From Bradyrhizobium sp. RP6 (GTDB taxonomy: Bacteria; Pseudomonadota; Alphaproteobacteria; Rhizobiales; Xanthobacteraceae), in NCBI RefSeq assembly GCF_003837805.1, contig NZ_RQIT01000009.1, positions 1 through 64,000 on the forward strand: a stretch of 64,000 nucleotides of DNA. Reading direction: 5' to 3'. Within the stretch, counting starts at the first letter, position 1, and each line of letters opens with the position of its first letter. Shown here one piece after another: positions 1 to 64,000 of the stretch. The translations under genes and the position numbers were made by a program. Below the pieces are notes generated by a model. The model ran no database searches. It saw only the letters and a list, made by a program, of their open reading frames with translations, and was not told the origin of the DNA.

Positions 1-802
1 CAATCGCACCGCCGCCCCAGTTGACGCGACTGCCACCCCACCATCCGCCGCTCCCCCAATAGCCGCCCGTTGCCCATCGTCCGAGGGCGTATGCTGCGCC
101 GAACGCCACTCCCGTCGCAATTACCCCGGCAGCGATGTAGCCTGGGTAGCCCCAATAGTAGGGATATGCGGGGTAGTCGGAGTAAGGCCAGTCGCCGAAC
201 ACCACCTGGGGTTCGTAATAGGGAACATAGATGCTTTCAGGAGCAGCCGGCTCAATGTAGATGAACTGCCTGTTCTGATCGTCTCTGACCGTGACTTTCT
301 GCTCGTTCGTCGTCACCAGCTTCTTGCGGTCATAAGCCTTCATGCGCAGACGCTGCACTGCATCCATGACGTCTTGCTGCTGCGCCAAAAAGGCTTCGCC
401 GAGCTTTTGCGTCCACTCGAGGTGCTCGTTCATCATTTGCAGGATTGACGGCGTAGCAATCAGAGCCTTGATGCTGGCATCCCATTGCTGCTTCTCAGCG
501 GCGGACTTAAGGGCGTCAGCCTGCAGGTCTTTCTTTTGCTTCAGCCAGCGTTCTGCGTGCACGACCTCAAGCGGGTAGGTGGATGCCATGAGGACGTTCG
601 ACAACAGCGTGTCGGGATATAAGGCGATGGGAGCAACCAGCGCTTCCAGTTCCGCCGGTTTGAGCGTTTCTTGTTCAGGAGTTTGCGCGGGAGCCGGGCT
701 CGTCGGCTGAGATGGCTCCGCCGTTTGCGCCGATGCCGGCGAGCTAATGAAAAGCGACGCTAGGATCGCTCCCGCGACACCCATTCTCCTTAGGAACTGC
801 AT
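1..802 (-). CDS. DUF3300 family secreted protein (3' end outside window)
   Basis: Reading leftwards from ATG at 802, the protein starts with a signal peptide ending near SPASAQT, then a helical region (ELEALVAPIALYPDTLLSNV) typical of DUF3300, then a Tyr/Pro/Trp/Gly-rich tail. The frame is still open at base 1, so the C terminus is missing. AAGGAGGA lies 8 nt before ATG-802; an alternative ATG at 784 has its purine run only 1 nt away and is less likely. A FixK-type box at 853-866 sits about where it would need to be for activation. The biochemical role of DUF3300 proteins is not known; periplasmic or envelope location is inferred from the signal peptide. Confidence 0.82.
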   Translation of the reverse strand, partial: MQFLRRMGVAGAILASLFISSPASAQTAEPSQPTSPAPAQTPEQETLKPAELEALVAPIALYPDTLLSNVLMASTYPLEVVHAERWLKQKKDLQADALKSAAEKQQWDASIKALIATPSILQMMNEHLEWTQKLGEAFLAQQQDVMDAVQRLRMKAYDRKKLVTTNEQKVTVRDDQNRQFIYIEPAAPESIYVPYYEPQVVFGDWPYSDYPAYPYYWGYPGYIAAGVIATGVAFGAAYALGRWATGGYWGSGGWWGGSRVNWGGGAI

Positions 803-852
803 GCGCTGGGTCCTCCTTCGCCACACTCGAGATCGACGCAACACCCTTGTGT

Positions 853-866
853 TTGACGTAGATCAA
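853..866 (-). promoter_or_regulatory. FixK/FNR-type box upstream of the DUF3300 gene
   Basis: TTGACGTAGATCAA fits TTGAY-N4-RTCAA. Its centre (859.5) places a class II start site (-41.5) near 818, leaving a short leader that contains the Shine-Dalgarno of the 802 gene. Microaerobic or anaerobic induction is inferred. Confidence 0.65.
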
Positions 867-937
867 GAAAGCGCGCGAAGGAGCAAGGGAACACGGGCAT
901 CATGAACACGGGAACTCCATCCGCATCCCGCAAGGGT

Positions 938-1441
938 TCAGTCGTCGTCCTCTTCAGGCTCGAGACTGTGCTCGACGGCATCGCGCATTCCGCGCATGAC
1001 GACATAAGTCGCAAAGGACATTCTTCTCTTCTGATCGTCGCTTAACGTCTTGTAGAGCGGCTCCCACGCAGCTGCGAGCTTCTTAAGGTCGTCGCCACGC
1101 TGGATGAGTCGATCTGCCCTGCGTTGCATAAGCTCAACAGGATTGCTGTCCTTGAGGGGATCGACAGCCTCGTCGTGCAATTCGACGATCCGTTGTAAAC
1201 GAGACTGGCGGTTTGCTGCCCTGTTGCGGATTGCGCTTTCGACGGCTGGCCAAAGTTTCTCTTGATCAGCCGTCAGCTGGAGCGCGGCCTTGATGATGCC
1301 CACGCGCATGTCTGTCAGGCTCTTCAGATCGGCAGCGGTTGGGGCGCCAGTTCCCGTGGTGGCTGGTGTCTCTGCTGCCAAGACAAAAGGTGAAGTCGTT
1401 ATCAAGAACGCAAGCGCTGCGATGGCATTGGTTTTCGCCAT
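938..1441 (-). CDS. LTXXQ-motif (Spy/CpxP-like) periplasmic protein
   Basis: 167 residues: signal peptide (1-22, ending VLAAE), then an all-helical segment with two LTxxQ-like motifs (LTADQ near 57 and LSDDQ near 134) and an acidic tail (EPEEDDD). These motifs mark the Spy/CpxP family of periplasmic helical chaperones and sensors of envelope stress. AGGAG precedes the ATG. The same-strand neighbour downstream is the DUF3300 gene, but each has its own FixK-type box, so they appear to be separate units with shared control. The chaperone function is family-based inference. Confidence 0.75.
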   Translation of the reverse strand: MAKTNAIAALAFLITTSPFVLAAETPATTGTGAPTAADLKSLTDMRVGIIKAALQLTADQEKLWPAVESAIRNRAANRQSRLQRIVELHDEAVDPLKDSNPVELMQRRADRLIQRGDDLKKLAAAWEPLYKTLSDDQKRRMSFATYVVMRGMRDAVEHSLEPEEDDD

Positions 1442-1497
1442 TTCGAACTCCTGAGAGAGCGCCCCCGTGTAGTAGGTGCGTCCGGACAGGTCGCAGT

Positions 1498-1511
1498 TTG
1501 ATATAGGTCAA
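1498..1511 (-). promoter_or_regulatory. FixK/FNR-type box upstream of the LTXXQ gene
   Basis: TTGATATAGGTCAA fits TTGAY-N4-RTCAA. The centre at 1504.5 predicts a start site near 1463, 22 nt before the ATG at 1441. This is the usual spacing for FixK-activated promoters. Confidence 0.65.
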
Positions 1512-1796
1512 CTCTCTCACCAATGTTGCGGAGCGATGGATAGGAGGGCGCCGCCGTTTCGGCCTTGCAGTCGACCGGCTGCGCTACGGCCAAATTTTCT
1601 GCAAAACAGCATTCTCGACCAGCGACCGCTGAGCACTTGCCTCCTGACCGAGAATTTCGGTCGGTTTCGGACAACGGAAAGGTAGATTCGTCGGCACAGA
1701 TCAACGACTATCCCAGACCACAGGGCAGCAACGAGATTTTGTCGTTGTGTTCACTTTTGGACGGCAACCAAAGTCCTATAAGCGCGTCTCAAATGG
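1512..1796. other. Intergenic stretch without a supported gene
   Basis: Between the LTXXQ promoter and the small gene at 1797. Short frames occur on both strands, but none has a ribosome-binding site or recognisable protein character. Confidence 0.5.
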
Positions 1797-1961
1797 ATGA
1801 ACGAAGATGATCTGCGCATGCTGCGGGAACGCATAGAGCATTATCGGAGAGTCGCCGACGAAAGCACCGATCCGATGACGCGGATATTGTTGGCGGACAT
1901 GATCGCCATGTTTGGGGAAATCGAGCAGTTGGAGAGGATGAGGCCGCTGCAAAGGCACTAG
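1797..1961 (+). CDS. Small helical hypothetical protein, 54 aa
   Basis: The frame encodes a charged, Leu/Met/Arg-rich, probably all-helical peptide (MNEDDLRMLRERIEHYRRVA at the N terminus). It has no signal peptide or membrane segment. An overlapping upstream ATG at 1793 stops after five codons. The ribosome-binding site is weak. Short acidic N-terminus plus amphipathic helix proteins of this type are frequent in bradyrhizobia, but I do not recognise a named family. Confidence 0.45.
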   Translation: MNEDDLRMLRERIEHYRRVADESTDPMTRILLADMIAMFGEIEQLERMRPLQRH

Positions 1962-2293
1962 CATGATCGGAAAGCCGCCGAACCTGCCTTATAGACGCCA
2001 CCTGCCGTGCCATAGAGGCTCCGCCCAAGGCTCACCTCGCAGGGATCGAGGCGTAGACATCAGTCTTCAAATGCGAGTCGTAAATTATTACCGCGTCGGT
2101 TAGAGTTCGCTCAAACCACCTCCGTTTTTTGCATCCCCTTCGAAAGTGTTGCCGCAACGCGCATAACCTGGCTAAACGCCGCAATTAACCGGGAAAAAGT
2201 AGCATTGCACGTTGGTACAGTGATCCAAAGTTCAACAATAGGATAATACCCCTATCGGGAAGCATTTATCGATTATGGTAGGGAGTCTTACCA
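1962..2293. other. Intergenic region with the promoter of the FixK-like regulator
   Basis: 332 bases, locally AT-richer. No gene, tRNA or good FixK box was found. It must carry the promoter of the regulator that starts at 2294; no element can be pinned down with confidence. Confidence 0.45.
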
Positions 2294-2968
2294 ATGTTGG
2301 TGCGCAGGACAGAGCAGCGGCAGCCCACCACGATTGCTGATTTCGGAATTACCACGGCGTCTAAGCAAGCTGTTAGTTTGAGTGAGTTTACCTATCGCAA
2401 GGGCACCGAAATTTTTGGCGAGAGAGAGCCTGCTGAGCACGTATACCAGGTTAAACGAGGAGCTGTCCGAAGCTACAAGCTGCTCTCGGATGGGAGACGG
2501 CAGATCGGAGCTTTCCATTTAACGGCAGATATATTCGGGCTTGAGAACGGCAACCATCACCGGTTCACCGCCGAAGCCGTTGTGGAAACCACCGTTCGTT
2601 TGATCAAACGAGAGAGCCTCCAATCCGTAGCCCGAGCTGACGCCGTCGTCGCGCGAAATTTGCTCAGCATGACCACCAAAAACCTCGAGCATGCCGAAAA
2701 TCACATGCTCCTGTTGGGACGGAAAACTTCTCTAGAACGTGTTGCCGCTTTCTTGGCTGAAATGGATCGTCGGACAGGGGCCGACACGATGTCGCTGCCC
2801 ATGTCTCGTCGCGACATTGCTGACTACCTCGGCCTAACCCTTGAGACGGTTTCTCGAGCGGTCTCGAAACTTCATTGCGAAGGCGTGCTCACATTTTTGG
2901 GCAACACGCAGCGCGAGATTGTCATCTTAGATCGGCAGAAGCTTCAAAGCTTCGATCCGCAGAATTAG
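2294..2968 (+). CDS. Crp/Fnr-family transcriptional regulator, FixK-like
   Basis: 224 residues. Residues about 25-140 form a cNMP-binding-like beta-roll (FTYRKGTEIFGEREPAEHVY, then VKRGAVRSYKLLSDGRRQIG). A Crp-type HTH follows (MSRRDIADYLGLTLETVSRA, near 170-190). The E-T-V-S-R recognition helix matches FNR/FixK proteins that read TTGAT half sites. The N-terminal Cys cluster of oxygen-sensing FNR is absent, so it is FixK-like and not a direct oxygen sensor. Four matching boxes lie within 3 kb, so it may control its neighbours. Which of the several FixK paralogues of bradyrhizobia it corresponds to cannot be decided here. Confidence 0.85.
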   Translation: MLVRRTEQRQPTTIADFGITTASKQAVSLSEFTYRKGTEIFGEREPAEHVYQVKRGAVRSYKLLSDGRRQIGAFHLTADIFGLENGNHHRFTAEAVVETTVRLIKRESLQSVARADAVVARNLLSMTTKNLEHAENHMLLLGRKTSLERVAAFLAEMDRRTGADTMSLPMSRRDIADYLGLTLETVSRAVSKLHCEGVLTFLGNTQREIVILDRQKLQSFDPQN

Positions 2969-3148
2969 TAACCGGGCCGACCTCGACCTAGCGAAATTAT
3001 TCGCTGATATGGAGGGAACATCCTCTGGATGTTGTGCCTTGTGAGTCAACTCTAGCCGGTCCGATCCTTCTCTCAACTGCTCGGGTCTGGTCTTTCGGCA
3101 GAGCTGCACGGTCTCGCTTCGCAACATGCAAGCAATCGGAGGACCCTT

Positions 3149-3613
3149 ATGACACGCTTTGGTCTCGCCGGATTGGCGGCTTCCATTCTCATCGCGGTTA
3201 GCCTAGTGCCTGACGATGCAACTGCTCGCCGCGGGGGCGGGGGCGGCTTCCGGGGCGGCGGATTTCACGGCGGTGCAATGCGCGCTGGTGGATTTCACGG
3301 TGGCATGAGAGCTGCCCATGTGCGAGGCGGGGCCATGCATGCGCATCGCGGCCATCGAGTTGCCGGGCGTCCCCATCCCTCTCATCCGATAGCTGGTCGG
3401 CCTGGTCGTCCGGGCCGCCCAGTCGCTGGACGGCCGGGACGGCCCATTGCTGGCTATCCTGGCTATGGAGGAGGGTACTACAGGCCAGGATGGGGCTACG
3501 GGGCGGCCGCTGTCGGTGCTGCCGCAGCGGCGGGTGCCTATGGGTACTACAATAACAACGGATGCTATTACGACGCTTACGGTCAGTGGGTTTGCCCACC
3601 TTATCAATATTGA
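3149..3613 (+). CDS. Secreted Gly/His/Arg/Pro-rich low-complexity protein
   Basis: 154 residues: signal peptide (1-26, ending DATA), then GGGGGFRGGGFHGG-type repeats, then five or so (A)GRPG repeats, an Ala-rich hydrophobic patch and a Tyr/Asn-rich end with two Cys (CYYDAYGQWVC). GGAGG precedes the ATG. Low-complexity secreted proteins of this sort are common in this group. The His/Gly content could suit metal binding or envelope surface exposure; that is speculation. Confidence 0.7.
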   Translation: MTRFGLAGLAASILIAVSLVPDDATARRGGGGGFRGGGFHGGAMRAGGFHGGMRAAHVRGGAMHAHRGHRVAGRPHPSHPIAGRPGRPGRPVAGRPGRPIAGYPGYGGGYYRPGWGYGAAAVGAAAAAGAYGYYNNNGCYYDAYGQWVCPPYQY

Positions 3614-3671
3614 GGCGGCTCAAGGGCGGTTCTGAACGACCCGCCCTTTGTCTCTGCTGATACAGGAATTC

Positions 3672-4445
3672 ATGACCAGTACTATCGTAATCGGGTGTAC
3701 CGCCTTCGTTGTTATCCTTGCCGGAGCATTCCTCGGCGCTGAGGCGAGAACCAGGCTGCCCAAAGACTATCTCAGCGACGAGACAAAAAGCCTCGTCAGC
3801 ATGTCCACGGCCGTGATTGCAACGGTTGCTGCGCTCGTTCTCGGTCTTCTCATCTCCAATGCGAACACGGCATTCACGCGGCTCGGAGGCGAAGTAACGA
3901 CACTCTCATCACAGATCCTGCGCTTGGACCATATCCTGCGCCGCTATGGGCCCGCGGCCCAGCCGGCAAGAGACGCCTTACAGCGGTATGCGGAGAGCAA
4001 GCTGACCGACATGTTTCCGGATGATCCTGCTGATTTTCACCTCGGCAATCCGGCCACCTATGAACTGCTCCAGCAGACCGAAGAACAAATGCTCAAGATA
4101 AAGCCGAGCGATCCGCGAGATCAGTGGTGGCTCGGGCAGGCGCTCACTCTTGCTGGGAAAATAGGTGACGCCCGCTGGCTGATCATCCAGCAGGTGGGGC
4201 AAGGAACTCCAAAGGCATTTGTAGCGCTGCTTGTGTTCTGGCTCTTCTTGCTGTTCGCCAGCTTTGGTCTATTTGCGCCATCGAATCTTACGTCTGCAAT
4301 TACTTTAACAATGTGTGCGCTTGCTGTCGCAGCCGCGGTAGCGATGTTTCTCGAACTTGAGCAAGGTTTTGGCGGGGTGGTTCGTATCTCTCCAGAGCCT
4401 ATGAAACAAGCCGTGATGGCCCTCAAAGCTTCGCCTCGCGAATGA
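3672..4445 (+). CDS. DUF4239 (bestrophin-like) membrane protein
   Basis: 257 residues from ATG-3672, which has AGGAA in front; an in-frame ATG at 3648 lacks a good site. Two N-terminal membrane helices (about 5-25 and 40-62), a long soluble middle with conserved helices (LSSQILRLDHILRRYG), and two C-terminal helices (near 180-205 and 210-232) match DUF4239, a family distantly resembling bestrophin channels. An ion-channel role is inferred only from that resemblance. Confidence 0.72.
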   Translation: MTSTIVIGCTAFVVILAGAFLGAEARTRLPKDYLSDETKSLVSMSTAVIATVAALVLGLLISNANTAFTRLGGEVTTLSSQILRLDHILRRYGPAAQPARDALQRYAESKLTDMFPDDPADFHLGNPATYELLQQTEEQMLKIKPSDPRDQWWLGQALTLAGKIGDARWLIIQQVGQGTPKAFVALLVFWLFLLFASFGLFAPSNLTSAITLTMCALAVAAAVAMFLELEQGFGGVVRISPEPMKQAVMALKASPRE

Positions 4446-4662
4446 GCGAAATGCCGCTGCCTTTCACCAGAAAGCACTGCTCGGGCCAGGTTCCCCGCAT
4501 CATCCCGGGTGCGCGCCGTTCTTCTCGGAGCATCCGCGGGGCCTTTACGACCTTGTGCGGTGGCAATCCCTTTCAACCAAAGGTTCCACAGTTCAGTTGT
4601 GTGCTTACAGGGCTTGGTCAAGGTTGTAAGATCACCGTGATGCGTTTTTGGAGTGTCTCCGG

Positions 4663-4749
4663 ATGTCAGAGCGTCTTTTTGCAGCACTGACCATCGCCGC
4701 TGGTACCTTCAACGTTGCTGTCGTGGCGTTTGTGGTCTTCAGCCATTGA
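4663..4749 (+). CDS. Micro-ORF encoding a 28-aa hydrophobic peptide
   Basis: Starts MSERLFAALTIAAGTFNVAV and ends VVFSH: a short charged N terminus followed by one membrane-spanning stretch. GGAG sits about 9 nt upstream. A second hydrophobic micro-ORF follows at 4814, with a FixK-type box overlapping this stop codon. No family is recognised. It could be a regulatory membrane peptide or a chance frame. Confidence 0.4.
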   Translation: MSERLFAALTIAAGTFNVAVVAFVVFSH

Positions 4750-4759
4750 TCTAAGTCAA
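4746..4759 (+). promoter_or_regulatory. FixK/FNR-type box before the 29-aa micro-ORF
   Basis: TTGATCTAAGTCAA fits TTGAY-N4-RTCAA. The centre at 4752.5 predicts a start site near 4794, just ahead of GAGGA (4801-4805) and the GTG start at 4814. Confidence 0.6.
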
Positions 4760-4813
4760 ACAGTGCAGCGCTTCGCTCGATACCCCATCGGAATAACCTT
4801 GAGGAAGCGCGCG

Positions 4814-4903
4814 GTGATCCAGCCTTGGATGCTTCATCTGCTTGCTTGGGTCACAACGATGGTCGGCATCCTTGCTGTCGTTTCGATCGCGATGAGCGCA
4901 TAG
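4814..4903 (+). CDS. Micro-ORF encoding a 29-aa one-helix membrane peptide, FixK-box driven
   Basis: GTG-4814 is placed 8 nt after GAGGA; ATG-4829 is an in-frame alternative. The peptide is MIQPWMLHLLAWVTTMVGIL followed by a short hydrophobic end and a stop. The whole length is one transmembrane helix, comparable in size to accessory peptides such as CydX or CcoQ, though no sequence match is claimed. The FixK box 60 nt upstream suggests low-oxygen induction. Promoter, ribosome-binding site and frame agree, which makes it better supported than most frames this short. Confidence 0.5.
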   Translation: MIQPWMLHLLAWVTTMVGILAVVSIAMSA

Positions 4904-5319
4904 CTAACCTCTAGTGATCAGTGGTGGCTCCGAAGTCAGGAAGACGAAGTCTGGGAACGAGAAGAGGCAGAATTGCTTGGCCTCGAAGTCTTTTACTCTC
5001 TTCGCGCGAGTGCGACGGCGGTAAGCTGTACGCCGTCTACTTGGGCTCCATCCAGCTACGATCTGAGTATGGCGAACAAAACCGCTTCGCGCGGTTAGCT
5101 GGCCTCGTCCGATGCGGACCTCACCGATCCGTTGATTCAAATCAACCGCGGGACTTGCCGGATTCACATGCTTAGATGGCGCAGAGCCCACTGCGTAGTC
5201 TCGCTGCCGGTTTCAAACGTCCCCTCCAACCCCTGGGACCGGCGGCGGGACGCCAGCTGCTGTGGCCTTCAGCCGGATAGTTCTGCTGCGTCGCCAGGGT
5301 TGAGGCGAGTGAAGGCAAG
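4904..5319. other. Gene-poor stretch in front of the truncated histidine kinase
   Basis: Holds a perfect FixK-type box at 5132-5145. No intact frame with protein character is seen. The kinase frame is closed by a stop at 5278-5280, so any N-terminal sensor domain that once lay here is gone or unrecognisable. Confidence 0.5.
5132..5145 (+). promoter_or_regulatory. Symmetric FixK/FNR-type box
   Basis: TTGATTCAAATCAA has two perfect TTGAT half sites. The strand is assigned by the only good downstream gene, the histidine kinase fragment (start 5320). The predicted transcription start near 5180 would leave a 140-nt leader. Confidence 0.6.
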
Positions 5320-6006
5320 TTGGCTTTTGAGAAAAGAAACTCAGAATTGCGGGAGCAATTTATCGCTGTTCTTGGTCATGACCTAAGAAACCCTCTCGCG
5401 TCCATCCAAGGCGGCCTTCGCCTGCTCAACAAGAAGGTCGATGCAGAAGGACAGGGGTGGATTGTTCATCTCAACAGCAGCGTGGCCCGAATGGCCGGGC
5501 TAATCGACAATGTTATGGATTTCGCACGAGCTAGACTCGGCGCAGGAGTGCAGCTCAACCTCAAGGAGGAAAATCTAGAACCGATTATCAGGCAGGTCAT
5601 ATCTGAATTTGTGAATGTCCATCCTGGACGGACTATCGTTTCCACCCTAGAAGTCCCCGGGACGGTCAAAGTGGATGCTGGGCGCATCGCTCAGATGGTG
5701 TCAAATCTATTGGGGAATGCAATTTCCTACGGGTCAAACGATCAGCCGATAACCGTTGCGGCAAAGCGTACTGACGCAGGGTTTGAAATTAGCATCACGA
5801 ACTGTGGCAACCCAATTCCAGCTGAAGCGATGCAGCACCTGTTTACCGCGTTTCATCGTGGCGACGTCCTTCCTAATCAAAAAGGTCTAGGCCTTGGGTT
5901 GTATATCTCGCAGGAGATAGCTCGGGCACATGGAGGTGCCATCGTTGCCAAATCATCTCCCCGCGAAACAACCTTTACAGCAACGTTCGCGTTGTCAATG
6001 CAGTAA
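5320..6006 (+). CDS. Histidine kinase catalytic core, probably 5'-truncated
   Basis: 228 residues. The H box FIAVLGHDLRNPLASI (near 14-29) is the phospho-accepting His region of a HisKA domain. The N box NLLGNAISYG and G2 box GLGLGLYI belong to the HATPase domain; the G1 box reads NCGNPI, with Asn where Asp of DxGxG is usual. There is no sensor, PAS or membrane segment, and an in-frame stop lies at 5278. Translation would need TTG-5320 with a weak site. It may be a soluble kinase core, but a decayed sensor kinase is more likely. No response regulator lies nearby. Confidence 0.65.
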   Translation: MAFEKRNSELREQFIAVLGHDLRNPLASIQGGLRLLNKKVDAEGQGWIVHLNSSVARMAGLIDNVMDFARARLGAGVQLNLKEENLEPIIRQVISEFVNVHPGRTIVSTLEVPGTVKVDAGRIAQMVSNLLGNAISYGSNDQPITVAAKRTDAGFEISITNCGNPIPAEAMQHLFTAFHRGDVLPNQKGLGLGLYISQEIARAHGGAIVAKSSPRETTFTATFALSMQ

Positions 6007-6197
6007 CCAGCAGGTGTGACGGCGGCGCTAGAACGAGTCGCCTTCAAAGCTGACTGCGTGGGCACGTGGTCCGCTTCTGGCCCGTGGCTGACCTCAGCCC
6101 GGAGCGCGGCTATGTCCGCTTCCGAGGGCTGAGCGGAAGCCATCGCCGGAGCGGCCGAGGGCAGCCTTTGACCCCAAGCGGACATCGCGCCTGCGCA

Positions 6198-6428
6198 TTA
6201 CGGATGGCCGTGGGGCTCGCCAACCACGGCAAGCACACCATCGATGAATGCTTGGCATTCAGCGTGAGTCTTAAAAGTCCCCTTGTACTTTCCAAATAAG
6301 AAGACCGTTCGACCCTGTCCCTTTCCGAATAGGTATTGGCCGACGAACCGGCCGCGCTCGTCTTTGAGCTCATGGCTGACGATAGTTTGCACGGTCTTGA
6401 GATCCGTATCGGGCAGGTTGATCTTCAA
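6198..6428 (-). CDS. Hypothetical protein, 76 aa
   Basis: TTG start at 6428; the frame is closed upstream by TAA with no ATG. The sequence is mixed and soluble-looking (SHELKDERGRFVGQYLFGKG), with no signal peptide. I do not recognise a family. The next gene on the other strand is the outer-membrane barrel. Confidence 0.45.
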   Translation of the reverse strand: MKINLPDTDLKTVQTIVSHELKDERGRFVGQYLFGKGQGRTVFLFGKYKGTFKTHAECQAFIDGVLAVVGEPHGHP

Positions 6429-6618
6429 GTCAGTCTCTGGCTCTCTAACTGGTTCAGCTTCTTAGCGGAGGCGATCAGCAGTGACCGAGTGGCGCGAAAT
6501 GGGGCCGCTGCTCATATTGCGGGCAGCTGTGGCGTACAGGTGACACTTGTAGGGCGACTCATGGGCTATACTGCATCATCAATTACTCGCATTCCATGGT
6601 CGCAAATTGGGGAAGATA

Positions 6619-7347
6619 ATGAAAAAGCTTGCCATCGCCGCTGCCGCTCTCGTCCTCGGCACCGCCGGCGCGTCAGCGGCCGATCTGGCCGCCCGGCCTT
6701 ACACCAAGGCGCCCGCGCCCGTCGCCGCCGTTTATAACTGGACCGGCTTCTACATCGGCGCGCAGGTCGGTTATGCCTGGGGTGATAACAGCACCCGTGA
6801 GTTCGTTACTGCAACGGGCACCCCCACCGGCTTCGTCCAGGGCTTCAACGCTGATGGCGTCGTTGGCGGTGGCCACATTGGTTACAACTGGCAGTTTGGC
6901 CAATTTGTCGTCGGTCTTGAAGGCGACATCGAAGCGGCCGACGTCAACGGCGGCTATCGCCTTGGAAACCTCAACGGCACGGACTTCCGGATCGATGCTC
7001 AAGCCTCTATCCGCGGCCGCCTCGGTGTCGCTTTCAACAATTCGCTGCTCTACGTGACCGGTGGTGCGGCCTGGGCCGATATGGACCACACCTACGTGCT
7101 CGCGAACGCTCTGTTTGAGACCGTCTCCACTACCCGCACCGGCTGGACCGTGGGCGCAGGCTGGGAATACGGCTTCACCCCCAACTGGTCGGCCCGTGTT
7201 GAATATCGCTACACCGACTTCGGGAGCTTCCGGAACGCCTCTACCGTCGCGTTCCCGGGCTTTTCCTACGAACACGATCCGGTATTCCACACCGTTCGTG
7301 CGGGTGTCAGCTATCGCTTCGGCGGCCCGGTGGTCGCGAAGTACTGA
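6619..7347 (+). CDS. Outer-membrane beta-barrel protein (Omp25/Omp31-like porin family)
   Basis: 242 residues. A signal peptide (MKKLAIAAAALVLGTAGASA) is followed by the family-typical DLAARPYTKAPAPVAAVYNW and TGFYIGAQVGYAWGD, alternating beta strands, and a C-terminal strand ending in RFGGPVVAKY. This is the small 8-strand OmpA-like barrel family abundant in rhizobia and Brucella. ATG-6619 is chosen because it begins the signal peptide and has GGGGAAG upstream; an in-frame TTG at 6607 is not needed. A terminator follows at 7379. Confidence 0.88.
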   Translation: MKKLAIAAAALVLGTAGASAADLAARPYTKAPAPVAAVYNWTGFYIGAQVGYAWGDNSTREFVTATGTPTGFVQGFNADGVVGGGHIGYNWQFGQFVVGLEGDIEAADVNGGYRLGNLNGTDFRIDAQASIRGRLGVAFNNSLLYVTGGAAWADMDHTYVLANALFETVSTTRTGWTVGAGWEYGFTPNWSARVEYRYTDFGSFRNASTVAFPGFSYEHDPVFHTVRAGVSYRFGGPVVAKY

Positions 7348-7378
7348 TCTGGCAAACCTAATCAACATCAGCAGCTCA

Positions 7379-7406
7379 AAGCCCCGGCCTCGCCCGGGGC
7401 TTTTTG
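7379..7406 (+). terminator. Rho-independent terminator of the barrel gene
   Basis: An AGCCCCGG / CCGGGGCT stem with a short loop, followed by a T run, 32 nt after the stop codon. Confidence 0.8.
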
Positions 7407-7646
7407 TCGTCTGGGGGTGATAGCTCATCAGGGGGTCTCGCTCTTGCTTCGCGGCCTTCACACGCGCAGTCATCGCCGGGCCGGGAATGCCTCAATGCGC
7501 AGCGAAGCCAGTAGCGGAATCGGAACAGGCTGAAGCAGTGGCCACGTCAGCTTTTGGCCCTTCTGCGACTTCGAGCGATGTCCGCTCTTCCGCCGCTGTT
7601 GAGGGGTGAGCGGACTCGATCGCGGCTAGGCGCGTAAGAACACGCC

Positions 7647-8330
7647 CTAGCTAGAAACCATAGAAGCAATCGACGATGCTGAAAATCTCACTCCGCGTTC
7701 GTTGGTAAAGCCCAGTTTCGCAAGCTCATCGGCGACATCACGTAAGGAGCGCTGGTGCCCCTTTGGTGATCGCCGGCGTAGACGCTTTGCTGCTGCCACC
7801 AGCTCCGGATTGAGCTCCGCCCAGCTCTTCCGGCCTTCGACCTTTCCGACCGCCTCACGCTTCCGCTGGCGCGCCGCGCGCAGCTTCGCCACCGTGGTCG
7901 CCTTCTCGAACTGAGCGATGGCACCGAGCACTTGGCGCACTAACACCGCCGTTGGCGTGTCCTCGATGAAGAAGTCAGGCGAGCTCGCCGGGATCAGCGT
8001 GATGCCGAGGCTGCGCAGGTGATCATGTCCGGCAAGTTGGACCGCCAAGTCGCGAGCAAAGCGGTCAGGGCTCTCGACGAGGATCGTCCTGACTCCGTTG
8101 CCGGCGATGCGGTCGAGCATTGCCGCAAAGCCAGGCCGTTCAGCGATCGGGTCGGCACCACTGACCGCCGCGTCGTAGAACTCGTTGACGAGCTCGTACC
8201 CATTCGCCTTGGCGAAGCTCTCGATCGCAGCGCGTTGACGACGATCACTGTCCTTGTCGGCGCCCACGTTGGCTGCCGATGAGGTGCGTAGATACGCGAC
8301 GGCTTCCACCCGTTTTGCGTTTCGCCCCAT
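7647..8330 (-). CDS. Serine recombinase (resolvase/invertase N-terminal domain)
   Basis: 227 residues from ATG-8330, preceded by GAGGGG at 8 nt; an ATG at 8345 lies in frame. Y-x-R-x-S (YLRTSS, Y13, R15, S17) gives the catalytic serine, and ESPDRFARDL the usual E-x-x-x-R helix. The C-terminal part is short and basic (RLRRRSPKGHQRSLRDVADE) with a small HTH-like end. There is no large-recombinase zinc ribbon. It probably acts as a resolvase, invertase or integration helper of the island. A perfect palindrome lies just upstream of its start. Confidence 0.82.
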   Translation of the reverse strand: MGRNAKRVEAVAYLRTSSAANVGADKDSDRRQRAAIESFAKANGYELVNEFYDAAVSGADPIAERPGFAAMLDRIAGNGVRTILVESPDRFARDLAVQLAGHDHLRSLGITLIPASSPDFFIEDTPTAVLVRQVLGAIAQFEKATTVAKLRAARQRKREAVGKVEGRKSWAELNPELVAAAKRLRRRSPKGHQRSLRDVADELAKLGFTNERGVRFSASSIASMVSS

Positions 8331-8346
8331 AGCTTTGCCCCTCATT

Positions 8347-8378
8347 CTTGTACGGATTTCTTGAGAAATCCGTACAAG
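8347..8378. promoter_or_regulatory. Perfect inverted repeat upstream of the recombinase
   Basis: CTTGTACGGATTTC, spacer TTGA, then the exact reverse complement: 14-bp arms. It lies 16 nt before ATG-8330, next to the ribosome-binding region. It could be a recombinase binding or crossover site, an autoregulatory operator, or a leader hairpin. No T run follows on either strand, so a terminator is unlikely. Confidence 0.65.
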
Positions 8379-8472
8379 AGATGTCCCCGCGGCCCTCTTT
8401 TAGCAAGGGATCTACTTAACAATGCGTCTTGTCTGTCACGCGAGCACGGCTTGCGCTCGTCGCTCGCGCACC

Positions 8473-11106
8473 TTACGCAGTTGCCGTCGCACGAATGGCG
8501 GGTTGCACCGCGGCGCGAACTTCATCGTACACCGCAATTCCTGATCCCACTGCGGTCTCCATGCTGACAGCGACAGCAAAAGGCACGCGCTCATCTAAGG
8601 GACCTGCCTGAGCCCGACAGGCGACCCTTAGTCTGAGCATACCCCCATCTAAGAAGGCCACAGCGCTTTCACCTTCAAAAATGCTATGGGAAAGCGTTCC
8701 GCGATTAACCGCGAAGTGGGTTGGTTGAGCGGCCAAGCGCGCCACCGCGAGAGAGTAGGCTTTATCGCCCGCTGGCAGAAGTTCGAGTGTGGCAGAGCGA
8801 TACTGTTGGTGTCTGGTGTTCACTGGTGTGAGCCACGCCAGGGTAACGGTCAGTCGCCGGATTTCAGTCGATCCCTCAATAGAGGGAGGCAAGGGGATAT
8901 CAAACTCGTCCTGAGCATCTAGCTCAATGTCGCCAAACGCAAAGAGGGTCGCTCGTTCAGGAGCACAGTCGAGCACGCGGTCGATGTCGGGCCGTCCGTA
9001 GCCGAGAAAGCGGGAAATGTTGTCCCGGTGCCGCTGCCAATCCCTTCCGGCCGGACCGAAAGCTCCGTCGAGCTTATCTCCTGCGCCTCCCCATGAGGCT
9101 CCATGAACGAGGAGCGCTTTTAGCAATACGGCTGCGTGACTTCGAGGAACTTGATGTCCGGCCTCGATCAGTGAGTCGAAGATGCGAATTGCAGAGCGCG
9201 TCAGGAGCGCGGTCGCGTTGCTGGTCCCAACAGTGCGACGCTGATAATTAAGACGACCAGTTGCACCCGGATCGGGCGCTGCTGACATTTGTCCGGCGTA
9301 GGCACCCCCACCGTCCACGGCCAACCAAACATGGCCTTCGTCTTCCGAGGCGCGGACCAACTCGCGACCGCCATCAAATAGAAGGTCCGGTTTCACCGTT
9401 TGGCGAAAACCCAAGCCAACTCCTGAACTGACGTTCGGTAGGCCGCCATCGGGGAAGGGGTCTTTGAGATGAAATGCTTCAGGCGCCGCAGTGAATTCGT
9501 CTGCATGCCATGCGCCGACAGCGATCGCGTTGATGCCCTCGGCCGGAGAAAGAAGGGTCCTTGCACCTTTCTCAGAGTTAAGAGCATTGATGATCGCCGC
9601 TTCTCGTGCTTCAGGCGTCGCAGCGGCCCAATCAGCAGTCGTCGCAAAATCCCGGATCGGTAACCAGCTGCGAACATTTCCCGCGCTGATCAAAAAGAGA
9701 ACTCTGTAACGGAAAGCCAGCCAATCCATGAGTCGCGCCCAAGGGCTGATCCTACCTGAGAACGGTCGATTCAAGTCGCCAAGCGAGAGATTGATCACGA
9801 CCACTGTTGGTGCGGATGCCGGTTCGGAGGCGGTACCTTCGAATAACCGACGGACGGCCAAATAAACTATGTCAAGCGGAAGCCGATCTGGGGGAGTCGT
9901 CTCAGCGTCGTTTGCTGCGTCGTACACCATAACAGGGCGGACGTAGAGCGGCCGCCTGAGCGGGGACTCTAGCGCTTGAAAATCGCCGTGGACGATCAAC
10001 GATGCCATACTGGTGCCATGAGAACGCTTTGCCACGGGAGTGCGCGCCGCATAGTCGTCTGGATCGTCAAGGATGAGCCTGCCAGTGAGACGGTGGTGGT
10101 TCGCGAGAGGAACGCCGTCTAGAAGCGCAGCGATTGGATCGCCAGCGGAATCCGCAGCGGCAGGTGCCGGCGCTGTCTCGCCATCTTCTTGTGGTTCAGC
10201 AATGGCGGCCACGGATTGAGGCCGCAGGTACATGACGTCGTCCAGCCTCGCGAGCGTCACATCGGGGTGCTCGATCAACTCAAGCACACGGCCCGGAGGC
10301 AGATCGATCAGCATTCCGTGGTAGCGAATGGGTTCGATTAGAGCCTCGTTGACGACGTTTCCGCCGAGTTCGATGACCTTGTTTCTGACATCAGCAATAG
10401 CCCTAGCGCGCCGCTCCGCATGTTCGTGGAACCACATTTCGACCTCGAAACGCACTGGTTCATCAGGCCGGCTAGTGACCCGTTCACGCCAGTATTCAAG
10501 AGTTTCGGGAAGCACGCGGTCATTTGGCCCCCAGGCGCGCAAGTCGCTCAGCATACCGAACAGGTCGCGCCAAGGCGCGAAGCCGAAGGGCATCGATTGG
10601 CCTTGCCGGTACCGATCCCATAAGCTCAAGATTTCCCGGAGTGCCTGCATGTCCGGCATCGCCATGTAGAGCCGGCCCCCGATTGGTCGATCGCCGCGGA
10701 CCTGCTCGCCGTTCCTTGTTTGCAGGGTATAGAAGTCATCATTCGGCTCAATGTTGGCGTCATCCTCTAAAAGGAATTCAAGCCCTCGGATGCGACCCAC
10801 CTGGCTGTAGAAATCAGCCAGCGAGCCCGCCACTTCGAAAACAAGTGCTCGCTCTGGCGCGATGCCGTCTGGATCCGCGCGCAGTTCTAGGCTTGCTCGG
10901 TCGGACGGCTGCGCCGCAACGCTCCTCAGCCGATCGAACTGCGGTCCGAGCCGTTGCGATTGTCGTTCGCGCCCCGGTTTTGCAATCTTCGCATTCGGAT
11001 CGACTGGGGCAGGCGGTCTCTTTTCACGCTCGTTTCGAGTCGCTTCGGGTATTTGTAGGAGGGGTCTTTCCGCCACGGTCTTTACTCTTCTTTGTGCCGG
11101 GCGCAC
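8473..11106 (-). CDS. ietS: IetS-like subtilisin-family (S8) serine protease
   Basis: 877 residues by the longest frame (GTG-11106). A second GTG at 11079 has AAGAAGAG 8 nt upstream and is a good alternative. There is no signal peptide, so it is cytoplasmic. A Pro/Arg-rich N terminus and a mixed 300-residue region precede an S8 domain with Asp330 (ALLDG), His363 (RSHGTSMA), oxyanion Asn477 (ISAGN) and Ser629 (GTSNATA), all present. A C-terminal beta-rich region ends the protein. Overlap with the upstream AAA ATPase gene shows translational coupling. The pair matches IetAS, described as a plasmid stability/incompatibility module and later as an antiphage system. Confidence 0.82.
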   Translation of the reverse strand: MRPAQRRVKTVAERPLLQIPEATRNEREKRPPAPVDPNAKIAKPGRERQSQRLGPQFDRLRSVAAQPSDRASLELRADPDGIAPERALVFEVAGSLADFYSQVGRIRGLEFLLEDDANIEPNDDFYTLQTRNGEQVRGDRPIGGRLYMAMPDMQALREILSLWDRYRQGQSMPFGFAPWRDLFGMLSDLRAWGPNDRVLPETLEYWRERVTSRPDEPVRFEVEMWFHEHAERRARAIADVRNKVIELGGNVVNEALIEPIRYHGMLIDLPPGRVLELIEHPDVTLARLDDVMYLRPQSVAAIAEPQEDGETAPAPAAADSAGDPIAALLDGVPLANHHRLTGRLILDDPDDYAARTPVAKRSHGTSMASLIVHGDFQALESPLRRPLYVRPVMVYDAANDAETTPPDRLPLDIVYLAVRRLFEGTASEPASAPTVVVINLSLGDLNRPFSGRISPWARLMDWLAFRYRVLFLISAGNVRSWLPIRDFATTADWAAATPEAREAAIINALNSEKGARTLLSPAEGINAIAVGAWHADEFTAAPEAFHLKDPFPDGGLPNVSSGVGLGFRQTVKPDLLFDGGRELVRASEDEGHVWLAVDGGGAYAGQMSAAPDPGATGRLNYQRRTVGTSNATALLTRSAIRIFDSLIEAGHQVPRSHAAVLLKALLVHGASWGGAGDKLDGAFGPAGRDWQRHRDNISRFLGYGRPDIDRVLDCAPERATLFAFGDIELDAQDEFDIPLPPSIEGSTEIRRLTVTLAWLTPVNTRHQQYRSATLELLPAGDKAYSLAVARLAAQPTHFAVNRGTLSHSIFEGESAVAFLDGGMLRLRVACRAQAGPLDERVPFAVAVSMETAVGSGIAVYDEVRAAVQPAIRATATA

Positions 11107-12166
11107 TCACTCGCGATCGCCAAACCCGTAGCTCGTGCTCAACGATCTCGCTTGGACGGCCCCCACCAAGCGACAAGACAAAGCGGCGAAGAATGTTTGT
11201 ACAGAAGTCTTCCACCTCGGCGAGGCTTGCCCCCCGAAGAGCCCGCGCCATTTGATCAGGCGATCGACCGAGATCGCCGGGAAGCGTGCGGTCCTTGAAA
11301 TACATTCCGATAAAGTTTGAAATCTGCCGCTCGCCAGGTGCTGGCAGCTCCAGACGAAGTTGAAAACGACGCCAAGCGGCACGATCTAGCAATTCAGAGT
11401 GATTTGTTGCGGCTGCGATAACGGTCCAGCTCGGCAGATCGTCCATTTGCAAAAGCAGCGAGCTGACCACGCGCTTGATTTCGCCAGTTTCGTGAATATC
11501 GCCGCGTTCTTTTCCGATGACGTCAAACTCGTCAAAAAAAAGAACGCTTGGGGTCGTTCGAGCGAAGTCGAAGACGCGCCTCAGTCGGCTTGCCGTCTCT
11601 CCTAGGAAGCTTCCGATTATCGCCTCGTAGCGGACCGTTAGGAGGGGCACACTCAACGCTTCGGCGATTGCTTCGGCGAGGGACGTCTTCCCATTGCCGG
11701 GTGGGCCGGCCAGGAGTACGCGATGACGCGGCTCTAAGCCGTGTGCGCGCAGCACGTCAGCGCGACGTTGTTCCTCAATGAGCGCTTCGCAGGCTTCCCG
11801 CGTCACAGTCGGCAACAACAACTCAGCCAACGTTCGACGTGGAACTCGATCAACAAAGAGATCGCGAGTTGAAGGCCCTCTCGATACCGGTTCATGGGGT
11901 GTCGGCGATGCCGACCGGTCCCCATTCAGGTTGCTGCGCAGCGCGCCCGAAAGCCGGTCAGCTAAAACATGATGTTGTTTCGCCTTCTCGTCCGCAATAA
12001 GGGCCTCGGCAGAAGTGCGGGCGAGTTGACGATCGCCGGTGGCGCCCGCCTTCACCAGAGCCACTAAAAGGTCGCTACGCGCCATTCGCTTCTTCTTTGC
12101 CGGCTTGGCCTGCACGTTAGGACTTTGCGGACTGGGCGAAGCCTTATTGAGCCCGAACAAATCCAC
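11024..12166 (-). CDS. ietA: IetA-like AAA+ ATPase
   Basis: 380 residues. Walker A GPPGNGKT (154-161), Walker B VLFFDEFD (208-215) and sensor-1 Asn in AAATN (near 255) mark an intact AAA+ core of the FtsH/CDC48 type. The N terminus (about 1-100) is helical and linker-like; the C-terminal tail is basic and disordered. The gene is first in a two-gene unit and overlaps the protease frame by up to 83 nt. In IetAS pairs the ATPase is thought to restrain or direct the protease; here that is inference from gene pairing. Confidence 0.82.
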   Translation of the reverse strand: MDLFGLNKASPSPQSPNVQAKPAKKKRMARSDLLVALVKAGATGDRQLARTSAEALIADEKAKQHHVLADRLSGALRSNLNGDRSASPTPHEPVSRGPSTRDLFVDRVPRRTLAELLLPTVTREACEALIEEQRRADVLRAHGLEPRHRVLLAGPPGNGKTSLAEAIAEALSVPLLTVRYEAIIGSFLGETASRLRRVFDFARTTPSVLFFDEFDVIGKERGDIHETGEIKRVVSSLLLQMDDLPSWTVIAAATNHSELLDRAAWRRFQLRLELPAPGERQISNFIGMYFKDRTLPGDLGRSPDQMARALRGASLAEVEDFCTNILRRFVLSLGGGRPSEIVEHELRVWRSRVSAPGTKKSKDRGGKTPPTNTRSDSKRA

Positions 12167-12352
12167 GTCCTACTCCATATCGTTTTGCGACCGCCGCCGC
12201 TGCGACTGTGTTAGGAACAATGACAGGGTTGTAGTTGCGGAAATTGCAGTCGATTCCAAGCTCTTTTAGCAGTCGCTTTCTGCCTTTTCACTACGTCTTT
12301 GCCGACTCGGTGGATCTCGCGTCAGAATTTGACAGTGTTTGCTGCGAAGCAA

Positions 12353-13162
12353 TCAAGCACCTCGTGATGCGCCTCTGGATCGGTTTCTGCTGTGAAAAGC
12401 TTTGCGATGCTCGGACGAGCAAAAACTGGCGTGCGCGCGTCGTCCGGAGCCAGGACCAACCTCAAAGAGCGAGCCGCACCAACCGCATGTTCGGAAGTGT
12501 TTGCTTGCGGAGATCGCCAAGGCGAGCTGCCAAAGCATTCCGTTCAGCAGCGTATCGGGCCTGAAAACCGGCCTCAGTGATCCTCCTGCGGGGCCTAGTC
12601 CTGGCGGTCCCAGATCCAGGTAAACTCTTCCAAGCCCCTCCGATTCCAGCAACCGCTCTATCCAACTCATCGCTCCTTTGGAGGGCCGCTTCTCGCGATT
12701 CGTATTCCACTGGAGAACTTCCCGAAATCGCGCCGCATATTGAAGAAGGTCCCCTACGTCTTCCCCCTCCACCCGCTCTGGCAGGAGCTTACGAGTGGTC
12801 GGGTTCCATCTGCTCGGCTTGGGAGTCTGTTCGTGCTCCAACAACCCATGCAACTCTACGAACCGCAACAGCTTCTCCTCGGAGTTCACTCGGGAGAAGG
12901 CGACGTAAGTTTCGCCGCCGGCTAGAGGATTAATCCTTACTATTTTACCGCCTTTGCCGACGATGTGAGCGCCCAATCTGCCGAAGCTTTTTACCTCATA
13001 TCCATTCTCGTCCCGGCTCCAGCTTAACTCGGTTTCCAATGGCTCGGGGCGGACCGGGAGGAGGGCTGTCATGTGATGCTTCTGTAACGCTTTCGAAAAT
13101 CTCACCAGGCGTGGCGGCATGGCTTGAGCTATTCGGGCACGAGATAACACAGGTCGGCCCAT
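12353..13162 (-). CDS. Unrecognised protein with C-terminal zinc-finger motif
   Basis: 269 residues. The body is mixed alpha/beta with no family I recognise. Near the C terminus, C-x2-C-x18-C-x3-H (FRTCGWCGSLFEV to SFCSSEHRKAF) forms a likely zinc finger, followed by a basic tail, suggesting nucleic-acid binding. The start is unclear: ATG-13162 overlaps by two bases the start codon of the divergent gene at 13161, and in-frame ATGs at 13120 and 13072 are options; none has a strong ribosome-binding site. It lies upstream of ietA on the same strand with a 186-nt gap and may be part of the same defence cargo. Confidence 0.6.
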   Translation of the reverse strand: MGRPVLSRARIAQAMPPRLVRFSKALQKHHMTALLPVRPEPLETELSWSRDENGYEVKSFGRLGAHIVGKGGKIVRINPLAGGETYVAFSRVNSEEKLLRFVELHGLLEHEQTPKPSRWNPTTRKLLPERVEGEDVGDLLQYAARFREVLQWNTNREKRPSKGAMSWIERLLESEGLGRVYLDLGPPGLGPAGGSLRPVFRPDTLLNGMLWQLALAISASKHFRTCGWCGSLFEVGPGSGRRAHASFCSSEHRKAFHSRNRSRGASRGA

Positions 13163-13415
13163 GGTAAGCGAAGCACAAAATCGGACCTACTCAGTCGTTC
13201 AGGCCGGAGCAATGGCAGGGCTGGGTCGCAACGCGAGCTATCGGGCCGCCACGGCTGGTCAGATGCCGACGATTAAGCTTGGCGGCAAATTGCGCGTTCC
13301 CGCCTTGCTTTGGAAAAGCATTCTGGATGGCCGGGTTGCCATGGCGGTCGGACCGTCGACCTCTGAAAGTCCGAGCATCCGCCGAGAGCCCACCAGCACC
13401 GAAGCTGGGGGGTAG
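13161..13415 (+). CDS. Small excisionase/MerR-like HTH protein
   Basis: 84 residues. YSVVQAGAMAGLGRNASYRA then KLGGKLRVPALLWKSIL fits the pattern of excisionase-like winged HTH proteins: helix, turn, recognition helix, then a beta wing with GGKLRVP. The tail is disordered. First of three same-strand genes ending in the integrase, so a recombination directionality factor or island regulator is likely. The start codon overlaps that of the divergent zinc-finger gene. Confidence 0.6.
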   Translation: MVSEAQNRTYSVVQAGAMAGLGRNASYRAATAGQMPTIKLGGKLRVPALLWKSILDGRVAMAVGPSTSESPSIRREPTSTEAGG

Positions 13416-13418
13416 CCT

Positions 13419-13667
13419 ATGGGCCGCCAAGCTGCCCTTCCGCGCACGCTATCGCCGCGCCTGATCGGGCGTGACGCGGCCGCCGCGTATATTAGCGTTT
13501 CCCCGAATACCTTTGACAAAATGGTCGAAGATGGGCGCATGCCTCGTCCGAGGGTTCTGATGGAGAGGCGGCTTGCCTGGGATGTTCGGGAGCTCGACGC
13601 CGCGGTAGATTCTCTACCTCACCGCGGCGGGGAAGAAATGATCTCCGCGGACCAGGGTTGGGATTAA
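13419..13667 (+). CDS. AlpA/excisionase-like HTH protein
   Basis: 82 residues. LIGRDAAAAYISVSPNTFDK followed by MVEDGRMPRPRVLMERRLAW has the AlpA/Xis layout: a Tyr-containing HTH, then a wing with MPRPR and a Trp before the closing helix. GGGGGG precedes the ATG, and the gene starts 3 nt after its neighbour ends. Likely directionality factor for the adjacent integrase or a regulator of it. Confidence 0.65.
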   Translation: MGRQAALPRTLSPRLIGRDAAAAYISVSPNTFDKMVEDGRMPRPRVLMERRLAWDVRELDAAVDSLPHRGGEEMISADQGWD

Positions 13668-13670
13668 GCC

Positions 13671-14762
13671 ATGCCGCGCAAGCTGCCACCAAACGTTGAG
13701 AGAAACCACGTCAAGGGCAAAACTTATCTTTCGTTCAGGATCGGGAAGGGCGCTCGGATCCGGCTGCCAGACGACCCGACCACCCCGGAATTCCGCGAGG
13801 CGTATGCCGCGGCCATGGCGGGTGAAACGTCGAGGCCAATCCTCAAAAAGGATCGTCCCGGCTCGATTGGCGCTTTGATAGCGTCCTACAAGACAAGCGG
13901 CCAATACACCGTGCTGAGCAAGACGAGCAAGGACGGTTACGCCTCGCGCCTCGAACAAATCCGAATCGACCATGGAGAGCGCGCCGTGCTTGGTCTTACT
14001 AGGGATCGGATCAACAGCGTCATCCTTGATCCGCTAGCGGACCGCCCCGGCGCCGCGCTCGACACGCTGAAGAAGCTCCGCATCCTGATCAAGCACGCCA
14101 TCGCCAAGGGCTGGTTGAGCCACGATCCATCCATTGGGATTAAGCGGCCGAAAGGGAAGGAGATCCGAGCCTGGACTGACGCCGAGATCGCCGCCTTCGA
14201 GCGCCGCTGGCCAATCGGCACCAAGCAGCGCACCGCCTACGCCTTGATGTTGAATATGGGCACCGCGCGCGTCGATACGCACCTTCTCACCTGGAATCAG
14301 GTGGATGACGGCGCCTGCTATCGCCGCCACAAGACCGGAGTCCCGGTCGACATGGTGATCAGCGAGGATCTGGAGAAAGCGCTTGCGGCAACACCGCGGA
14401 AGCACATCTGCGTCTTCGTCACTGAATGGGGAAAGCCATTCACAGTCGACGGCTTCTCCGGCTTCATGCGTGATGCCATCAAGGCCGCCGGGATTACCGA
14501 TCTAGCATGCCGACCCCATGGTCTTCGGAAGACGCTCGGCCGTCTGCTTGCTGATGCCGATTGCTCGGCGCACGACATCATGGCCGCCCTCGGCCATAAG
14601 ACGCTGGCGGAGGCCGAACGCTACACCCGCGAAGCCGACCGGAAACGCGGTGGCAAGCGCGCAGTGCTGAAGCTGAATGAACATCGGGCGAACAAGTCTC
14701 CCCAAACTGCTTTAAAGAGTTTGGGGGAAATCGCAAAAAGTGAAAGGAAAACAAGTTCGTGA
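13671..14762 (+). CDS. Tyrosine recombinase / island integrase
   Basis: 363 residues. An N-terminal SAM-like core-binding region (about 60-165) is followed by the catalytic domain with Arg in GTARVDTHLLTW, H-x-x-R in PHGLRKT, and GHKTLAEAERYT carrying the late His and the nucleophilic Tyr. Its stop codon lies 9 nt from the CCA end of tRNA-Glu, so this gene almost certainly inserted the island there. It forms a tight three-gene unit with the two HTH genes (3-nt gaps). Confidence 0.9.
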   Translation: MPRKLPPNVERNHVKGKTYLSFRIGKGARIRLPDDPTTPEFREAYAAAMAGETSRPILKKDRPGSIGALIASYKTSGQYTVLSKTSKDGYASRLEQIRIDHGERAVLGLTRDRINSVILDPLADRPGAALDTLKKLRILIKHAIAKGWLSHDPSIGIKRPKGKEIRAWTDAEIAAFERRWPIGTKQRTAYALMLNMGTARVDTHLLTWNQVDDGACYRRHKTGVPVDMVISEDLEKALAATPRKHICVFVTEWGKPFTVDGFSGFMRDAIKAAGITDLACRPHGLRKTLGRLLADADCSAHDIMAALGHKTLAEAERYTREADRKRGGKRAVLKLNEHRANKSPQTALKSLGEIAKSERKTSS

Positions 14763-14771
14763 CGAACCAGG

Positions 14772-14846
14772 TGGCGCTCCCTAGCGGAATCGAACCGCTC
14801 TCTCCACCGTGAAAGGGTGGCGTCCTAACCGATAGACGAAGGGAGC
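14772..14846 (-). tRNA. tRNA-Glu (anticodon TTC)
   Basis: Reading leftwards from 14846: acceptor GCTCCC pairing with GGGAGC, anticodon stem CCACC/GGTGG around loop CTTTCAC, T arm GCGG-TTCGATT-CCGC, and an encoded CCA. It is the insertion target of the island to its left. Confidence 0.95.
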
Positions 14847-15068
14847 AAACGCAGGGCCCCGCCGCTTTCCGCGGCACGGCCGCTGGCCGGCCGAACAGGG
14901 CCCGGCGGCTTGCAGCGGGCGAACGTATAGTGGCCTTTGCGCTCCCGGGCAAGCCGTTCGGGAACGGACTTTTGGTAGCCGTGGACAGCGCCGGCCCCGG
15001 GATTGTCAGGGGCGATTTCAACGGTTTCTTAGGGTTCCCTGCGTAGCGCTGGAGCGGGAGATTTTCCA

Positions 15069-15323
15069 ATGCCGCCGCCAAAAAAGCGCGCAGCCCGCAA
15101 GCTGCTGTCGCAGCACGCCTGGATCACGCTCGACGGCGGCTTCGCCGCGCGGCATTGCCTGGTCCAGGACATTTCGGACTCGGGCGCGAAGATCACGATG
15201 GACGAGGACGCGAGTCAGCTTCCGGGCGTGATCCGGATGGCGTTCGCACGCGATGCGCGCACCGGGCGGAGCTGTCAGGTGGTCTGGCGCCGCGGCAAGT
15301 CGGCCGGCGTCAAGTTCATCTGA
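15069..15323 (+). CDS. PilZ-domain protein
   Basis: 84 residues, a single PilZ domain. The C-terminal half of the c-di-GMP motif, D-x-S-x-x-G, is clear (DISDSGAKI); the N-terminal RxxxR box is degenerate (KKRAARKLL). Strand pattern and end (VVWRRGKSAGVKFI) are typical of small stand-alone PilZ proteins of this group. GGGAG precedes the ATG. The role in c-di-GMP signalling is inferred, and binding is uncertain given the weak first motif. Confidence 0.8.
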   Translation: MPPPKKRAARKLLSQHAWITLDGGFAARHCLVQDISDSGAKITMDEDASQLPGVIRMAFARDARTGRSCQVVWRRGKSAGVKFI

Positions 15324-15373
15324 TCGCGGACGCGGCGATGGCGCGCGGCACCTGTCCGGGTTAGAACGCCGCC

Positions 15374-15634
15374 ATGCGCACGCCGCTCCTCCTGATCCTG
15401 ATCGCGTTCGCGGCAACATCTGTGGCCGCCGCGGAGGCCGTTCGCCTGCCGCCCGCCGAGCGTCCGCAAGCGGGCAGGGAGACCGTCAGGGCACTGCCGC
15501 TGAAGGGCGCCGCCGGGAAGGCCAGTGCGGGCTCCTGCGCCTCGTACGGCCGGCGCTTCGTCATGGTCGAGGGCACCGGGACCTGCGTGAAGATCGGCGG
15601 CTCGATCGGCATCGACACCACCGTCAGGCGCTGA
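15374..15634 (+). CDS. Small secreted protein with porin-like cysteine motif
   Basis: 86 residues: signal peptide (1-19, ending SVAAA) and a short mature region. Its end (CASYGRRFVMVEGTGTCVKI then GGSIGIDTT) resembles the N-terminal cysteine loop and first strand of alphaproteobacterial porins. No barrel follows, so it is either a free-standing relative or a remnant. A small membrane protein gene follows after 5 nt. Confidence 0.6.
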   Translation: MRTPLLLILIAFAATSVAAAEAVRLPPAERPQAGRETVRALPLKGAAGKASAGSCASYGRRFVMVEGTGTCVKIGGSIGIDTTVRR

Positions 15635-15639
15635 GACCC

Positions 15640-15807
15640 ATGCCGGCGGATCTGGTGCGGCTCGACCTCATCGTTCCCGTGCTGATGTATTGCGCGCTGC
15701 TGTGGTGGGTCGGCCGCGGCCTGAGCTGGACGGCCCGGCTGGCGACCGTGGTGGTGACGCTGGTGTTGATCGTCTGCGTGCTGCTGGTCGAGCGCGGCTG
15801 GCGCTAG
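15640..15807 (+). CDS. Small membrane protein with two helices, 55 aa
   Basis: ATG-15640. Two hydrophobic segments (VPVLMYCALLWWVGRG and LATVVVTLVLIVCVLLVE) are separated by a short loop. It follows the secreted protein gene with a 5-nt gap and is probably co-transcribed. No family recognised. Confidence 0.6.
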   Translation: MPADLVRLDLIVPVLMYCALLWWVGRGLSWTARLATVVVTLVLIVCVLLVERGWR

Positions 15808-15930
15808 GGCCACGACAAACTGCGAGAACAACCCCATGCACAGTAGCCGTCAAGTGCTGCCGTCACGGCGGACGGTTGCGCCGGCGCGGCGATTCCTCGC
15901 GCGCTCACGCAGCTTGCACCCTACCGGCGG

Positions 15931-16569
15931 TCAGGACATCGGCGGTGCGACGAATTGCGCAAATCCGGTCCGTCTGCCGAGCTCGGCGAGCCAGCGGGTG
16001 AGGTGCGGCTGCGCGGGCCGGCTGATGCCTTCGACCCCGAGCCAGCGCCGCGCATAGGACCCGGTCGCGATGTCGGCCAGCGTGAACGCATCACCCTCGA
16101 TGAAGCGGCGCGATGAGAGCAGGCGGTCGGCGATGGCCCAGACCTCGGCGGCGGCATCGGCATCGCGCTGCACCTGGATCATGTCGCGCTCGGCGGGCGC
16201 CGTGCGCACGATGCCCCAGAACACCGGGCGGTCGACCGGCTGCACCGTCGACAGCGTCCAGTCGAGCCAGCGTTCGACCGAGGCGCGCTGCTTCGGCGCC
16301 TCCGGGTAGATCGGCGTGCCGCGTCCATGCGCAAGGCAGAGATAGCGCATGATCGAATTGGACTCCCACAGCACGAAGTCGCCCTCGACCAGCGTCGGGA
16401 TCCGCGCATTGGGGTTCATCGCGAGATAGTCGGCCTCGCGCGTCCTGCCGTAACTCATGCCGGCATCGATGCGCTCGTAAGCCAGGCCGAGCTCGGTGCA
16501 GCACCACAGCACCTTCTGCACGTTGACCGAATTGGCGCGGCCCCAGATCGTCAGCTTGGTATCAGGCAT
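15931..16569 (-). CDS. Glutathione S-transferase family protein
   Basis: 212 residues. A thioredoxin-like N-terminal domain (LTIWGRANSVNVQKVLWCC; cis-Pro in ARIPTL; ESNSIMRYL for glutathione gamma-Glu contacts) is followed by the all-helical GST C-terminal domain (FIEGDAFTLADIATG, the N-capping box). Size and layout match typical soluble bacterial GSTs. The substrate cannot be told. The neighbouring glyoxalase is also glutathione-linked, though not obviously in the same operon. Confidence 0.88.
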   Translation of the reverse strand: MPDTKLTIWGRANSVNVQKVLWCCTELGLAYERIDAGMSYGRTREADYLAMNPNARIPTLVEGDFVLWESNSIMRYLCLAHGRGTPIYPEAPKQRASVERWLDWTLSTVQPVDRPVFWGIVRTAPAERDMIQVQRDADAAAEVWAIADRLLSSRRFIEGDAFTLADIATGSYARRWLGVEGISRPAQPHLTRWLAELGRRTGFAQFVAPPMS

Positions 16570-16654
16570 GAAGCGTCTCCCCGCATTGTCGCATGCTGCG
16601 GGTGATAGCGGAATTCGCCGCGTCGAGCGATGCGCGATTGCGGCGCGCCCTCAT

Positions 16655-16684
16655 GCAAAAAGCTCCGCACGCGGCGGAGCTTTC
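16655..16684 (-). terminator. Terminator downstream of the 26-aa membrane protein
   Basis: AAAGCTCCGC and GCGGAGCTTT arms with a short loop; on the minus strand the stem ends in a T run. It lies just past the stop codon at 16707. Confidence 0.7.
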
Positions 16685-16706
16685 GTTGCAAAGTTCAACC
16701 TGACGG

Positions 16707-16787
16707 TCAGCGGCCGAAGAACAACCACAACAGAATGATCACCGGGATCGGCACGCCAAGCATCCACAGCAACAGCCCTCTCGCCAT
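16707..16787 (-). CDS. 26-aa one-helix membrane peptide
   Basis: A strong GGAGGAGG stands before the ATG. The peptide begins MARGLLLWMLGVPIPVIILL and ends WLFFGR: a single hydrophobic helix with Pro-containing middle and basic ends. A terminator follows directly, so it is a complete mono-gene unit. Short peptides of this pattern recur across rhizobia; their function is unknown. Confidence 0.65.
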   Translation of the reverse strand: MARGLLLWMLGVPIPVIILLWLFFGR

Positions 16788-16856
16788 CGCATCCTCCTCC
16801 AATTGCCTCACTGGAAGATGAACGCGGGCCGTGCTCGCTTGTTCCCGCGCGCAGAC

Positions 16857-17309
16857 CTACCAATGACCGGTGTTCGGCATCGACGCCCACGGCTCCTGCG
16901 GCGGCTTCGGATCGCCCTTCTGCAACAGCTCGATCGAGTGCAGGTCCGGCGAGCGGACGAAGGCCATGTTGCCGTCGCGCGGCGGCCGGTTGATGGTGAC
17001 GCCGGCCTTCATCAGCTTCTCGCAGGTGGCGTAGATGTCGTCGACCTCATAGGCGAGATGGCCGAAGAAGCGGTCCTCGCCGTACTTTTCTTCGTCCCAA
17101 TTCCAGGTGAGCTCGACCAGCGGCGCGCCGCGCGTCGGCGGCTGCTTCTTCAGCGCCTCGAGATCGTCCGCCGAGCACAGGAACACCAGCGTGAAGCGCC
17201 CCTTGTCGTTCTCGATCCGGCGCACCTCCTTCAGCCCGAAAGCATCAACATAGAATTTCAGCGCGACATCGAGATTGCGCACGCGCAGCATGGTGTGGAG
17301 GTATCGCAT
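16857..17309 (-). CDS. gloA: Lactoylglutathione lyase (glyoxalase I, VOC fold)
   Basis: 150 residues from ATG-17309, preceded by GGGAG. MRYLHTMLRVRNLDVALKFY with metal-ligand His5, FYVDAFGLKEVRR, and HLAYEVDDIYATCEKL then GVTINRPPRDG follow the GloA pattern of two beta-alpha-beta3 modules. It would isomerise the hemithioacetal of methylglyoxal and glutathione to S-lactoylglutathione. The in-frame extension to 17606 upstream reads through the neighbouring gene and is not used. Confidence 0.82.
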   Translation of the reverse strand: MRYLHTMLRVRNLDVALKFYVDAFGLKEVRRIENDKGRFTLVFLCSADDLEALKKQPPTRGAPLVELTWNWDEEKYGEDRFFGHLAYEVDDIYATCEKLMKAGVTINRPPRDGNMAFVRSPDLHSIELLQKGDPKPPQEPWASMPNTGHW

Positions 17310-17446
17310 GGTTGTTGCTCCCTGGAACGGACGGAGGGTTTTGTCTTGGGCCGGGACGGCGAGGTAGGAAATAGCAGGAAAAGGAGAGGAGGGGCAGGGG
17401 GCCGAGGCAAATGTGCGTGAAGGGTGCCGGTTCGGCTCGGACTGCA

Positions 17447-18106
17447 TCACGTTCGAAGCAGCGCCGCCATCTCTTTCCAATGATAGGTTCGCACCTTCTC
17501 CGTTTGATGCCGCGCGGCTTTGGCGATGGCGTGCGCGATGTCGTTTCCGGCAAGTCCGCGATAGCGGTCGGCCGGGCCAACGAGTAGCGGATCGAGTACG
17601 CCCCATATTGCGATGATGAGGCGTTCACCCGGGCGGTCCTCGTCGCGCGCGCCGAGGATCATCGACGGGCGGAAAATATGCGTGTGCTCGAAGTCGACCG
17701 AGAGAATGTCCCGCTCCACCTCGCCCTTGGTCCTGAGATAGAACACGCCGGAGCCGGCGTGGGCGCCAACGGCCGTAACCAGAAACACCGATTGCGCGCC
17801 GTTCGCCTTCGCGATCTCGGCCGCCAACACCGGATAATCATGATCGATCTTGTAGTACTCGGCCTCGTCAGGGGTGTGCTTGCGCGTCGTCCCGAGTGCG
17901 ATGAATATCTCGTCCGCAACCAGTTGCGGCTTGAGTGCGGGCAGGGAGGCGAGATCGCCGATCAGCACCGTGAGCTTCGGATCGCTCACCGCCAGCGGCT
18001 TGCGGGCCACCGCCACAACCCGCGAATAGTCGGGACTGTTCAACAGGCCGCGCAGCAAATGCGAGCCGATGAAGCCGGTCGCGCCGAAGACAAGTGCAGT
18101 TTTCAT
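17447..18106 (-). CDS. NAD(P)-binding atypical SDR-family protein
   Basis: 219 residues. Rossmann motif GATGFIGSHLL (near 8-18) at the N terminus, ending with a helical region. IFIALGTTRKHTPDEAEYYK, VTAVGAHAGSGVFYLRTKGE and THIFRPSMILGARDE match the HTATIP2/YwnB-like atypical short-chain dehydrogenases (YxxxK is replaced by YLRTKGE). It may bind NADPH without a defined substrate. Its 5' end defines the left edge of the accessory zone that follows. Confidence 0.75.
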   Translation of the reverse strand: MKTALVFGATGFIGSHLLRGLLNSPDYSRVVAVARKPLAVSDPKLTVLIGDLASLPALKPQLVADEIFIALGTTRKHTPDEAEYYKIDHDYPVLAAEIAKANGAQSVFLVTAVGAHAGSGVFYLRTKGEVERDILSVDFEHTHIFRPSMILGARDEDRPGERLIIAIWGVLDPLLVGPADRYRGLAGNDIAHAIAKAARHQTEKVRTYHWKEMAALLRT

Positions 18107-18149
18107 TCAAGCCACCGCTTTGCGTTGATTACCTGATCGCTTGTGAAAG

Positions 18150-18237
18150 TCAGGGGGAGTGGCGCCCGAGGTCGTGCAGGCTGCGCAATATCCGGATCGA
18201 GGTTTCCGTTACGGTACAGGCCGCGACATGGCGTGCC
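18150..18237 (-). pseudogene. 3' fragment of a ParE/RelE-family toxin gene
   Basis: The minus frame encodes HVAACTVTETSIRILRSLHD and then a stop, the C-terminal strands of ParE toxins. It aligns base for base over about 70 nt with the second toxin relic at 22095-22163. The 5' part is missing: the fragment stops where an AGTGCACT-bounded repeat begins, suggesting truncation by that element. Confidence 0.65.
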
Positions 18238-18316
18238 GACAGTGCACTCAACTGGCATTGTCTGCGGCCCGCCCGAATCCGGACAATACCTTTGGGAGCT
18301 AGTGCACTGTCACCGC
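18237..18316. repeat. AGTGCACT-bounded miniature element (RAYT-related)
   Basis: Begins ACAGTGCACTCAACTGG and ends CTAGTGCACTGTCACCG. The first end carries the same 13 bases, AGTGCACTCAACT, as the right end of the RAYT element at 21101; the second end matches the inverted CGGTGACAGTGCACT end. It looks like a non-autonomous relative of that transposon. Confidence 0.55.
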
Positions 18317-18357
18317 AATCACAGCGGCTCTCAAAATTATCAATGGAGAGCTGTGCC

Positions 18358-18471
18358 ATGTCCGACCATAAATTCCAGATCAGCTTTTGGGGCTATCAAG
18401 ATCAGCGCTCCAGGTCTGGCCGGCATCAGTGCCGCGTCCTTGCCGTGTGTCTTTTGCTGTACCGATACTGA
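18358..18471 (+). pseudogene. Small membrane protein family, copy 1 (frameshifted)
   Basis: 37 codons starting MSDHKFQISFWG under the leader CAATGGAGAGCTGTGCCATG shared with copies 2 and 3. After WG the reading frame differs from its relatives. One frame over reads AIKISAPGLAGISAASL, which aligns with GASISADGVWAIGAAVL of copy 2. A 2-nt loss near 18391 would explain this. So this copy no longer encodes the membrane helix in frame. Confidence 0.55.
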
Positions 18472-18772
18472 AAGCAAAAAATTTCGGGCTAGGGGCCTTC
18501 TGGACCGTCTCGTGCACCGATATGGATGACTGACGGCGGTAAAGATTCCCGCATAACGCATCGGAATTCGCCTGTCAGATCAATCACTAACTCACATAGC
18601 GAGCCACGGCGCTTTAAATACATGTGCGATGTTGCAGTCTAACTATCTGGAATCGCTCGATTACCACTTTATCTGTGCCAGCCTTTTTGCGCAGATTTGG
18701 CGGGATGTGCCTAAGTAGAAAAGTCCCCCTGAACGATTCGCTCTTCAAGTTTTTCAAATGGAGAGCTGCGTC

Positions 18773-18889
18773 ATGTCGGACAAACTTCTGGTCAATCTAT
18801 GGGGCGCGAGCATCAGCGCTGACGGCGTCTGGGCGATCGGGGCTGCTGTTCTGATCGTGGTGGTCATCGCCGTAGCGAGGCGAACTTGA
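18773..18889 (+). CDS. Small membrane protein family, copy 2, 38 aa
   Basis: MSDKLLVNLWGASISADGVW is followed by a single helix of about 18 hydrophobic residues and a basic end (ARRT). GGAGA is 8 nt upstream inside a conserved leader (AAATGGAGAGCTGCGTCATG). Same strand, same start residues (MSD) and same length as copy 3. An inner-membrane peptide with cytoplasmic basic tail is predicted. No named family is recognised. Confidence 0.65.
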   Translation: MSDKLLVNLWGASISADGVWAIGAAVLIVVVIAVARRT

Positions 18890-19087
18890 TTAGGAGATGA
18901 GCCACGGCACCCCCCATGAAAAGCAGGCGAGGCTTTTCCACCCGCCATCCACCGTTTCGTGTTTTGGGTGGAGGGCTGAGCGGCAACTTGCAGAAGACTC
19001 TTGCCAACGCTGCAAATCAGGGCGCAATAGATTATCCCCCAGAAAGAAAATGATTCGGGTCTCACGATCTCAATGGAGACCTGTGTC

Positions 19088-19204
19088 ATGTCCGATCATC
19101 AGCTACGCTTCAAAGGCCCTTTCTTCGAATTTGATGCGAAGGGCTGGATGGCGATCCTCGCTGCCATCGTCATTGTTTCACTTGTCCTATGGCTGGCACG
19201 GTAG
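19088..19204 (+). CDS. Small membrane protein family, copy 3, 38 aa
   Basis: MSDHQLRFKGPFFEFDAKGW is followed by a strong single helix (MAILAAIVIVSLVLWLA) and a final Arg. The leader CAATGGAGACCTGTGTCATG is nearly identical to those of copies 1 and 2, while the coding sequences have diverged. That pattern suggests selection on expression signal and on overall helix character. Confidence 0.65.
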   Translation: MSDHQLRFKGPFFEFDAKGWMAILAAIVIVSLVLWLAR

Positions 19205-19221
19205 CTCCACGGGCTTGGCTT

Positions 19222-19292
19222 ACGGTGACAGTGCACTAAAGTCCCGCAGTGCGGGGTGCACACTGCCGATTTAGTGCACTGTCACCGAAAGA
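19222..19292. repeat. Miniature inverted-repeat element related to the RAYT transposon
   Basis: Two 18-bp perfect inverted arms, CGGTGACAGTGCACTAAA and its complement, enclose about 32 bases. The same arm begins the RAYT element at 20379. It has no coding capacity and looks like a transposase-less derivative (REP/MITE-like). Confidence 0.7.
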
Positions 19293-19347
19293 TACATTTG
19301 TCGGCCGGAAGACCCAGGAGCCGTTTCCCAAAGACGATGACTGACCA

Positions 19348-20259
19348 TCATTCCTCGCCGCGGGCCTGCTGGAGTGCCAGCTGTCGCGCGCGGTCGGAAA
19401 TAACTTGTCTGTCGGGCAGAGTACTGATGTGCTTTCGGATAAAGCGGACCGCGCTGTCGTCGAGGGCCCATACGTATTGGCGGGCCTGAGACACAACCTG
19501 CTTGTTAATCTGCAAGACCATCTCTGTGTGATCGCCCCGGGCCAGTGCCTGCAAAGCGGAGGGGTTCTCAGCGGCCGTAAAGGCGATATGGGGCGAGATG
19601 GGCAGAACGACCGCCACAGAAGTGTTCTGGAAATGCATGGGAAGGCACTGCGGCCGGTCGGAGGTTAGCAGGGCATGACGCGATCTCCATAGGTGCAGCC
19701 GCCCCCATGTCATCCGTGCCAGCCGGTTCGCGATGCCTTCAAGGTTCATCAATTGTTGGAGAAAGTTCGAAGCGGCAACAGCGCCAGCATTTGGGTCAGT
19801 CTGCGTGTCGAATTCCTCAAGGGTGGGCGGGAAATCGGGCGGCCTAAGTTCGTCATAGTTTTCACGAAGCCTTTGAACGCTCTCCCTATAAAGCGTGAGT
19901 ACCTGGCCTGTGATTTCTGCGACCGCCTCAGGATTCCGGAACAGCAACGAGAGCAAGAACCTGATCCAGGCATCCCGATCCGTTACTGGCACGTCTATAT
20001 TCCCGCCAATGAAGCTTCGCATGGCCTTGGCGGCACCAGAGTCGACCATGTGCATGAACACGCGTTCAAAGTGCTGGGTAAACTCCGGCGCGACACCCTC
20101 GACCTTGTACAAATCCTTCTTCCAGCCGGTGCCGTCGGGAGATTTCGAGTGCACGACGATCTTCCCCCGGATCTTCCGCATCTCGCATAGAAAGCCGTTC
20201 GTCGCCCACTGCCGCAGATAAAACGCCGGGATATAGTGATGTCTGCTCGGATCACTCAT
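19348..20259 (-). CDS. DUF4238 family protein
   Basis: 303 residues from ATG-20259. The hallmark HHYIPAFYLRQWATNGFLCE opens the protein, followed by conserved blocks such as RDAWIRFLLSLLFRNPEAVA and LLTSDRP. DUF4238 proteins occur sporadically in accessory regions; their biochemistry is unknown. An upstream in-frame extension to 20346 is possible but would run through a perfect 7-bp-arm hairpin (20270-20286), better viewed as a leader element. Nothing in the flanks pairs with it as an obvious operon partner. Confidence 0.72.
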   Translation of the reverse strand: MSDPSRHHYIPAFYLRQWATNGFLCEMRKIRGKIVVHSKSPDGTGWKKDLYKVEGVAPEFTQHFERVFMHMVDSGAAKAMRSFIGGNIDVPVTDRDAWIRFLLSLLFRNPEAVAEITGQVLTLYRESVQRLRENYDELRPPDFPPTLEEFDTQTDPNAGAVAASNFLQQLMNLEGIANRLARMTWGRLHLWRSRHALLTSDRPQCLPMHFQNTSVAVVLPISPHIAFTAAENPSALQALARGDHTEMVLQINKQVVSQARQYVWALDDSAVRFIRKHISTLPDRQVISDRARQLALQQARGEE

Positions 20260-20269
20260 GGTCAACATA

Positions 20270-20286
20270 AAGCCCCTGAGGGGCTT
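20270..20286 (-). promoter_or_regulatory. Leader hairpin 11 nt before the DUF4238 start
   Basis: AAGCCCC-TGA-GGGGCTT, a perfect stem. On the minus strand the only GGGG near the ATG lies inside the stem, so it could mask ribosome binding, or act as a weak terminator (TTTAT follows). Confidence 0.45.
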
Positions 20287-20377
20287 CATTAGGCGCCGAG
20301 GGGCGGGGACGAGGCGCCGAACCTCGGTATAGTCACAAACCTTCACCTTCCAAGCAATCCACCCTGACGTAGCAATT

Positions 20378-21113
20378 ACGGTGACAGTGCACTTAATTGA
20401 TGCCGGGGTTCACGGCCCTGATGCAGCAAGGCTCGTCTCGCTCGCGTCGTCATCCCCGATCACCCCCACCATGTCACCCAGCGCGGCAATGGCCGGGGGC
20501 GCACGTTCTTCGAGGACGGCGATTATGCGCTGTATCGCGACCTGCTTGCGGCGAATTGCAGGGACGCTGGGGTCGATGTGTGGGCCTGGTGCCTGATGCC
20601 GAACCACGTGCACCTGATCCTGGTGCCGTCCGATCCCGACGGACTGCGGCGTGCGCTCTCGCGCGTGCACCGCAGCTACGCCGGGATCATCCATGCGCGC
20701 CGTAAACGTACCGGTCATTTCTGGCAGGGCCGGTTCGGCGCTGTTGCCATGGACGAAGAACATCTCGCGGCGGCGCTGCGCTACGTGTCGCTCAATCCGG
20801 TGCGGGCGCGCCTGGTGCCGCGGGCACAGGACTGGCGCAGGTCGAGCACGCGCGCACATTTGCGCGGCAGGGAGGACGGCGTGACCGCGCTGGCGCCGAT
20901 CCGCGATCGTTTTCCAGAGTTCGCCGATCTGCTGGCGAGCGAACCGGAAGACGATCGGTTCGATGCCCTGCGTTCAGCCGAGAGCATCGGCCGGCCGCTC
21001 GGAGACAGCCGCTTTCTCGCTCGGCTCGAACGTCAGACCGGGCGCGTCCTCAAGCCCGCCAAGCGCGGGCCGAAGCCGTCGGTGGAGTCGGGGGGTATTT
21101 AGTGCACTCAACT
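20378..21113 (+). mobile_element. RAYT-type transposable element with AGTGCACT ends
   Basis: Left end TTACGGTGACAGTGCACTTA at 20377-20396 and right end TATTTAGTGCACTCAACT at 21096-21113 bracket a single transposase-like gene. Two shorter elements with the same ends lie at 18237 and 19222, and a decayed end at 21953. Confidence 0.65.
20422..21102 (+). pseudogene. REP-associated tyrosine transposase (Y1/HUH), start region damaged
   Basis: The frame open from 20422 encodes a typical RAYT: PDHPHHVTQRGN, then RTFFEDGDYALYRDLL, WCLMPNHVHLIL with the HUH pair (HVH), the helix with RSYAG, and HFWQGRFGAVAMDEEHL. However, a TGA at 20419 closes the frame upstream and no ATG, GTG or TTG precedes the conserved N terminus; the first usable start is GTG-20578, inside the domain. 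An upstream ATG in another frame suggests a frameshift. The transposase is probably inactive or badly translated. Confidence 0.75.
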
Positions 21114-21287
21114 CAAACGGCAGTTGGGCGAGTTGAGCGTACGTTACCGAAATTCCAAGAAGGAGGTACTCTGACGCGTAAATTAGTGAGAAGTGCTGAC
21201 CTATAAAATAGTTCATGGCCCCTTGATCTTGTATTTGGACCGCCCACATACCTCAAAATAAGCCAAATTTCGGCGGATGGGGCAATT

Positions 21288-21908
21288 ATGGCTACCTATC
21301 GCACGGACGAGCAGATGGAAGAGATTGGCCGCGCATTTCTGCGCGGTCTGGGTCTTGAAAATCAGGTGGCGCCCGACGCGATGACGATCATCAACAAAAT
21401 CAAGCGCAAAAACGACAAGTTCAATTACCGTCGCGTCCCTGACAACCAGATGCGGGACGCCGAAGCGCGTTGGAATTCAGATCTTCGAGAAATCTCGATG
21501 CGCGAGAGCGTATTCACGGGGATGCAGCACGGCGATGCACATCCCCGATTTGTTGTCTTCCACGAGCTGTCCCACTACGCACTTGGCCATAAGGGGACGC
21601 GCAATCGTGGCACCGAGAGGGTGAGAGACTATTCGGTTGGCGACATCAAGCACGAGGAAACCGAAGCTTCTCGCCTGGCAGTTATATTGATGGCGCCAGA
21701 GCATCTCGTCCCCGAGAACGCAACAGCGGAAGAAATCTCAGAAAAGTTCGGAATGAGCCTGACTGCAGCGATTCTTCGTAAGGAGGAGATCGATCGCATC
21801 CGCCGCCGCCGTCGTGGCGAGCTTCGGCCGTTGCCGGAATCCATCAAAGAGTTTCTTCGCGACGCTCGCGCTCAGGGTATCGAGATTCGAACAAAGCTCG
21901 ACGACTGA
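21288..21908 (+). CDS. ImmA/IrrE-family metallopeptidase (M78-like)
   Basis: 206 residues. The zincin motif HELSHYALGH (near 92-101) has the HExxH core. A later Glu in KHEETEASRLAVILMAP provides the usual third ligand, with the AxxLLMP-like helix of ImmA/IrrE. The C terminus is basic and helical. Family members cleave phage-type repressors or anti-factors, often next to an HTH gene; none adjoins here, so this is a stand-alone copy within an accessory zone. GGGG precedes the ATG. Confidence 0.8.
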   Translation: MATYRTDEQMEEIGRAFLRGLGLENQVAPDAMTIINKIKRKNDKFNYRRVPDNQMRDAEARWNSDLREISMRESVFTGMQHGDAHPRFVVFHELSHYALGHKGTRNRGTERVRDYSVGDIKHEETEASRLAVILMAPEHLVPENATAEEISEKFGMSLTAAILRKEEIDRIRRRRRGELRPLPESIKEFLRDARAQGIEIRTKLDD

Positions 21909-21952
21909 AGTCTTTCAGGCGGCGTCCTCCTAGCGGGGCTGCGGGCAGTTAC

Positions 21953-21980
21953 GCATTACGCTGACACTTAACTGACGCTG
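21953..21980. repeat. Decayed RAYT-type end
   Basis: ATTACGCTGACACTTAACTG compares with ATTACGGTGACAGTGCACTT at 20375; the loss of GTGC and a few changes explain the difference. It lies between the peptidase gene and the toxin relic. Confidence 0.45.
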
Positions 21981-22058
21981 CCCGCTAAGCATGGACCGAA
22001 GCAGCGGGGTGAGCAGCACGCGCTGTAATTCATGGAGCCCCGACGGCTTGCTGCACCC

Positions 22059-22350
22059 TCAATCTTCGGGAAGCTCAGCGGGCCACTTCTGGGCGCCGTG
22101 CAGGATGCGCAATATCCGAATCGAGCTTTCCGGTGCGGTGTAGGCCGCGACATAGGGGTGCCCACAATGACGAGCTCGCGTGTGCCTGCCACACGCCCAG
22201 TGCGCCCACTCTCAGGAAACTCGACAAGTCGATGCGCAGCGGCAGCGATCCGCTCGTCGAGCGCTATGCTGCCCGAGGATTTTCAGCGACGATGTGGGTG
22301 AAGATGCCGTCGCGGTCCGACAGCGCGAAGGCGGACCAGACGAGCTTCAC
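22059..22350 (-). pseudogene. ParE/RelE-family toxin gene, inactivated by frameshifts
   Basis: GTG-22350 overlaps the antitoxin stop codon (GTGA), the standard toxin position. The first frame reads VKLVWSAFALSDRDGIFTHI and stops at TAG after ENPRAA. A second frame continues ALDERIAAAAHRLVEFPESG and GTRELVIVGTP. A third frame gives VAAYTAPESSIRILRILHGA and ends PAELPED. Two frame breaks therefore split a normal ParE sequence of about 97 residues. The toxin must be dead. Confidence 0.8.
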
Positions 22351-22655
22351 GACTCTAGTTCGTCCGCCCTGCGCCGGACCGCCGCGCGCCGCTCTGCGAA
22401 ATGCGCTTCAGCCTGTTCGTCGGAGACATCAGGCCGGGCATCGTTCAACGCCTCCAGAACCTTCGCGCGGAACCAAGCATCATGAGCCTTGCTGTTCGTG
22501 AGGAGTTCGAGCGGTAGCGCGCCTTCATTGGCGGTCCGGGTCAGCAGGATGCGTACCGCGTCCGATACCGTCAGCCCCATCTCCTCAAGTACGGCGGAGG
22601 CGCGATCACGGACATCGGCGTCGATGCGGGTCTGGACAAGGGCATTTGCGGCCAT
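22347..22655 (-). CDS. RelB/DinJ-family antitoxin, intact, orphaned
   Basis: 102 residues from ATG-22655, with GAGGAGG in front. A ribbon-helix-helix N terminus (VQTRIDADVRDRASAVLEEM, GLTVSDAVRILLTRTANEG) is typical of RelB/DinJ; the C-terminal half would wrap the toxin. The adjacent toxin gene is frameshifted, so this antitoxin now stands alone. It may persist as a repressor, as an anti-addiction gene against homologous toxins, or simply be recently orphaned. Confidence 0.82.
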   Translation of the reverse strand: MAANALVQTRIDADVRDRASAVLEEMGLTVSDAVRILLTRTANEGALPLELLTNSKAHDAWFRAKVLEALNDARPDVSDEQAEAHFAERRAAVRRRADELES

Positions 22656-22938
22656 GTTCGCCTCCTCGGATGCGATGTGATAATGTAATTCAATTGAATG
22701 ACGTCTGCAAGGGCGGCCGGTGACCACGGCGCCATTCGGTACGGATCCCGACCCCGATTACGCAATTCTGGAGAAGCCGAGCCGCCGAAACCGCTGCCAA
22801 GGGCCTCTCTGCAGAAGAGTATCGTCGTAGATCTTACGCGCCCATCGAAAGGGATAAGCGGAATTGGCCATCCAATGCGTCGCGAAGGAAAGGGCGGTTG
22901 GCCATCTCGGTCATCCTCGGCATACACGCGCCAATCCT

Positions 22939-23091
22939 TCACGCCGCCTTCTCGCCACCCTTCGCGACGATCTCGACTTCGAAATAGCCCATGTCGCGGA
23001 GCTCGGCGGCCTTCTTCTCGGCCGCTTCCCTGGTGTCCCGTTTCAAAATGATCCGGCCCGCACCGTCGCGGGCACAAACGAAATAAGGCAT
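22939..23091 (-). CDS. Small hypothetical protein, 50 aa
   Basis: ATG-23091 (MPYFVCARDGAGRIILKRDT); the upstream extension to 23139 is less likely. A predicted strand pair is followed by a helix with REAAEKKAAELRDMGYFEV, resembling small single-domain proteins common in bradyrhizobia. Function unknown. Confidence 0.6.
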   Translation of the reverse strand: MPYFVCARDGAGRIILKRDTREAAEKKAAELRDMGYFEVEIVAKGGEKAA

Positions 23092-23148
23092 TTTGGATCC
23101 CAATTTCGTTTGCATACACACGGCATCGGATTCCCGCAATTCTACGGG

Positions 23149-23340
23149 TCACTTCTCCAGCCCGGCCTTTTGCCGCATCCTGTCGATCAGCTCCGAGGCC
23201 TCGGCCTTGGTCAACTCTTCCGCGGGCAGGTCCTGATGCGCCTGCTCGGCGAGGGTCTTGAGGTAGGATTCCTGGGCTCCCGTCATCGGGTCGTCGCCGG
23301 AAACCCAGTCCTTCGGTTCCTTCCGGGTGTTGTCGGCCAT
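23149..23340 (-). CDS. DUF3072 family protein
   Basis: 63 residues. DPMTGAQESYLKTLAEQA and LTKAEASELIDRMR are the DUF3072 core; it is a small helical cytoplasmic protein. AAGGAG lies 7 nt before the ATG. Function of the family is unknown. Same strand as the 50-aa gene downstream. Confidence 0.78.
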   Translation of the reverse strand: MADNTRKEPKDWVSGDDPMTGAQESYLKTLAEQAHQDLPAEELTKAEASELIDRMRQKAGLEK

Positions 23341-23429
23341 CGCAAATCTCCTTTTCCGTCCAACGTCGGACTCGACTCTTCGTTCCTTTTTTGTTCTCCT
23401 TGGCCATATTCAAAATCGCGAGGCTGGAC

Positions 23430-23663
23430 ATGCCGGACCTGGACTTTGTCAGGCGGGAGATCGAACGGATGCGCATCCAAATCGGCAAGCAGAGGAAGGA
23501 GATCCTGCAGCTGCAGCGGGCGGGCGTCGGCACCGCCTCGGCCGAAGCGCTGCTGTCTCGGATGGAGGCGAAGGTTGAAAGTCTCTGTGCCCAGCGTGAC
23601 GCGCTGAGGCGCGCAGAGCCGCATCACAACAAGGGCAGGGTGCTCGGCGGGAGGACATGGTGA
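23430..23663 (+). CDS. Small coiled-coil hypothetical protein, 77 aa
   Basis: MPDLDFVRREIERMRIQIGK and following residues form an amphipathic helix with heptad character, then a second helix (LLSRMEAKVESLCAQRDALR). The next gene starts inside its last codons (ATG-23657), which indicates translational coupling. Confidence 0.6.
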   Translation: MPDLDFVRREIERMRIQIGKQRKEILQLQRAGVGTASAEALLSRMEAKVESLCAQRDALRRAEPHHNKGRVLGGRTW

Positions 23664-23884
23664 GCAGGCGCTGGTTCGACGACGAGAGAGAGCTGTCGCC
23701 CTTCCTGACCGCGCTCGAGGACGTTCGCCGAAAGGCGACGCGGGAAGGGTGGTGCTATGCGCACGTCCAGGCCATCATCGTGGCCATCGACCAGTACGCG
23801 GAGGCTGCGACGGGCAACCGCGAATATTTCCTGAACAAGCCGGTTTCAATCGGCGACAACCGCAAGGCCGCGGATATTCCGTGA
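23657..23884 (+). CDS. Hypothetical protein, 75 aa
   Basis: GGGAGG precedes ATG-23657, which overlaps the end of the coiled-coil gene by 7 nt. The protein is soluble and helical (SRRWFDDERELSPFLTALED; VQAIIVAIDQYAEAATGNRE). Not assigned to a family; the pair looks like a two-gene operon. Confidence 0.62.
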   Translation: MVSRRWFDDERELSPFLTALEDVRRKATREGWCYAHVQAIIVAIDQYAEAATGNREYFLNKPVSIGDNRKAADIP

Positions 23885-24154
23885 GGGGCTGTGCGCCCGT
23901 GTCGTTGCTCGTGCATCGGATCGGGGCACGTCGCTGGTGTCAACACGCGTGGTCGAGAAGCGACGTGTCCGTCAATTCGTACGGTTCGAAATTGAAGTGA
24001 CGGCGCTCCCAATTGCAGCTGTGCGCCAAACGCGGCCGCCAGCCGGAAAGATGGCGATGGCTGCCGGCGCGCAGGCCTGCCGTCATTGCACCGTCTCCTG
24101 CGCTCTCGTTGGGAAAGGCAAAGGCGAAGACGTGCGCGCTCGTCGTTGCGCCGA

Positions 24155-24388
24155 TCAGCGTGATGAGACCGAGGAGGAGGGCGCTGACCTGGTCCGACCG
24201 GGCGAAGCAACCTTCCTCGGTGGAGAAGTCCGTCGCGTTTTACCGGACTTCGGACGCGCTTCGGGGGTGATCCCGTTCTGCTCGTCGAATTGCTTCAGCC
24301 AGGCCTGGATGTATCTGGGATCATCGGGACAAAGCCGTTCCAGCAAACGAAGGTTCTTCGCTCTGAATTCCACAAGGGTTTTCGGCAT
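24155..24388 (-). CDS. Hypothetical protein, 77 aa
   Basis: Strong GAGGAGG before the ATG. The first 45 residues are well-formed and helical (LVEFRAKNLRLLERLCPDDP, YIQAWLKQFDEQNGI); the C-terminal 30 are basic, Ser/Pro/Arg-rich and probably disordered. No family recognised. Confidence 0.6.
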   Translation of the reverse strand: MPKTLVEFRAKNLRLLERLCPDDPRYIQAWLKQFDEQNGITPEARPKSGKTRRTSPPRKVASPGRTRSAPSSSVSSR

Positions 24389-24496
24389 AACTCCTCCTCA
24401 AAAGCCTGCCCGCCGAAAAGGTGCTTCGGGAGGGCAGCCGGGTCAACGGCAAAAGAGGCTTGAAATTCCGGACGAGCCGATGCAGCGCGCAAAAGC

Positions 24497-24527
24497 GAAA
24501 ACCCCGCCTGGGGGAAGCGGGGTTCTC
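24497..24527. terminator. Hairpin terminator, possibly bidirectional
   Basis: AACCCCGC / GCGGGGTT stem with a 9-nt loop and T-rich flanks on both strands. The following ~80 bases are similar to those after the hairpin near 26065, so it belongs to a repeated module. Confidence 0.6.
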
Positions 24528-24665
24528 TGTCGGGGGTGAAGCTTAGGGACGCTTCAACTGTAAGACGCGCGAGCCGGTCGAAAGTTCAAAAGAAAATCTA
24601 CGGCGCCGGACTTGCCGAGGATGGCCGAGGGTGAACCTCGGCGAGATCGGCCGTGACCAACTGGC

Positions 24666-24830
24666 ATGCTTCAGGGCCAGCTCAGCGCGATCGTGGAAAC
24701 GCTCCTCAGCGTCGTACGGGACGCGATCATCAAATTCTTCCGCGTGGAGAATGCGGTCGAATTCGCCACCGCCATTGTCGGTCTCTCCTGCATCGTGATC
24801 GGCTCGGCGGCCATTCTGCTGGATCACTGA
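24666..24830 (+). CDS. Small one-helix membrane protein, 54 aa
   Basis: MLQGQLSAIVETLLSVVRDA is an amphipathic N-terminal helix; residues about 30-50 (FATAIVGLSCIVIGSAAILL) make one membrane helix. The ribosome-binding site is weak. The regular codon use and helix design support a real gene; no function is known. Confidence 0.55.
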   Translation: MLQGQLSAIVETLLSVVRDAIIKFFRVENAVEFATAIVGLSCIVIGSAAILLDH

Positions 24831-25074
24831 AGCGGAAACGTCGGAAAATGTTCTCTGCTCGCGGCTCGGCCGAACGCAGAGGTGAACCGATGCGCATGGC
24901 GCCGGGCGATGACAGATCCCTCCGTTCAGTTGAAAGGCAGCTGTCGGGAGCGGGATGAGTTCTGATTCAAGGGATGTGCGCAAAGAGTTTGATTCACCCG
25001 TCGGGGAGAGGTGAACACGCGCCGCTCTGTTGCGGAGCGGCGCGGCCGAACAGCAAGCCTCGCAGGTAACTGTG

Positions 25075-25347
25075 TTACTTCATGTTGCTGCGCGTTCTGG
25101 TGCCGCCCTGGTCGCTGCCCGGGCCCGAACCGCCCTGACCGGATGCGTCCGGCCTCACCATTCCGCCCTTGCTCATGCCGTCATTGCTCATCCCGGTCGT
25201 GCCGTGTTTCATCGAGCCCTTGTCCGTGCTGTTCATGCCGGGCTTCTGCATGCTGTTGGACTGCGGGGCCGGGCCAGTCTGGTTCTGCGCAAAGGCGGAA
25301 CCGCACATGAGACCGAGGGCGGCGGCGGCGATCATGATCGTCTTCAT
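25075..25347 (-). CDS. Small secreted Met/Gly/Ser-rich protein
   Basis: 90 residues with a clear signal peptide (MKTIMIAAAALGLMCGSAFA), then a low-complexity mature part with MxxxxM spacing (GMNSTDKGSMKHGTTGMSND). AGGAG precedes the ATG. It resembles the MXKDX-type protein at 52177 in design, though without the exact repeat. Confidence 0.7.
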   Translation of the reverse strand: MKTIMIAAAALGLMCGSAFAQNQTGPAPQSNSMQKPGMNSTDKGSMKHGTTGMSNDGMSKGGMVRPDASGQGGSGPGSDQGGTRTRSNMK

Positions 25348-25524
25348 CGCAAACTCCTGGTTGGTTGCCTGCAGCCAACGGGAGTGCGGAATTCATGTTC
25401 CTAAGAACTGGATGGAAAAGAAATCCTGCGACGTGGGAGCGCCGCGGCCCGCGCTTCGTTCGAGCAAACGCGGGTTCTTGCATGCGGCAAGCTGCGTCGC
25501 GGCAGGCACATTCGCATCGGCGAC

Positions 25525-25627
25525 TAAAGCGCGATGCGATGAGGATGAATCGTCATCGCGCTTTAGGTCGTTGTTCAAGCATGATCTTTTCGGAAAACCG
25601 CTGCGCACTTTTCCGGATCATGCTTTA
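25525..25627. repeat. Intergenic double-palindrome repeat, copy A
   Basis: Two nested inverted repeats: AAAGCGCGATG ... CATCGCGCTTT and AAGCATGATC ... GGATCATGCTT around CGGAAAACCGCTGC. A diverged second copy lies at 54879-55000 and a weaker one near 32836-32890. This repeat type is frequent between genes in bradyrhizobia. Confidence 0.7.
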
Positions 25628-25948
25628 GGCTGCGATCCGTTGATCGACAGGTGTCGTCAGGAACTTGAGCGCTTCTGCATGTGCGAGGTCGGGAACCGCG
25701 ATCGCCGTGTGGCTGTACATCGCATGTGTCCGCGACTTTGCGATCCCGTCTAGGATCTCGCGGCCCTTGATGACGTGGAGGCCCATGCCCTCTTCAGTGG
25801 GGAAGATCGCCAGCACCACGTCGTAAGCGGCGATGACGGCCCTGAGCGCTTCGGCCTTGTCTTCGGCGACGTCGACGAAAATACGAACATCAGCCGCGAG
25901 TTCACGCAGCTCGTTAAAATCCAGCACTGTGGGGATACTCCAACGCAA
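25625..25948 (-). CDS. Hypothetical protein, 107 aa
   Basis: Alternating strands and helices (DVRIFVDVAEDKAEALRAVI; AAYDVVLAIFPTEEGMGLHV) look like a compact alpha/beta domain. The start is a TTG at 25948 with no clear ribosome-binding site, so the real 5' end may differ. The 3' end touches the repeat at 25525-25627. No family recognised. Confidence 0.45.
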   Translation of the reverse strand: MRWSIPTVLDFNELRELAADVRIFVDVAEDKAEALRAVIAAYDVVLAIFPTEEGMGLHVIKGREILDGIAKSRTHAMYSHTAIAVPDLAHAEALKFLTTPVDQRIAA

Positions 25949-26331
25949 CGAACCGGATGGGAGCTTGGCCGCGTTAGGTTACTGAAGCGTCAACAATGCG
26001 GGCCGAGCCACAGGTTTCACGTGGAGGTGACATGGCGGTCGCGATCAACAGGAGCCACAACAGCGAAAACCCTGCCCTGAGGAGGCGGGGCGCTCTGGTG
26101 GGTGAGGCTTGGGAATCTCAATCATAGGACGCGTCGGCCGCCGAATGGTTCAAAAGAAGGGTGGGTATCGTTCACAGGAGTCAGGGAGCGCCTGAGAACC
26201 CATGCTTGCGTTTTCGGCCTCGATGGGTTCTAAGCCCGATGACTTCTGGCATGAACCAGCAGCGCGCCCCCGCGGTCCGGCCGCGTCCTCTCCGGGAATT
26301 GCTCGCGCCCCCTATTCAAAGGAATTCAGAC
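25949..26331. other. Intergenic region before the HU gene, with a repeated hairpin module
   Basis: About 26065-26165 resembles 24497-24600: a CCCTGCC...GGCGGGG hairpin, then GGTGAGGCTT, GGACGCG and GTTCAAAAGAA. The HU promoter must lie between 26165 and 26331. No convincing gene is seen. Confidence 0.45.
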
Positions 26332-26628
26332 ATGGCGAAGATGACGAAGACCCAATTGATCGATGCAATTGCCGAGGGCACGCAGCTTTCGAAGAACGAT
26401 GTGAAGTCGGTGATCGAGTACATGGCGACGGTCGGCTACAAGGAGCTCAACGAGTCCGGCGAGTTCGTCATTCCCGGCTTCGTGAAGATGTCGGTCGTGA
26501 ACAAGCCGGCGACCGAAGCCCGCATGGGCGTCAATCCCTTCACCAAGGAGCCGATGCAGTTTGCGGCAAAGCCCGCAAGCAAATCGGTCAAGGCCTCGCC
26601 GCTGAAGGTCGCCAAGGATGCCGTCTGA
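26332..26628 (+). CDS. HU/IHF-family DNA-binding protein
   Basis: 98 residues. MAKMTKTQLIDAIAEGTQLS and VKSVIEYMATVGYKELNESG are the HU dimerisation helices; EFVIPGFVKMSVVNKPATEA leads into the DNA arm, with RMGVNPFTKEP in place of the usual RxGRNPxTGE. A basic, Ala/Lys-rich tail follows. A divergent HU paralogue acting as a nucleoid protein is likely. ATG-26332 is chosen as the first residue of the fold. Confidence 0.85.
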   Translation: MAKMTKTQLIDAIAEGTQLSKNDVKSVIEYMATVGYKELNESGEFVIPGFVKMSVVNKPATEARMGVNPFTKEPMQFAAKPASKSVKASPLKVAKDAV

Positions 26629-27163
26629 GGCGCCGGAGATGTCGTTGCGGCGGGTCCTTTCGTAAGGCGATTTCGTTCCCGCAGAACTCGCAGATCATCG
26701 GCGCCTCGACGACGAAGCTCGCGATGCTGGCTTCCGAGGCCCGCGCGGCTGGGCGCGCCGTCGCCGGCCCGCTGAATTTCGGCCGGTCGATGCGCAGGAG
26801 CGAGGCATCGTTTCGATAGCGTGCAATCCGCGCGCCTCGCCAAGTCACCAGCTTCGAAAGAAAAACCCCGCGCTTTCGCGCGGGGCTCTCTTGGCTGACG
26901 GCGTTGGGATTTCAGCGCCTGGCCGCCAACCGTGTCCCAAACTTAAAGTTGAAAATCTAAAAAGCAACAGCGCCGCGGTGACGGAATATGTTCGTCAGGC
27001 GGCGCTGCCGTGTGACTGGGCGCTGAAATCCCCAGCTTTCGTGAGTCTTTGCCGCTCCGAAAAGGTTCAATGCGACAGCCTGGAAATTTTTCCCGAGGGC
27101 TGGACTTTTTGTTCTCATTTTGTTCTAGTGCGGGCCGCCTTGGAAGACTTTTAGAGGTGACTC
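26629..27163. other. Long intergenic stretch with hairpins
   Basis: Contains a GC hairpin near 26863 and an AGCGCCGC ... GCGGCGCT inverted repeat near 26970-27008. No frame here has protein character. Confidence 0.45.
26863..26888 (+). terminator. Hairpin terminator downstream of HU
   Basis: CCCCGCGC-TTTC-GCGCGGGG stem with a CTCTCTT end; 235 nt after the HU stop. Confidence 0.5.
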
Positions 27164-27298
27164 ATGACTGTCGAAAAACAGCGCGAAGTGATCAGGCTCT
27201 GGAACGAGCTCAGAAAGCTCGAGGGACCTGCCGCAGAAGAGCTCCGCATACAGATCCTCGAATGCTTCTCGAGAGAGAAGGCCAAGCGGGCGGCTTGA
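27164..27298 (+). CDS. Small helical protein, 44 aa
   Basis: GAGGTGA just before ATG-27164. MTVEKQREVIRLWNELRKLE then a second helix rich in charged residues and ending KAKRAA. Two-helix hairpin, soluble, function unknown. Confidence 0.55.
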   Translation: MTVEKQREVIRLWNELRKLEGPAAEELRIQILECFSREKAKRAA

Positions 27299-27459
27299 TC
27301 AGTATCGGCGACACGCGGCAACCTGCGAGCGCGATCGCGTTCTGCCCCCTCGCGTTCGATCGGTCGCCGATGAGTTTGCCGGCAAAGCCTCCCGCGGCCG
27401 AATGTGTAAGGGCGCGCTCTTTCACCGATCGTTAGCGATCGCTCCGCACTGATTTTCGG

Positions 27460-27500
27460 GATTCCGATTCGTTCTTCGAGAACGAAATGGAGTCGGATGC
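27460..27500. repeat. GAACGAA palindromic repeat, copy 1
   Basis: ATTCCGATTCGTTCTTCGAG continues as AACGAAATGGAGTCGGAT: an outer TCCGA/TCGGA pair and an inner TTCGTTCT/AGAACGAA stem. Confidence 0.65.
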
Positions 27501-27663
27501 AGAACGGGTTGCGCCCGGCGGGCGGCAATGGCGACCGTGCGTATCACAACGAGGAGGCATGATGCTTGGTACAGTCCCGCCCGGTCTCTCCAGAACCAGT
27601 GAAGCGGGCTGGTTGATCGCGTCGCAAAAGTGTTTGTTAAGAACTTCGCCGTGCGGAATTCTG

Positions 27664-27704
27664 CGATTCCGATTCGTTTCTTCGAGAACGAAATAGAGTC
27701 GAAG
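27664..27704. repeat. GAACGAA palindromic repeat, copy 2
   Basis: GATTCCGATTCGTTTCTTCG continues as AGAACGAAATAGAGTCGAAG; same design as copy 1, 204 bp away in the same orientation. Confidence 0.65.
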
Positions 27705-27894
27705 CCGGAACAAACTCGGTCGGCCCTTCGCCAGCGGCAGAGGCGCCTTCCCTGAGGCCCCTAACGATAGCTTGCGCGGATGCCGATAACGCTATTCGGT
27801 TAGGTTAAAAGCCCAATCGCGTTGCGCTTGCGGCGGGGTGGGGTAGGTGTCTGGCAAGAAGCAAGAAGCGACTTTGCCAAGAAGCGATTTTGTC

Positions 27895-28092
27895 ATGACA
27901 CCTTTTTCAGAGCCCTCCTTTTATCAAGGCGATCGGCAGACCCGCCGGCGCGTCGCCGTCGTCGGTACGCTGTTCTGTCTCGCTTTCGTGGTGATCAGCT
28001 TCTCGCTGCGGCCGCAGGCCGAGGACACGCGCGTGGCGGTCAAGGCCGACCGGCTGGTCCGCACGGCGGGCCAAGCCTCGCACGCCAATTAG
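27895..28092 (+). CDS. Small one-helix membrane protein, 65 aa
   Basis: From ATG-27895: polar N terminus (MTPFSEPSFYQGDRQTRRR), one membrane helix (VAVVGTLFCLAFVVISFSL), then a basic periplasmic or cytoplasmic tail. Its stop codon overlaps the stop of the converging gene at 28089. No family recognised. Confidence 0.6.
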   Translation: MTPFSEPSFYQGDRQTRRRVAVVGTLFCLAFVVISFSLRPQAEDTRVAVKADRLVRTAGQASHAN

Positions 28093-28214
28093 CGTTCGTC
28101 GCCGCAGATGCGATCGTCGGCCGGCGCCTGCGGGCAGGCGGCGCCGCGCGAGGCGAGCGCCACGAAGCCGGCATAGCCGGACAGGTTGAGCAGGACTTCG
28201 AGCCACGCGGGCAT
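28089..28214 (-). CDS. Small protein, 41 aa, one hydrophobic segment
   Basis: ATG-28214 with AGAGG six nt upstream. MPAWLEVLLNLSGYAGFVAL is a short hydrophobic helix; the rest holds two Cys (ACPQAPADDRIC). Converges on the 27895 gene with overlapping stops. Confidence 0.5.
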   Translation of the reverse strand: MPAWLEVLLNLSGYAGFVALASRGAACPQAPADDRICGDER

Positions 28215-28299
28215 GTCGGGCCTCTTTCTCCTTCCGCTCAGCGTGAGGAAGAACTCAACGTCCGCGCGCAATCCTCGTTCCCTGCTCCCGAAAAGAAAC

Positions 28300-28530
28300 T
28301 CAAACCCCTGAGGTGGGGTCGAGCCGGCGGCCGAGGGCCGCGACGGATTCGCTCGACGGCCGCTCCTTCAGGAACTCGGCGATCGCCCGGGCCAGTTCGC
28401 CGTCGGTCATCGGCGTCGGCGGCGGGCGCAGCGTGCCGACACCGAAGCTGCGGACGATTTCGTCGTAATGCTGATCGTCGGATCTGGGAACCAATTTGCG
28501 GATGCGGGCCAGCAAAGCGGATAATGGCAA
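28300..28530 (-). CDS. Hypothetical helical protein, 76 aa, TTG start
   Basis: A longer frame reaches 28767 but would be translated through a terminator-like hairpin at 28600-28642. TTG-28530 has GAGGAGG five nt upstream and begins MPLSALLARIRKLVPRSDDQ. The end (MTDGELARAIAEFLKERPSS) is a helix pair. No family recognised. Confidence 0.55.
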   Translation of the reverse strand: MPLSALLARIRKLVPRSDDQHYDEIVRSFGVGTLRPPPTPMTDGELARAIAEFLKERPSSESVAALGRRLDPTSGV

Positions 28531-28599
28531 ATCTTCCTCCTCGATCGTCCGCCCCGTTGGCAGCAATTGTGGTCTGCTGCCATTGGCTCCCGCTAAACT

Positions 28600-28642
28600 G
28601 AAAAACCCCGCCAGCATCGCGGAGATGCTGACGGGGTCTTCG
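28600..28642 (-). terminator. Terminator-like hairpin upstream of the 28530 gene
   Basis: CCCCGTCAGCATC and GATGCTGGCGGGG arms followed on the minus strand by TTTTT. No gene on that strand ends just upstream, so it may end a small or antisense RNA, or act as an attenuator. Confidence 0.5.
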
Positions 28643-28834
28643 TGCTGTTGCCTCAACCCGGATGGCGAGGCTCCCGCACTTGGGAGATCAATCGGCTCCC
28701 GGCGATTTCGTTCCCGCTGCATCGACACTTTTTGATCGCGCCGGAGTTCCGCGGATCGCGCAACCATCGCAGGCGGCCGCGGTTATCTTCCATGACGCCA
28801 AGCGGTTATCTTTCAAGACGCGAAGGAGAAGAGC

Positions 28835-29122
28835 ATGAAGAAGACATTGGCAGTTCTGGCCACCGTCGCGGCCGTCGGCGTGACCGCCATCGCGGCGCCC
28901 GCGCCGGCCGAGGCGCGCGGTCGCGGCATCGGCCCGGGCCTTGCGTTCGGCCTTGCCGCCGGCGCCATCACCGCGGGTGCGGTCGCAGCCTCGCGGCCGT
29001 ATGATTATTACGGACCCGGCTACGGCTATTATGGCGGCCCGAGCTATTATTACGGACCGGGTCCTTACGCCTATTACGGCGGCGGGCCCTACTACCGCCA
29101 TCACCACTGGCGCCATTGGTAG
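28835..29122 (+). CDS. Secreted Gly/Tyr-rich protein
   Basis: 95 residues. Signal peptide (1-26, ending PAEA), a Gly/Ala helix (LAFGLAAGAITAGAVAASRP) and then YYGPGYGYYGG-type repeats ending RHHHWRHW. AAGGAGAAG precedes the ATG and a strong terminator follows. Common design of small envelope proteins in this group; role unknown. Confidence 0.72.
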   Translation: MKKTLAVLATVAAVGVTAIAAPAPAEARGRGIGPGLAFGLAAGAITAGAVAASRPYDYYGPGYGYYGGPSYYYGPGPYAYYGGGPYYRHHHWRHW

Positions 29123-29134
29123 TCGCCAATAGCG

Positions 29135-29165
29135 AAAAGCCCGGAGCGTCGCTCCGGGCTTTTTT
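29135..29165 (+). terminator. Rho-independent terminator
   Basis: AAGCCCGGAGC-GTC-GCTCCGGGCTT followed by T5, 13 nt after the stop of the Gly/Tyr-rich gene. Confidence 0.85.
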
Positions 29166-29200
29166 CATTCGCCTGTCGCCGCGTTTGCCTGCGCGACATC

Positions 29201-29365
29201 CTAGGGCCAGAGCGATGGCCGCTCGACCTTGCGAGCGTTCTCCAGCGTCGACACGAAATATTCTTCGCGCTCGCGCTTGAACTTCTCTTGCGTAGCACGG
29301 AAGGCGGCGACACGGGCGGCGATCTCATCGCGCTCACGCGCTTTGCGTTCTTCGTCTTCGGTCAT
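29201..29365 (-). CDS. Small charged helical protein, 54 aa
   Basis: ATG-29365, GGGG 6-7 nt upstream. MTEDEERKARERDEIAARVA and the following residues form one long Glu/Arg/Lys-rich helix, ending ENARKVERPSLWP. A loose FNR-like palindrome (TTGAGTCGCGTCAA, 29428-29441) lies 62 nt upstream. Function unknown. Confidence 0.6.
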   Translation of the reverse strand: MTEDEERKARERDEIAARVAAFRATQEKFKREREEYFVSTLENARKVERPSLWP

Positions 29366-29618
29366 CTCAAATCCCCTCTACACCTGAGTACGTGCGCATC
29401 TGAACTCAAGCGCTGCCGCCGCAATCACGTTGAGTCGCGTCAACACATCCATTGGCGCTCCTGAATGGGGCGTCAATGGGGAGGAGGCATTGCAGGAATG
29501 TGATAAGCGAAAGGCCGGAAGAAATTTCCGAGCGAACTGCGTTCGCACTTGATAAGTGCGTCAATGATGTTGTCGCTTGTGCATGCTGCTGTCAGGCAGA
29601 AGGAGTCGGGAGGCGCAA

Positions 29619-30380
29619 TTGATCGCATCGGATCTTCAGAGCGGGGTCGAACTGCTCGGCGACATGATCGCCGAGGCCAAGGTCATCGTGCCGTTCACCG
29701 GAGCTGGCATCTCGACCGAATGCGGCATTCCCGACTTCCGCTCGCCGGGCGGAATTTGGACGCGTAACAGTCCGATTCCGTTCGACGAATTCGTCGCGAG
29801 CCGGGAGGCGCGCAACGAGGCCTGGCGCCGCCGCTTCGCGATGGAGGAGGTGTTTGCTGCCGCCAAGCCCGGTCGCGGCCATCGCGCGCTGGCCGCGCTC
29901 TACCGCGCCGGCAAGGTTCCCGCCGTCATCACCCCGAACATCGACAATCTGCACCAGGCCTCGGGCTTTGCCGCCGAACACGTGGTTGAACTTCATGGAA
30001 ATACTACTTTCGCGCGATGCATCGGATGTGGGCAGGTCTATCCGCTGGACTGGGTGAGGCGCCGTTTCGACGGCGATGGCGCGGCGCCAAACTGCACGGC
30101 GTGCGACGAGCCGGTGAAGACCGCCACGATCTCCTTCGGTGAGATGATGCCGGATGACGAAATGCAGCGCGCAACCGCGCTGTCGCAATCCTGCGACCTC
30201 TTCATCGCGATCGGTTCCTCGCTGCTGGTCTGGCCGGCCGCGGGCTTTCCGATCATGGCCAAGCGCGCCGGTGCACGTCTGGTCATCATCAACCGCGAGC
30301 CGACCGAGCAGGACGATATTGCCGACCTCGTCATCCATCAGGATATCGGCGAAACGCTCGGTCCCTTCGTCGGCAATTGA
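29619..30380 (+). CDS. NAD-dependent protein deacylase (sirtuin, SIR2 family)
   Basis: 253 residues from TTG-29619, which has GGGAGG upstream. GAGISTECGIPDFRSPGGIW is the NAD-binding signature; TPNIDNLHQ and the catalytic His in VELHGN follow. Four zinc-ligand Cys are present (CIGCGQ and CTACDEP), then GSSLLVWPAA and IINREPT of the Rossmann domain. All catalytic features are present. It would deacylate lysines using NAD. It stands alone, with a cold-shock gene after it. Confidence 0.9.
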   Translation: MIASDLQSGVELLGDMIAEAKVIVPFTGAGISTECGIPDFRSPGGIWTRNSPIPFDEFVASREARNEAWRRRFAMEEVFAAAKPGRGHRALAALYRAGKVPAVITPNIDNLHQASGFAAEHVVELHGNTTFARCIGCGQVYPLDWVRRRFDGDGAAPNCTACDEPVKTATISFGEMMPDDEMQRATALSQSCDLFIAIGSSLLVWPAAGFPIMAKRAGARLVIINREPTEQDDIADLVIHQDIGETLGPFVGN

Positions 30381-30581
30381 GACGAATCGATTTGATTCGC
30401 CGCAATGCAAGCTGTTCATAGGTTCCGGCGAATCTCTTTTTTGTCTATGCCTCGCAACCGGGAGTGTTATCTTTTGAGTCGAAAGATTCGCGTCGCGTCG
30501 AGTTGAGAAGTTTCTCATAAGACGCGTGATTCGAGCGCCGCCAATGTGGCGGGCCGCAATGGCAGTGTGGGGTCCGGGGTT

Positions 30582-31244
30582 ATGGGGTCGTCGGACGGAT
30601 TTGAGTCCAAGAAGCTCGGAGTTCCCGGGCAGGGAGTATCGCCCGGGCGGATGACGCCGGGCGAACATGGCGGTGTCGGTCGCGATAGCGCACTCAGTCC
30701 CTTCAGCGGACTCGGTGAGACCAGCGCCAATCTCGTCGAGGTCCATGGCGTCATCAAATGGTTCGACGCCTCCAAGGGCTATGGCTTCATCGTTCCTGAC
30801 AATGGCTGGCCCGACGTGCTCCTGCACGTGACCGTGCTCAGGCGCGACGGCTTCCAGACCGCTTATGAGGGCGCCCGCATCGTCGTCGAGTGCATTCAGC
30901 GCGCCAAGGGTTACCAGGCCTTCCGCGTGGTTTCGATGGACGAGTCGACCGCGATCCATCCGGCGCAGATGTTGCCGCCGCGCACCCATGTCACGGTCAC
31001 TCCGACCAGCGGGCTGGAGCGGGCCCAGGTCAAATGGTTCAACCGGCTGCGCGGCTTCGGATTCCTGACCTGCGGCGAGGGCACGCCCGACATTTTCGTG
31101 CACATGGAGACACTGCGCCGGTTCGGCATGACTGAACTCAGGCCGGGCCAGTATGTCCTGGTTCGCTTCGGGCCGGGCTCCAAGGGCATGATGGCGGCGG
31201 AGATCCATCCCGAGACCGGATCGCCGGGATTGCAGTCGCACTAA
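30582..31244 (+). CDS. Double cold-shock-domain protein
   Basis: 220 residues from ATG-30582; an in-frame GTG at 30546 is possible. After a Gly/Ser-rich N terminus come two CSDs: GVIKWFDASKGYGFIVPDNG with LLHVTVLRR, and AQVKWFNRLRGFGFLTCGEG with IFVHMETLRR. Each has RNP1-like (K/R-G-Y/F-G-F) and RNP2-like (xxHxxxL) motifs, joined by a linker of about 50 residues. Such fused CspA-type proteins are typical of alphaproteobacteria and probably bind single-stranded RNA or DNA. Confidence 0.85.
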   Translation: MGSSDGFESKKLGVPGQGVSPGRMTPGEHGGVGRDSALSPFSGLGETSANLVEVHGVIKWFDASKGYGFIVPDNGWPDVLLHVTVLRRDGFQTAYEGARIVVECIQRAKGYQAFRVVSMDESTAIHPAQMLPPRTHVTVTPTSGLERAQVKWFNRLRGFGFLTCGEGTPDIFVHMETLRRFGMTELRPGQYVLVRFGPGSKGMMAAEIHPETGSPGLQSH

Positions 31245-31358
31245 AGAGCACCAATTCTCGCAATCGTGAGCAGAGGCGTGCCGGCTGGCCGGCGCGCCTC
31301 TTCCTTTTCCGCTGGCCGCCGCGTAGGACTGACCCAGTCCCCACGCCTCGAGAGCCCC

Positions 31359-31844
31359 ATGAATTTTGATCGAAAGGCCGTCTGGTCCGTTGCAAAGGGC
31401 TGGCTTGCCGCCATCCTCCTCATCATTGGCTGTGTCGTCGCCAGCGCGCCCGCCGGCGCCGCCAGCTTCCAGCCGCTCGAGATCGTCACCAAGAATGGTG
31501 TGCAGGTGTTCTCGGTGGAAATGGCAACGACCGAGGAGGAGAAGCAGACCGGCCTGATGTATCGCAAGGAACTGCCTGACGGCAAAGGCATGCTGTTCGA
31601 CTTCAATCCCGAGCAGGAAGTGTCGATGTGGATGAAGAACACCTATGTTTCGCTCGACATGATCTTCATCCGCGCCGACGGCCGCATCCTGCGCATCGCC
31701 GAGAACACCGAGCCGCTGTCGACCAAGATCATCTCGTCCCGGGGGCCGGCCAGGGCCGTGTTGGAGGTGGTGGCAGGAACGGCACAGAAGTACGGCATCC
31801 GCCCCGGCGACCGCGTCGGCCATCCCCTGTTCGGCAGCAAATAG
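31359..31844 (+). CDS. DUF192 family exported protein
   Basis: 161 residues with a signal or anchor segment (about 10-34, ending GAAS). TEEEKQTGLMYRKELPDGKG, MLFDF, MWMKNTYVSLDMIFI and VLEVVAGTAQKYGIRPGD are the DUF192 core. The fold is known but the activity is not. The gene precedes tRNA-Pro by about 105 nt. Confidence 0.82.
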   Translation: MNFDRKAVWSVAKGWLAAILLIIGCVVASAPAGAASFQPLEIVTKNGVQVFSVEMATTEEEKQTGLMYRKELPDGKGMLFDFNPEQEVSMWMKNTYVSLDMIFIRADGRILRIAENTEPLSTKIISSRGPARAVLEVVAGTAQKYGIRPGDRVGHPLFGSK

Positions 31845-31949
31845 GGCGGGAAAGTCCGGCGATTGCCGGCCGCGCTGCTGGCTTTGGAGCTTTGTTGGCA
31901 GCTTGCTGACGCCTCGGGAAGCGTGTATCGACGGGGCTCGCCGGACAGT

Positions 31950-32026
31950 CGGGGTATAGCGCAGCCTGGTAGCGCGGCAGTTTTGGGTACTGCAGGTCGT
32001 TGGTTCGAATCCAGCTGCCCCGACCA
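31950..32026 (+). tRNA. tRNA-Pro (anticodon TGG)
   Basis: CGGGGTA / TGCCCCG acceptor stem, D arm GCGCAGCCTGGTAGCGC, anticodon arm GCAGT-TTTGGGT-ACTGC, T arm GGTTCGAATCC, discriminator A and encoded CCA. 77 nt. Confidence 0.95.
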
Positions 32027-32081
32027 GTCCCGAGAAGGCCCCCAGGGTCGTGGGATCGCAGAGCTGCGACCCCACCTCCGC

Positions 32082-32243
32082 TCAGAACAGCAGCCAGTCA
32101 ACAAGCCGCCAGGCGCCCCAGGCGAGGGCGCAGATCCAGCCCAGCATTGCAATCCCGGCCACGCCAAGTCCGCAGAGCGGCAGCAGAGAGCTTCCGGTCT
32201 CTGGGACGTCGGATAGTTTCTCGGTCGTATCGATCTGGCTCAC
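32082..32243 (-). CDS. Small membrane protein, 53 aa
   Basis: GTG-32243 follows GGGGGAG closely; a longer frame to 32294 exists. A polar N terminus (SQIDTTEKLSDVPETGSS) leads into about 30 hydrophobic, Trp-rich residues (LGWICALAWGAWRLVDWLLF), one or two membrane passes. Function unknown. Confidence 0.5.
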   Translation of the reverse strand: MSQIDTTEKLSDVPETGSSLLPLCGLGVAGIAMLGWICALAWGAWRLVDWLLF

Positions 32244-33068
32244 TGCTCCCCCTCGGCCATGCGGCCTGCTCCTCATTGGTCTCCGCTCGCTCACGGAAAT
32301 TCACCGGCCGCGCTGCTGCTCACACGGACGTGAGACGAGATGACTGGCGTCCATGGCGGGGGCGCGCGCTGATCGTTGACATTCACGGACGCCTCGCGAT
32401 CGCTGGGAAAAACCTGCAACGCGCGGCGCTGCGTTTGGTTGCCCGGCCGAGCCCCTAAAACGTCTTCCGGGCTTCCAGCCCCAGCGCCACGTCCCAGTCG
32501 GCTTGGTGGCCGAAGCAGGGCAGGCGGCATATTGCGGGTGAGCCGTTTGCGCGAGGTCTGTCCCAGCCCTTTGAAGCCTTGGCGCTCATAGCCTGCGCCA
32601 CACGACTTCTGCGCGATTTTTGAAGGCGTTGATGAGGGCCGCGTGGCGCAGAATTGCCAAAGATTCATCGAACCTTTGGCTGTTGCCACAGACATATGTG
32701 TGTTGGGGATTTCAGCGCCCAATGCCTAACGGACGCCGCCAAGCGATGATATTCCGCTTGCGCGGCGTTGCGCTTTTCGGCCGGGCTGGTCAGTTCTGGA
32801 AAAAACCACCGAGCGCCTAACACGGCATTCGTTCTCAATCATGAGCCTTCCGGAAAACCCGGCCGCGGCTTTCAAACGATCGTGCCGCTCCATCCCAAGT
32901 AAGGTTGATCGGTTAGGTTAAAGGCGAGCGGTTGTTGCGCCCGCTTGGGTGGCTGTGATCAGGTCGGTCCCGGCTCGCGATGCGCTGCCTTCAATTCCGA
33001 GCGACCACAGGTCACGGTTCGTCGCGGCGTGCCTACCAGTTGAGTTCTGCGCCAGCGAGTTCTGCCAC
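32244..33068. other. 825-base stretch without a supported gene
   Basis: Several frames are open but lack ribosome sites and protein character. About 32836-32890 looks like a diverged copy of the double-palindrome repeat (CATGA, CGGAAAACC, GATCGTGC). GCGCCACAC near 32596 pairs with GCGTGGCGC near 32642. Confidence 0.45.
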
Positions 33069-33263
33069 ATGTCTTTTGATCGCAACCTCAAGACCGTTGT
33101 TCCGCAGTCGAGCTGGACGCACATCTGGCACCTCTGGACAGTGATCATGCCGCGCCGCTCCATCAATGGGCAGTTCGTGGTCGGCAAGGTCTGGCGCCGC
33201 TACGACGGTCGGAACTGGATCTACAAGAAATTCACCGAGTTCGACGGCGAAGAGGCGGCCTGA
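33069..33263 (+). CDS. Hypothetical protein, 64 aa
   Basis: ATG-33069 is chosen (MSFDRNLKTVVPQSSWTHIW); the upstream extension has poor character. Basic, Trp/Arg-rich beta-type sequence (VVGKVWRRYDGRNWIYKKFT) with an acidic end. Function unknown. Confidence 0.5.
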   Translation: MSFDRNLKTVVPQSSWTHIWHLWTVIMPRRSINGQFVVGKVWRRYDGRNWIYKKFTEFDGEEAA

Positions 33264-33336
33264 AGCGCGGTGAGATCGTGATGAACCATCATCGCACCAT
33301 CATCGCGCCTTGCGTTATCGTCGAGGTCGTACGGTC

Positions 33337-33762
33337 CTAACCCGAGTGCCGCTCGCCTATTGCTGATCCCGGCGTTTGCACGCGCGGCAGCGGCATCTTG
33401 AAGTGGCGCTTCGCGTAGGCGACGATCTCGGCGTCCGAGGGATGATCGGCCGCCTCCACCGCGACAATCCGCGTGGCCAGATCAGGGGCGCTCGCGTGAA
33501 TGTGGCCGGCAAGCTCCGTCTTCGCGCTCGCCGGACCGATGATGAGGATCTCGCCGGCATCGGCGATGGCTTTGGTCACCTCGGTGTAAAATGCCTTGTC
33601 GGGGGCAGCATGGCCGCTGCCGATCACATTGGCCTTGTGATGAAGATGACGAGTCGGCAGTTGCGGATGCAGCGTGACTTCGTCCGAGCCGCTCAGGCCG
33701 AGATGGAAGATCCGAGCCTGTGAATGGTCGATCCATACCACGGCGTGGAAATGAGAGGGCAT
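33337..33762 (-). CDS. eRF1-domain-2-like 'translational machinery' protein
   Basis: 141 residues. HFHAVVWIDHSQARIFHL, HLHHKANVIGSGHAAPDKAF, ILIIGPASAKTELAGHI and AVEAADHPSDAEIVAYAKRH match small bacterial proteins annotated as translational-machinery proteins, related to the middle domain of archaeal/eukaryal release factor 1. A ribosome-associated stress role is family-level inference. A FixK-type box 92 nt upstream suggests low-oxygen control. Confidence 0.68.
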   Translation of the reverse strand: MPSHFHAVVWIDHSQARIFHLGLSGSDEVTLHPQLPTRHLHHKANVIGSGHAAPDKAFYTEVTKAIADAGEILIIGPASAKTELAGHIHASAPDLATRIVAVEAADHPSDAEIVAYAKRHFKMPLPRVQTPGSAIGERHSG

Positions 33763-33853
33763 GTGTTTGGGCCTTGTGCCAGAGGAGGTTGCCGACGACG
33801 GAGCGGCGGCTCAGGTCGTGGCAACACTATGCGGGCCGGCGCCGCCGCCTCTG

Positions 33854-33867
33854 TTGACTCATGTCAA
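33854..33867 (-). promoter_or_regulatory. FixK/FNR-type box upstream of the eRF1-like gene
   Basis: TTGACTCATGTCAA fits TTGAY-N4-RTCAA; its centre is 98 nt before the ATG at 33762, giving a predicted start site near 33819. Confidence 0.6.
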
Positions 33868-33926
33868 TGCGATCTTCGGCTCGGAATGCGGCAAGCGGAC
33901 GTCGCGCTCCGAAGGGCGTCTCCGGC

Positions 33927-35093
33927 TCAGGCCGCCGCTGCCGCCGGCTTGGGCGGTGGCGGCTTCAGCGGCTTGTCCTGCTTCTTCGACCACGAGATGT
34001 AGTAGGCGACCGTCGTCATGATCGCGATGCCGGCGACACTGACGAAGATCTGCGCAAGCAGCGAGCCCGAGCTCATCGACAGTTCGAAATGGCCGACGAA
34101 GGACAGGAACACGCCGACGCAGAACACGGCGAGCGACTGCTGGCCGCAGACGATCAGGGGATCGAACACCCTCCACTCCAGCCCAGGCCACTCCTTCGGC
34201 ACGAAGCGGATCACCAGGATCACGATCACCACGAAATGGAGGAAGCGGTACGGCGCAAGGTTGGTCTTGTCATTGGGGTTGAAGGCCGAGAACAGCCATT
34301 CCGGGAACATGCCGCCGAAGGTGGGGAAGCGGCCGGCCATGGTCATAACCAGCGCGAACAGGAGATATCCGAGGCATACCCACAGGGTGATCGGCGAATT
34401 GATCAGCGTCATCGAGCGCCGAGCCCCGCCCATCGCGCACCAGGCGCCGAACACGAACAGCACCTGCCAGCAATACGGATTGAAGTACCACTGGCCGGCC
34501 GGATAGGCCGTCAGGTTCAGGCCGTAATGGCGCGCGGCGAGCCACAGCACGATCGACAGCGCCATCGTCAAATCGGGCTTGCGCAACATGAACCACAGCA
34601 CCGGCGGAAACAGGCCCATCAGCACGATGTACAGCGGCAGCACGTCGAGATTGAGCGGCTTGAAGCGCAGGAACAGGCCCTGGCGCAGCGTCTCGGTCGC
34701 GTTGTCGACGAGGCCGGCGACGTTGAACTCGTTGATCATCTCGGAATCGCCGAAGCGCAGCGCCAGATAGCTGATCGAGGCGATGTAGATCACGAACAGG
34801 ATGATGTGGGCGACATACAGCTGCCAGACCCGCTTGGTCAGCCGCGTGGCGCCGACGATGAAACCGCGCTCCAGCATCATCCGCGCATAGACGAAGGAGG
34901 CGGTATAGCCGGAGATGAAGACGAACAGGTCGGCCGCGTCGGAAAAGCCGTAATTGCGGGTCGTGATCCAGTTCACGACGTTGTCGGGGATATGGTCGAG
35001 AAAGATCGCCCAGTTCGCGACACCGCGAAACAGGTCGAGCCGGAGATCGCGGCCCTTGTCGGGAAGCGTTGCACTGATGTTCAGGAAGGCCAT
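33927..35093 (-). CDS. opgC: OpgC-family membrane acyltransferase (periplasmic glucan succinylation)
   Basis: 388 residues, about ten membrane helices. DLRLDLFRGVANWAIFLDHI is the OpgC/acyltransferase-3 signature with conserved Arg and the catalytic-type His. SDAADLFVFISGYTASFVYA and LFPPVLWFMLRKPD follow, and the tail is Pro/Lys/Ala-rich. OpgC adds succinyl groups to osmoregulated periplasmic glucans. Rhizobial homologues modify cyclic beta-glucans. The specific donor and substrate here are inferred from the family. Confidence 0.85.
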   Translation of the reverse strand: MAFLNISATLPDKGRDLRLDLFRGVANWAIFLDHIPDNVVNWITTRNYGFSDAADLFVFISGYTASFVYARMMLERGFIVGATRLTKRVWQLYVAHIILFVIYIASISYLALRFGDSEMINEFNVAGLVDNATETLRQGLFLRFKPLNLDVLPLYIVLMGLFPPVLWFMLRKPDLTMALSIVLWLAARHYGLNLTAYPAGQWYFNPYCWQVLFVFGAWCAMGGARRSMTLINSPITLWVCLGYLLFALVMTMAGRFPTFGGMFPEWLFSAFNPNDKTNLAPYRFLHFVVIVILVIRFVPKEWPGLEWRVFDPLIVCGQQSLAVFCVGVFLSFVGHFELSMSSGSLLAQIFVSVAGIAIMTTVAYYISWSKKQDKPLKPPPPKPAAAAA

Positions 35094-35341
35094 GCGACGG
35101 GAGCTCTCGAAGAGATCGGATAGGCTGATGCGGCAGTGCCGCCGGGCGGGATCCCGGCGCGGAAGGCGGGTACGGAATTGTCACGGTGCAGCATAATGAC
35201 TATACCGTTGGCGAGGGGGCCGGGGGCCGGAATCACCGATCAAGTCCCGATCGGTTTCTCTATACTATCCCCGAGGTTTCCACCAACTGCCACCGTGACG
35301 CATCGAAATCGAACGAAAAGACGAAGAGGCCCGGACCAGCC

Positions 35342-35647
35342 ATGACCGCACGCATTTTCAAGCCTGCCAAGAACGCGATGCAATCCGGCCGGTCCAAGAC
35401 CAAGGAATGGCAGCTCGACTACGAGCCGGAGCAGCCGCGCTCGGTCGAGCCGCTGATGGGCTGGACCTCCTCCGGCGACATGAAGCAGCAGATCACGCTG
35501 CATTTCCACAGCAAGGAAGAGGCGGTCGCCTATTGCGAGCGCAAGGGCATCGCCTACCAGGTCATCGAGCCGCAGGAATCGATTCGCCGGCCGGTCGCCT
35601 ATGCGGATAATTTCTCGTTCCGCCGCGGCGAGCCCTGGACGCATTGA
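35342..35647 (+). CDS. ETC complex I subunit, NDUFS4-like
   Basis: 101 residues from ATG-35342. MTARIFKPAKNAMQSGRSKT, WQLDYEPEQPRSVEPLMGWT and VAYADNFSFRRGEPWTH match the short alphaproteobacterial homologue of mitochondrial NDUFS4 (18-kDa Fe-S accessory subunit). It is soluble and would sit at the peripheral arm of NADH dehydrogenase. It is remote from the nuo operon, as is usual for this accessory subunit. Confidence 0.85.
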   Translation: MTARIFKPAKNAMQSGRSKTKEWQLDYEPEQPRSVEPLMGWTSSGDMKQQITLHFHSKEEAVAYCERKGIAYQVIEPQESIRRPVAYADNFSFRRGEPWTH

Positions 35648-35721
35648 GTCTCGGCAAGCTCTATCGGCACGTCGTGCCCGGACTTGTCCCGGGCATCCAC
35701 GTTTTCGCCGCATGAGCTCGG

Positions 35722-35845
35722 CCTGCATGGCTCGAGACGCCCGCCTTGGCGGGCTCCTCACCATGAGGTCTGATATCGTGCCGCGAAGCGTTACCTCATC
35801 CTGAGGGCCCGCCGGAGGCGGGCGTCTCGAAGGATGGGCCGCAGG
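35722..35845. repeat. Long intergenic inverted repeat
   Basis: Arms CTCGAGACGCCCGCC and GGCGGGCGTCTCGAAG plus inner CTCACCATGAGG and CCTCATCCTGAGG segments form a 124-base cruciform-type repeat. This class is very common in bradyrhizobial intergenic DNA. It lies 109 nt before the Lrp gene start. Confidence 0.75.
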
Positions 35846-35953
35846 CAAGCTTCGCGCCACGCTTTTCCAGCCTGGGGGACGGTTAAGGTGGTTGGCACCA
35901 ATTCCGCCACATGCTTCGCTGCCTCGCATGATGGGCTCATGGCGAGGTGGGGT

Positions 35954-36448
35954 ATGGCGGGGCGTGACCAGCTCGACGGCGTTGATCTGAAGATACTGTC
36001 CGAGCTGCAGCAGGACGGGCGGGTGCGCAACAACGAGCTGGCGCTGCGCGTCGGCGTGTCCGCGCCCAACTGCCTGCGGCGGCTGAAATCGCTGTTCAGC
36101 CGCGGCGTGATCCGGGCGGTGCGCGCCGTCATCGACGAGCGGCGGCTCGGCTTTGAAGTGGTGTCGTTCGTCTCGATCCAGCTCGGCAGCCAGGCCCAGC
36201 CGGTGCTGGAGGCGTTCGAGAGCTCGATATCAGCGATTCCGCGCATCCAGCAGTGCTGGCGGATTTCGGGCGACACCGACTATTTGCTGAAATGCGTGGC
36301 GCCGAGCGTCGAGAGCATGCGCCAGCAGCTCCTGCATTTCGCGGCGATGCCTGATGTGAAGAACGTCCGCAGCTTCCCCGTGCTCGGTGTCGCCAAGGAT
36401 GTCCCGCTGCCGTTGCAGGAGGTCTCCGTGGCGGCGCCGGCAGGATAG
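35954..36448 (+). CDS. Lrp/AsnC-family transcriptional regulator
   Basis: 164 residues from ATG-35954, with GAGG six nt upstream. LDGVDLKILSELQQDGRVRN and LRVGVSAPNCLRRLKSLFSR are the winged-helix HTH; EVVSFVSIQLG onwards is the RAM (ligand-binding) domain with SGDTDYLLKC. The regulated genes are not evident; amino-acid sensing is the family norm. Confidence 0.85.
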   Translation: MAGRDQLDGVDLKILSELQQDGRVRNNELALRVGVSAPNCLRRLKSLFSRGVIRAVRAVIDERRLGFEVVSFVSIQLGSQAQPVLEAFESSISAIPRIQQCWRISGDTDYLLKCVAPSVESMRQQLLHFAAMPDVKNVRSFPVLGVAKDVPLPLQEVSVAAPAG

Positions 36449-36667
36449 GATCGGAACTGCTCCCGTGCAGCCAAATAAGAATTTCACGCAGTCCGAATTC
36501 AATACATGAGTCATTCACCTAACTATGACATGTGATTTGCGAAGCCCTGCAATGCACTGAGCCGTGATTGCCGGTTCCGCGGCGCCGCCTAAATGCGAAG
36601 TGCGAACCCTCCGCGTGTTGGCATGCCGAGGCCTCTTTTGTGAGACCCTGAAGCAGGAAAAGACACC

Positions 36668-36964
36668 ATGACATCGAATTCGAAGACGTTCGTCGCATCC
36701 GCTGCGACGCTGTTTGCATCCGCGTTTCTCATGATGACCGCACCGGCTGCCAAGGCCGATGACTTCTGCATCACCAACGGCGCGCAGGCCGCTCACGGCT
36801 GCGGCTATCCGACGATGGAGGCCTGCCGCCAGGCCGCCGGCGGCATCGGCGGCACCTGCTCGCAGAGCGGCGGTGCGAAGACCTCGAATGACGCGTTCGC
36901 CCAGCAGCCGAAGCAGACTCACTCGCGCAAGCTCCGGCCGGGTGGCCAGACCAACTCGAACTGA
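36668..36964 (+). CDS. DUF3551-like small secreted protein
   Basis: 98 residues with a signal peptide ending near AAKA. The mature part has four Cys in the DUF3551 layout: FCITNGAQAAHGCGYPTMEA, CRQAAGGIGGTC. A Gln/Ser/Lys tail follows. DUF3551 proteins are specific to Bradyrhizobium and relatives; role unknown. AGGAAAAG precedes the ATG. Confidence 0.72.
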   Translation: MTSNSKTFVASAATLFASAFLMMTAPAAKADDFCITNGAQAAHGCGYPTMEACRQAAGGIGGTCSQSGGAKTSNDAFAQQPKQTHSRKLRPGGQTNSN

Positions 36965-37057
36965 CGCTGCAATCGAGACCGGTTCAGAGATGTTACGGCC
37001 TCCGAGATCCATCTCGGGGGCCGCAATTCATGATGACCACGCAGCGGACGCGCTCGC

Positions 37058-38086
37058 TCACCGGTACCGGCCGCGAAACTCGCGCGGGGAGGCCCCTGTC
37101 CAGCTGCGGAAGGCGCGCGAAAAGCTCTTCTCGTTGCGGAAGCCGGCGATCTCCGCGATGCGCTTGATCGGGGTGCGGCCGCGCATCAGCTCCTGCTTGG
37201 CGAGCTCGAATTTTGCCTCTTCCTTGAGATCGCGTAGCGAGGTGGCCTCCTCGCGCAGGCGGCGGTGCATGGTGCGGGTGGACAGCGCCAACTCGCTCGC
37301 GACGTCCTCGGCGCCGAGAAGGCGGCCGCGCGCATTGCGGAGCACGCGGCGCACGCGCTCGACCAGCAGCCGGTCGCGCCGGTACGGCAGCACGGTCAGC
37401 CGCAACGCGCCCTCGAGCATGTTGTCGAGATCGGCCGCGCTGCGCGTGAGCGGCAGCGAGAGATAGTGCTTGTCGAAGACGATGCCGGCGCGGTCCGCAT
37501 CGAATCGGACGGCCCGGCAGAAGATGGTCGGATAGACCGAAACATGTTCGGGCTGCGGGTAGGGGAATTCAGCTGCACGGAGCGCGATCCGGGAATCGAC
37601 GGCCCAACACGAGAAGCCGAGCACGTAGCGGAACAAGGTGACCAGGCAGAACTCGCGGCAGGGCCCGAGGTCGCGTCGCTCATTGATCGACACGACGGCG
37701 GTCTCTTCGCCAACCTCGAGATCGAGCAGCACATCCTCGGTGACCAGACGGTGGTGCCGGCACCAGCGCTTGAGCGCGACCTCCAGCGTCGGCGCGGTGA
37801 TCGAGGCGCGGCACAGCATGCCATAGGTGCCCCAGGGCAGTCGCCGCGAGAACCAGCCGAGCGCCTCGTCGTCGAGCTCGCGCATGGCATGGCCCGCCAG
37901 CGCCTCGAATTGGGCGGCAGTGACCCGCCCATCCGGAGCGTTCAGAAGCTCCGGCGCGACCTGGCCGCGGCTCAAGGCCTCGGCGGGATCCCGGCCGTAC
38001 CGCTCATAAGCGGCCACCACGCCGCGGACGAAGGCGGCGGGCGTGACGGCGCGGCGCGGAAGGGCCGTGGCGGCTTGAAAAGGCAT
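37058..38086 (-). CDS. AraC-family regulator with arabinose-binding-like N domain
   Basis: 342 residues. The N-terminal two thirds match the ArgR/OruR-type 'Arabinose_bd' domain; the C-terminal AraC HTH pair is complete (LLGAEDVASELALSTRTMHR, IKRIAEIAGFRNEKSFSRAF, RSWTGASPREFRGRY). It is divergent from the isovaleryl-CoA dehydrogenase operon with a 110-nt gap, so it probably controls that operon in response to a leucine- or isovalerate-derived signal. Confidence 0.85.
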   Translation of the reverse strand: MPFQAATALPRRAVTPAAFVRGVVAAYERYGRDPAEALSRGQVAPELLNAPDGRVTAAQFEALAGHAMRELDDEALGWFSRRLPWGTYGMLCRASITAPTLEVALKRWCRHHRLVTEDVLLDLEVGEETAVVSINERRDLGPCREFCLVTLFRYVLGFSCWAVDSRIALRAAEFPYPQPEHVSVYPTIFCRAVRFDADRAGIVFDKHYLSLPLTRSAADLDNMLEGALRLTVLPYRRDRLLVERVRRVLRNARGRLLGAEDVASELALSTRTMHRRLREEATSLRDLKEEAKFELAKQELMRGRTPIKRIAEIAGFRNEKSFSRAFRSWTGASPREFRGRYR

Positions 38087-38196
38087 CGGATCTCCTCAGG
38101 AAATCCTCGCGAAGTTTGGCGGAAAATGCAACCTTTTCGACTGCAAGAAGGCCGGGACCGGGCTAGGTTCGGAGCCCAAAATAGGGAGGAATCGCC

Positions 38197-39369
38197 GTGA
38201 ACATCCCGAGTATCGATTTCGATCTGGGCGAAGACATCGGCATGCTGCGCGACACGCTTCGCGCCTTCGTCGAGGCAGAGATCACCCCGCGTGCGGCCGA
38301 TATCGAGGAGGCCAATCTGTTCCCGGCGGACCTGTGGAAGCGCTTCGGCGATCTCGGCCTGCTCGGCATGACCGCGCCGGAGCAATATGGCGGCTCCAAC
38401 ATGGGCTATCTCGCCCACATCGTCGCGATGGAAGAGATTTCGCGCGGCTCCGCGGCCGTGGGGCTGTCCTATGGCGCCCATTCCAACCTCTGCGTCAACC
38501 AGATCCGCCGCAACGGCAACGACGCGCAGCGGCAGCGCTATCTGCCAAAGCTGATTTCCGGCGAGCATGTCGGCGCGCTCGCGATGTCCGAGCCCGGCGC
38601 CGGATCCGACGTCGTCTCGATGAAGCTGCGCGCCGACAAGCGCGGCGACCGTTACGTGCTCAACGGCTCCAAGATGTGGATCACCAATGGCGGCGATGCC
38701 GATGTGCTGGTCGTCTACGCCAAGACCGATCCGGACGCCGGCCCGCGCGGCATGACGGCCTTCCTGATCGAGAAGGGTTTCAAGGGCTTCACCCACGGCC
38801 AGCATCTCGACAAGCTGGGCATGCGCGGCTCCAACACCTATCCCTTGTTCTTCGACGAGTGCGAGGTGCCGGAGGAGAACGTGCTCGGCAAGGTGGGCGA
38901 GGGCGTCAAGGTGCTGATGTCCGGCCTCGATTATGAGCGCGCGGTGCTCTCGGGCGGTCCGCTCGGGATCATGGCGGCCTGCATGGACGCCGTCGTGCCC
39001 TACATGCACGAGCGCAAGCAGTTCGGGCAGCCGATCGGCGATTTCCAGCTGATGCAGGGCAAGCTCGCCGACATGTATTCGACCTGGCAGGCCACGCGTG
39101 CCTATGTCTATGCGGTGGGGCGCGCCTGTGATCGCGCCGATCATGCGCGCAGCTTACGCAAGGACGCCGCCGCGGCGATCCTTTATTCCGCGGAGAAGGC
39201 GACGTGGATGGCGGGCGAGGCGATCCAGGCGCTGGGCGGGGTCGGCTACACGTCCGAATTCCCGGTCGGGCGCCTGTGGCGTGATGCAAAGCTCTACGAG
39301 ATCGGGGCCGGCACCTCGGAGGTTCGACGCATGCTGATCGGCCGCGAGCTGATGGCCGAGACGGCTTAA
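38197..39369 (+). CDS. ivd: Isovaleryl-CoA dehydrogenase
   Basis: 390 residues from GTG-38197 with GGGAGGA 7 nt before. Acyl-CoA dehydrogenase fold with [34 protein letters not shown] and the C-terminal [36 protein letters not shown] carries Glu at the position of the catalytic base on helix G, the feature that separates isovaleryl-CoA dehydrogenase from other acyl-CoA dehydrogenases. It oxidises isovaleryl-CoA to 3-methylcrotonyl-CoA with FAD. First gene of the leucine-catabolic operon. Confidence 0.92.
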
Positions 39370-39392
39370 ACGTTCACCTCATTGGAATCATC

Positions 39393-40997
39393 ATGCCGCT
39401 CCATTCCAGCATCGATCCGTCTTCATCCGACTTTGCGCGCAATTCCGAGGCCATGCGCGGCCTCGTCGCGGACTTGCGCGAAAAGCTCAGCCAGGTCGCC
39501 GGCGGCGGCGGCGAGGTATCGCGCAACCGCCACACCGCGCGCGGCAAGATGCTGGCGCGCCAGCGCGTCGATCTGCTGGTCGATCCCGGCACCTCGTTCC
39601 TGGAGCTGTCGCCGCTGGCAGCCTATGGCCTCTATGGCGGCGACGTGCACTCGGCGAGCGTCATCACGGGGGTCGGGCGCATTTCAGGGCGCGAATGCGT
39701 GATCGTCGCCAATGACGCCACCATCAAGGGCGGCACCTATTATCCGATGACTGTGAAGAAGCATCTGCGGGCGCAGGACGTCGCGCGGCAGAACAATCTG
39801 CCTTGTGTCTACATGGTCGATTCCGGAGGCGCCTTCCTGCCGCTGCAGGACGAGATCTTTCCGGACGAGCGGCACTTCGGCCGGATCTTCTACAATCAGG
39901 CGCAGATGTCCTCCCAAGGCATTCCGCAGATCGCGATCGTGATGGGCTCTTGCACCGCTGGCGGCGCCTATGTCCCCGCGATGTCGGACGAGAGCATCAT
40001 CGTGCGCAACCAGGGCACGATCTTCCTCGGCGGCCCGCCGCTGGTGAAGGCTGCGACCGGCGAGGTCGTGAGCGCCGAGGAACTCGGCGGCGCCGACGTG
40101 CATTCGCGGCAATCCGGCGTGACCGATCATTACGCGCAGAATGATGCTCATGCGATCGGGATCGCCCGGCGCATCATCGGCACGCTGAAGCCATCGGCGC
40201 GGCCGAACCTCAACATGCACAAGCCGCGCGATCCGCTGTTCGCGGCGGAGGAGATTTACGGCGTGGTGCCGGTCGATGGCAGGAAACCGTTCGACGTGCG
40301 CGACATCATCGCCCGCGTCGTCGATGGCTCCGAATTCGACGAGTTCAAGAAGCTCTACGGCACGACGCTGGTCTGCGGCTTCGCCCATATCTGGGGCTAT
40401 CCGGTCGGCATCATCGCCAACAACGGCATTCTCTTCAGTGAAAGCTCGCTGAAGGGCGCGCATTTCATCGAGCTGTGCTGCCAGCGCGGCATTCCCTTGG
40501 TGTTCCTGCAGAACATCACCGGCTTCATGGTCGGCAAGAAGTACGAGGCCGGCGGCATCGCGCGGGACGGCGCCAAGCTGGTGACGGCAGTTGCGACGGC
40601 CTCGGTGCCGAAATTCACCGTCGTGATCGGCGGCTCCTACGGCGCCGGCAATTACGGCATGTGCGGCCGCGCCTACTCGCCGCGTTTCCTCTGGATGTGG
40701 CCGAACGCGCGCATCTCGGTGATGGGCGGCGAGCAGGCCTCGATGGTGCTGAGCCAGGTGCGCCGCGACAATATCGAGGCCAAGGGCGACAGCTGGTCCA
40801 GGGAAGAGGAAGACAAGTTCCGCGAGCCCATTCGCGCGCAATATGAGAGCCAGGGGCACCCCTATTACGCGACCGCGCGGCTCTGGGACGACGGGGTGAT
40901 CGACCCCGCCGACACGCGGCTTGTGCTCGGGCTCGGGCTCTCGGCGGCGTCGAATGCGCCGATCGAGCCGACGAGATTCGGCCTGTTCAGGATGTGA
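39393..40997 (+). CDS. mccB: Methylcrotonyl-CoA carboxylase, carboxyltransferase (beta) subunit
   Basis: 534 residues. Two crotonase-fold halves: [20 protein letters not shown] and [20 protein letters not shown] in the first, [20 protein letters not shown] and [20 protein letters not shown] in the second, with [19 protein letters not shown]. Full length for the family. It transfers the carboxyl group from biotin to 3-methylcrotonyl-CoA, giving 3-methylglutaconyl-CoA. The alpha subunit gene follows after 4 nt. Confidence 0.92.
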
Positions 40998-41001
40998 TGC
41001 G

Positions 41002-43005
<2,004 letters not shown>

Positions 43006-43006
43006 C

Positions 43007-43918
43007 ATGAGCGATTCCGTCCGCATCATCGAAATGGGGCCGCGCGACGGTCTCCAGAACGAGAAGACGCCCGTCAGCGTCGAGGCCCGCATCGCCTTCG
43101 TCGAGGCGCTGGTCGCGGCCGGCCTCAAGACGGTCGAGGTCGGCGCCTTCGTGTCGCCGAAGGCGATCCCGCAGATGGCGAGTTCGGATGCCGTTTTGCG
43201 GGGCGTCGCTCATGTGAAGGGCGCCGAATTCCACGTGCTGGTGCCGAACGAGAAAGGCTACGACGCCGCGCGTGCCGCGGGCGCCAAAGTGGTCTCGGTG
43301 TTTGCGGCGGCTTCCGAAGGTTTTTCGCGGGCGAACATCAACTGCACGGTCGCGGAGTCCATCGAGCGGTTCAAGCCGGTGCTGGCGCGCGCGAAGGCCG
43401 ACGGTGTGCCCGTGCGCGGCTATATCTCCTGCGTGCTCGGTTGCCCCTTCGACGGCGAGATCAAGCCGAAGGCGGTGGCTGATCTTGCGCGCACGCTGTT
43501 CGAGCTCGGCTGCTACGAGATATCGCTCGGCGACACCATCGGCGTCGGCACGCCCGACAAGGCGAAGGAGATGTTGCGCGCGGTCAGTGCGAACGTCCCG
43601 CCCGCCAGACTCGCGATGCATTTCCATGACACCTATGGCCAGGCGCTGGCCAACCTCTATGCGGGGATGGAGCAGGGCGTCCGCGTCATTGACGCCGCCG
43701 CGGGCGGCCTCGGCGGCTGTCCTTACGCGCCGGGCGCGACTGGGAACGTCGCGACCGAGGATGTCGTCTACATGCTCGAAGGCATGGGCGTGAAGACGGA
43801 CGTGGATATGGAGAAGCTGCTCGCGGCCACCAACGCGATGAGCGGCGTGCTTGGCAAGCCGCCCGTCAGCCGCGTGGCGTCCGCGCTGAACGCGAAGAAG
43901 AAGCGAGTCGTTTCCTAA
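43007..43918 (+). CDS. Hydroxymethylglutaryl-CoA lyase
   Basis: 303 residues. A TIM-barrel lyase of the HMGL-like family: EMGPRDGLQNEKTPV (metal- and substrate-binding first strand), SCVLGCPFDGE, FHDTYGQALANLYAG with His ligands, and GGLGGCPYAPGATGNVATED with the catalytic Cys. It cleaves HMG-CoA to acetyl-CoA and acetoacetate, ending leucine breakdown. The operon lacks methylglutaconyl-CoA hydratase, which must be supplied from elsewhere. Confidence 0.92.
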   Translation: MSDSVRIIEMGPRDGLQNEKTPVSVEARIAFVEALVAAGLKTVEVGAFVSPKAIPQMASSDAVLRGVAHVKGAEFHVLVPNEKGYDAARAAGAKVVSVFAAASEGFSRANINCTVAESIERFKPVLARAKADGVPVRGYISCVLGCPFDGEIKPKAVADLARTLFELGCYEISLGDTIGVGTPDKAKEMLRAVSANVPPARLAMHFHDTYGQALANLYAGMEQGVRVIDAAAGGLGGCPYAPGATGNVATEDVVYMLEGMGVKTDVDMEKLLAATNAMSGVLGKPPVSRVASALNAKKKRVVS

Positions 43919-43922
43919 TTTT

Positions 43923-44009
43923 CCGTCATTGCGAGCGAAGCGAAGCAATCCAGAGTCCCTCCGTTGAGACGGTCTGGATTTGCTTCGTCGAAGGCTCCTC
44001 GCAATGACG
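43923..44009. repeat. CGTCATTGCGAGCGAAGCGAAGCAA-type inverted repeat (abbreviated name)
   Basis: Starts CGTCATTGCGAGCGAAGCGA and ends GGCTCCTCGCAATGACG; the inner TCCAGA/TCTGGA pairs too. This palindrome is widespread in bradyrhizobial and rhodopseudomonad intergenic regions. Here it separates two convergent genes and may act in transcript ending. Confidence 0.8.
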
Positions 44010-44022
44010 ACTGAGAGAGTCT

Positions 44023-44949
44023 TCAAGCCGCCTTCAGGCCGACATCAGGCAGGCGCGGCCGGTTCTTCAGCGCCTTGGCCATCATGGCTTCGACCTCGGC
44101 CTTTTCCTGCGGCAGCAGCGCAAGGCGCGGCGGGCGGGTCAGGGCGGTGCCGCGGCCCATGATGTGCTCGCACAGCTTGATGCACTGAACGAGGTCCGGG
44201 CGGGCATCGAGGTGCAGCAGCGGCATGAACCATTCGTAGAGCGGCATAGCTTCGGCGAAGCGCCCCGCCTTGGCGAGGCGAAACAGCGTCTCGCCCTCGC
44301 GCGGGAAGGCGTTCGACATGCCGGAGACCCAGCCGACCGCGCCCATGGCAACGCTCTCGACGATGACGTCGTCGAGGCCGGCGAACAGCACGAAGCGGTC
44401 ACCGACCATATTCCTGGTGTCGATGAAGCGCCGGGTGTCGCCCGAGGAATCCTTGAAGCAGACGACGGTCTCGACATCGGCGAGCGAGGCCAGAATGTCC
44501 GGCGTGACGTCGTTCTTGTAGATCGGCGGATTGTTGTAGAGCATCACGGGAAGATCCGTGGCGCTGGCGACGGCGCGGAAATGCGCGGCGGTCTCGTGCG
44601 GCTTGGAGGAATAGACCAGCGCCGGCATCACCATCACGCCGTCGATGCCGATGCGCGCGGCTTCCTTGGCGGTCTCGACCGCAAAGGCTGTGGTGAATTC
44701 GGCGATGCCGCACAGCACGGGCACGCGGCCGGCCGCGACCGACTTCGCGGCCTCCATGATCGCGACCTTTTCCTTGCGCTCGAGCGAGGTGTTCTCGCCG
44801 ACCGAGCCGCAGACGATCAGGCCGGAAACGCCGTCTCGGATCAACCCGTCCATGACCTTGGCGGTCGCGTCGATATTGAGCGACAGGTCGTCGTTGAATT
44901 GCGTGGTGACGGCCGGGAAGACGCCTTCCCAGGAGATGCGTGGGGTCAT
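44023..44949 (-). CDS. Dihydrodipicolinate synthase / N-acetylneuraminate lyase family aldolase
   Basis: 308 residues, a complete TIM barrel. GVFPAVTTQFNDDLSLN at the start, GSVGENTSLERKEKVAIMEA, Tyr in MLYNNPPIYKND and the Schiff-base Lys in VVCFKDSSGDTRRF. The genetic context, TRAP transporter genes directly upstream on the same strand, points to catabolism of an imported carboxylate or amino-acid derivative and not lysine synthesis. A hydroxyproline-type deaminase or keto-acid aldolase is possible; substrate unknown. Confidence 0.85.
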   Translation of the reverse strand: MTPRISWEGVFPAVTTQFNDDLSLNIDATAKVMDGLIRDGVSGLIVCGSVGENTSLERKEKVAIMEAAKSVAAGRVPVLCGIAEFTTAFAVETAKEAARIGIDGVMVMPALVYSSKPHETAAHFRAVASATDLPVMLYNNPPIYKNDVTPDILASLADVETVVCFKDSSGDTRRFIDTRNMVGDRFVLFAGLDDVIVESVAMGAVGWVSGMSNAFPREGETLFRLAKAGRFAEAMPLYEWFMPLLHLDARPDLVQCIKLCEHIMGRGTALTRPPRLALLPQEKAEVEAMMAKALKNRPRLPDVGLKAA

Positions 44950-45024
44950 TGTTTGGCTCCGATTGGAATTGTGCCGGCGGATCGTTCGATCCGCCGGGCG
45001 TTGACGTGACGGCGATGGGTGGGA

Positions 45025-46008
45025 TCAGAGGGTCGCGCCGACCTTGCGCAACTCGGCGAGGACGGGGGCTTTCGGCAGCCAGACCTTGTCGAACTCCGCG
45101 ATGACGGCCTCGGTGTCCTTGGCGTCGACCTGGCGGATCGGGATCGGGGCGTTCTTGAAGTTCTCGATCAGCGCGGGCTCGTTGCCGGCGAGCTCGTCGA
45201 TCTGCGCGTCCAGCGTCGTCTTGATCGTCTTGGTGATCAGCTCGCGATCGGCTGCGGAGAGAGATTGCCAGACCCGGCCGGAGACGACCGCCGCCATCGG
45301 CATGAAGACGGCGTTCATCTGCAGGATGACCTTGGACACCTTGTCGAAGCGCTGGTTCCATGAGAATTCGAGGTCGGCTTCGAGCCCGTCGACCTGGCCG
45401 TTGGCCATGGCGTCGAACACCTGCGGCGTCGGGATCGGCGTCGGTGCCGCGCCCAGCGAGGAATAGAAATCGCGATAGACCGGGGTCGGGTTGATGCGCA
45501 GCTTCATGCCCTTGATGTCGGCGAGCGAGTGCAGATCCTTGGACGAGAACACGGCGCGCATCCCGGTGATGCCCCAGCCGAGCCCGATCGTTCCGGTTTC
45601 CTGCGGCAGCACGTCGAACAGTTTCACCGCCGCTGGATGACGCACGAATTTCGCGACCGAAGGCGTCGAGCGGACGATGTAGGGCGCGTTGATCGCGGCG
45701 ATGTGCGGCACGCGTGAGCCGAGCTCGGCGGCCTGGATGAAGCCCATGTCGAGCGCGCCGGACTGCAATTGCTGCATCATCGCGGTCTCGTTGCCGAGCT
45801 GGCCGGAATGGAACACGGTCAATGTCAGGCGGCCGTTGGTCGCGGATTTGAGATCCTCGCCGAATTTGAGCGCGGCCTTGTTCCAGGAATGGCCATTAGG
45901 CGTGATCAGGCCGAGGCGGAATTCCTTGGCCTGGGCGAGCGCCAGCGCCGGTGCGAACACCGAGGCGGCGGCGCTGGCGGCGAGAAAGCGGCGGCGTGTA
46001 AGCGACAT
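45025..46008 (-). CDS. dctP: TRAP transporter substrate-binding protein (DctP), system 1
   Basis: 327 residues. Twin-arginine-like signal (LTRRRFLAASAAASVFAPAL), then the DctP fold: FHSGQLGNETAMMQQLQSGA, DIKGMKLRINPTPVYRDFYS, and DAMANGQVDGLEADLEFSW with the conserved substrate-carboxylate region. It delivers a periplasmic organic acid to the QM membrane pair encoded upstream. Gene order on this strand is dctQ, dctM, dctP, aldolase. Confidence 0.9.
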   Translation of the reverse strand: MSLTRRRFLAASAAASVFAPALALAQAKEFRLGLITPNGHSWNKAALKFGEDLKSATNGRLTLTVFHSGQLGNETAMMQQLQSGALDMGFIQAAELGSRVPHIAAINAPYIVRSTPSVAKFVRHPAAVKLFDVLPQETGTIGLGWGITGMRAVFSSKDLHSLADIKGMKLRINPTPVYRDFYSSLGAAPTPIPTPQVFDAMANGQVDGLEADLEFSWNQRFDKVSKVILQMNAVFMPMAAVVSGRVWQSLSAADRELITKTIKTTLDAQIDELAGNEPALIENFKNAPIPIRQVDAKDTEAVIAEFDKVWLPKAPVLAELRKVGATL

Positions 46009-46030
46009 GATCGGGCTCCTATTGGATGGC

Positions 46031-47296
46031 CTATTTGACCAGGATCAGCGAGAGCGAGGGATAGAGCGAGAGCAGCACCAGGAGGACGCAGGAGATGACG
46101 AAGAAGGGCAGCGTCACCATGAACATCTTGCCGGGCTTGGCGCCGGTGACGGCGGCCGCGACGAAGAAGCAGAGTCCGACCGGCGGCGACAAAAGGCCAA
46201 GCACGAGGTTGATCACCACCACGACGCCGAACTGCCGGGGGTCGATGTGATAGATTTCGGTTGCCACCGGCAGCAGGATCGGCACGGTCATGATCAGGCC
46301 GGGAATGCCGTCGATCACCGTGCCGATCACCAGCAGGATCGCGTTGCAGATCAGCATGAAGCTGACGGGATCCTTGGCGACGGTCTGGATCCAGGCGGCG
46401 GTCTCCTGCGGCACCTTTCCGAAGATCAGGACCCAGGAGAACACGGCGGCGGCTGCGACCAGGAACAGCACGATCGCCGAGTAGATCGCGCTGCGCAGCA
46501 TCATCTGCGGCAGCTGGGAGAACTTGAACTCCCTGGTCCAGTATTTTCCGACCAATGCCGCAGCGACCGCGCCGACCGCCGCCGATTCCGTGGCGTTGGC
46601 GAGCCCGCCGAGAATGGTGCCGACGATGACGATCGGGATCAGCAGCGTCGGCGAGGTCCGCAGGATCGTCATGATGCGCTGGCGCGGCGTCTGGTACTCC
46701 GCGCGGGGATAGTTGTAGACGTATCCCATCAGCGCGATGACGAGGCAGAACATCACGGTGAGAATGACGCCCGGCACGATGCCGGCGATCAGCATGTCGC
46801 TGACCGACACCTGAGCGAGCACGCTGTAGACCACGAACATCACGGAAGGAGGGATGATCGGGCCAAGCATGCCGCCATAGGCGGTGAGGCCTGCGGCGAA
46901 GGTCTTGTCGTAGCCCTTCTTCTCCATCTCCGGGACCATGATCTGGGCCATGATCGCGACCTGCGCGGTCGCGGATCCCAGGATGGAGGAGATGAACATA
47001 TTGGCGAGGATGTTGACGTAGGCGAGCCCACCCTTGAGCGAGCCGACGAAGGCCATCGCCATGTCGACGATGCGCCGCGTGATGCCGCCGCCATTCATGA
47101 TCTCGCCAATCAAGATGAAGAGCGGGATGGCGATCAGGCCGTAGCTGTCGACGCCGCCGAACAGCTGGAGCGGATAGGACTGGAACAGCACCGGATTGCC
47201 GGATGCCGCGATGTAGACGAGGCCGGCGAGGCACAGGCAGAGGCCGATCGGCACGCCGACCAGCATGAACGCCATGAAGGCTGCCGATGTGATCAT
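46031..47296 (-). CDS. dctM: TRAP transporter large permease (DctM), system 1
   Basis: 421 residues from ATG-47296; start and dctQ stop share a base (TGATG). About 11-12 membrane helices with DctM signatures: IPLFILIGEIMNGGGITRRI, GSATAQVAIMAQIMVPEMEK, GPIIPPSVMFVVYSVLAQVS and the C-terminal LGLLSPPVGLCFFVAAAVTG. It carries the Na+-coupled transport path. Confidence 0.9.
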   Translation of the reverse strand: MITSAAFMAFMLVGVPIGLCLCLAGLVYIAASGNPVLFQSYPLQLFGGVDSYGLIAIPLFILIGEIMNGGGITRRIVDMAMAFVGSLKGGLAYVNILANMFISSILGSATAQVAIMAQIMVPEMEKKGYDKTFAAGLTAYGGMLGPIIPPSVMFVVYSVLAQVSVSDMLIAGIVPGVILTVMFCLVIALMGYVYNYPRAEYQTPRQRIMTILRTSPTLLIPIVIVGTILGGLANATESAAVGAVAAALVGKYWTREFKFSQLPQMMLRSAIYSAIVLFLVAAAAVFSWVLIFGKVPQETAAWIQTVAKDPVSFMLICNAILLVIGTVIDGIPGLIMTVPILLPVATEIYHIDPRQFGVVVVINLVLGLLSPPVGLCFFVAAAVTGAKPGKMFMVTLPFFVISCVLLVLLSLYPSLSLILVK

Positions 47297-47919
47297 CAGT
47301 TGACCCCGTCCAGCTCGGAGAGCTGAAAGCCTTTCGGTGCGGTGCGCGGAACCAGCTCGAGATCTTCGAGCAGATTGGCGAGACCGTGAATGGTCATCGA
47401 CACCGCGAAGATCGGCAGCGTCAGATAGAGCACCCAGGTTGGCCAGTTCAGCGTCTGGGTGCGCTCGGTGTAGAGGAAATTGAATGTCTCGGCGGCGAGC
47501 TTGCGCCCGTCGAAGCCGGCGCGGGCGAGACCAACCGGGTCCATCCAGAGCACACAGGTGACGATCAGGGCGACACCGAACATGACGACGAGGCCGGTCG
47601 AGATCACTTTTGCACATTTCTGGTGCTGAGCGGAAAGTCGCTCCGTCAGCATGGTCACCGCGAAGTCGAGCCGCAGCCGCGTCATCGCGGACGCCCCGAT
47701 GAAGGTCAGCCAGACCACGCAATAAACGGCGGATTCATCGATCCAGTAGATCGGGAAGTGCGAGTAGCGGGTGACGACGTTCACCAGGATCAGGCCGGTA
47801 AGCAGGTACATCAGCCCCATCAGCGCGAGCCGCTCGCAGGCGAGCAGGGCGCTCGACATCCGGACGATCATGCGTCGGAGGCTGAGCGCGCGCGTGGCCG
47901 GCATGGTCTGCTCGATCAT
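47296..47919 (-). CDS. dctQ: TRAP transporter small permease (DctQ), system 1
   Basis: 207 residues with four membrane helices; WIDESAVYCVVWLTFIGASA and MTRLRLDFAVTMLTERL are the DctQ core. An N-terminal extension of about 25 residues precedes helix 1. First gene of the unit. Its leader contains the AAATGTATAA palindrome at 47961-47981, the probable site of the GntR regulator encoded on the other side. Confidence 0.85.
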   Translation of the reverse strand: MIEQTMPATRALSLRRMIVRMSSALLACERLALMGLMYLLTGLILVNVVTRYSHFPIYWIDESAVYCVVWLTFIGASAMTRLRLDFAVTMLTERLSAQHQKCAKVISTGLVVMFGVALIVTCVLWMDPVGLARAGFDGRKLAAETFNFLYTERTQTLNWPTWVLYLTLPIFAVSMTIHGLANLLEDLELVPRTAPKGFQLSELDGVN

Positions 47920-47960
47920 GAAAGAGGCCCCAACTCCCGAAGAATTGTCGTGCGATTACC

Positions 47961-47981
47961 AAATGTATAATTTATACATTT
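47961..47981. promoter_or_regulatory. Palindromic operator between dctQ and the GntR gene
   Basis: AAATGTATAA-T-TTATACATTT: perfect 10-bp arms, with flanking CC/GG extending the symmetry. AT-rich within a GC-rich intergenic region, 42 nt before dctQ. FCD-type GntR regulators bind short AT-rich palindromes with a TGTATA-like core. Confidence 0.75.
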
Positions 47982-48134
47982 TGGGAGTCAAACGAAGTTT
48001 GCGGTCATTTCTGCGGCAGGGCGCGCCTTTGCTGGGCACTTTGCTTTGGAGCGCCCGGCTTTTGCCGGGCACCTCGACATGCAAGACAGGGACCGCGTCG
48101 GCCGAACGAGTCGGGAAGGACAACAGAAGGTCAG

Positions 48135-48818
48135 ATGAAACAGCCTCTGAAGCATCGCACCCTTTCGGCTGCGATCGTCGACCAGCTCCGCCAGGCGATC
48201 CTCGACGGCACCTATCCGGCCGGATCGCAACTGCGCCAGGATGCGCTCGGAGATGCTTACGGCGTCAGCCGCATCCCGGTGCGCGAGGCGCTGTTTCAGC
48301 TCGAGGCCGAAGGCCTGGTGCGGATCGTGCCGCAGAAAGGCGCCATCGTCTCCGAGCTGTCACTGGACGAGATCAACGACGTCTTCGACCTGCGCCGCAT
48401 CCTGGAGCCGCGATTGCTGGCGCAGTCGGCGCCTCGCTTCACGCCAGACGATTTCGACGGGCTCGACGACATCCACCGGAGCTTCGAGAAGGCGATCAAG
48501 GCGAGGAACGTCAGTGAATGGGGCCAGCTTAACGCCGACTTCCATATGGCGCTCTACGTGCACGCGCCGCAGCCGCGCACCCGCGCGATCGTGCTGTCGC
48601 TGCTCCAGACCAGCGACCGCTATACGCGTCTGCAGCTCTCTAACACCAAGGCGATGGGCATTGCGGAGAAGGAACACGCCCATCTGATCGCACTCTGCCG
48701 CGCGCAGAAGGTGGAGGAGGCCTGCCGCTTCCTGGAGCGGCACATCGAAGCCGTGCGCAAGGATCTGCTGCAGGTCGTGGCGAACGCGCCGAAGGGGCGT
48801 CGGAAGGACAATTCGTAG
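48135..48818 (+). CDS. GntR-family regulator, FCD (FadR) subfamily
   Basis: 227 residues. The winged HTH (RTLSAAIVDQLRQAILDGTY, LGDAYGVSRIPVREALFQLE) is followed by an all-helical FCD domain with metal-ligand pattern (D in NADFHMALY, H in HAHLI and ERHIEAV). It is divergent from the TRAP/aldolase genes and probably represses them until a substrate-derived ligand binds. Confidence 0.88.
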   Translation: MKQPLKHRTLSAAIVDQLRQAILDGTYPAGSQLRQDALGDAYGVSRIPVREALFQLEAEGLVRIVPQKGAIVSELSLDEINDVFDLRRILEPRLLAQSAPRFTPDDFDGLDDIHRSFEKAIKARNVSEWGQLNADFHMALYVHAPQPRTRAIVLSLLQTSDRYTRLQLSNTKAMGIAEKEHAHLIALCRAQKVEEACRFLERHIEAVRKDLLQVVANAPKGRRKDNS

Positions 48819-48928
48819 CTCGTAGGTGGGTTAGCCGAAAGCGTAACCCACCGCTGTTTGTCTCCGCAGCGGCAGAAGAGGTGGATTACGCCTTCGGCTA
48901 ATCCACCCTACAGCACCGGTGATAGCTT

Positions 48929-50287
48929 CTACCTGCTCCCGTCCGGCCCCATCACGAGATCCGGCAGCCAGGTCGAGATCCCCGGCACGAAGCACAGGAG
49001 CAGCACCGCGAGCATCATCAGCAGCACGAAGGGCAGGGTGCCCCAGATCACCTCGCGCAAGGGAATATCCGGCGCGACGTTGCGGATGACGAAGATGTTG
49101 AGGCCGACGGGCGGATGGATCAGCCCCATCTCCATCACGATGGTCATGACCACGCCGAACCAGATGATGTCGAAATTCGCGGCGCGCAGGGGCGGCAGGA
49201 TGATCGGCGCGGTCATGAGAATGATCGACACCGGCGGCAGGAAGAACCCGAGCACGACCACCATGACGAGGATCGCGAACAGCAGCTCCCAGCGCGGCAG
49301 GTGCATCGCGACGATGGATTCGGCGACCGATTGCGAGATGTGCAGATAGCTCATCACATAGGAATAGAGCAGCGACATGCCGATGATCATCATCAGCATG
49401 GTCGATTCCCGGATCGTCGATTTCATGATGGGGGCAAGGTCGCTCGGCCGCCACACGCTGTAGATCACGGCGATCAGCGCCAGCGCGAGGAGGCCGCCGA
49501 GGCCCGCCGTCTCCGACGGCGTGGCGTAGCCGCCATAGAGGGCGATCATGACGCCGGTGAGCAGCAGCACGAACGGGATCACCCGCGGCAGCACGCTGAA
49601 GCGCTCGGCCAGCGTGTACTCGTCGCGGGTCAGGATCGCGGCCTCGGGGCCACCATTCTTGTAGACCGCCTCGGCCGCGGCATATTCCTGCCGGAAGCGG
49701 ATCACGGCGTAGGCGCCGAACAGCGTGACCAGCAGCAGGCCAGGCCCGATGCCGGCCAGGAACAGCCGCCCCAACGACTTTTCGGCGGCGACCGCGAACA
49801 GGATCATGGTGATCGACGGCGGCAGCAGGATGCCGAGCGTGCCGCCGGCGGCAATGATCCCTGCGGCAAAGCCGCCGGAATAGCCGCGCTTGCGCATCTC
49901 GGGGATGCCGGCCGAGCCGATCGCCGAGCAGGTCGCGGGCGAGGAGCCCGCCATTGCCGCAAACAGCGCGCAGGCGAACACGTTGGCGACGCCGAGGCCG
50001 CCGGGCACCCGATGCAGCCAGGCGTGCAGCGCCGAATAGAGATCCTGGCCGGCGCGCGACTTGCCGATCGCCGCACCCTTCAGGATGAAGAGGGGGATCG
50101 ACAACAGCGTGATCGAGGCCATTTCCTCGTAGACGTTCTGCGTGACCGTATCGAGCGAGGCCGAGGGCATGTAGATGCCCATGAACACGACCGCGACCGC
50201 GCCGAGCGCGAACGCGATCGGCATCCCTGAGAACATCACCAGCAGCGTCGCAATGCCGTAGGCGAGGCCAATGCCGAAAACGCTCAT
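48929..50287 (-). CDS. dctM: TRAP transporter large permease (DctM), system 2
   Basis: 452 residues from ATG-50287, overlapping the dctQ stop by 4 nt. DctM signatures: SIPLFILKGAAIGKSRAGQD, GSSPATCSAIGSAGIPEMRK, GTLGILLPPSITMILFAVAA and MGLIHPPVGLNIFVIRNVAP. A 30-residue insert (near 215-245, EYAAAEAVYKNGGPEAAILT) is unlike system 1 and marks a distinct DctM subgroup. Confidence 0.9.
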   Translation of the reverse strand: MSVFGIGLAYGIATLLVMFSGMPIAFALGAVAVVFMGIYMPSASLDTVTQNVYEEMASITLLSIPLFILKGAAIGKSRAGQDLYSALHAWLHRVPGGLGVANVFACALFAAMAGSSPATCSAIGSAGIPEMRKRGYSGGFAAGIIAAGGTLGILLPPSITMILFAVAAEKSLGRLFLAGIGPGLLLVTLFGAYAVIRFRQEYAAAEAVYKNGGPEAAILTRDEYTLAERFSVLPRVIPFVLLLTGVMIALYGGYATPSETAGLGGLLALALIAVIYSVWRPSDLAPIMKSTIRESTMLMMIIGMSLLYSYVMSYLHISQSVAESIVAMHLPRWELLFAILVMVVVLGFFLPPVSIILMTAPIILPPLRAANFDIIWFGVVMTIVMEMGLIHPPVGLNIFVIRNVAPDIPLREVIWGTLPFVLLMMLAVLLLCFVPGISTWLPDLVMGPDGSR

Positions 50288-50838
50288 GGCCGCTTGGCTC
50301 CGGTAAAGGGCAGCGCAAGCTGCACGAGGATCTGGAGGCAGAGCAGGCTCATCCCGAGCGCCATCAGCGAGTAGGGGATGGCGAGCGGCGGCGACCACAT
50401 CGAATTGGAGACCTGGCCGTCGACATAGGCCTCATGGGCCAGTGTCCAGGATTTCCAGGTGAAGAAGGCGCAGAACAGGAAGGTAGCTGCGTCGACCAGC
50501 CAGAGCCTGATCCGGTTCGCCAGCGGTGACAGCAGGCCCACGAAGGCTTCGATGCCGATGTGACCGCGGTTCTGCTGAACATAGGCGGCCGTCATGAAGG
50601 TCGCGCCGACCAGCAGGAACACGGCGGCCTCGTCCTGCCAGTAATTGGCAGCCTTGTACAGCGCGCGGCTGAGCACGCTGTAACTCAGGATGGCGCAGGC
50701 CGCGACCAGTGCGATCGCGGCGAACACGACGATGATGCTGTTGAGGATGGCAAGACCGCGATCGATCGCCGCCGCAGGGCCTGTGCCTGCGGCAGCGATT
50801 GCATGGTCGTCACGATCCGGAAGCGGACCGTGGCTCAT
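50284..50838 (-). CDS. dctQ: TRAP transporter small permease (DctQ), system 2
   Basis: 184 residues, four membrane helices; YWQDEAAVFLLVGATFMTAA and VQQNRGHIGIEAFVGLL are the DctQ core. ATGA overlaps join it to dctP before it and dctM after it, so the three genes are translationally coupled in the order dctP-dctQ-dctM. Confidence 0.88.
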   Translation of the reverse strand: MSHGPLPDRDDHAIAAAGTGPAAAIDRGLAILNSIIVVFAAIALVAACAILSYSVLSRALYKAANYWQDEAAVFLLVGATFMTAAYVQQNRGHIGIEAFVGLLSPLANRIRLWLVDAATFLFCAFFTWKSWTLAHEAYVDGQVSNSMWSPPLAIPYSLMALGMSLLCLQILVQLALPFTGAKRP

Positions 50839-51857
50839 GCTGCGACGTCGATGGCGAGCTTGAGCAGGTTTGCGGCGGTCGCGGTCTTGGCGCTGTAGTC
50901 CTTCCAAGCGGTGTCACGGGCGATGTCGCGCCACTTGCCGACCGTGGCGGCATCGAGCACCGAGACCTTGGCGCCGGCCTTCTCGTAGACCTTGGCGACC
51001 TCGACGTCGTCATCCTGTGCGCCCTTGCGTCCGAAGGCTTCGAGCTCGGTGCCGACCGCGAGCAGGATATCCTGATGGTTCTTCGGCAGCTTGTCGAAGA
51101 TCGCCTTCGACATCATCAGCGGCTCGAGCATGAACCAGTAGGAGGCGCCCGCGCCCGAGGTCAGCGACTTCGCGACCTCTTCCAGGCGGAACGAGATCAG
51201 GCTCGTCGAGGAGGTGATGCCGGCATCGCAGGCGCCGGTCTGCATCGCCGCGTAGATTTCGTTGGAGGGGACCGACAGCACCGAGGCCCCGGCGGTCTGA
51301 AGCACCATGTCCATTTCGCGCGAGCCGCCGCGCACCTTCATGCCCTTGGCATCTTCAGGCGCGACGATCGGCTTGGAGCGGCTGGCAACGCCGCCGGCCT
51401 GCCAGACCCAGGTGAGCAGGATGATGCCCTTGTCGGCGAGGAAATCGGTCAGCGCCTTGCCGACCGGCTCCTTCTTCCAGCGCAGGCCCTGGTCGTAGGT
51501 GGTCACGAGGCCCGGCATCAGGCCGATATTGGTTTCCGGCACCTCGCCGCCGGCATAGGGCATCGGATAGAGGCTGATGTCGAGCGCGCCCTTGCGCATC
51601 GCGGAGAACTGCGCGTTGGTCTTGATCAGCGAGGAGTTTGGATAGATCTCGGCGGCGATGTCGCCATTGCTGCGCTTACTGACTTCGGCGGCGAACATGC
51701 GGCAGAGCCGGTCGCGGAAATCGCCCTTGTCGATGGTGCCGCCCGGGAACTGGTGCGAGATCTTCAGCGTGGTGGCTGCCTGCGCCGTACCGGTGCCGAA
51801 GCGGAGGATGGCGGGCGCGGCGACGGCGGTCGCGAGCAGATGGCGGCGCGTGAGCAT
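50835..51857 (-). CDS. dctP: TRAP transporter substrate-binding protein (DctP), system 2
   Basis: 340 residues from ATG-51857 (AAGGAA upstream). Signal peptide MLTRRHLLATAVAAPAILRF; LKISHQFPGGTIDKGDFRDR, ALDISLYPMPYAGGEVPETN, AKGMKVRGGSREMDMVLQTA and YAAMQTGACDAGITSSTSL follow the DctP fold. Gene order differs from system 1 (P first), so the two systems have separate origins. No regulator adjoins this operon. Confidence 0.88.
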   Translation of the reverse strand: MLTRRHLLATAVAAPAILRFGTGTAQAATTLKISHQFPGGTIDKGDFRDRLCRMFAAEVSKRSNGDIAAEIYPNSSLIKTNAQFSAMRKGALDISLYPMPYAGGEVPETNIGLMPGLVTTYDQGLRWKKEPVGKALTDFLADKGIILLTWVWQAGGVASRSKPIVAPEDAKGMKVRGGSREMDMVLQTAGASVLSVPSNEIYAAMQTGACDAGITSSTSLISFRLEEVAKSLTSGAGASYWFMLEPLMMSKAIFDKLPKNHQDILLAVGTELEAFGRKGAQDDDVEVAKVYEKAGAKVSVLDAATVGKWRDIARDTAWKDYSAKTATAANLLKLAIDVAA

Positions 51858-52176
51858 GGTTATGGTTTCCTTGGACGATTCTTGTTTGTGCGATTTGGAC
51901 TTAGTCCTTGAGACCGGCACGTGGGCCCATCCTAGCCGGTCTTTCACCCGATATTCTCTCATCTGATAGTTCGAGACCGAATGTCCGGGCAAGTGCCGGC
52001 CGTGCTGCGCTGCACACTCCCAATCCCTGTTGCGAGCGGGACCACGCCGAACGCCGGATAGCACCAGGCTCGTCAAAATTTACCGGCGGGGGCGTAACAA
52101 CGCCGACTGGCGATCCGTCGAGATTGAATAGCGGCGTCCGTCGCTGACAAACACCATCTCGAAGGGAAGTTGAACC
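51858..52176. other. Divergent promoter region between TRAP system 2 and the MXKDX gene
   Basis: 319 bases serving two divergent genes. No strong palindrome or FixK box was found, and no small gene is supported. Confidence 0.45.
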
Positions 52177-52422
52177 ATGACCATTCGCACCCGCATCGTG
52201 CTCGGCGTCTCGGCTGCCGCTCTCTCGCTTGGCCTCGCGTTTGCCCCGGCCGCCTTCGCTCAGGACAAGATGGGCAAGGATGACGGCATGATGAAGAAAG
52301 ACACGATGTCCAAGGACGGCATGATGAAGAAGGACACTATGTCCAAGGACGGAATGATGAAGAAGGATCACATGTCGAAGGACGGCATGAAGAAAGACGA
52401 CGGGATGATGAAGAAGAATTGA
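52177..52422 (+). CDS. Pentapeptide MXKDX repeat protein
   Basis: 81 residues: signal peptide (1-28, ending AAFA), then near-perfect repeats of DGMMKKDTMSK covering the whole mature part, a known MXKDX repeat family. At DNA level the unit repeats about every 33 nt, so copy number could change by slippage. Highly charged and Met-rich; metal or oxidant interaction is speculative. GAAGG precedes the ATG. Confidence 0.85.
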   Translation: MTIRTRIVLGVSAAALSLGLAFAPAAFAQDKMGKDDGMMKKDTMSKDGMMKKDTMSKDGMMKKDHMSKDGMKKDDGMMKKN

Positions 52423-52549
52423 TCACCGGCGTCATCGCGCAGCGCCTGCCTTGGGCGGGCAGCGCACTCTCGAATTTCGGAGGCGGCATTTGGGACCGCC
52501 TCCGGAACTATGCTTTAGTTCAGGTTCAATAGGACGTTACGAGCGCACC

Positions 52550-52897
52550 TTACTTGCGCTTCGCCTTGCGGGCGGCGTAGCGCGCGTCGCGCTTGGCCTT
52601 TTGCTCGGCTTCGAGCGCAGCCTGTCTCTCGGCGGCTTCCTGAGCCTCGCGCGCGATCCGTGCGGCTTCGGCAGCCTTGGCTTCTTCCTCGAGGCGCTTC
52701 TGCTCGGCCTTCTCCGCCTCGCGCGCAGCCTTCGCCTCGGCGCGCTTGGCCGCGAGTGCCTCGCGTTCAGCACGGCGCGCCAGCACCGCCGGATCGTCGG
52801 GTCCCGGTTGCGACTTGAATTTGTTCAAAAGATTTTTGCGGGCTTCCTGCGCCGCCCTTTGCCGGTCTGTGAAGCCGGGTTCCCTGAATCCACTCAT
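52550..52897 (-). CDS. DUF6481-type Ala/Glu/Lys-rich coiled-coil protein
   Basis: 115 residues. GFREPGFTDRQRAAQEARKN at the N terminus, then one long helix of EA/KA repeats (AAREAEKAEQKRLEEEAKAA). Matches the small coiled-coil family annotated as DUF6481 in bradyrhizobia. Cytoplasmic; role unknown. Confidence 0.68.
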   Translation of the reverse strand: MSGFREPGFTDRQRAAQEARKNLLNKFKSQPGPDDPAVLARRAEREALAAKRAEAKAAREAEKAEQKRLEEEAKAAEAARIAREAQEAAERQAALEAEQKAKRDARYAARKAKRK

Positions 52898-53162
52898 CTA
52901 CGAGCCTTGTCTTCCTCGCTTTCGATCCTACATCGGTGCCTGTTGGTACGTCGGCTGGGCATAGCAGGCGCCACGCGACGCTGTAGCGTGTACATCGGCG
53001 CGCGTCGCGAAGCCACCCATAATCGCAGCCGATCAGGTCAACGAAAAATCGCCTCCCCGACGATCTCTCGTAGCCCGGAAAAACTGCTGAATTGTGATGT
53101 CCCTCATAAGGGAGCACGAGCGCGACGCCTAGCGTCCGCCCGGAACGAGACGGAGCACGGGC

Positions 53163-53399
53163 ATGATGACCTTCCGACCGAGCCTGAAGGCGCTCGCAAT
53201 CGCCTTCGTCCTGGCAAGTGTGGCCGGTGCCGCCGTGCTCGTCGCGCGCCCGCAGCCGGTCGACAGTGCCGTGCTGGGCGCGGGCTGGGAATGCAGCCAG
53301 ACCGCATTCGTGCTCACGACCTGCGCACCGCGGGTCCAGCGGGCGATCCCGGCGGTCGAAACCTCGCGCAAGGACGCGACAGCGCCGCCCCGAGGCTGA
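53163..53399 (+). CDS. Small exported hypothetical protein, 78 aa
   Basis: N-terminal signal or anchor (LKALAIAFVLASVAGAAVLV), then a short mature region with two Cys (WECSQTAFVLTTCAPRVQRA) and a Pro/Arg end. No family recognised; the two Cys could form a disulphide. Confidence 0.55.
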   Translation: MMTFRPSLKALAIAFVLASVAGAAVLVARPQPVDSAVLGAGWECSQTAFVLTTCAPRVQRAIPAVETSRKDATAPPRG

Positions 53400-53475
53400 A
53401 TGGGGCAGGCTGATCGGGATGTGACGCGACGCCGCAGAGGTGATAAAGCCGGTTTGCCAGCGCGATCAGGCGGCC

Positions 53476-53673
53476 ATGTCCAAGCCCAAATCCGAACCCG
53501 GCGAGAAGCCTAGTCCGCGACGAGGCCGTAGATCCGAGCGCCAGCCCGGTGACGACCGTCGCGGCGCGATCGCTGGATTGATCATCGCGATCGTGATTCT
53601 TGGCGTCGGCTGGTGGCTTGCCCGGGATCTCACCGCAGCCAGCAAGATGCAGGATTGCCTGATGTCCGGGTGA
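53476..53673 (+). CDS. Small one-helix membrane protein, 65 aa
   Basis: ATG-53476 (MSKPKSEPGEKPSPRRGRRS): a basic, disordered cytoplasmic N terminus, one membrane helix (IAGLIIAIVILGVGWWLARD) and a short tail with Cys. Function unknown. Confidence 0.6.
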   Translation: MSKPKSEPGEKPSPRRGRRSERQPGDDRRGAIAGLIIAIVILGVGWWLARDLTAASKMQDCLMSG

Positions 53674-53889
53674 AGCAATTGCAACGTGATCGAGCCGGCT
53701 CGCTAGAGGCGCTTCAACGTGGCCCGCCGGAAGCCGTTGCGGCCAAAAATTGCCGTGATCTTAATCATTTGTAACGGGACTTAGCCGATCAAGCAGGTCA
53801 GTTATGTCGGCCGGTATCAACCCGGTGCGCGGCGAATCGTCTATCGCGCCGGGCACGACGGCCATCGAGAGAGTAGGGGGCGAGCACGC

Positions 53890-54645
53890 ATGAATGCGTC
53901 CAAACGCATGAAGATCGTTATTCCGCTGGTTTCGGCCATGTCGTTGCTGGCGCTTTCGGCGCAAGCTCAGGACGCAAGGCCGTCGAGGGATGCCGCTCCG
54001 CCGCCAGGCCGCCAGGGCGTGGGCGCGCCACCCCCGCCCAATCAGAACATGCGCCAAAGTCCTCCGCAGCAGGCGGCCCGGCCCGCTGACCAGCCCCATG
54101 GGGGTCCCGGTCGGCACAATGCCGGCGGGCCGCCGCCGGGACGTCACATCGCTCGCGGGCCCGCTCCGGAACGTGACTGGGGCGGACACACCTATCGCGG
54201 CAATCGCGCCTGGGAAGGCGGCCGCTGGCGTCATGAGGTCCGCAACGGCCGGTCCGGCTGGTGGTGGGACGTTGGTGGCGTCTGGTATTATTATCCGCAA
54301 CGGGTGGCTGGCCCGCCTGCCTACATCTCCGAGGACTATATCGATGACGTGCCGGTGGCCTATGCCCCGCCCCCCGTCGCCTACGCGCCGCCACCTCCGC
54401 CTCCGCCTCCGGCTGATCCCGGTGCCAGCGCGCTTGGCGGCGCGATCGTCGGCGGCGTGCTGGGCGGCCTGATCTCGGGCAACGCAACGGGGGCCGCCGC
54501 GGGCGCGGTTCTCGGCGGTGCGACGGGCGCAATCGCCGGTGCCACCGCTGCATCCCAGCCCGGATACTATTGGGCGCAGGGCACCTGCTACTATCGCTAT
54601 CCGAACGGCCAATACGTGCAGGCTGATCCCCGCGCGTGCTACTGA
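53890..54645 (+). CDS. Secreted Pro-rich protein with glycine-zipper segment
   Basis: 251 residues. Signal peptide (ending SAQA), a Pro/Gly/Arg-rich region, an RcnB/YXWGXW-like Trp/Tyr module (RAWEGGRWRHEVRNGRSGWW; VGGVWYYYPQ), a poly-Pro hinge, a glycine zipper (ALGGAIVGGVLGGLISGNAT) and a Cys-containing end (GTCYYRYPNGQYVQADPRAC). Glycine zippers insert in or associate with membranes; an envelope role is likely. A terminator follows at once. Confidence 0.72.
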   Translation: MNASKRMKIVIPLVSAMSLLALSAQAQDARPSRDAAPPPGRQGVGAPPPPNQNMRQSPPQQAARPADQPHGGPGRHNAGGPPPGRHIARGPAPERDWGGHTYRGNRAWEGGRWRHEVRNGRSGWWWDVGGVWYYYPQRVAGPPAYISEDYIDDVPVAYAPPPVAYAPPPPPPPPADPGASALGGAIVGGVLGGLISGNATGAAAGAVLGGATGAIAGATAASQPGYYWAQGTCYYRYPNGQYVQADPRACY

Positions 54646-54670
54646 GTTTTCCAACCGGATTTGGAGCGCG

Positions 54671-54699
54671 GAGGCGGGGCCAGGCCCGCCTCTTTTTTT
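54671..54699 (+). terminator. Rho-independent terminator
   Basis: GAGGCGGG / CCCGCCTC stem followed by seven T, 26 nt after the stop codon. Confidence 0.88.
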
Positions 54700-54713
54700 G
54701 GGCGCAGGCTCAA

Positions 54714-54881
54714 ATGAGTGCTGGCGCCGGTGGCGGCCCCGCGCAAATTTCAAAAGAAAAATGTCGGATGATTCGGGGGATGTGGGACATGCTGGATGCC
54801 ATCCAGATCAGCGTGGCGCTCTGGGCCATGATCGTTTGCGGCGGGATCAAACTCTCTCAGGCGCTGCCTTGGCTGTTCTAA
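54714..54881 (+). CDS. Small membrane protein, 55 aa
   Basis: Longest start ATG-54714; ATGs at 54768 and 54780 in frame could shorten it to the hydrophobic part (MWDMLDAIQISVALWAMIVC). One membrane helix. Its stop codon lies inside the first bases of the repeat at 54879, so the repeat may have supplied the end of the gene. Confidence 0.45.
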   Translation: MSAGAGGGPAQISKEKCRMIRGMWDMLDAIQISVALWAMIVCGGIKLSQALPWLF

Positions 54882-55000
54882 AGCGCAATGAGCTCAGGAT
54901 GAAACAGACGCTTTAGGTTATTGTTTGAGCATGATCTCCGCGCAAACGCGTTCCGCGCGTCGCGAGGGAAAACCGCTGCACAATTGTCCGGATCGTGTCG
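54879..55000. repeat. Intergenic double-palindrome repeat, copy B
   Basis: TAAAGCGCAATGAGCTCAGG, CGCTTTAGGTTATTGTTTGA, GCATGATCTCCGCGC and GGGAAAACCGCTGCACAATT follow the order of copy A at 25525, with an insertion of about 20 bases in the middle. Confidence 0.65.
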
Positions 55001-55060
55001 TAGCACGCAACCGGCGTCCGCAACCTCTATGGGCGAAGCGATAGTCAATCGCCTCGTGCA

Positions 55061-55222
55061 TCAGGACACGAGCCAGCCGAAGAATGCGATCGTGGCCCAG
55101 ACCAGGCTGCCGATCCAGGCCAGCATGACGACGCCGATGGTGCCGAGATACGCGATGCCGAGCAGATTCGAGCCATGTCGCTGCCTCTGGACGATGACTT
55201 CCGTGGCTGCTTTGCGTGTCAT
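55061..55222 (-). CDS. Small membrane protein, 53 aa
   Basis: MTRKAATEVIVQRQRHGSNL then two closely spaced hydrophobic stretches (LLGIAYLGTIGVVMLAWIGS; LVWATIAFFGWLVS). The basic N terminus predicts cytoplasmic placement. GGTGAGG precedes the ATG. No family recognised. Confidence 0.58.
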   Translation of the reverse strand: MTRKAATEVIVQRQRHGSNLLGIAYLGTIGVVMLAWIGSLVWATIAFFGWLVS

Positions 55223-55388
55223 GACCCGACCTCACCCAAGAAGCGTCCAGGCAACGTTTAGCGGAGATGCCGGCAACAGGCTGTGACGTAGTTCACAGAT
55301 CTGTCCATGAGGCCCGAAGACACCACCCCGCAATCATACGGACGAAACGGTCACGCGCTCGTCCAGATGGCCGGCTAGGGTCGGCCCC

Positions 55389-55562
55389 ATGTACACCGGG
55401 TATGATCCACAGCGCGAAGCCGAGGCCGCGATGAAGCGGGCCGCGGAGGCCGAAGGCGCCGACCGGCAACGGCTTATCCGGCTGGCCCTGGCGTGGCATC
55501 AACTCGCCCGCGATCCGCAGGATGAGCATTCTTCAGCCGGGCGCATCTCTCGGATTGGATAG
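55389..55562 (+). CDS. Small helical protein, 57 aa
   Basis: MYTGYDPQREAEAAMKRAAE, then a second helix with LIRLALAWHQLARDPQDEH. Soluble. A terminator follows 18 nt after the stop, supporting a real transcription unit. Function unknown. Confidence 0.58.
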   Translation: MYTGYDPQREAEAAMKRAAEAEGADRQRLIRLALAWHQLARDPQDEHSSAGRISRIG

Positions 55563-55576
55563 GCGGCCGACATGAG

Positions 55577-55613
55577 AAAAACCCCGTGCTCGGGGGACAA
55601 GCACGGGGTTCTT
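55577..55613 (+). terminator. Rho-independent terminator
   Basis: AACCCCGTGC / GCACGGGGTT stem with an 11-nt loop and a CTTC end. Confidence 0.7.
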
Positions 55614-55771
55614 CAAAGCCGACCGGGGTTGGCAGGTCGGCACCACTCAAGTCGGTCGTTCAACGCTCTGATCACGTGTTCGTTCCGCGTCGATCCGCGG
55701 GCGTTGGACTCCTGCACGGCTCGCGCGCTTGGCGCGCAGGAACATTCGTTCCGCGGCAGCGTTGTGCGGCT

Positions 55772-55993
55772 ATGACCGATCCCGAGTTACGCGCACAGTC
55801 CTTCGAGATCGCCTGGCGATATCTCGACCAGTCCGGCCTGCTCACGGGCGAGACCAAGGATTCCGCCCGCTTCATCTTGAACCGGATCGACCGCATGATG
55901 TTGCGTGGAGAGCGACGCAGGCTGCTGCTGTCGAATGCCGCCATCGATGCTTATCGGTTGCGGCCTATGTTAGTGAGTGCAGGATCGATCTGA
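55772..55993 (+). CDS. Hypothetical helical protein, 73 aa
   Basis: ATG-55772 (MTDPELRAQSFEIAWRYLDQ). Helical bundle-like sequence with LTGETKDSARFILNRIDRMM. It resembles small conserved rhizobial proteins; no function known. An upstream extension to 55586 crosses the terminator and is rejected. Confidence 0.6.
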   Translation: MTDPELRAQSFEIAWRYLDQSGLLTGETKDSARFILNRIDRMMLRGERRRLLLSNAAIDAYRLRPMLVSAGSI

Positions 55994-56032
55994 TTGAACC
56001 AGTCGTTAACGAATCCTCGGCTCCGCAATATG

Positions 56033-56075
56033 TGATCGCGATTCGTGCTTTGCGAACGAAGGGGAGTCGGATCGT
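56033..56075. repeat. GAACGAA palindromic repeat, copy 3
   Basis: GATCGCGATTCGTGCTTTGC then GAACGAAGGGGAGTCGGATC; same layout as the copies at 27460 and 27664, more diverged. Confidence 0.6.
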
Positions 56076-56082
56076 GAACAAA

Positions 56083-56103
56083 CAAAAAGCCCCCGAAGGG
56101 GCT
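56083..56103 (-). terminator. Terminator of the DUF2171 gene
   Basis: AGCCCC/GGGGCT stem around CGAA; the minus strand continues into TTTTTG. It lies 8 nt past the stop at 56111. Confidence 0.7.
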
Positions 56104-56110
56104 CAGTGTT

Positions 56111-56338
56111 TCAGGCGGCTTCCGTCTTCGGTACGGCGTCGGCATTCACCGACAGTTTGACGATATCGCCTTCGACGGCACCGACATATTTCCTGTCGAT
56201 GTAGTGATGATGGTCCTTGTGACCTTCCGGGCTGTCCCTGCGCGTCAGCTTGATGCGATTGCCCTCGACGCGATCGACGGTGCCGACATGTGCGCCGTCC
56301 TTGCCGATGATCTTCATGTGCTCTCTGATGTCGGTCAT
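56111..56338 (-). CDS. DUF2171 family protein
   Basis: 75 residues from ATG-56338 with AGGAGA upstream. MTDIREHMKIIGKDGAHVGT, VDRVEGNRIKLTRRDSPEGH and YIDRKYVGAVEGDIVKLSVN follow the small PRC-barrel-like DUF2171 pattern. Soluble; function unknown, often stress-linked. Confidence 0.8.
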   Translation of the reverse strand: MTDIREHMKIIGKDGAHVGTVDRVEGNRIKLTRRDSPEGHKDHHHYIDRKYVGAVEGDIVKLSVNADAVPKTEAA

Positions 56339-56451
56339 GCTGTTCTCCTTTGCATGGTTCAACTGCAAAGAGGCGTGTTCGTTGCAGCGGGCGCGTTGGA
56401 CCCAGGGCGTTTTCCAGACGTTGACGCCCCATCGGATCTGTCAAGAAGCTC

Positions 56452-57723
56452 ATGGAGACCGTTCGAGCCTATCTGGAGCGAAAGCACGAGGAACTCGGGC
56501 TGTTGAATGACTGCCTGAGAAGCCGGCTCGATTTGGCGTGTCCGCGTTCCGTCGACGAGGTGGTCAGGTCCAAATTCCAGATCGCTGCGGCGCTGAGGGC
56601 GGAGCACGAATTCCATGAATGGAAGGCGACGGAGACAGCCTGGTCGCATACGGCCGCTCCCGCCAGCGGGCCGTTCGAGTTCAGTTACGACTACCAGCGG
56701 GCCGATCTTACGGTGCGCGGTCCTTCGTTCTATGAGTTCGACTGCGGCTGCGGGAACACTGCGATCTATACCGCCTCAGGCATGGCCGCGATCTCCGCCG
56801 TGCTGCTCGCCTCCGCGCAAATCGTCGAGAAGGCTGATGTCCTGGTGCTTCCAGGCTCCTATGGAGAGACGCTGGAGCTGATCCGGGGCTTCGTCCCGCA
56901 TATGCGGCTCGAAGCCTTGAAGCTGCCCCTGGGCGATGCGTTTGCTCCGGCGAACGCGCCGCGGATACTTCTGTTGGATTCCTGCTCCTTCGCCGGCGCT
57001 TTCGAGGCGGCGCTGCGCTGTGACGGCTCGGGTCTCGATCTCCTGGTTTTCGACACGACATGCTTCGCCGGCAGGTCAGGCCGTATCAGGCGTGTCATGA
57101 GATGGGCCCGGCGATACGGAGTTCCGCTGGTGCTGGTGCGAAGCCACAACAAGCTCGATTCGCTCGGAGCGGAATATGGCCGCCTCGGCTCAGCCGTTTT
57201 CGAGCAAGGGAGCGAGCATCAGCAGCGGGCAGGGGGCGTCGAGTGGGCACGCCTTGCGTCCGAAACGCGAAGCGCGGTGCGGCTGCTCGGCGGCGCGGCG
57301 TTGCCGGCGCATTTCCCGCCCTTTGCAGGCAGTGCGGCGTACTGGGCCCTCACGAAGAGGCGTGTCGCGGCGATCTTGCGCAACGGCCGCAGCACGGCTC
57401 GATATTTCGCCGCGAAGCTCCCGGCGCTCTCGGCCGAGCTTCATTTCACCCACGGTCTGTACGTGACCCTCCGGGGAAAGCGCGTGCTCGACGAGGCGGC
57501 AGCGCGGCAGGCGGCCGAAAAGATGAGCAGCGAATTGCGCGGGGAGGGGTTCCCCATTCGCCACGCCGGCAGCTTCGGCTTCGATTTCGCGGCGACCGAA
57601 TGGTTTCACGATGCGACCACGGACCAGTATAGCGTCCGGGTGGCGGTCCCCGATCTTCCGACGGAGCTTTGGAATGATCTGGCCACCGCAATTGCGCGGT
57701 GGTGGCTTGCGCATCAGGCGTGA
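56452..57723 (+). CDS. PLP-dependent-transferase-like protein of unknown function
   Basis: 423 residues. The pattern resembles fold-type I PLP enzymes near Cys/Met-metabolism enzymes: GNTAIYTASGMAAISAVLLA (cofactor-phosphate loop), LLLDSCSFAG and LLVFDTTCFAG (Asp strands), and LVRSHNKLDSLGAEYGRLG with Lys where the Schiff-base Lys would be. The C-terminal domain is complete (RVAVPDLPTELWNDLATAIA). The first 60 residues are an unusual helical extension. It is monocistronic, with no pathway partners nearby. Cofactor use and reaction are inferred, not shown. Confidence 0.6.
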   Translation: METVRAYLERKHEELGLLNDCLRSRLDLACPRSVDEVVRSKFQIAAALRAEHEFHEWKATETAWSHTAAPASGPFEFSYDYQRADLTVRGPSFYEFDCGCGNTAIYTASGMAAISAVLLASAQIVEKADVLVLPGSYGETLELIRGFVPHMRLEALKLPLGDAFAPANAPRILLLDSCSFAGAFEAALRCDGSGLDLLVFDTTCFAGRSGRIRRVMRWARRYGVPLVLVRSHNKLDSLGAEYGRLGSAVFEQGSEHQQRAGGVEWARLASETRSAVRLLGGAALPAHFPPFAGSAAYWALTKRRVAAILRNGRSTARYFAAKLPALSAELHFTHGLYVTLRGKRVLDEAAARQAAEKMSSELRGEGFPIRHAGSFGFDFAATEWFHDATTDQYSVRVAVPDLPTELWNDLATAIARWWLAHQA

Positions 57724-57777
57724 GGTGGAGGATGAATGGCGAGGCCACGTCAAGAGCCGCGCGAGGCGCGCCTCGCA

Positions 57778-58020
57778 TCAATCGATCGCCAGGCATTGCT
57801 CCAGGGCCGGCTTCTCGTGGCTGCGACGCGCCCACTCCTGAACCGCGAAGGCCAGGTGATGCTGACCCACCGTGGCGCCGACGATCGATGCCTGCGCCAT
57901 CTCGACGGGCTTCTTGATCACGTTGATGCTCACGACGCCTGCGTCAATTGCCAAATACGACATCGCGACGATCGCCACCGCAGATGCGATCGCCATTCTC
58001 GTCCACTCCGATTGACGCAT
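57778..58020 (-). CDS. Small exported or anchored hypothetical protein, 80 aa
   Basis: N-terminal hydrophobic segment (MAIASAVAIVAMSYLAIDAG) and a polar helical rest (VGQHHLAFAVQEWARRSHEK). AAGGAT lies 6-7 nt before the ATG. No family recognised. Confidence 0.55.
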   Translation of the reverse strand: MRQSEWTRMAIASAVAIVAMSYLAIDAGVVSINVIKKPVEMAQASIVGATVGQHHLAFAVQEWARRSHEKPALEQCLAID

Positions 58021-58315
58021 CGGGATCCTTTTCGGGTGCAGTTCGCCCGGCCCATAGATAGGGCTGATGTGCTCGGTTCAAAGGCCGGAGCGGAGTTACC
58101 CACGCATTCGTGAAGAACTGGACGGCGTCGGCAGGGAGCTGCGGGGTCGGAATTACGCCCGATCCATGCAGCGTTTGGCGTCAGCCAAGAAGCCATCGAT
58201 CTCGGATTTCACTATCCGTCATTTCCTGAAGCGCCAGCCTAGTCTAGCCAAGTTGCAGTCACCGCTGATGGCGACAGGAAAAGAACGGCCGGCGCGCAGA
58301 GGCGCCGGCATGTGG

Positions 58316-59989
58316 TCAGAAACGACTCATTGGCGCGCGATGACGATGCCGTCGGACGAGCAGAACCAGTACGGCGCCGAGGATGCCGCATGCCCCTGCC
58401 ATGAACGGGGTCACGTAATAGGCGTATCGATTGAAACCATAGACCAGAAACGCTGGAAACGCTGCATTGATGAAAGCCAGCATGAGCATCAATATGCCAG
58501 CTGCGGCCAGATTGCGTGTCAGCCGCGCGTTCCGTTCCGGTCGATCAAAAATCCTGCATGCAAGCAGCAGTGCGGCAAGCAGCAAGGTGCCCGCCGACAA
58601 CCAGCGAATAGGCCCCGGCAGAAAATCGTATTCGCTGGAGATCGATAATCCGCAACAGAGCGGTGCCCGATCGTAGCGAGGTGCATAGCCGAGGCTGAAC
58701 AGCTTGTGCAGGAACGCCTGCAGCCCATCGGCCGACGGCAGTAGCCGCGACAATACCGCAGGCGGGTCATAGTGGTCACGAATCAGAGTTCCGCTCTTCA
58801 GCCCGGTAGGGCTGTGGAATATCTCAAACACATCGCGTTTGACGAAGTACTCGTAATCGTCGGGCCTAGAGGCCCGACTCGCCGGATAATTGCCGTCGAA
58901 CAGGAGGAAGAACATTTCGCGCGTGAAATGTTGGCTGACGTGTCTCCACAGGGTCGAGGGCGTGGTCACCGTTTCAACGAAGATGTCCCGCACGATACGT
59001 TCAAAATCAGCCTTGCTGTCGCCAGGCCGGCGCATGCGCTCGATCGCATAGAGCGGCCATTGATACTGCTCGATGTCAGCCCAGCCTTGCGGACCGTCAG
59101 CGCCGCGCATCGCGGTGACAAACTGCCTCGCCTGCGCCTTGCGCTCCAGATGGACTCCGTGGTCGAAATCGCCGGAATAACCGATCACAAAAGCCATCAC
59201 GCTTACGACGTCAGTTGCCGGCCGCTTTTCGACAATCGCGTTGATGGCGATGGGAATTGCATACACGGCCAGGCCGAAGCCGGTCGCGACGGCCAACACG
59301 GCGAGCCGGCGAACCAGACGCATGTCGAGCGCCAATAATAGCCACAGCAGGATCGCGAATCCCGCGCCCACGGCGGCGGACCGGCAAAGCATCACCGCCC
59401 CGATGCTGAGTCCGATTCCGGCTGCGGCGCGAAACGGCGACCAGTTCCGGAACACTATGCCAGCCGCCATGAAAGCAGCCAGACTCATTAGGAAGACCGA
59501 CGTAGTCTCGGCGCCGATCGTATTGTCGTAGTGGACTGTTCGCGCATAGAGCGTCGCCAGCAGGAAGGCGAGCAGTGAAAATATTCGGGGCGCTCCTGCG
59601 AAGCGGACGATCGCTGCGATCAGTAACCCCGTCACAACCGACATTACATGCTGGGCTGCCACGAAGAGGCGGATATCGGGCGCGAAAAGCTTGGACAGCA
59701 TGAAAAAGAAGAAAGCCAGCCCGTAGGGGCGGCCGTTCATGTCCTCCACGTAATGGCCCGTCAGAATGGCGCGGGTCTCGTCAAGATATGCCGCGCTGTC
59801 TTCGTGAATGAAGTTGTCGGGCCATGCCACGAAGAAAGCAAGATGAACCAGGGCCGCCAGAGCAACGGCCGCTAACCAGATGGCGGGCCAAAGGATATGA
59901 TCTGCAAGCCACGAAATCCGCGAGGTTTTTACGAGTGAGCCGGTCTGCGAGCCCGTTTGCTCCTGGCCATTTCTCATTTCGTCCCGCAC
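58316..59989 (-). CDS. Multi-pass membrane glycosyltransferase-like protein (GT-C type)
   Basis: 557 residues with about 11-12 membrane helices. The first periplasmic loop has the acidic motif of GT-C enzymes (NFIHEDSAAYLDETRAILTG, GRPYGLAFFFF). A large soluble loop lies at about 275-430, and four helices end the protein. It would transfer a sugar from a polyprenyl-phosphate donor in the periplasm. Substrate unknown. The methyltransferase gene upstream overlaps its 5' end by 16 nt, so they are one unit. Confidence 0.7.
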   Translation of the reverse strand: MRDEMRNGQEQTGSQTGSLVKTSRISWLADHILWPAIWLAAVALAALVHLAFFVAWPDNFIHEDSAAYLDETRAILTGHYVEDMNGRPYGLAFFFFMLSKLFAPDIRLFVAAQHVMSVVTGLLIAAIVRFAGAPRIFSLLAFLLATLYARTVHYDNTIGAETTSVFLMSLAAFMAAGIVFRNWSPFRAAAGIGLSIGAVMLCRSAAVGAGFAILLWLLLALDMRLVRRLAVLAVATGFGLAVYAIPIAINAIVEKRPATDVVSVMAFVIGYSGDFDHGVHLERKAQARQFVTAMRGADGPQGWADIEQYQWPLYAIERMRRPGDSKADFERIVRDIFVETVTTPSTLWRHVSQHFTREMFFLLFDGNYPASRASRPDDYEYFVKRDVFEIFHSPTGLKSGTLIRDHYDPPAVLSRLLPSADGLQAFLHKLFSLGYAPRYDRAPLCCGLSISSEYDFLPGPIRWLSAGTLLLAALLLACRIFDRPERNARLTRNLAAAGILMLMLAFINAAFPAFLVYGFNRYAYYVTPFMAGACGILGAVLVLLVRRHRHRAPMSRF

Positions 59990-60792
59990 ACGGTCCAGGA
60001 ATAGCCGTGCCGATGATGCAGCCTTACGTTCTTGAAGCCCGCATCCCGCAGCAACGCTTCAGCCTCCTCGCGCTTGTAGAATTTTGCCCAGCGGGGATTG
60101 ATCTGGTCGACGATGACGAGCCGCCGCTCGGCCGGCGGGAAACGCATGAAGACATTTGCCAGATAGTTCGACAACGGCAGTCCGGGCCAGCGGCCGGCGA
60201 GTGCCGCATAAGCGAGAACGACGGGATAGAGTAGCCAGGCGAGCGTTTCGTTCACGACGACGGGCAGGTTCCTGGTGACGAAGCGGATCGGCACGAAGAT
60301 GCTCTGGTAAGTGCGGCTGCCCTCATGGCCGTAAAGCCAGACCAGCATCTTTCCGCCCGGACGAAGCGCTTCGTACGCGGCTTTCACCACAGGCCGCGGC
60401 TCCGGAATATGATGAAGCACGCCGATTGACAGGATAAGGTCGAAATCATCCTTGGGAAGTGCTTCTCCCGTCACATTGAGGCTGCGCACGCGGTCAGCGG
60501 CTTTTGCCGTGTTGCGCACGAGAACGTCGTAGGCCCGGCTGGGCTCGACGGCAGTCACCGACGCGGCGCCGGCCGCGAGCATCATCAGGACAATCCGCCC
60601 GGTGCCCGACCCGATGTCGGCGCATCTGCGGTCTTTGATATCTTCGAGTGTCAGAAACGGCGCGATGATGTCGGCGAACAGTTCAACGCTGCCGTAATAG
60701 TCCGGGTTCTCCGTGTGGCGCGTCCATTGCTCTCCGAAGTCGTGGATGGTCTGATCGCGATCGCTGTTTCTTGCCGCCCGATCGTGCTGCAT
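59974..60792 (-). CDS. Class I SAM-dependent methyltransferase
   Basis: 272 residues. Motif I CADIGSGTGRIVLMMLAAGA, motif II acidic end TAVEPSRAYD, motif IV FDLILSIGVLHHIPEP and LRPGGKMLVWLYG are all present. A C-terminal region with two hydrophobic helices (NETLAWLLYPVVLAYAALAG) suggests membrane association. Likely modifies a sugar or lipid in surface glycan assembly, given its neighbours. Confidence 0.8.
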   Translation of the reverse strand: MQHDRAARNSDRDQTIHDFGEQWTRHTENPDYYGSVELFADIIAPFLTLEDIKDRRCADIGSGTGRIVLMMLAAGAASVTAVEPSRAYDVLVRNTAKAADRVRSLNVTGEALPKDDFDLILSIGVLHHIPEPRPVVKAAYEALRPGGKMLVWLYGHEGSRTYQSIFVPIRFVTRNLPVVVNETLAWLLYPVVLAYAALAGRWPGLPLSNYLANVFMRFPPAERRLVIVDQINPRWAKFYKREEAEALLRDAGFKNVRLHHRHGYSWTVCGTK

Positions 60793-60817
60793 TATACTGG
60801 TACGTCCCTTTTCGTCG

Positions 60818-61505
60818 TCACGTCCCGAAGTCGAGCATCTTCAGATCAGCGGAGGCCGCCGGGGTGGACACCACACTGCGCGACAATGTTCTGGAGATCC
60901 CGAAATGCAGAATCGGCCAAATCGCATAGGAATGATCGCGTCGATGCTCGGCATGTTCCCGCCAAAGCAGCCGCGCCTCGTCCGCTACGATGAAGGGGGC
61001 GAGGGCGTCGGCTTCGCGTTCAAAAATTCGCTCGGCGGTCGACCGCAGCTCGTGGCGCAGCAGACCGGCCAGTGGCGCATTGAAGCCATGCTTGGCTCCC
61101 TCGGTGACTGCGCTGGGAGCTTTCAGCCGGCGGGCGAGGCGCCGCAACAGGGCCTTCTTTTCGCCCTGCCGTGAAAGCAGCAGATCGGCATGGCAGCGCC
61201 CTGCGAAGTCCATGATCCGCCGGTCGAGAAACGGGACCCTCAGCTCGAGCGAGTGAGCCATGCTCATGGCGTCAGACTTCAGCAGAAGTCCAGCCGGCAG
61301 GTGCCAGCGCTGATCGGCAACCAGACAACGATCGATGAGATCGCCTTCCGCGTTTGCAATCTCCGCCTTGTAGCCGCGGAACGGATCCTCCCCGAGGAGA
61401 GGGCGCAACGCGCTGCCGTAAAGTTTGGAAAGCATGAATTGCGGGACGTAGCGGCGCCAGCAGGCGTGCGCTTCGTTCGGACCAGCGGTGAGCCGCAGCC
61501 GTCAG
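60818..61505 (-). pseudogene. C-terminal fragment of a glutamine-dependent asparagine synthetase (AsnB-like)
   Basis: From ATG-61435 205 residues are readable. LLKSDAMSMAHSLELRVPFL and DRRIMDFA belong to the C-terminal part of the AsnB synthetase domain, and ILHFGISRTL ends it. The N-terminal glutaminase domain and the ATP-pyrophosphatase motif (SGGxDS) are absent; the frame is closed by TGA at about 61504-61506. Such amidotransferases occur in surface-glycan clusters. Inactive as an AsnB. Confidence 0.78.
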
Positions 61506-61633
61506 GTGAGCCGATCAAGACGGAGGAGAACAAGGACCTTCAAGCCGTTTGATACCGGAAGAAAGTCGAAAGCGAGGAGCCTTGTAAAGCCGATGGCAGG
61601 GCGCATCTACCCGACTACTTGCGCGAGCACGGG

Positions 61634-62752
61634 CTACCGGGCGGCGCGATTGGCAACATATCCTGCTCTTTCCGATAGCCAGCGCGCCTGCGCTAAAAGC
61701 CATTCGGAGAGTCTCTTGTGTTTCATCTCGCAGTGTCGAGCGATCGACCACGCCAACACGTTGGCTGCGGCAACGACAACGATGAAGACAATCCAGCCAT
61801 TGGCTTGAGGGAAGAGGAAGTGGACGCTCGTCATCAGGGTGTGATGGATGAGATAGAGCGTAAAAGAGAAGTCGGCAGCAAGACGCACGTAGCCAGAGCT
61901 GCGAACCATCGTGGTCTTTTGGGAGAGTGCGATCAGACCGGCGAACGCCAGAGCAAGCGCCGGATAGGTGGACATCGCGTATTCGTGGCCCGGCACGACG
62001 TTGATGCAGTAGACGGTGATGCCTAGCGCGACCGCAGCGGCGGAAAAAAGCGGCGGGATTGTGAAGCGATTGAGCAGCAGGAATGTTCCTGAACCTGCGA
62101 GCCAGAGCGAGAACAGGCCGGCACCGACGCCGTCGTTTTGCAGCGATCCTGCCAGATAGTGAACCGGGGTCTGGCCGAAGAAGGCCAGGGGCAGGAGCAG
62201 AAGCAACCAAAGGCCGCGCCTCTTGACGATGAAGAAGATCGCCCCAACGAACATGTAGATATGCCATTCGATTCCCAGCGTCCAAAGCGGGCTGGCTGAT
62301 CCGAAGGCCGACCATTGAAGATGGCTCTGATCATAGACGCCGTGATAACCGGGCAGCATCGCCAAGTTGGCGAGCAATGTCGGAAAGTCGTAGTACCGAA
62401 CGATTGTAGGCTCAGCCGTCAGCAAAATCGTTAGTCCGTCGACGGCGACAACGAAAGCGAGTGCTGGCACCAGGCCGGAATAGATGCGCGAGAACCGGTC
62501 GACGAAATAGCGAGCGAATGTGTAGTCCGGGTCGCTTGATTTGCGCACCAGCGTTGCCGTGATCAGAAACCCTGACATCAGGAAGAACAACAGAACGCCG
62601 ACATTCTGCATCGACGGCAGGTGAGGAGGTCGTGCGGCGCTTCCGATTTGAAAAAACGAAAGCCCATGACCAACGCAAACCATCTGAGCCGCGGCCGTAC
62701 GGAGCGCATCTAACGTAACGGACGTGTCATTTGCGTTGTTTAGGGCGAGCAT
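61634..62752 (-). CDS. Acyltransferase-3 family membrane protein
   Basis: 372 residues from ATG-62752 (an ATG at 62767 is in frame). About ten membrane helices. The usual first motif (R/H) appears as VTLDALRTAAAQMVCVGHGL, followed by VGVLLFFLMSGFLITATLV, DRFSRIYSGLVPALAF and SPLWTLGIEWHIYMF. Members O-acylate sugars of exopolysaccharide, Nod factor or LPS. The conserved His is present. Substrate unknown. Confidence 0.85.
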   Translation of the reverse strand: MLALNNANDTSVTLDALRTAAAQMVCVGHGLSFFQIGSAARPPHLPSMQNVGVLLFFLMSGFLITATLVRKSSDPDYTFARYFVDRFSRIYSGLVPALAFVVAVDGLTILLTAEPTIVRYYDFPTLLANLAMLPGYHGVYDQSHLQWSAFGSASPLWTLGIEWHIYMFVGAIFFIVKRRGLWLLLLLPLAFFGQTPVHYLAGSLQNDGVGAGLFSLWLAGSGTFLLLNRFTIPPLFSAAAVALGITVYCINVVPGHEYAMSTYPALALAFAGLIALSQKTTMVRSSGYVRLAADFSFTLYLIHHTLMTSVHFLFPQANGWIVFIVVVAAANVLAWSIARHCEMKHKRLSEWLLAQARWLSERAGYVANRAAR

Positions 62753-62856
62753 TGCTTTGAGTTCCAAACCATTTCCAAATGTGTCTGGAAGCTATCACCA
62801 CAACCACTAATCGAACAACTCTCCCGGCAACCAGCCACGACCATTCCGCCCATGTT

Positions 62857-63280
62857 GGTGGCTGGTTGCCGACCTGGCGGACCTATGCCCCCGGCAATCG
62901 CAAGGTGCCGATCACGGACGCGCAGTGGATGCGCAACCTCGCGGGCTATTATGGCGGCGAGCTCGGCTGGAGCGCGGGGCCGCACTTCTTCTTCACCCCG
63001 ACAATTTCCGCGTGCTGTGGCTGCCGGAAAAGCGCGGCGTGCATGCGGTCTCGTTCAACGCCAATTCATGGGGCGTCGAGTGCGCCACAGCGAGGCCTTC
63101 ACCCCGGATCTGGCGAATCGCTACGCCGAGGGCCAGGCGTGCCTGCACGTTGGCTCGGCATCAGCCCCGATCCCTATCCTATGTTTTCAACTTGCGCGGG
63201 CTGCACTTCCATCGCGACGATCCAAAGACCACCAAGACCTGTCCCGGCCGCCACGCCGCGATCGCATTTCGGCGCGGCTA
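62857..63280 (+). pseudogene. N-acetylmuramoyl-L-alanine amidase (PGRP/amidase_2-like) relic
   Basis: Three frames must be joined: ITDAQWMRNLAGYYGGELGW and SAGPHFFFTP in one; DNFRVLWLPEKRGVHAVSFN in the next; and finally LRGLHFHRDDPKTTKTCPGR with the late His and Cys of the zinc site. Together they follow the amidase_2 order. It is a dead peptidoglycan hydrolase of phage or housekeeping type, lying antisense to the end of a truncated methyltransferase gene. Confidence 0.65.
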
Positions 63281-63762
63281 TAGCGGCGGTGATGGCCCGC
63301 CATGCGGTCCAGATCGTTGAAAAGGAGATCCAGAGCCGGAACGTTCACGAGGAGATGGCCGCCAGGCTGAAGCGCCCGGGCGAGATTCGTGACCGCCTTG
63401 CCGTCGTCCTCGATGTGCTCGATCACGTTCAGGCACACAATCGTTTTCACCTTGCGTTCATTGGCAAGCGCCACAAATTCCGGACGCGTGATGTCTGAAA
63501 CGCGCAGATCGAGACCGGGAAACCGCTGGCGTCCTTCCTCCACCGAAGCAGGATCGATATCGATACCGATATAGTCGCCGTAGTCGCGCAGCACACTGGC
63601 ATAGCTACCGTGTCCAACGCCGATTTCGAGCACCGGTGCGGCAAGGTATTCCGAGAACGAGGCGAGAATCCACGAGATATAGTTCTTCGCGTCAGCCATC
63701 GCGGACGAATATGTCTCCGCACCCTTAAGGGCAGGTACGGACGCTAGCCGGGCCTCACTCAT
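63187..63762 (-). pseudogene. SAM-dependent methyltransferase, C-terminally truncated
   Basis: VLEIGVGHGSYASVLRDYGD (motif I), YIGIDIDPASVEEG, VKTIVCLNVIEHIEDDGKAV and LQPGGHLLVNVPALDLLFND are normal. After GHHRRYSRAEM (near residue 169) the protein should continue for 60 or more residues, but from about 63255 the frame is simply antisense of the amidase relic and ends. So the gene was cut at this junction. Confidence 0.7.
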
Positions 63763-63889
63763 TCTCGCATCCTGGACGTGTGGTGATTTTCTAACGCATA
63801 CTATATGGGGCCAAGCCCGTCGAGCCTGGCCGCTGACCTTAGTTCAATCCAATCCTCGCGACAGGGCGGTCCCCGAGAGGAAGTCGGTT

Positions 63890-64000
63890 GTGCAGACCAA
63901 GAGCAACTATCTTGGCGGAACTGGCGAAGATGCGTCTACGCGGGCAGAATTTAGCAACTGGTTTCGCGATCGTCACAATGAAGCCGGCTGTCGCAGTGCT
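63890..64000 (+). CDS. Start of an unidentified gene (3' end outside window)
   Basis: GTG-63890 with GAGAGGAAG 7 nt upstream; 37 codons are open to the window edge, beginning MQTKSNYLGGTGEDASTRAE. Too short to name. Intergenic 63763-63889 would be a divergent promoter shared with the methyltransferase gene. Confidence 0.4.
   Translation, partial: MQTKSNYLGGTGEDASTRAEFSNWFRDRHNEAGCRSA

Follow-up and report, generated by a model that had tools for sequence, protein, structure and literature searches.

The window analysed here, 64,000 nt of the Bradyrhizobium sp. RP6 genome (contig NZ_RQIT01000009.1, positions 1 to 64,000), carries a three-copy array from an unnamed family of putative one-helix membrane proteins of about 40 aa, which is unmatched in Pfam. 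The conserved leader ahead of the coding parts appears to form the 3' arm of a predicted hairpin that covers the Shine-Dalgarno (SD) sequence and has a co-varying 5' arm, and comparison of leaders across genomes supports this. That the leader is one arm of a co-varying hairpin was missed in the preliminary description of this DNA. Tentatively, and with a probability that falls a little short of even, we interpret the product as a translation-locked, type-I-toxin-like membrane peptide of a new family. Small membrane proteins easily escape gene annotation, and translation-locked membrane peptides in Alphaproteobacteria are poorly charted; the family supplies a defined protein signature and a defined RNA structure, both of which can be searched for, expressed and mutated.

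The features of the array, one frameshifted and two intact copies, are collected in Table 1. When up to three mismatches were allowed, the leader pattern TCAATGGAGANCTGTGNCATG was found at 18340, 18755 and 19070 with 0, 3 and 0 mismatches respectively, while three matches were obtained in none of 100 shuffled sequences (shuffled mean 0.02). The pattern of leader plus MSD, at the same tolerance, was matched in the 7.7-Mb genome solely at the three window copies, and reversed-pattern controls gave no match. The three copies sharing a leader and MSD, as first described, were thus borne out, and no family copies were found in this genome beyond these three. Copies 2 and 3 each combine an intact match to the peptide HMM with a leader hairpin upstream, which is how the family is defined; copy 1 consists of the leader and a decayed frame. 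It reads 37 aa, of which the family model covers only the first 13 or so residues, and its DNA is 81-82% like that of the related loci L092 and L090 as far as about +50 to +57. Read on in another frame, copy 1 continues as KISAPGLAGISAAS, which looks like the relative L092 (KVSAQGVIGIVAAVS), and the frameshift thus fits a net loss of 2 nt, as had been proposed, or a gain of 1.

Table 1. Positions of the array features in the window
Feature	Position	Strand	Remark
750-bp piece	18125-18874		holds copy 1 and copy 2 minus its last four codons; absent in L007 and L008
REP-type repeat	18302-18315	+	left of array; occupies the place expected for the upstream part of copy 1's control region
Copy 1 leader hairpin (predicted)	18324-18354	+	5' arm 18324-18332, 13-nt loop, 3' arm 18346-18354 over GAG of GGAG (18345-18348)
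Copy 1 frame, decayed	18358-18471	+	family match over about the first 13 residues, then out of frame
CCCCC element	18725-18729	+	ahead of copy 2 hairpin
Copy 2 leader hairpin (predicted)	18740-18766	+	5' arm 18740-18747, 11-nt loop, 3' arm 18759-18766 over whole GGAG (18760-18763)
Copy 2 (P0001), intact	18773-18889	+	38-aa single-helix protein
Copy 3 promoter-like stretch (CTTGCC ... TAGATT) and CCCCC element	19000-19040	+	inferred by eye from comparison
Copy 3 leader hairpin (predicted)	19050-19089	+	arms 19056-19063/19076-19083 (CGGGTCTC/GAGACCTG) over GAG of GGAG (19075-19078)
Copy 3 (P0002), intact	19088-19204	+	38-aa single-helix protein
REP-type repeat, inverted	19223-19236	-	right of array

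A 12-row protein profile (E up to 0.01) found the family in 69 of 265 Bradyrhizobium genomes, and it is sparse in related genera. With a 32-row profile (E up to 0.001) it was found in 15 of 198 genomes of the family-level sample (8 of 47 genera; four of the 15 genomes belong to the own genus) and in 9 of 297 genomes at the order level (5 of 122 genera; three of the nine own-genus); in the class-level sample of 289 genomes the same profile found the own genome and, among the other 288, one weak partial match. All eight relatives that carry names are Bradyrhizobium. At the DNA level, a 951-bp stretch was matched in 29 of 195 genus genomes, own genome counted. Because six of these (G181, G115, G123, G145, G059, G130) match at the REP-type end alone and two (G021, G185) at the flank after copy 2 alone, about 21 of the 29 concern peptide genes.

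In the alignment of 32 members, M1, A17 and G19 are invariant and I23, A25 and A26 nearly so, with SAxGxxAIxAA as the core. Lengths range from 34 to 48 aa among the 66 members of up to 55 aa, and the best protein matches within the family reach about E 1e-21. When five members were compared with Pfam, PHROGs and NCBIfam, weak matches only were obtained, under the curated cut-offs where the library has them. Pfam against all 32 members gave no convincing match: 13 were weak, none of them to a toxin family (Fst/Ldr, Hok, TisB and Ibs included), and the best (E 0.0033) linked one member to DUF2157. A search of solved structures with the peptide returned a single chance match. The earlier impression that no described family fits therefore holds for the libraries searched, and no rhizobial family of translation-locked small membrane peptides was found in the literature searched. 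Small ORFs and REP elements of B. japonicum have been described, and the peptide family is absent from the accessible part of that account (PMC5082802).

Inside sub-families the coding parts are under purifying selection. This was assessed on pairs that have the same length and are 60-98.5% identical, with proteins of more than 55 aa excluded; 11 of 45 pairs were saturated. In the 34 defined pairs, all within sub-families, dN/dS was 0.05-0.25 in 28 and 0.02-0.29 in 32; the other two pairs had 0.44 and 1.02, the value of 1.02 resting on four changes. The pooled pN/pS was 0.23. The idea that the array is no gene at all, but a repeat with an accidental open frame, could draw on the shortness of the frame and on the REP repeats close by; with dN/dS below 0.5 in 33 of the 34 defined pairs and protein matches down to about E 1e-21 it can hardly be maintained, and it is refuted by the selection test. 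As for the fast-changing peptide of the preliminary description, it holds in that sub-families differ widely from one another and one constant signal stands before varied peptides; taken to mean positive selection, it was rejected on dN/dS, given the purifying selection inside sub-families.

The hydrophobic helix is kept throughout. A 17-residue segment with a mean hydropathy of at least 1.6 is present in 66 of 66 members of up to 55 aa, and the C-terminus is net positive in 59 of these 66. Both intact copies of the window have the same length, and their single helix, noted from the outset, extends in this way to all 66 of these members. AlphaFold, run on copy 3 alone, gave one helix over residues 12-37 (mean pLDDT 77, pTM 0.40), with pLDDT block means above 90 across residues 21-38.

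In the predicted folds, three or four bases of GGAG are paired in all three window copies. The paired arms are GCGGCTCTC/GAGAGCTGT in copy 1, GCTCTTCA/TGGAGAGC in copy 2 and CGGGTCTC/GAGACCTG in copy 3, and it can be seen that the arms of copy 3 differ from those of copy 1 on both sides. In copy 3, further outer pairs are predicted between 19050-19054 and 19085-19089, extending into the start codon. Among members the arms co-vary, as in GCTCTC/GAGAGC, GGTCTC/GAGACC and TTCTC/GAGAA, and further variants are AGGCATG/CATGCCT and GCCCGCAC/GTGCGGGC.

The folds were compared with shuffled sequences at several levels. Taken alone, the 71-nt folds of the window are unexceptional, being matched or beaten by 23 (copy 1), 10 (copy 2) and 21 (copy 3) of 200 shuffles. 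For the family as a whole, 76 leader entries gave 75 distinct ones (L133, L134 and L145 are duplicates; L148, whose start is unclear, and one other distant locus were omitted). With the upstream 29 nt shuffled as the baseline, the mean z of these 75 leaders was -1.70 versus -0.40 for 153 neighbouring control genes, whose start codons were picked by a simple SD rule (Mann-Whitney p 3e-13; related sequences are counted separately, so that p-values are not independent). The fold reached p<0.05 in 32 of 75 leaders versus 16 of 153 controls; 43 of the 75 did not fall below that level, and the window copies 1, 2 and 3 gave 0.050, 0.124 and 0.010 in this test. A cruder perfect-stem test put 25 of 75 leaders at p<0.05. 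Mean SD pairing was 0.76 in leaders versus 0.57 in controls; the contrast was weaker when only pairing above 0.8 was counted (28/75 versus 35/153). Folds of about 130 nt around the two intact copies were no more stable than shuffles, but the hairpin was still part of the minimum-energy fold. The standard leader motif is absent in 22 of the 75 leaders, and no hairpin could be detected in some of them, for example L100, L111 and L142.

Covariation was then scored. The SD pattern was present in 53 of the 75 leaders, 52 remained when a near-duplicate was removed, and 51 were aligned (L128 was left out). On these 51 leaders, aligned by sequence alone, the covariation score was 0.249, whereas slid partners gave at most 0.165 and none of 500 shuffles reached the observed value. 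Of the cells in this alignment 72% pair and 28% do not; 30 cells are changed on both sides versus a shuffled mean of 15.4 (again 0/500). The number of pairs with a both-side change, 6 of 10, was not unusual, since 100 of 500 shuffles reach it and slid partners reach 7. A model-fitted alignment of 57 leaders scored 0.260, a value to be read in the knowledge that fitting leans toward structure. RNAalifold on a plain MAFFT alignment of the leaders gave no consensus structure and no pairs, which we tentatively attribute to differing loop lengths that displace the 5' arm. Among seven distant homologues, four (L147, L149, L150, L151) beat shuffles at p<0.05 with the SD mostly paired, and L142, L143 and L146 do not.

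A covariance model built from these 51 leaders proved private to the family. In the own genome it has exactly three matches, the three copies (E 5.4e-8 for copy 1, the best, 6.2e-6 for copy 2 and 6.3e-6 for copy 3). At E up to 0.01 it matches 49 of 257 genus genomes, with 59 matches in all. Of the 45 strong matches (E<1e-3), many of which had trained the model, 34 precede a full family frame, nine a partial, shifted, variant or decayed one (that in G207 was recognised mainly by eye, model E 1.6) and two none. Eight leaders lay outside the training set (two in G060, and one each in G067, G032, G206, G207, G220 and G230); six of these precede a family-like N-terminus, and the two exceptions are each the first of two tandem leaders. 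In the family-level sample the leader model was found in 10 of 198 genomes (E up to 0.001), nine of which also have a protein match. In many other genomes, too, the leader thus stands ahead of similar frames, and their helix is conserved; the preliminary description survives the refuting condition that was set for it. ATGGAG is present in 38 of the 45 strong leader matches, at a distance from the start codon of 15 nt in 27, of 14, 16 or 17 nt in ten and of 12 nt in one; the ATG in AATGGAG was considered as the start codon and rejected, being out of frame in 10 of 38 leaders.

The 14 matches weaker than E 1e-3 were not counted as members, and those read between 1e-3 and 0.01 were mostly chance. 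Three (G064, G048, G177) are family loci. The remaining 11 comprise a family variant in G032, a site without a family frame in G154, a heat-shock-like frame, and eight matches (L187, L188, L190-L194, L196; E 0.002-0.006) before one unrelated, conserved 119-aa frame starting MNAALMR, which were judged to be chance because the folds there show no matching hairpin. In L182 (G060) and L185 (G032) two leader hairpins stand about 133 nt apart, and the second precedes a 66-67-aa variant with an extra segment after the conserved core.

A hairpin on the SD sequence could also be opened by temperature or by a ligand. ROSE and fourU thermometers are 5' UTR hairpins on the SD sequence, and Bradyrhizobium is known for ROSE thermometers. 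A leader of this kind, an RNA thermometer or riboswitch for a stress peptide, would be consistent with the short-stem hairpin and with one weak match of the leader model (E 0.0043) in G242, on the minus strand of L195 at about 2767-2812, where the frame that follows resembles small heat-shock proteins. However, a search of 18100-19400 against 4227 Rfam families (E up to 10) returned two unrelated weak matches only, and the same library (E up to 1) on L195 and 19 family loci returned tRNA, a group II intron and weak unrelated matches, with no ROSE at L195. Pairing of GGAG is predicted at 0.76-1.00 from 20 to 50 C in all three copies; the stem is thus predicted unmelted by 50 C, and the peptide is not a heat-shock gene. 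On the Rfam nulls and the in silico melting, this explanation was rejected as a first choice, and we regard it as improbable. We rate as equally improbable that the hairpin serves mRNA stability or the transcription start only, with SD masking incidental. The presumed 5' UTR is indeed short, and the hairpin lies near its presumed 5' end, but pairing tracks the SD arm even as the sequence of that arm changes, and four of the seven distant homologues, though not the other three, fold better than shuffles with the SD mostly paired. Locking of translation by the hairpin is supported as a prediction.

Similarity of DNA among loci is concentrated at about -100 to +120, and within it the control region and the peptide appear to behave as separate modules. 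Among L082, L083, L085 and L090, each of the six pairs is 84-87% alike over the 97 bp that precede the start, against 53-60% in the coding sequence, which is the level of random family pairs (57%, sd 6%). A conserved expression signal before varied peptides, as the preliminary description had it, is therefore present in these four genomes as a common presumed promoter and leader before divergent peptides. Such reuse of a control region with different peptides would be an unusual evolutionary mode for so small a gene. Tandem copies also occur in L077, L081, L090, L093, L182 and L185, and recombination in tandem arrays would explain the mixing. Of 66 members, 36 have CCCC within -60 to -33 (in shuffles 10.9 on average and 18 at most), and by eye promoter-like CTTGCC/TTGACN and -10-like stretches recur about 60-95 nt upstream. 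When the window was scanned with a promoter consensus, matches on both strands stayed at chance level, and the promoter-like stretch of copy 3 was not flagged. In the same four loci, at about -100 to -65, a common GTGTCAGTCATTTGACAC-like inverted repeat overlaps the presumed -35 element and may be an operator.

The array lies among REP-type repeats, and a Y1_Tnp (RAYT-type) gene at 20578-21102 follows the REP pairs, in agreement with the RAYT neighbourhood described at the start. The repeat is rare: of the five genomic copies of its 15-mer AGTGCACTGTCACCG, four lie in the window. One inverted REP pair stands around the peptide array (18301-19237) and the next (19273-20393) around a DUF4238 gene (19348-20346), and the stretch 18301-20393 looks like cargo cassettes bracketed by REP. 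Two tandem copies are bracketed in the same way in L077. Family loci totalling 1.0 Mb contain 23 exact 12-mer cores, and nine of these are no farther than 350 nt from a peptide gene, a zone that makes up 4.8% of the bases (p 6e-7); the cores are not independent, as they come from six loci and three of the nine are in the window. In L007 and L008, the left flank up to 18124 (94% identical) meets the right flank, which resumes at 18875 (85-88%); the two overlap by 3 bp (GCG) at about 1501-1503 of these loci. The right junction falls within copy 2, so that flank sequence makes up its last four codons and stop, and the clean absence of the 750-bp piece may reflect either an insertion or a deletion. 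L183 (G067) has the left flank in common with the window and a decayed copy nearby, MSDHKFEISFW as compared with MSDHKFQISFW in copy 1.

In the mRNA of Fst (par of pAD1), the SD sequence lies within an intramolecular stem-loop, as a review states (PMC8309996); the same arrangement is predicted for the family leader. Fst and Ldr resemble the family in being small hydrophobic one-helix peptides with a positive C-terminus; they differ in that none of 32 members matches Pfam above the cut-off, no antisense RNA was found, the bacteria are others, and the family has its own core, given above. TisB, ZorO, Hok, Ibs and DinQ, type I toxins of E. coli, are chromosomal small membrane peptides under RNA-level control, some of them duplicated. 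The family is likewise chromosomal and in part duplicated, but no homology to these toxins was detected and no antitoxin RNA was identified for it, because outside about -100 to +120 DNA similarity among loci reveals no conserved second gene or neighbour RNA and promoter-like sites are at chance level. Proteins of the MgrB type are also about 40-50 aa with one helix; copy 3 has a chance-level match to the MgrB model (E 0.12), which is far below the cut-off, and no partner kinase gene was noticed alongside.

A toxin-like role is suggested by likeness in size, helix, charged C-terminus, locked SD, tandem duplication and frequent decay. The members lie within the usual bounds of type I toxins (less than about 60 aa, one hydrophobic helix), and an mRNA structure hiding the SD is predicted, though not for every member and with weak single-leader statistics. 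Type I systems are defined by an antisense RNA, and as none was found here, we do not file the family as a type I member. The mechanism we favour is as follows. Each copy would be a self-contained gene of about 220 bp with its own putative promoter, a short 5' UTR and a one-helix protein of about 34-48 aa. The 5' UTR would form a hairpin of about 7-11 bp, closed by an A/U-rich loop of about 11-14 nt; the SD and sometimes part of the start codon would lie in its 3' arm, so that translation would be off or low by default. The hairpin would be opened by a trans-acting event: processing of the RNA, a small RNA that is lost or arrives, or a ribosome that loads on the A/U-rich loop. The released peptide would then insert into the inner membrane, probably with its C-terminus inside, and might slow growth as a toxin-like effector, much as Fst, Ldr or TisB do. 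As far as comparison of sequences can establish, the family, its purifying selection, its hydrophobic helix, a co-varying potential hairpin and the reuse of the control region stand, and the anatomy of the family is secure; toxicity and the opening signal are the least certain parts of the proposal.

The size and the one helix would also suit a phage holin or a prophage-gene relic, a role raised in the preliminary description and not upheld here. By tblastn, no match was obtained in plasmids with both intact copies or in phages with copy 2 alone, and a scan of viral contigs with the copy 3 group alone gave none; the one weak PHROG match (E 0.021) concerned a family whose function is not known. 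No lysis gene was noticed next to the peptide. Absence from phages weighs against this explanation, a phage origin was rejected on these nulls, and we hold it to be very improbable.

A housekeeping or regulatory peptide would likewise fit the strong purifying selection. The members may be non-toxic small membrane proteins that regulate or anchor a larger membrane complex or a defence or stress system; the hairpin would only tune the dose, the peptide gene would head a small operon wherever a larger gene comes closely after it, and solitary copies would act on partners elsewhere. This is a serious competitor, though we consider it somewhat less probable than the toxin-like reading. Besides purifying selection, it is favoured by the next predicted gene, which in 35 of 61 loci has the same orientation and in 26 of these is within 150 nt or overlaps; among these followers is a protein with an ApeA N-terminal domain match. 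In four loci (L101, L113, L117, L123) a 462-aa protein begins about 43 nt after the peptide stop; two were tested, and ApeA_NTD1 matched the first 330 residues of the L101 protein at E 4.7e-6 (above the cut-off) and the whole L117 protein at 3e-4 (below it). ApeA acts against phages. Motifs of the form RN(x2-3)H, which HEPN proteins typically carry, were found in 4 of 19 next-gene families versus 21 of 442 other ORFs (p=0.015), a comparison chosen after the fact. On the other hand, a co-directional share of about half is close to chance, and some frames in the crude gene calls are spurious. Neighbour genes vary between loci, no partner is common to most of them, and the window copies are without a same-strand downstream partner in the gene calls used. 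A search for a constant downstream partner therefore ended without one; what recurs are ApeA-like, HNH-looking and recombinase-like proteins, and some followers look HEPN-like. PADLOC gave no match up to E 0.1 for eight such neighbours or the two peptides.

Starting from the translation-locked, toxin-like reading, a broader and more speculative proposal can be made, which we think rather unlikely as a whole. The control cassette of promoter, C-rich start region and hairpin would be passed between membrane peptides by recombination at the start codon, with tandem arrays and REP/RAYT repeats as the shuffling ground. The products would be diversifying, translation-locked effectors, the first type-I-like toxin family of Bradyrhizobium and relatives, possibly tied to anti-phage islands.

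Some further observations concern the neighbours. A tyrosine-recombinase-like protein of about 300 aa follows the peptide in L119, L121, L122, L124, L127 and L128, 0-8 nt past the stop in five and overlapping in L128 (a crude call); the one of the six that was tested had no Pfam match. An HNH-looking follower occurs in two loci, and the one tested had no Pfam match either. In L088 (minus strand) a peptide-like N-terminus is in frame with an HNH-looking protein, and in L080 the two are overlapping genes, so that L088 may be a natural fusion. The same GST gene adjoins seven loci (the window at 15931-18106, L091, L099, L106, L109, L112 and L126), and the same glyoxalase gene six of the seven. The GST site of the window also has an NAD-binding epimerase; different peptide sub-families and cargo are found at one site, which may be an integration hotspot.
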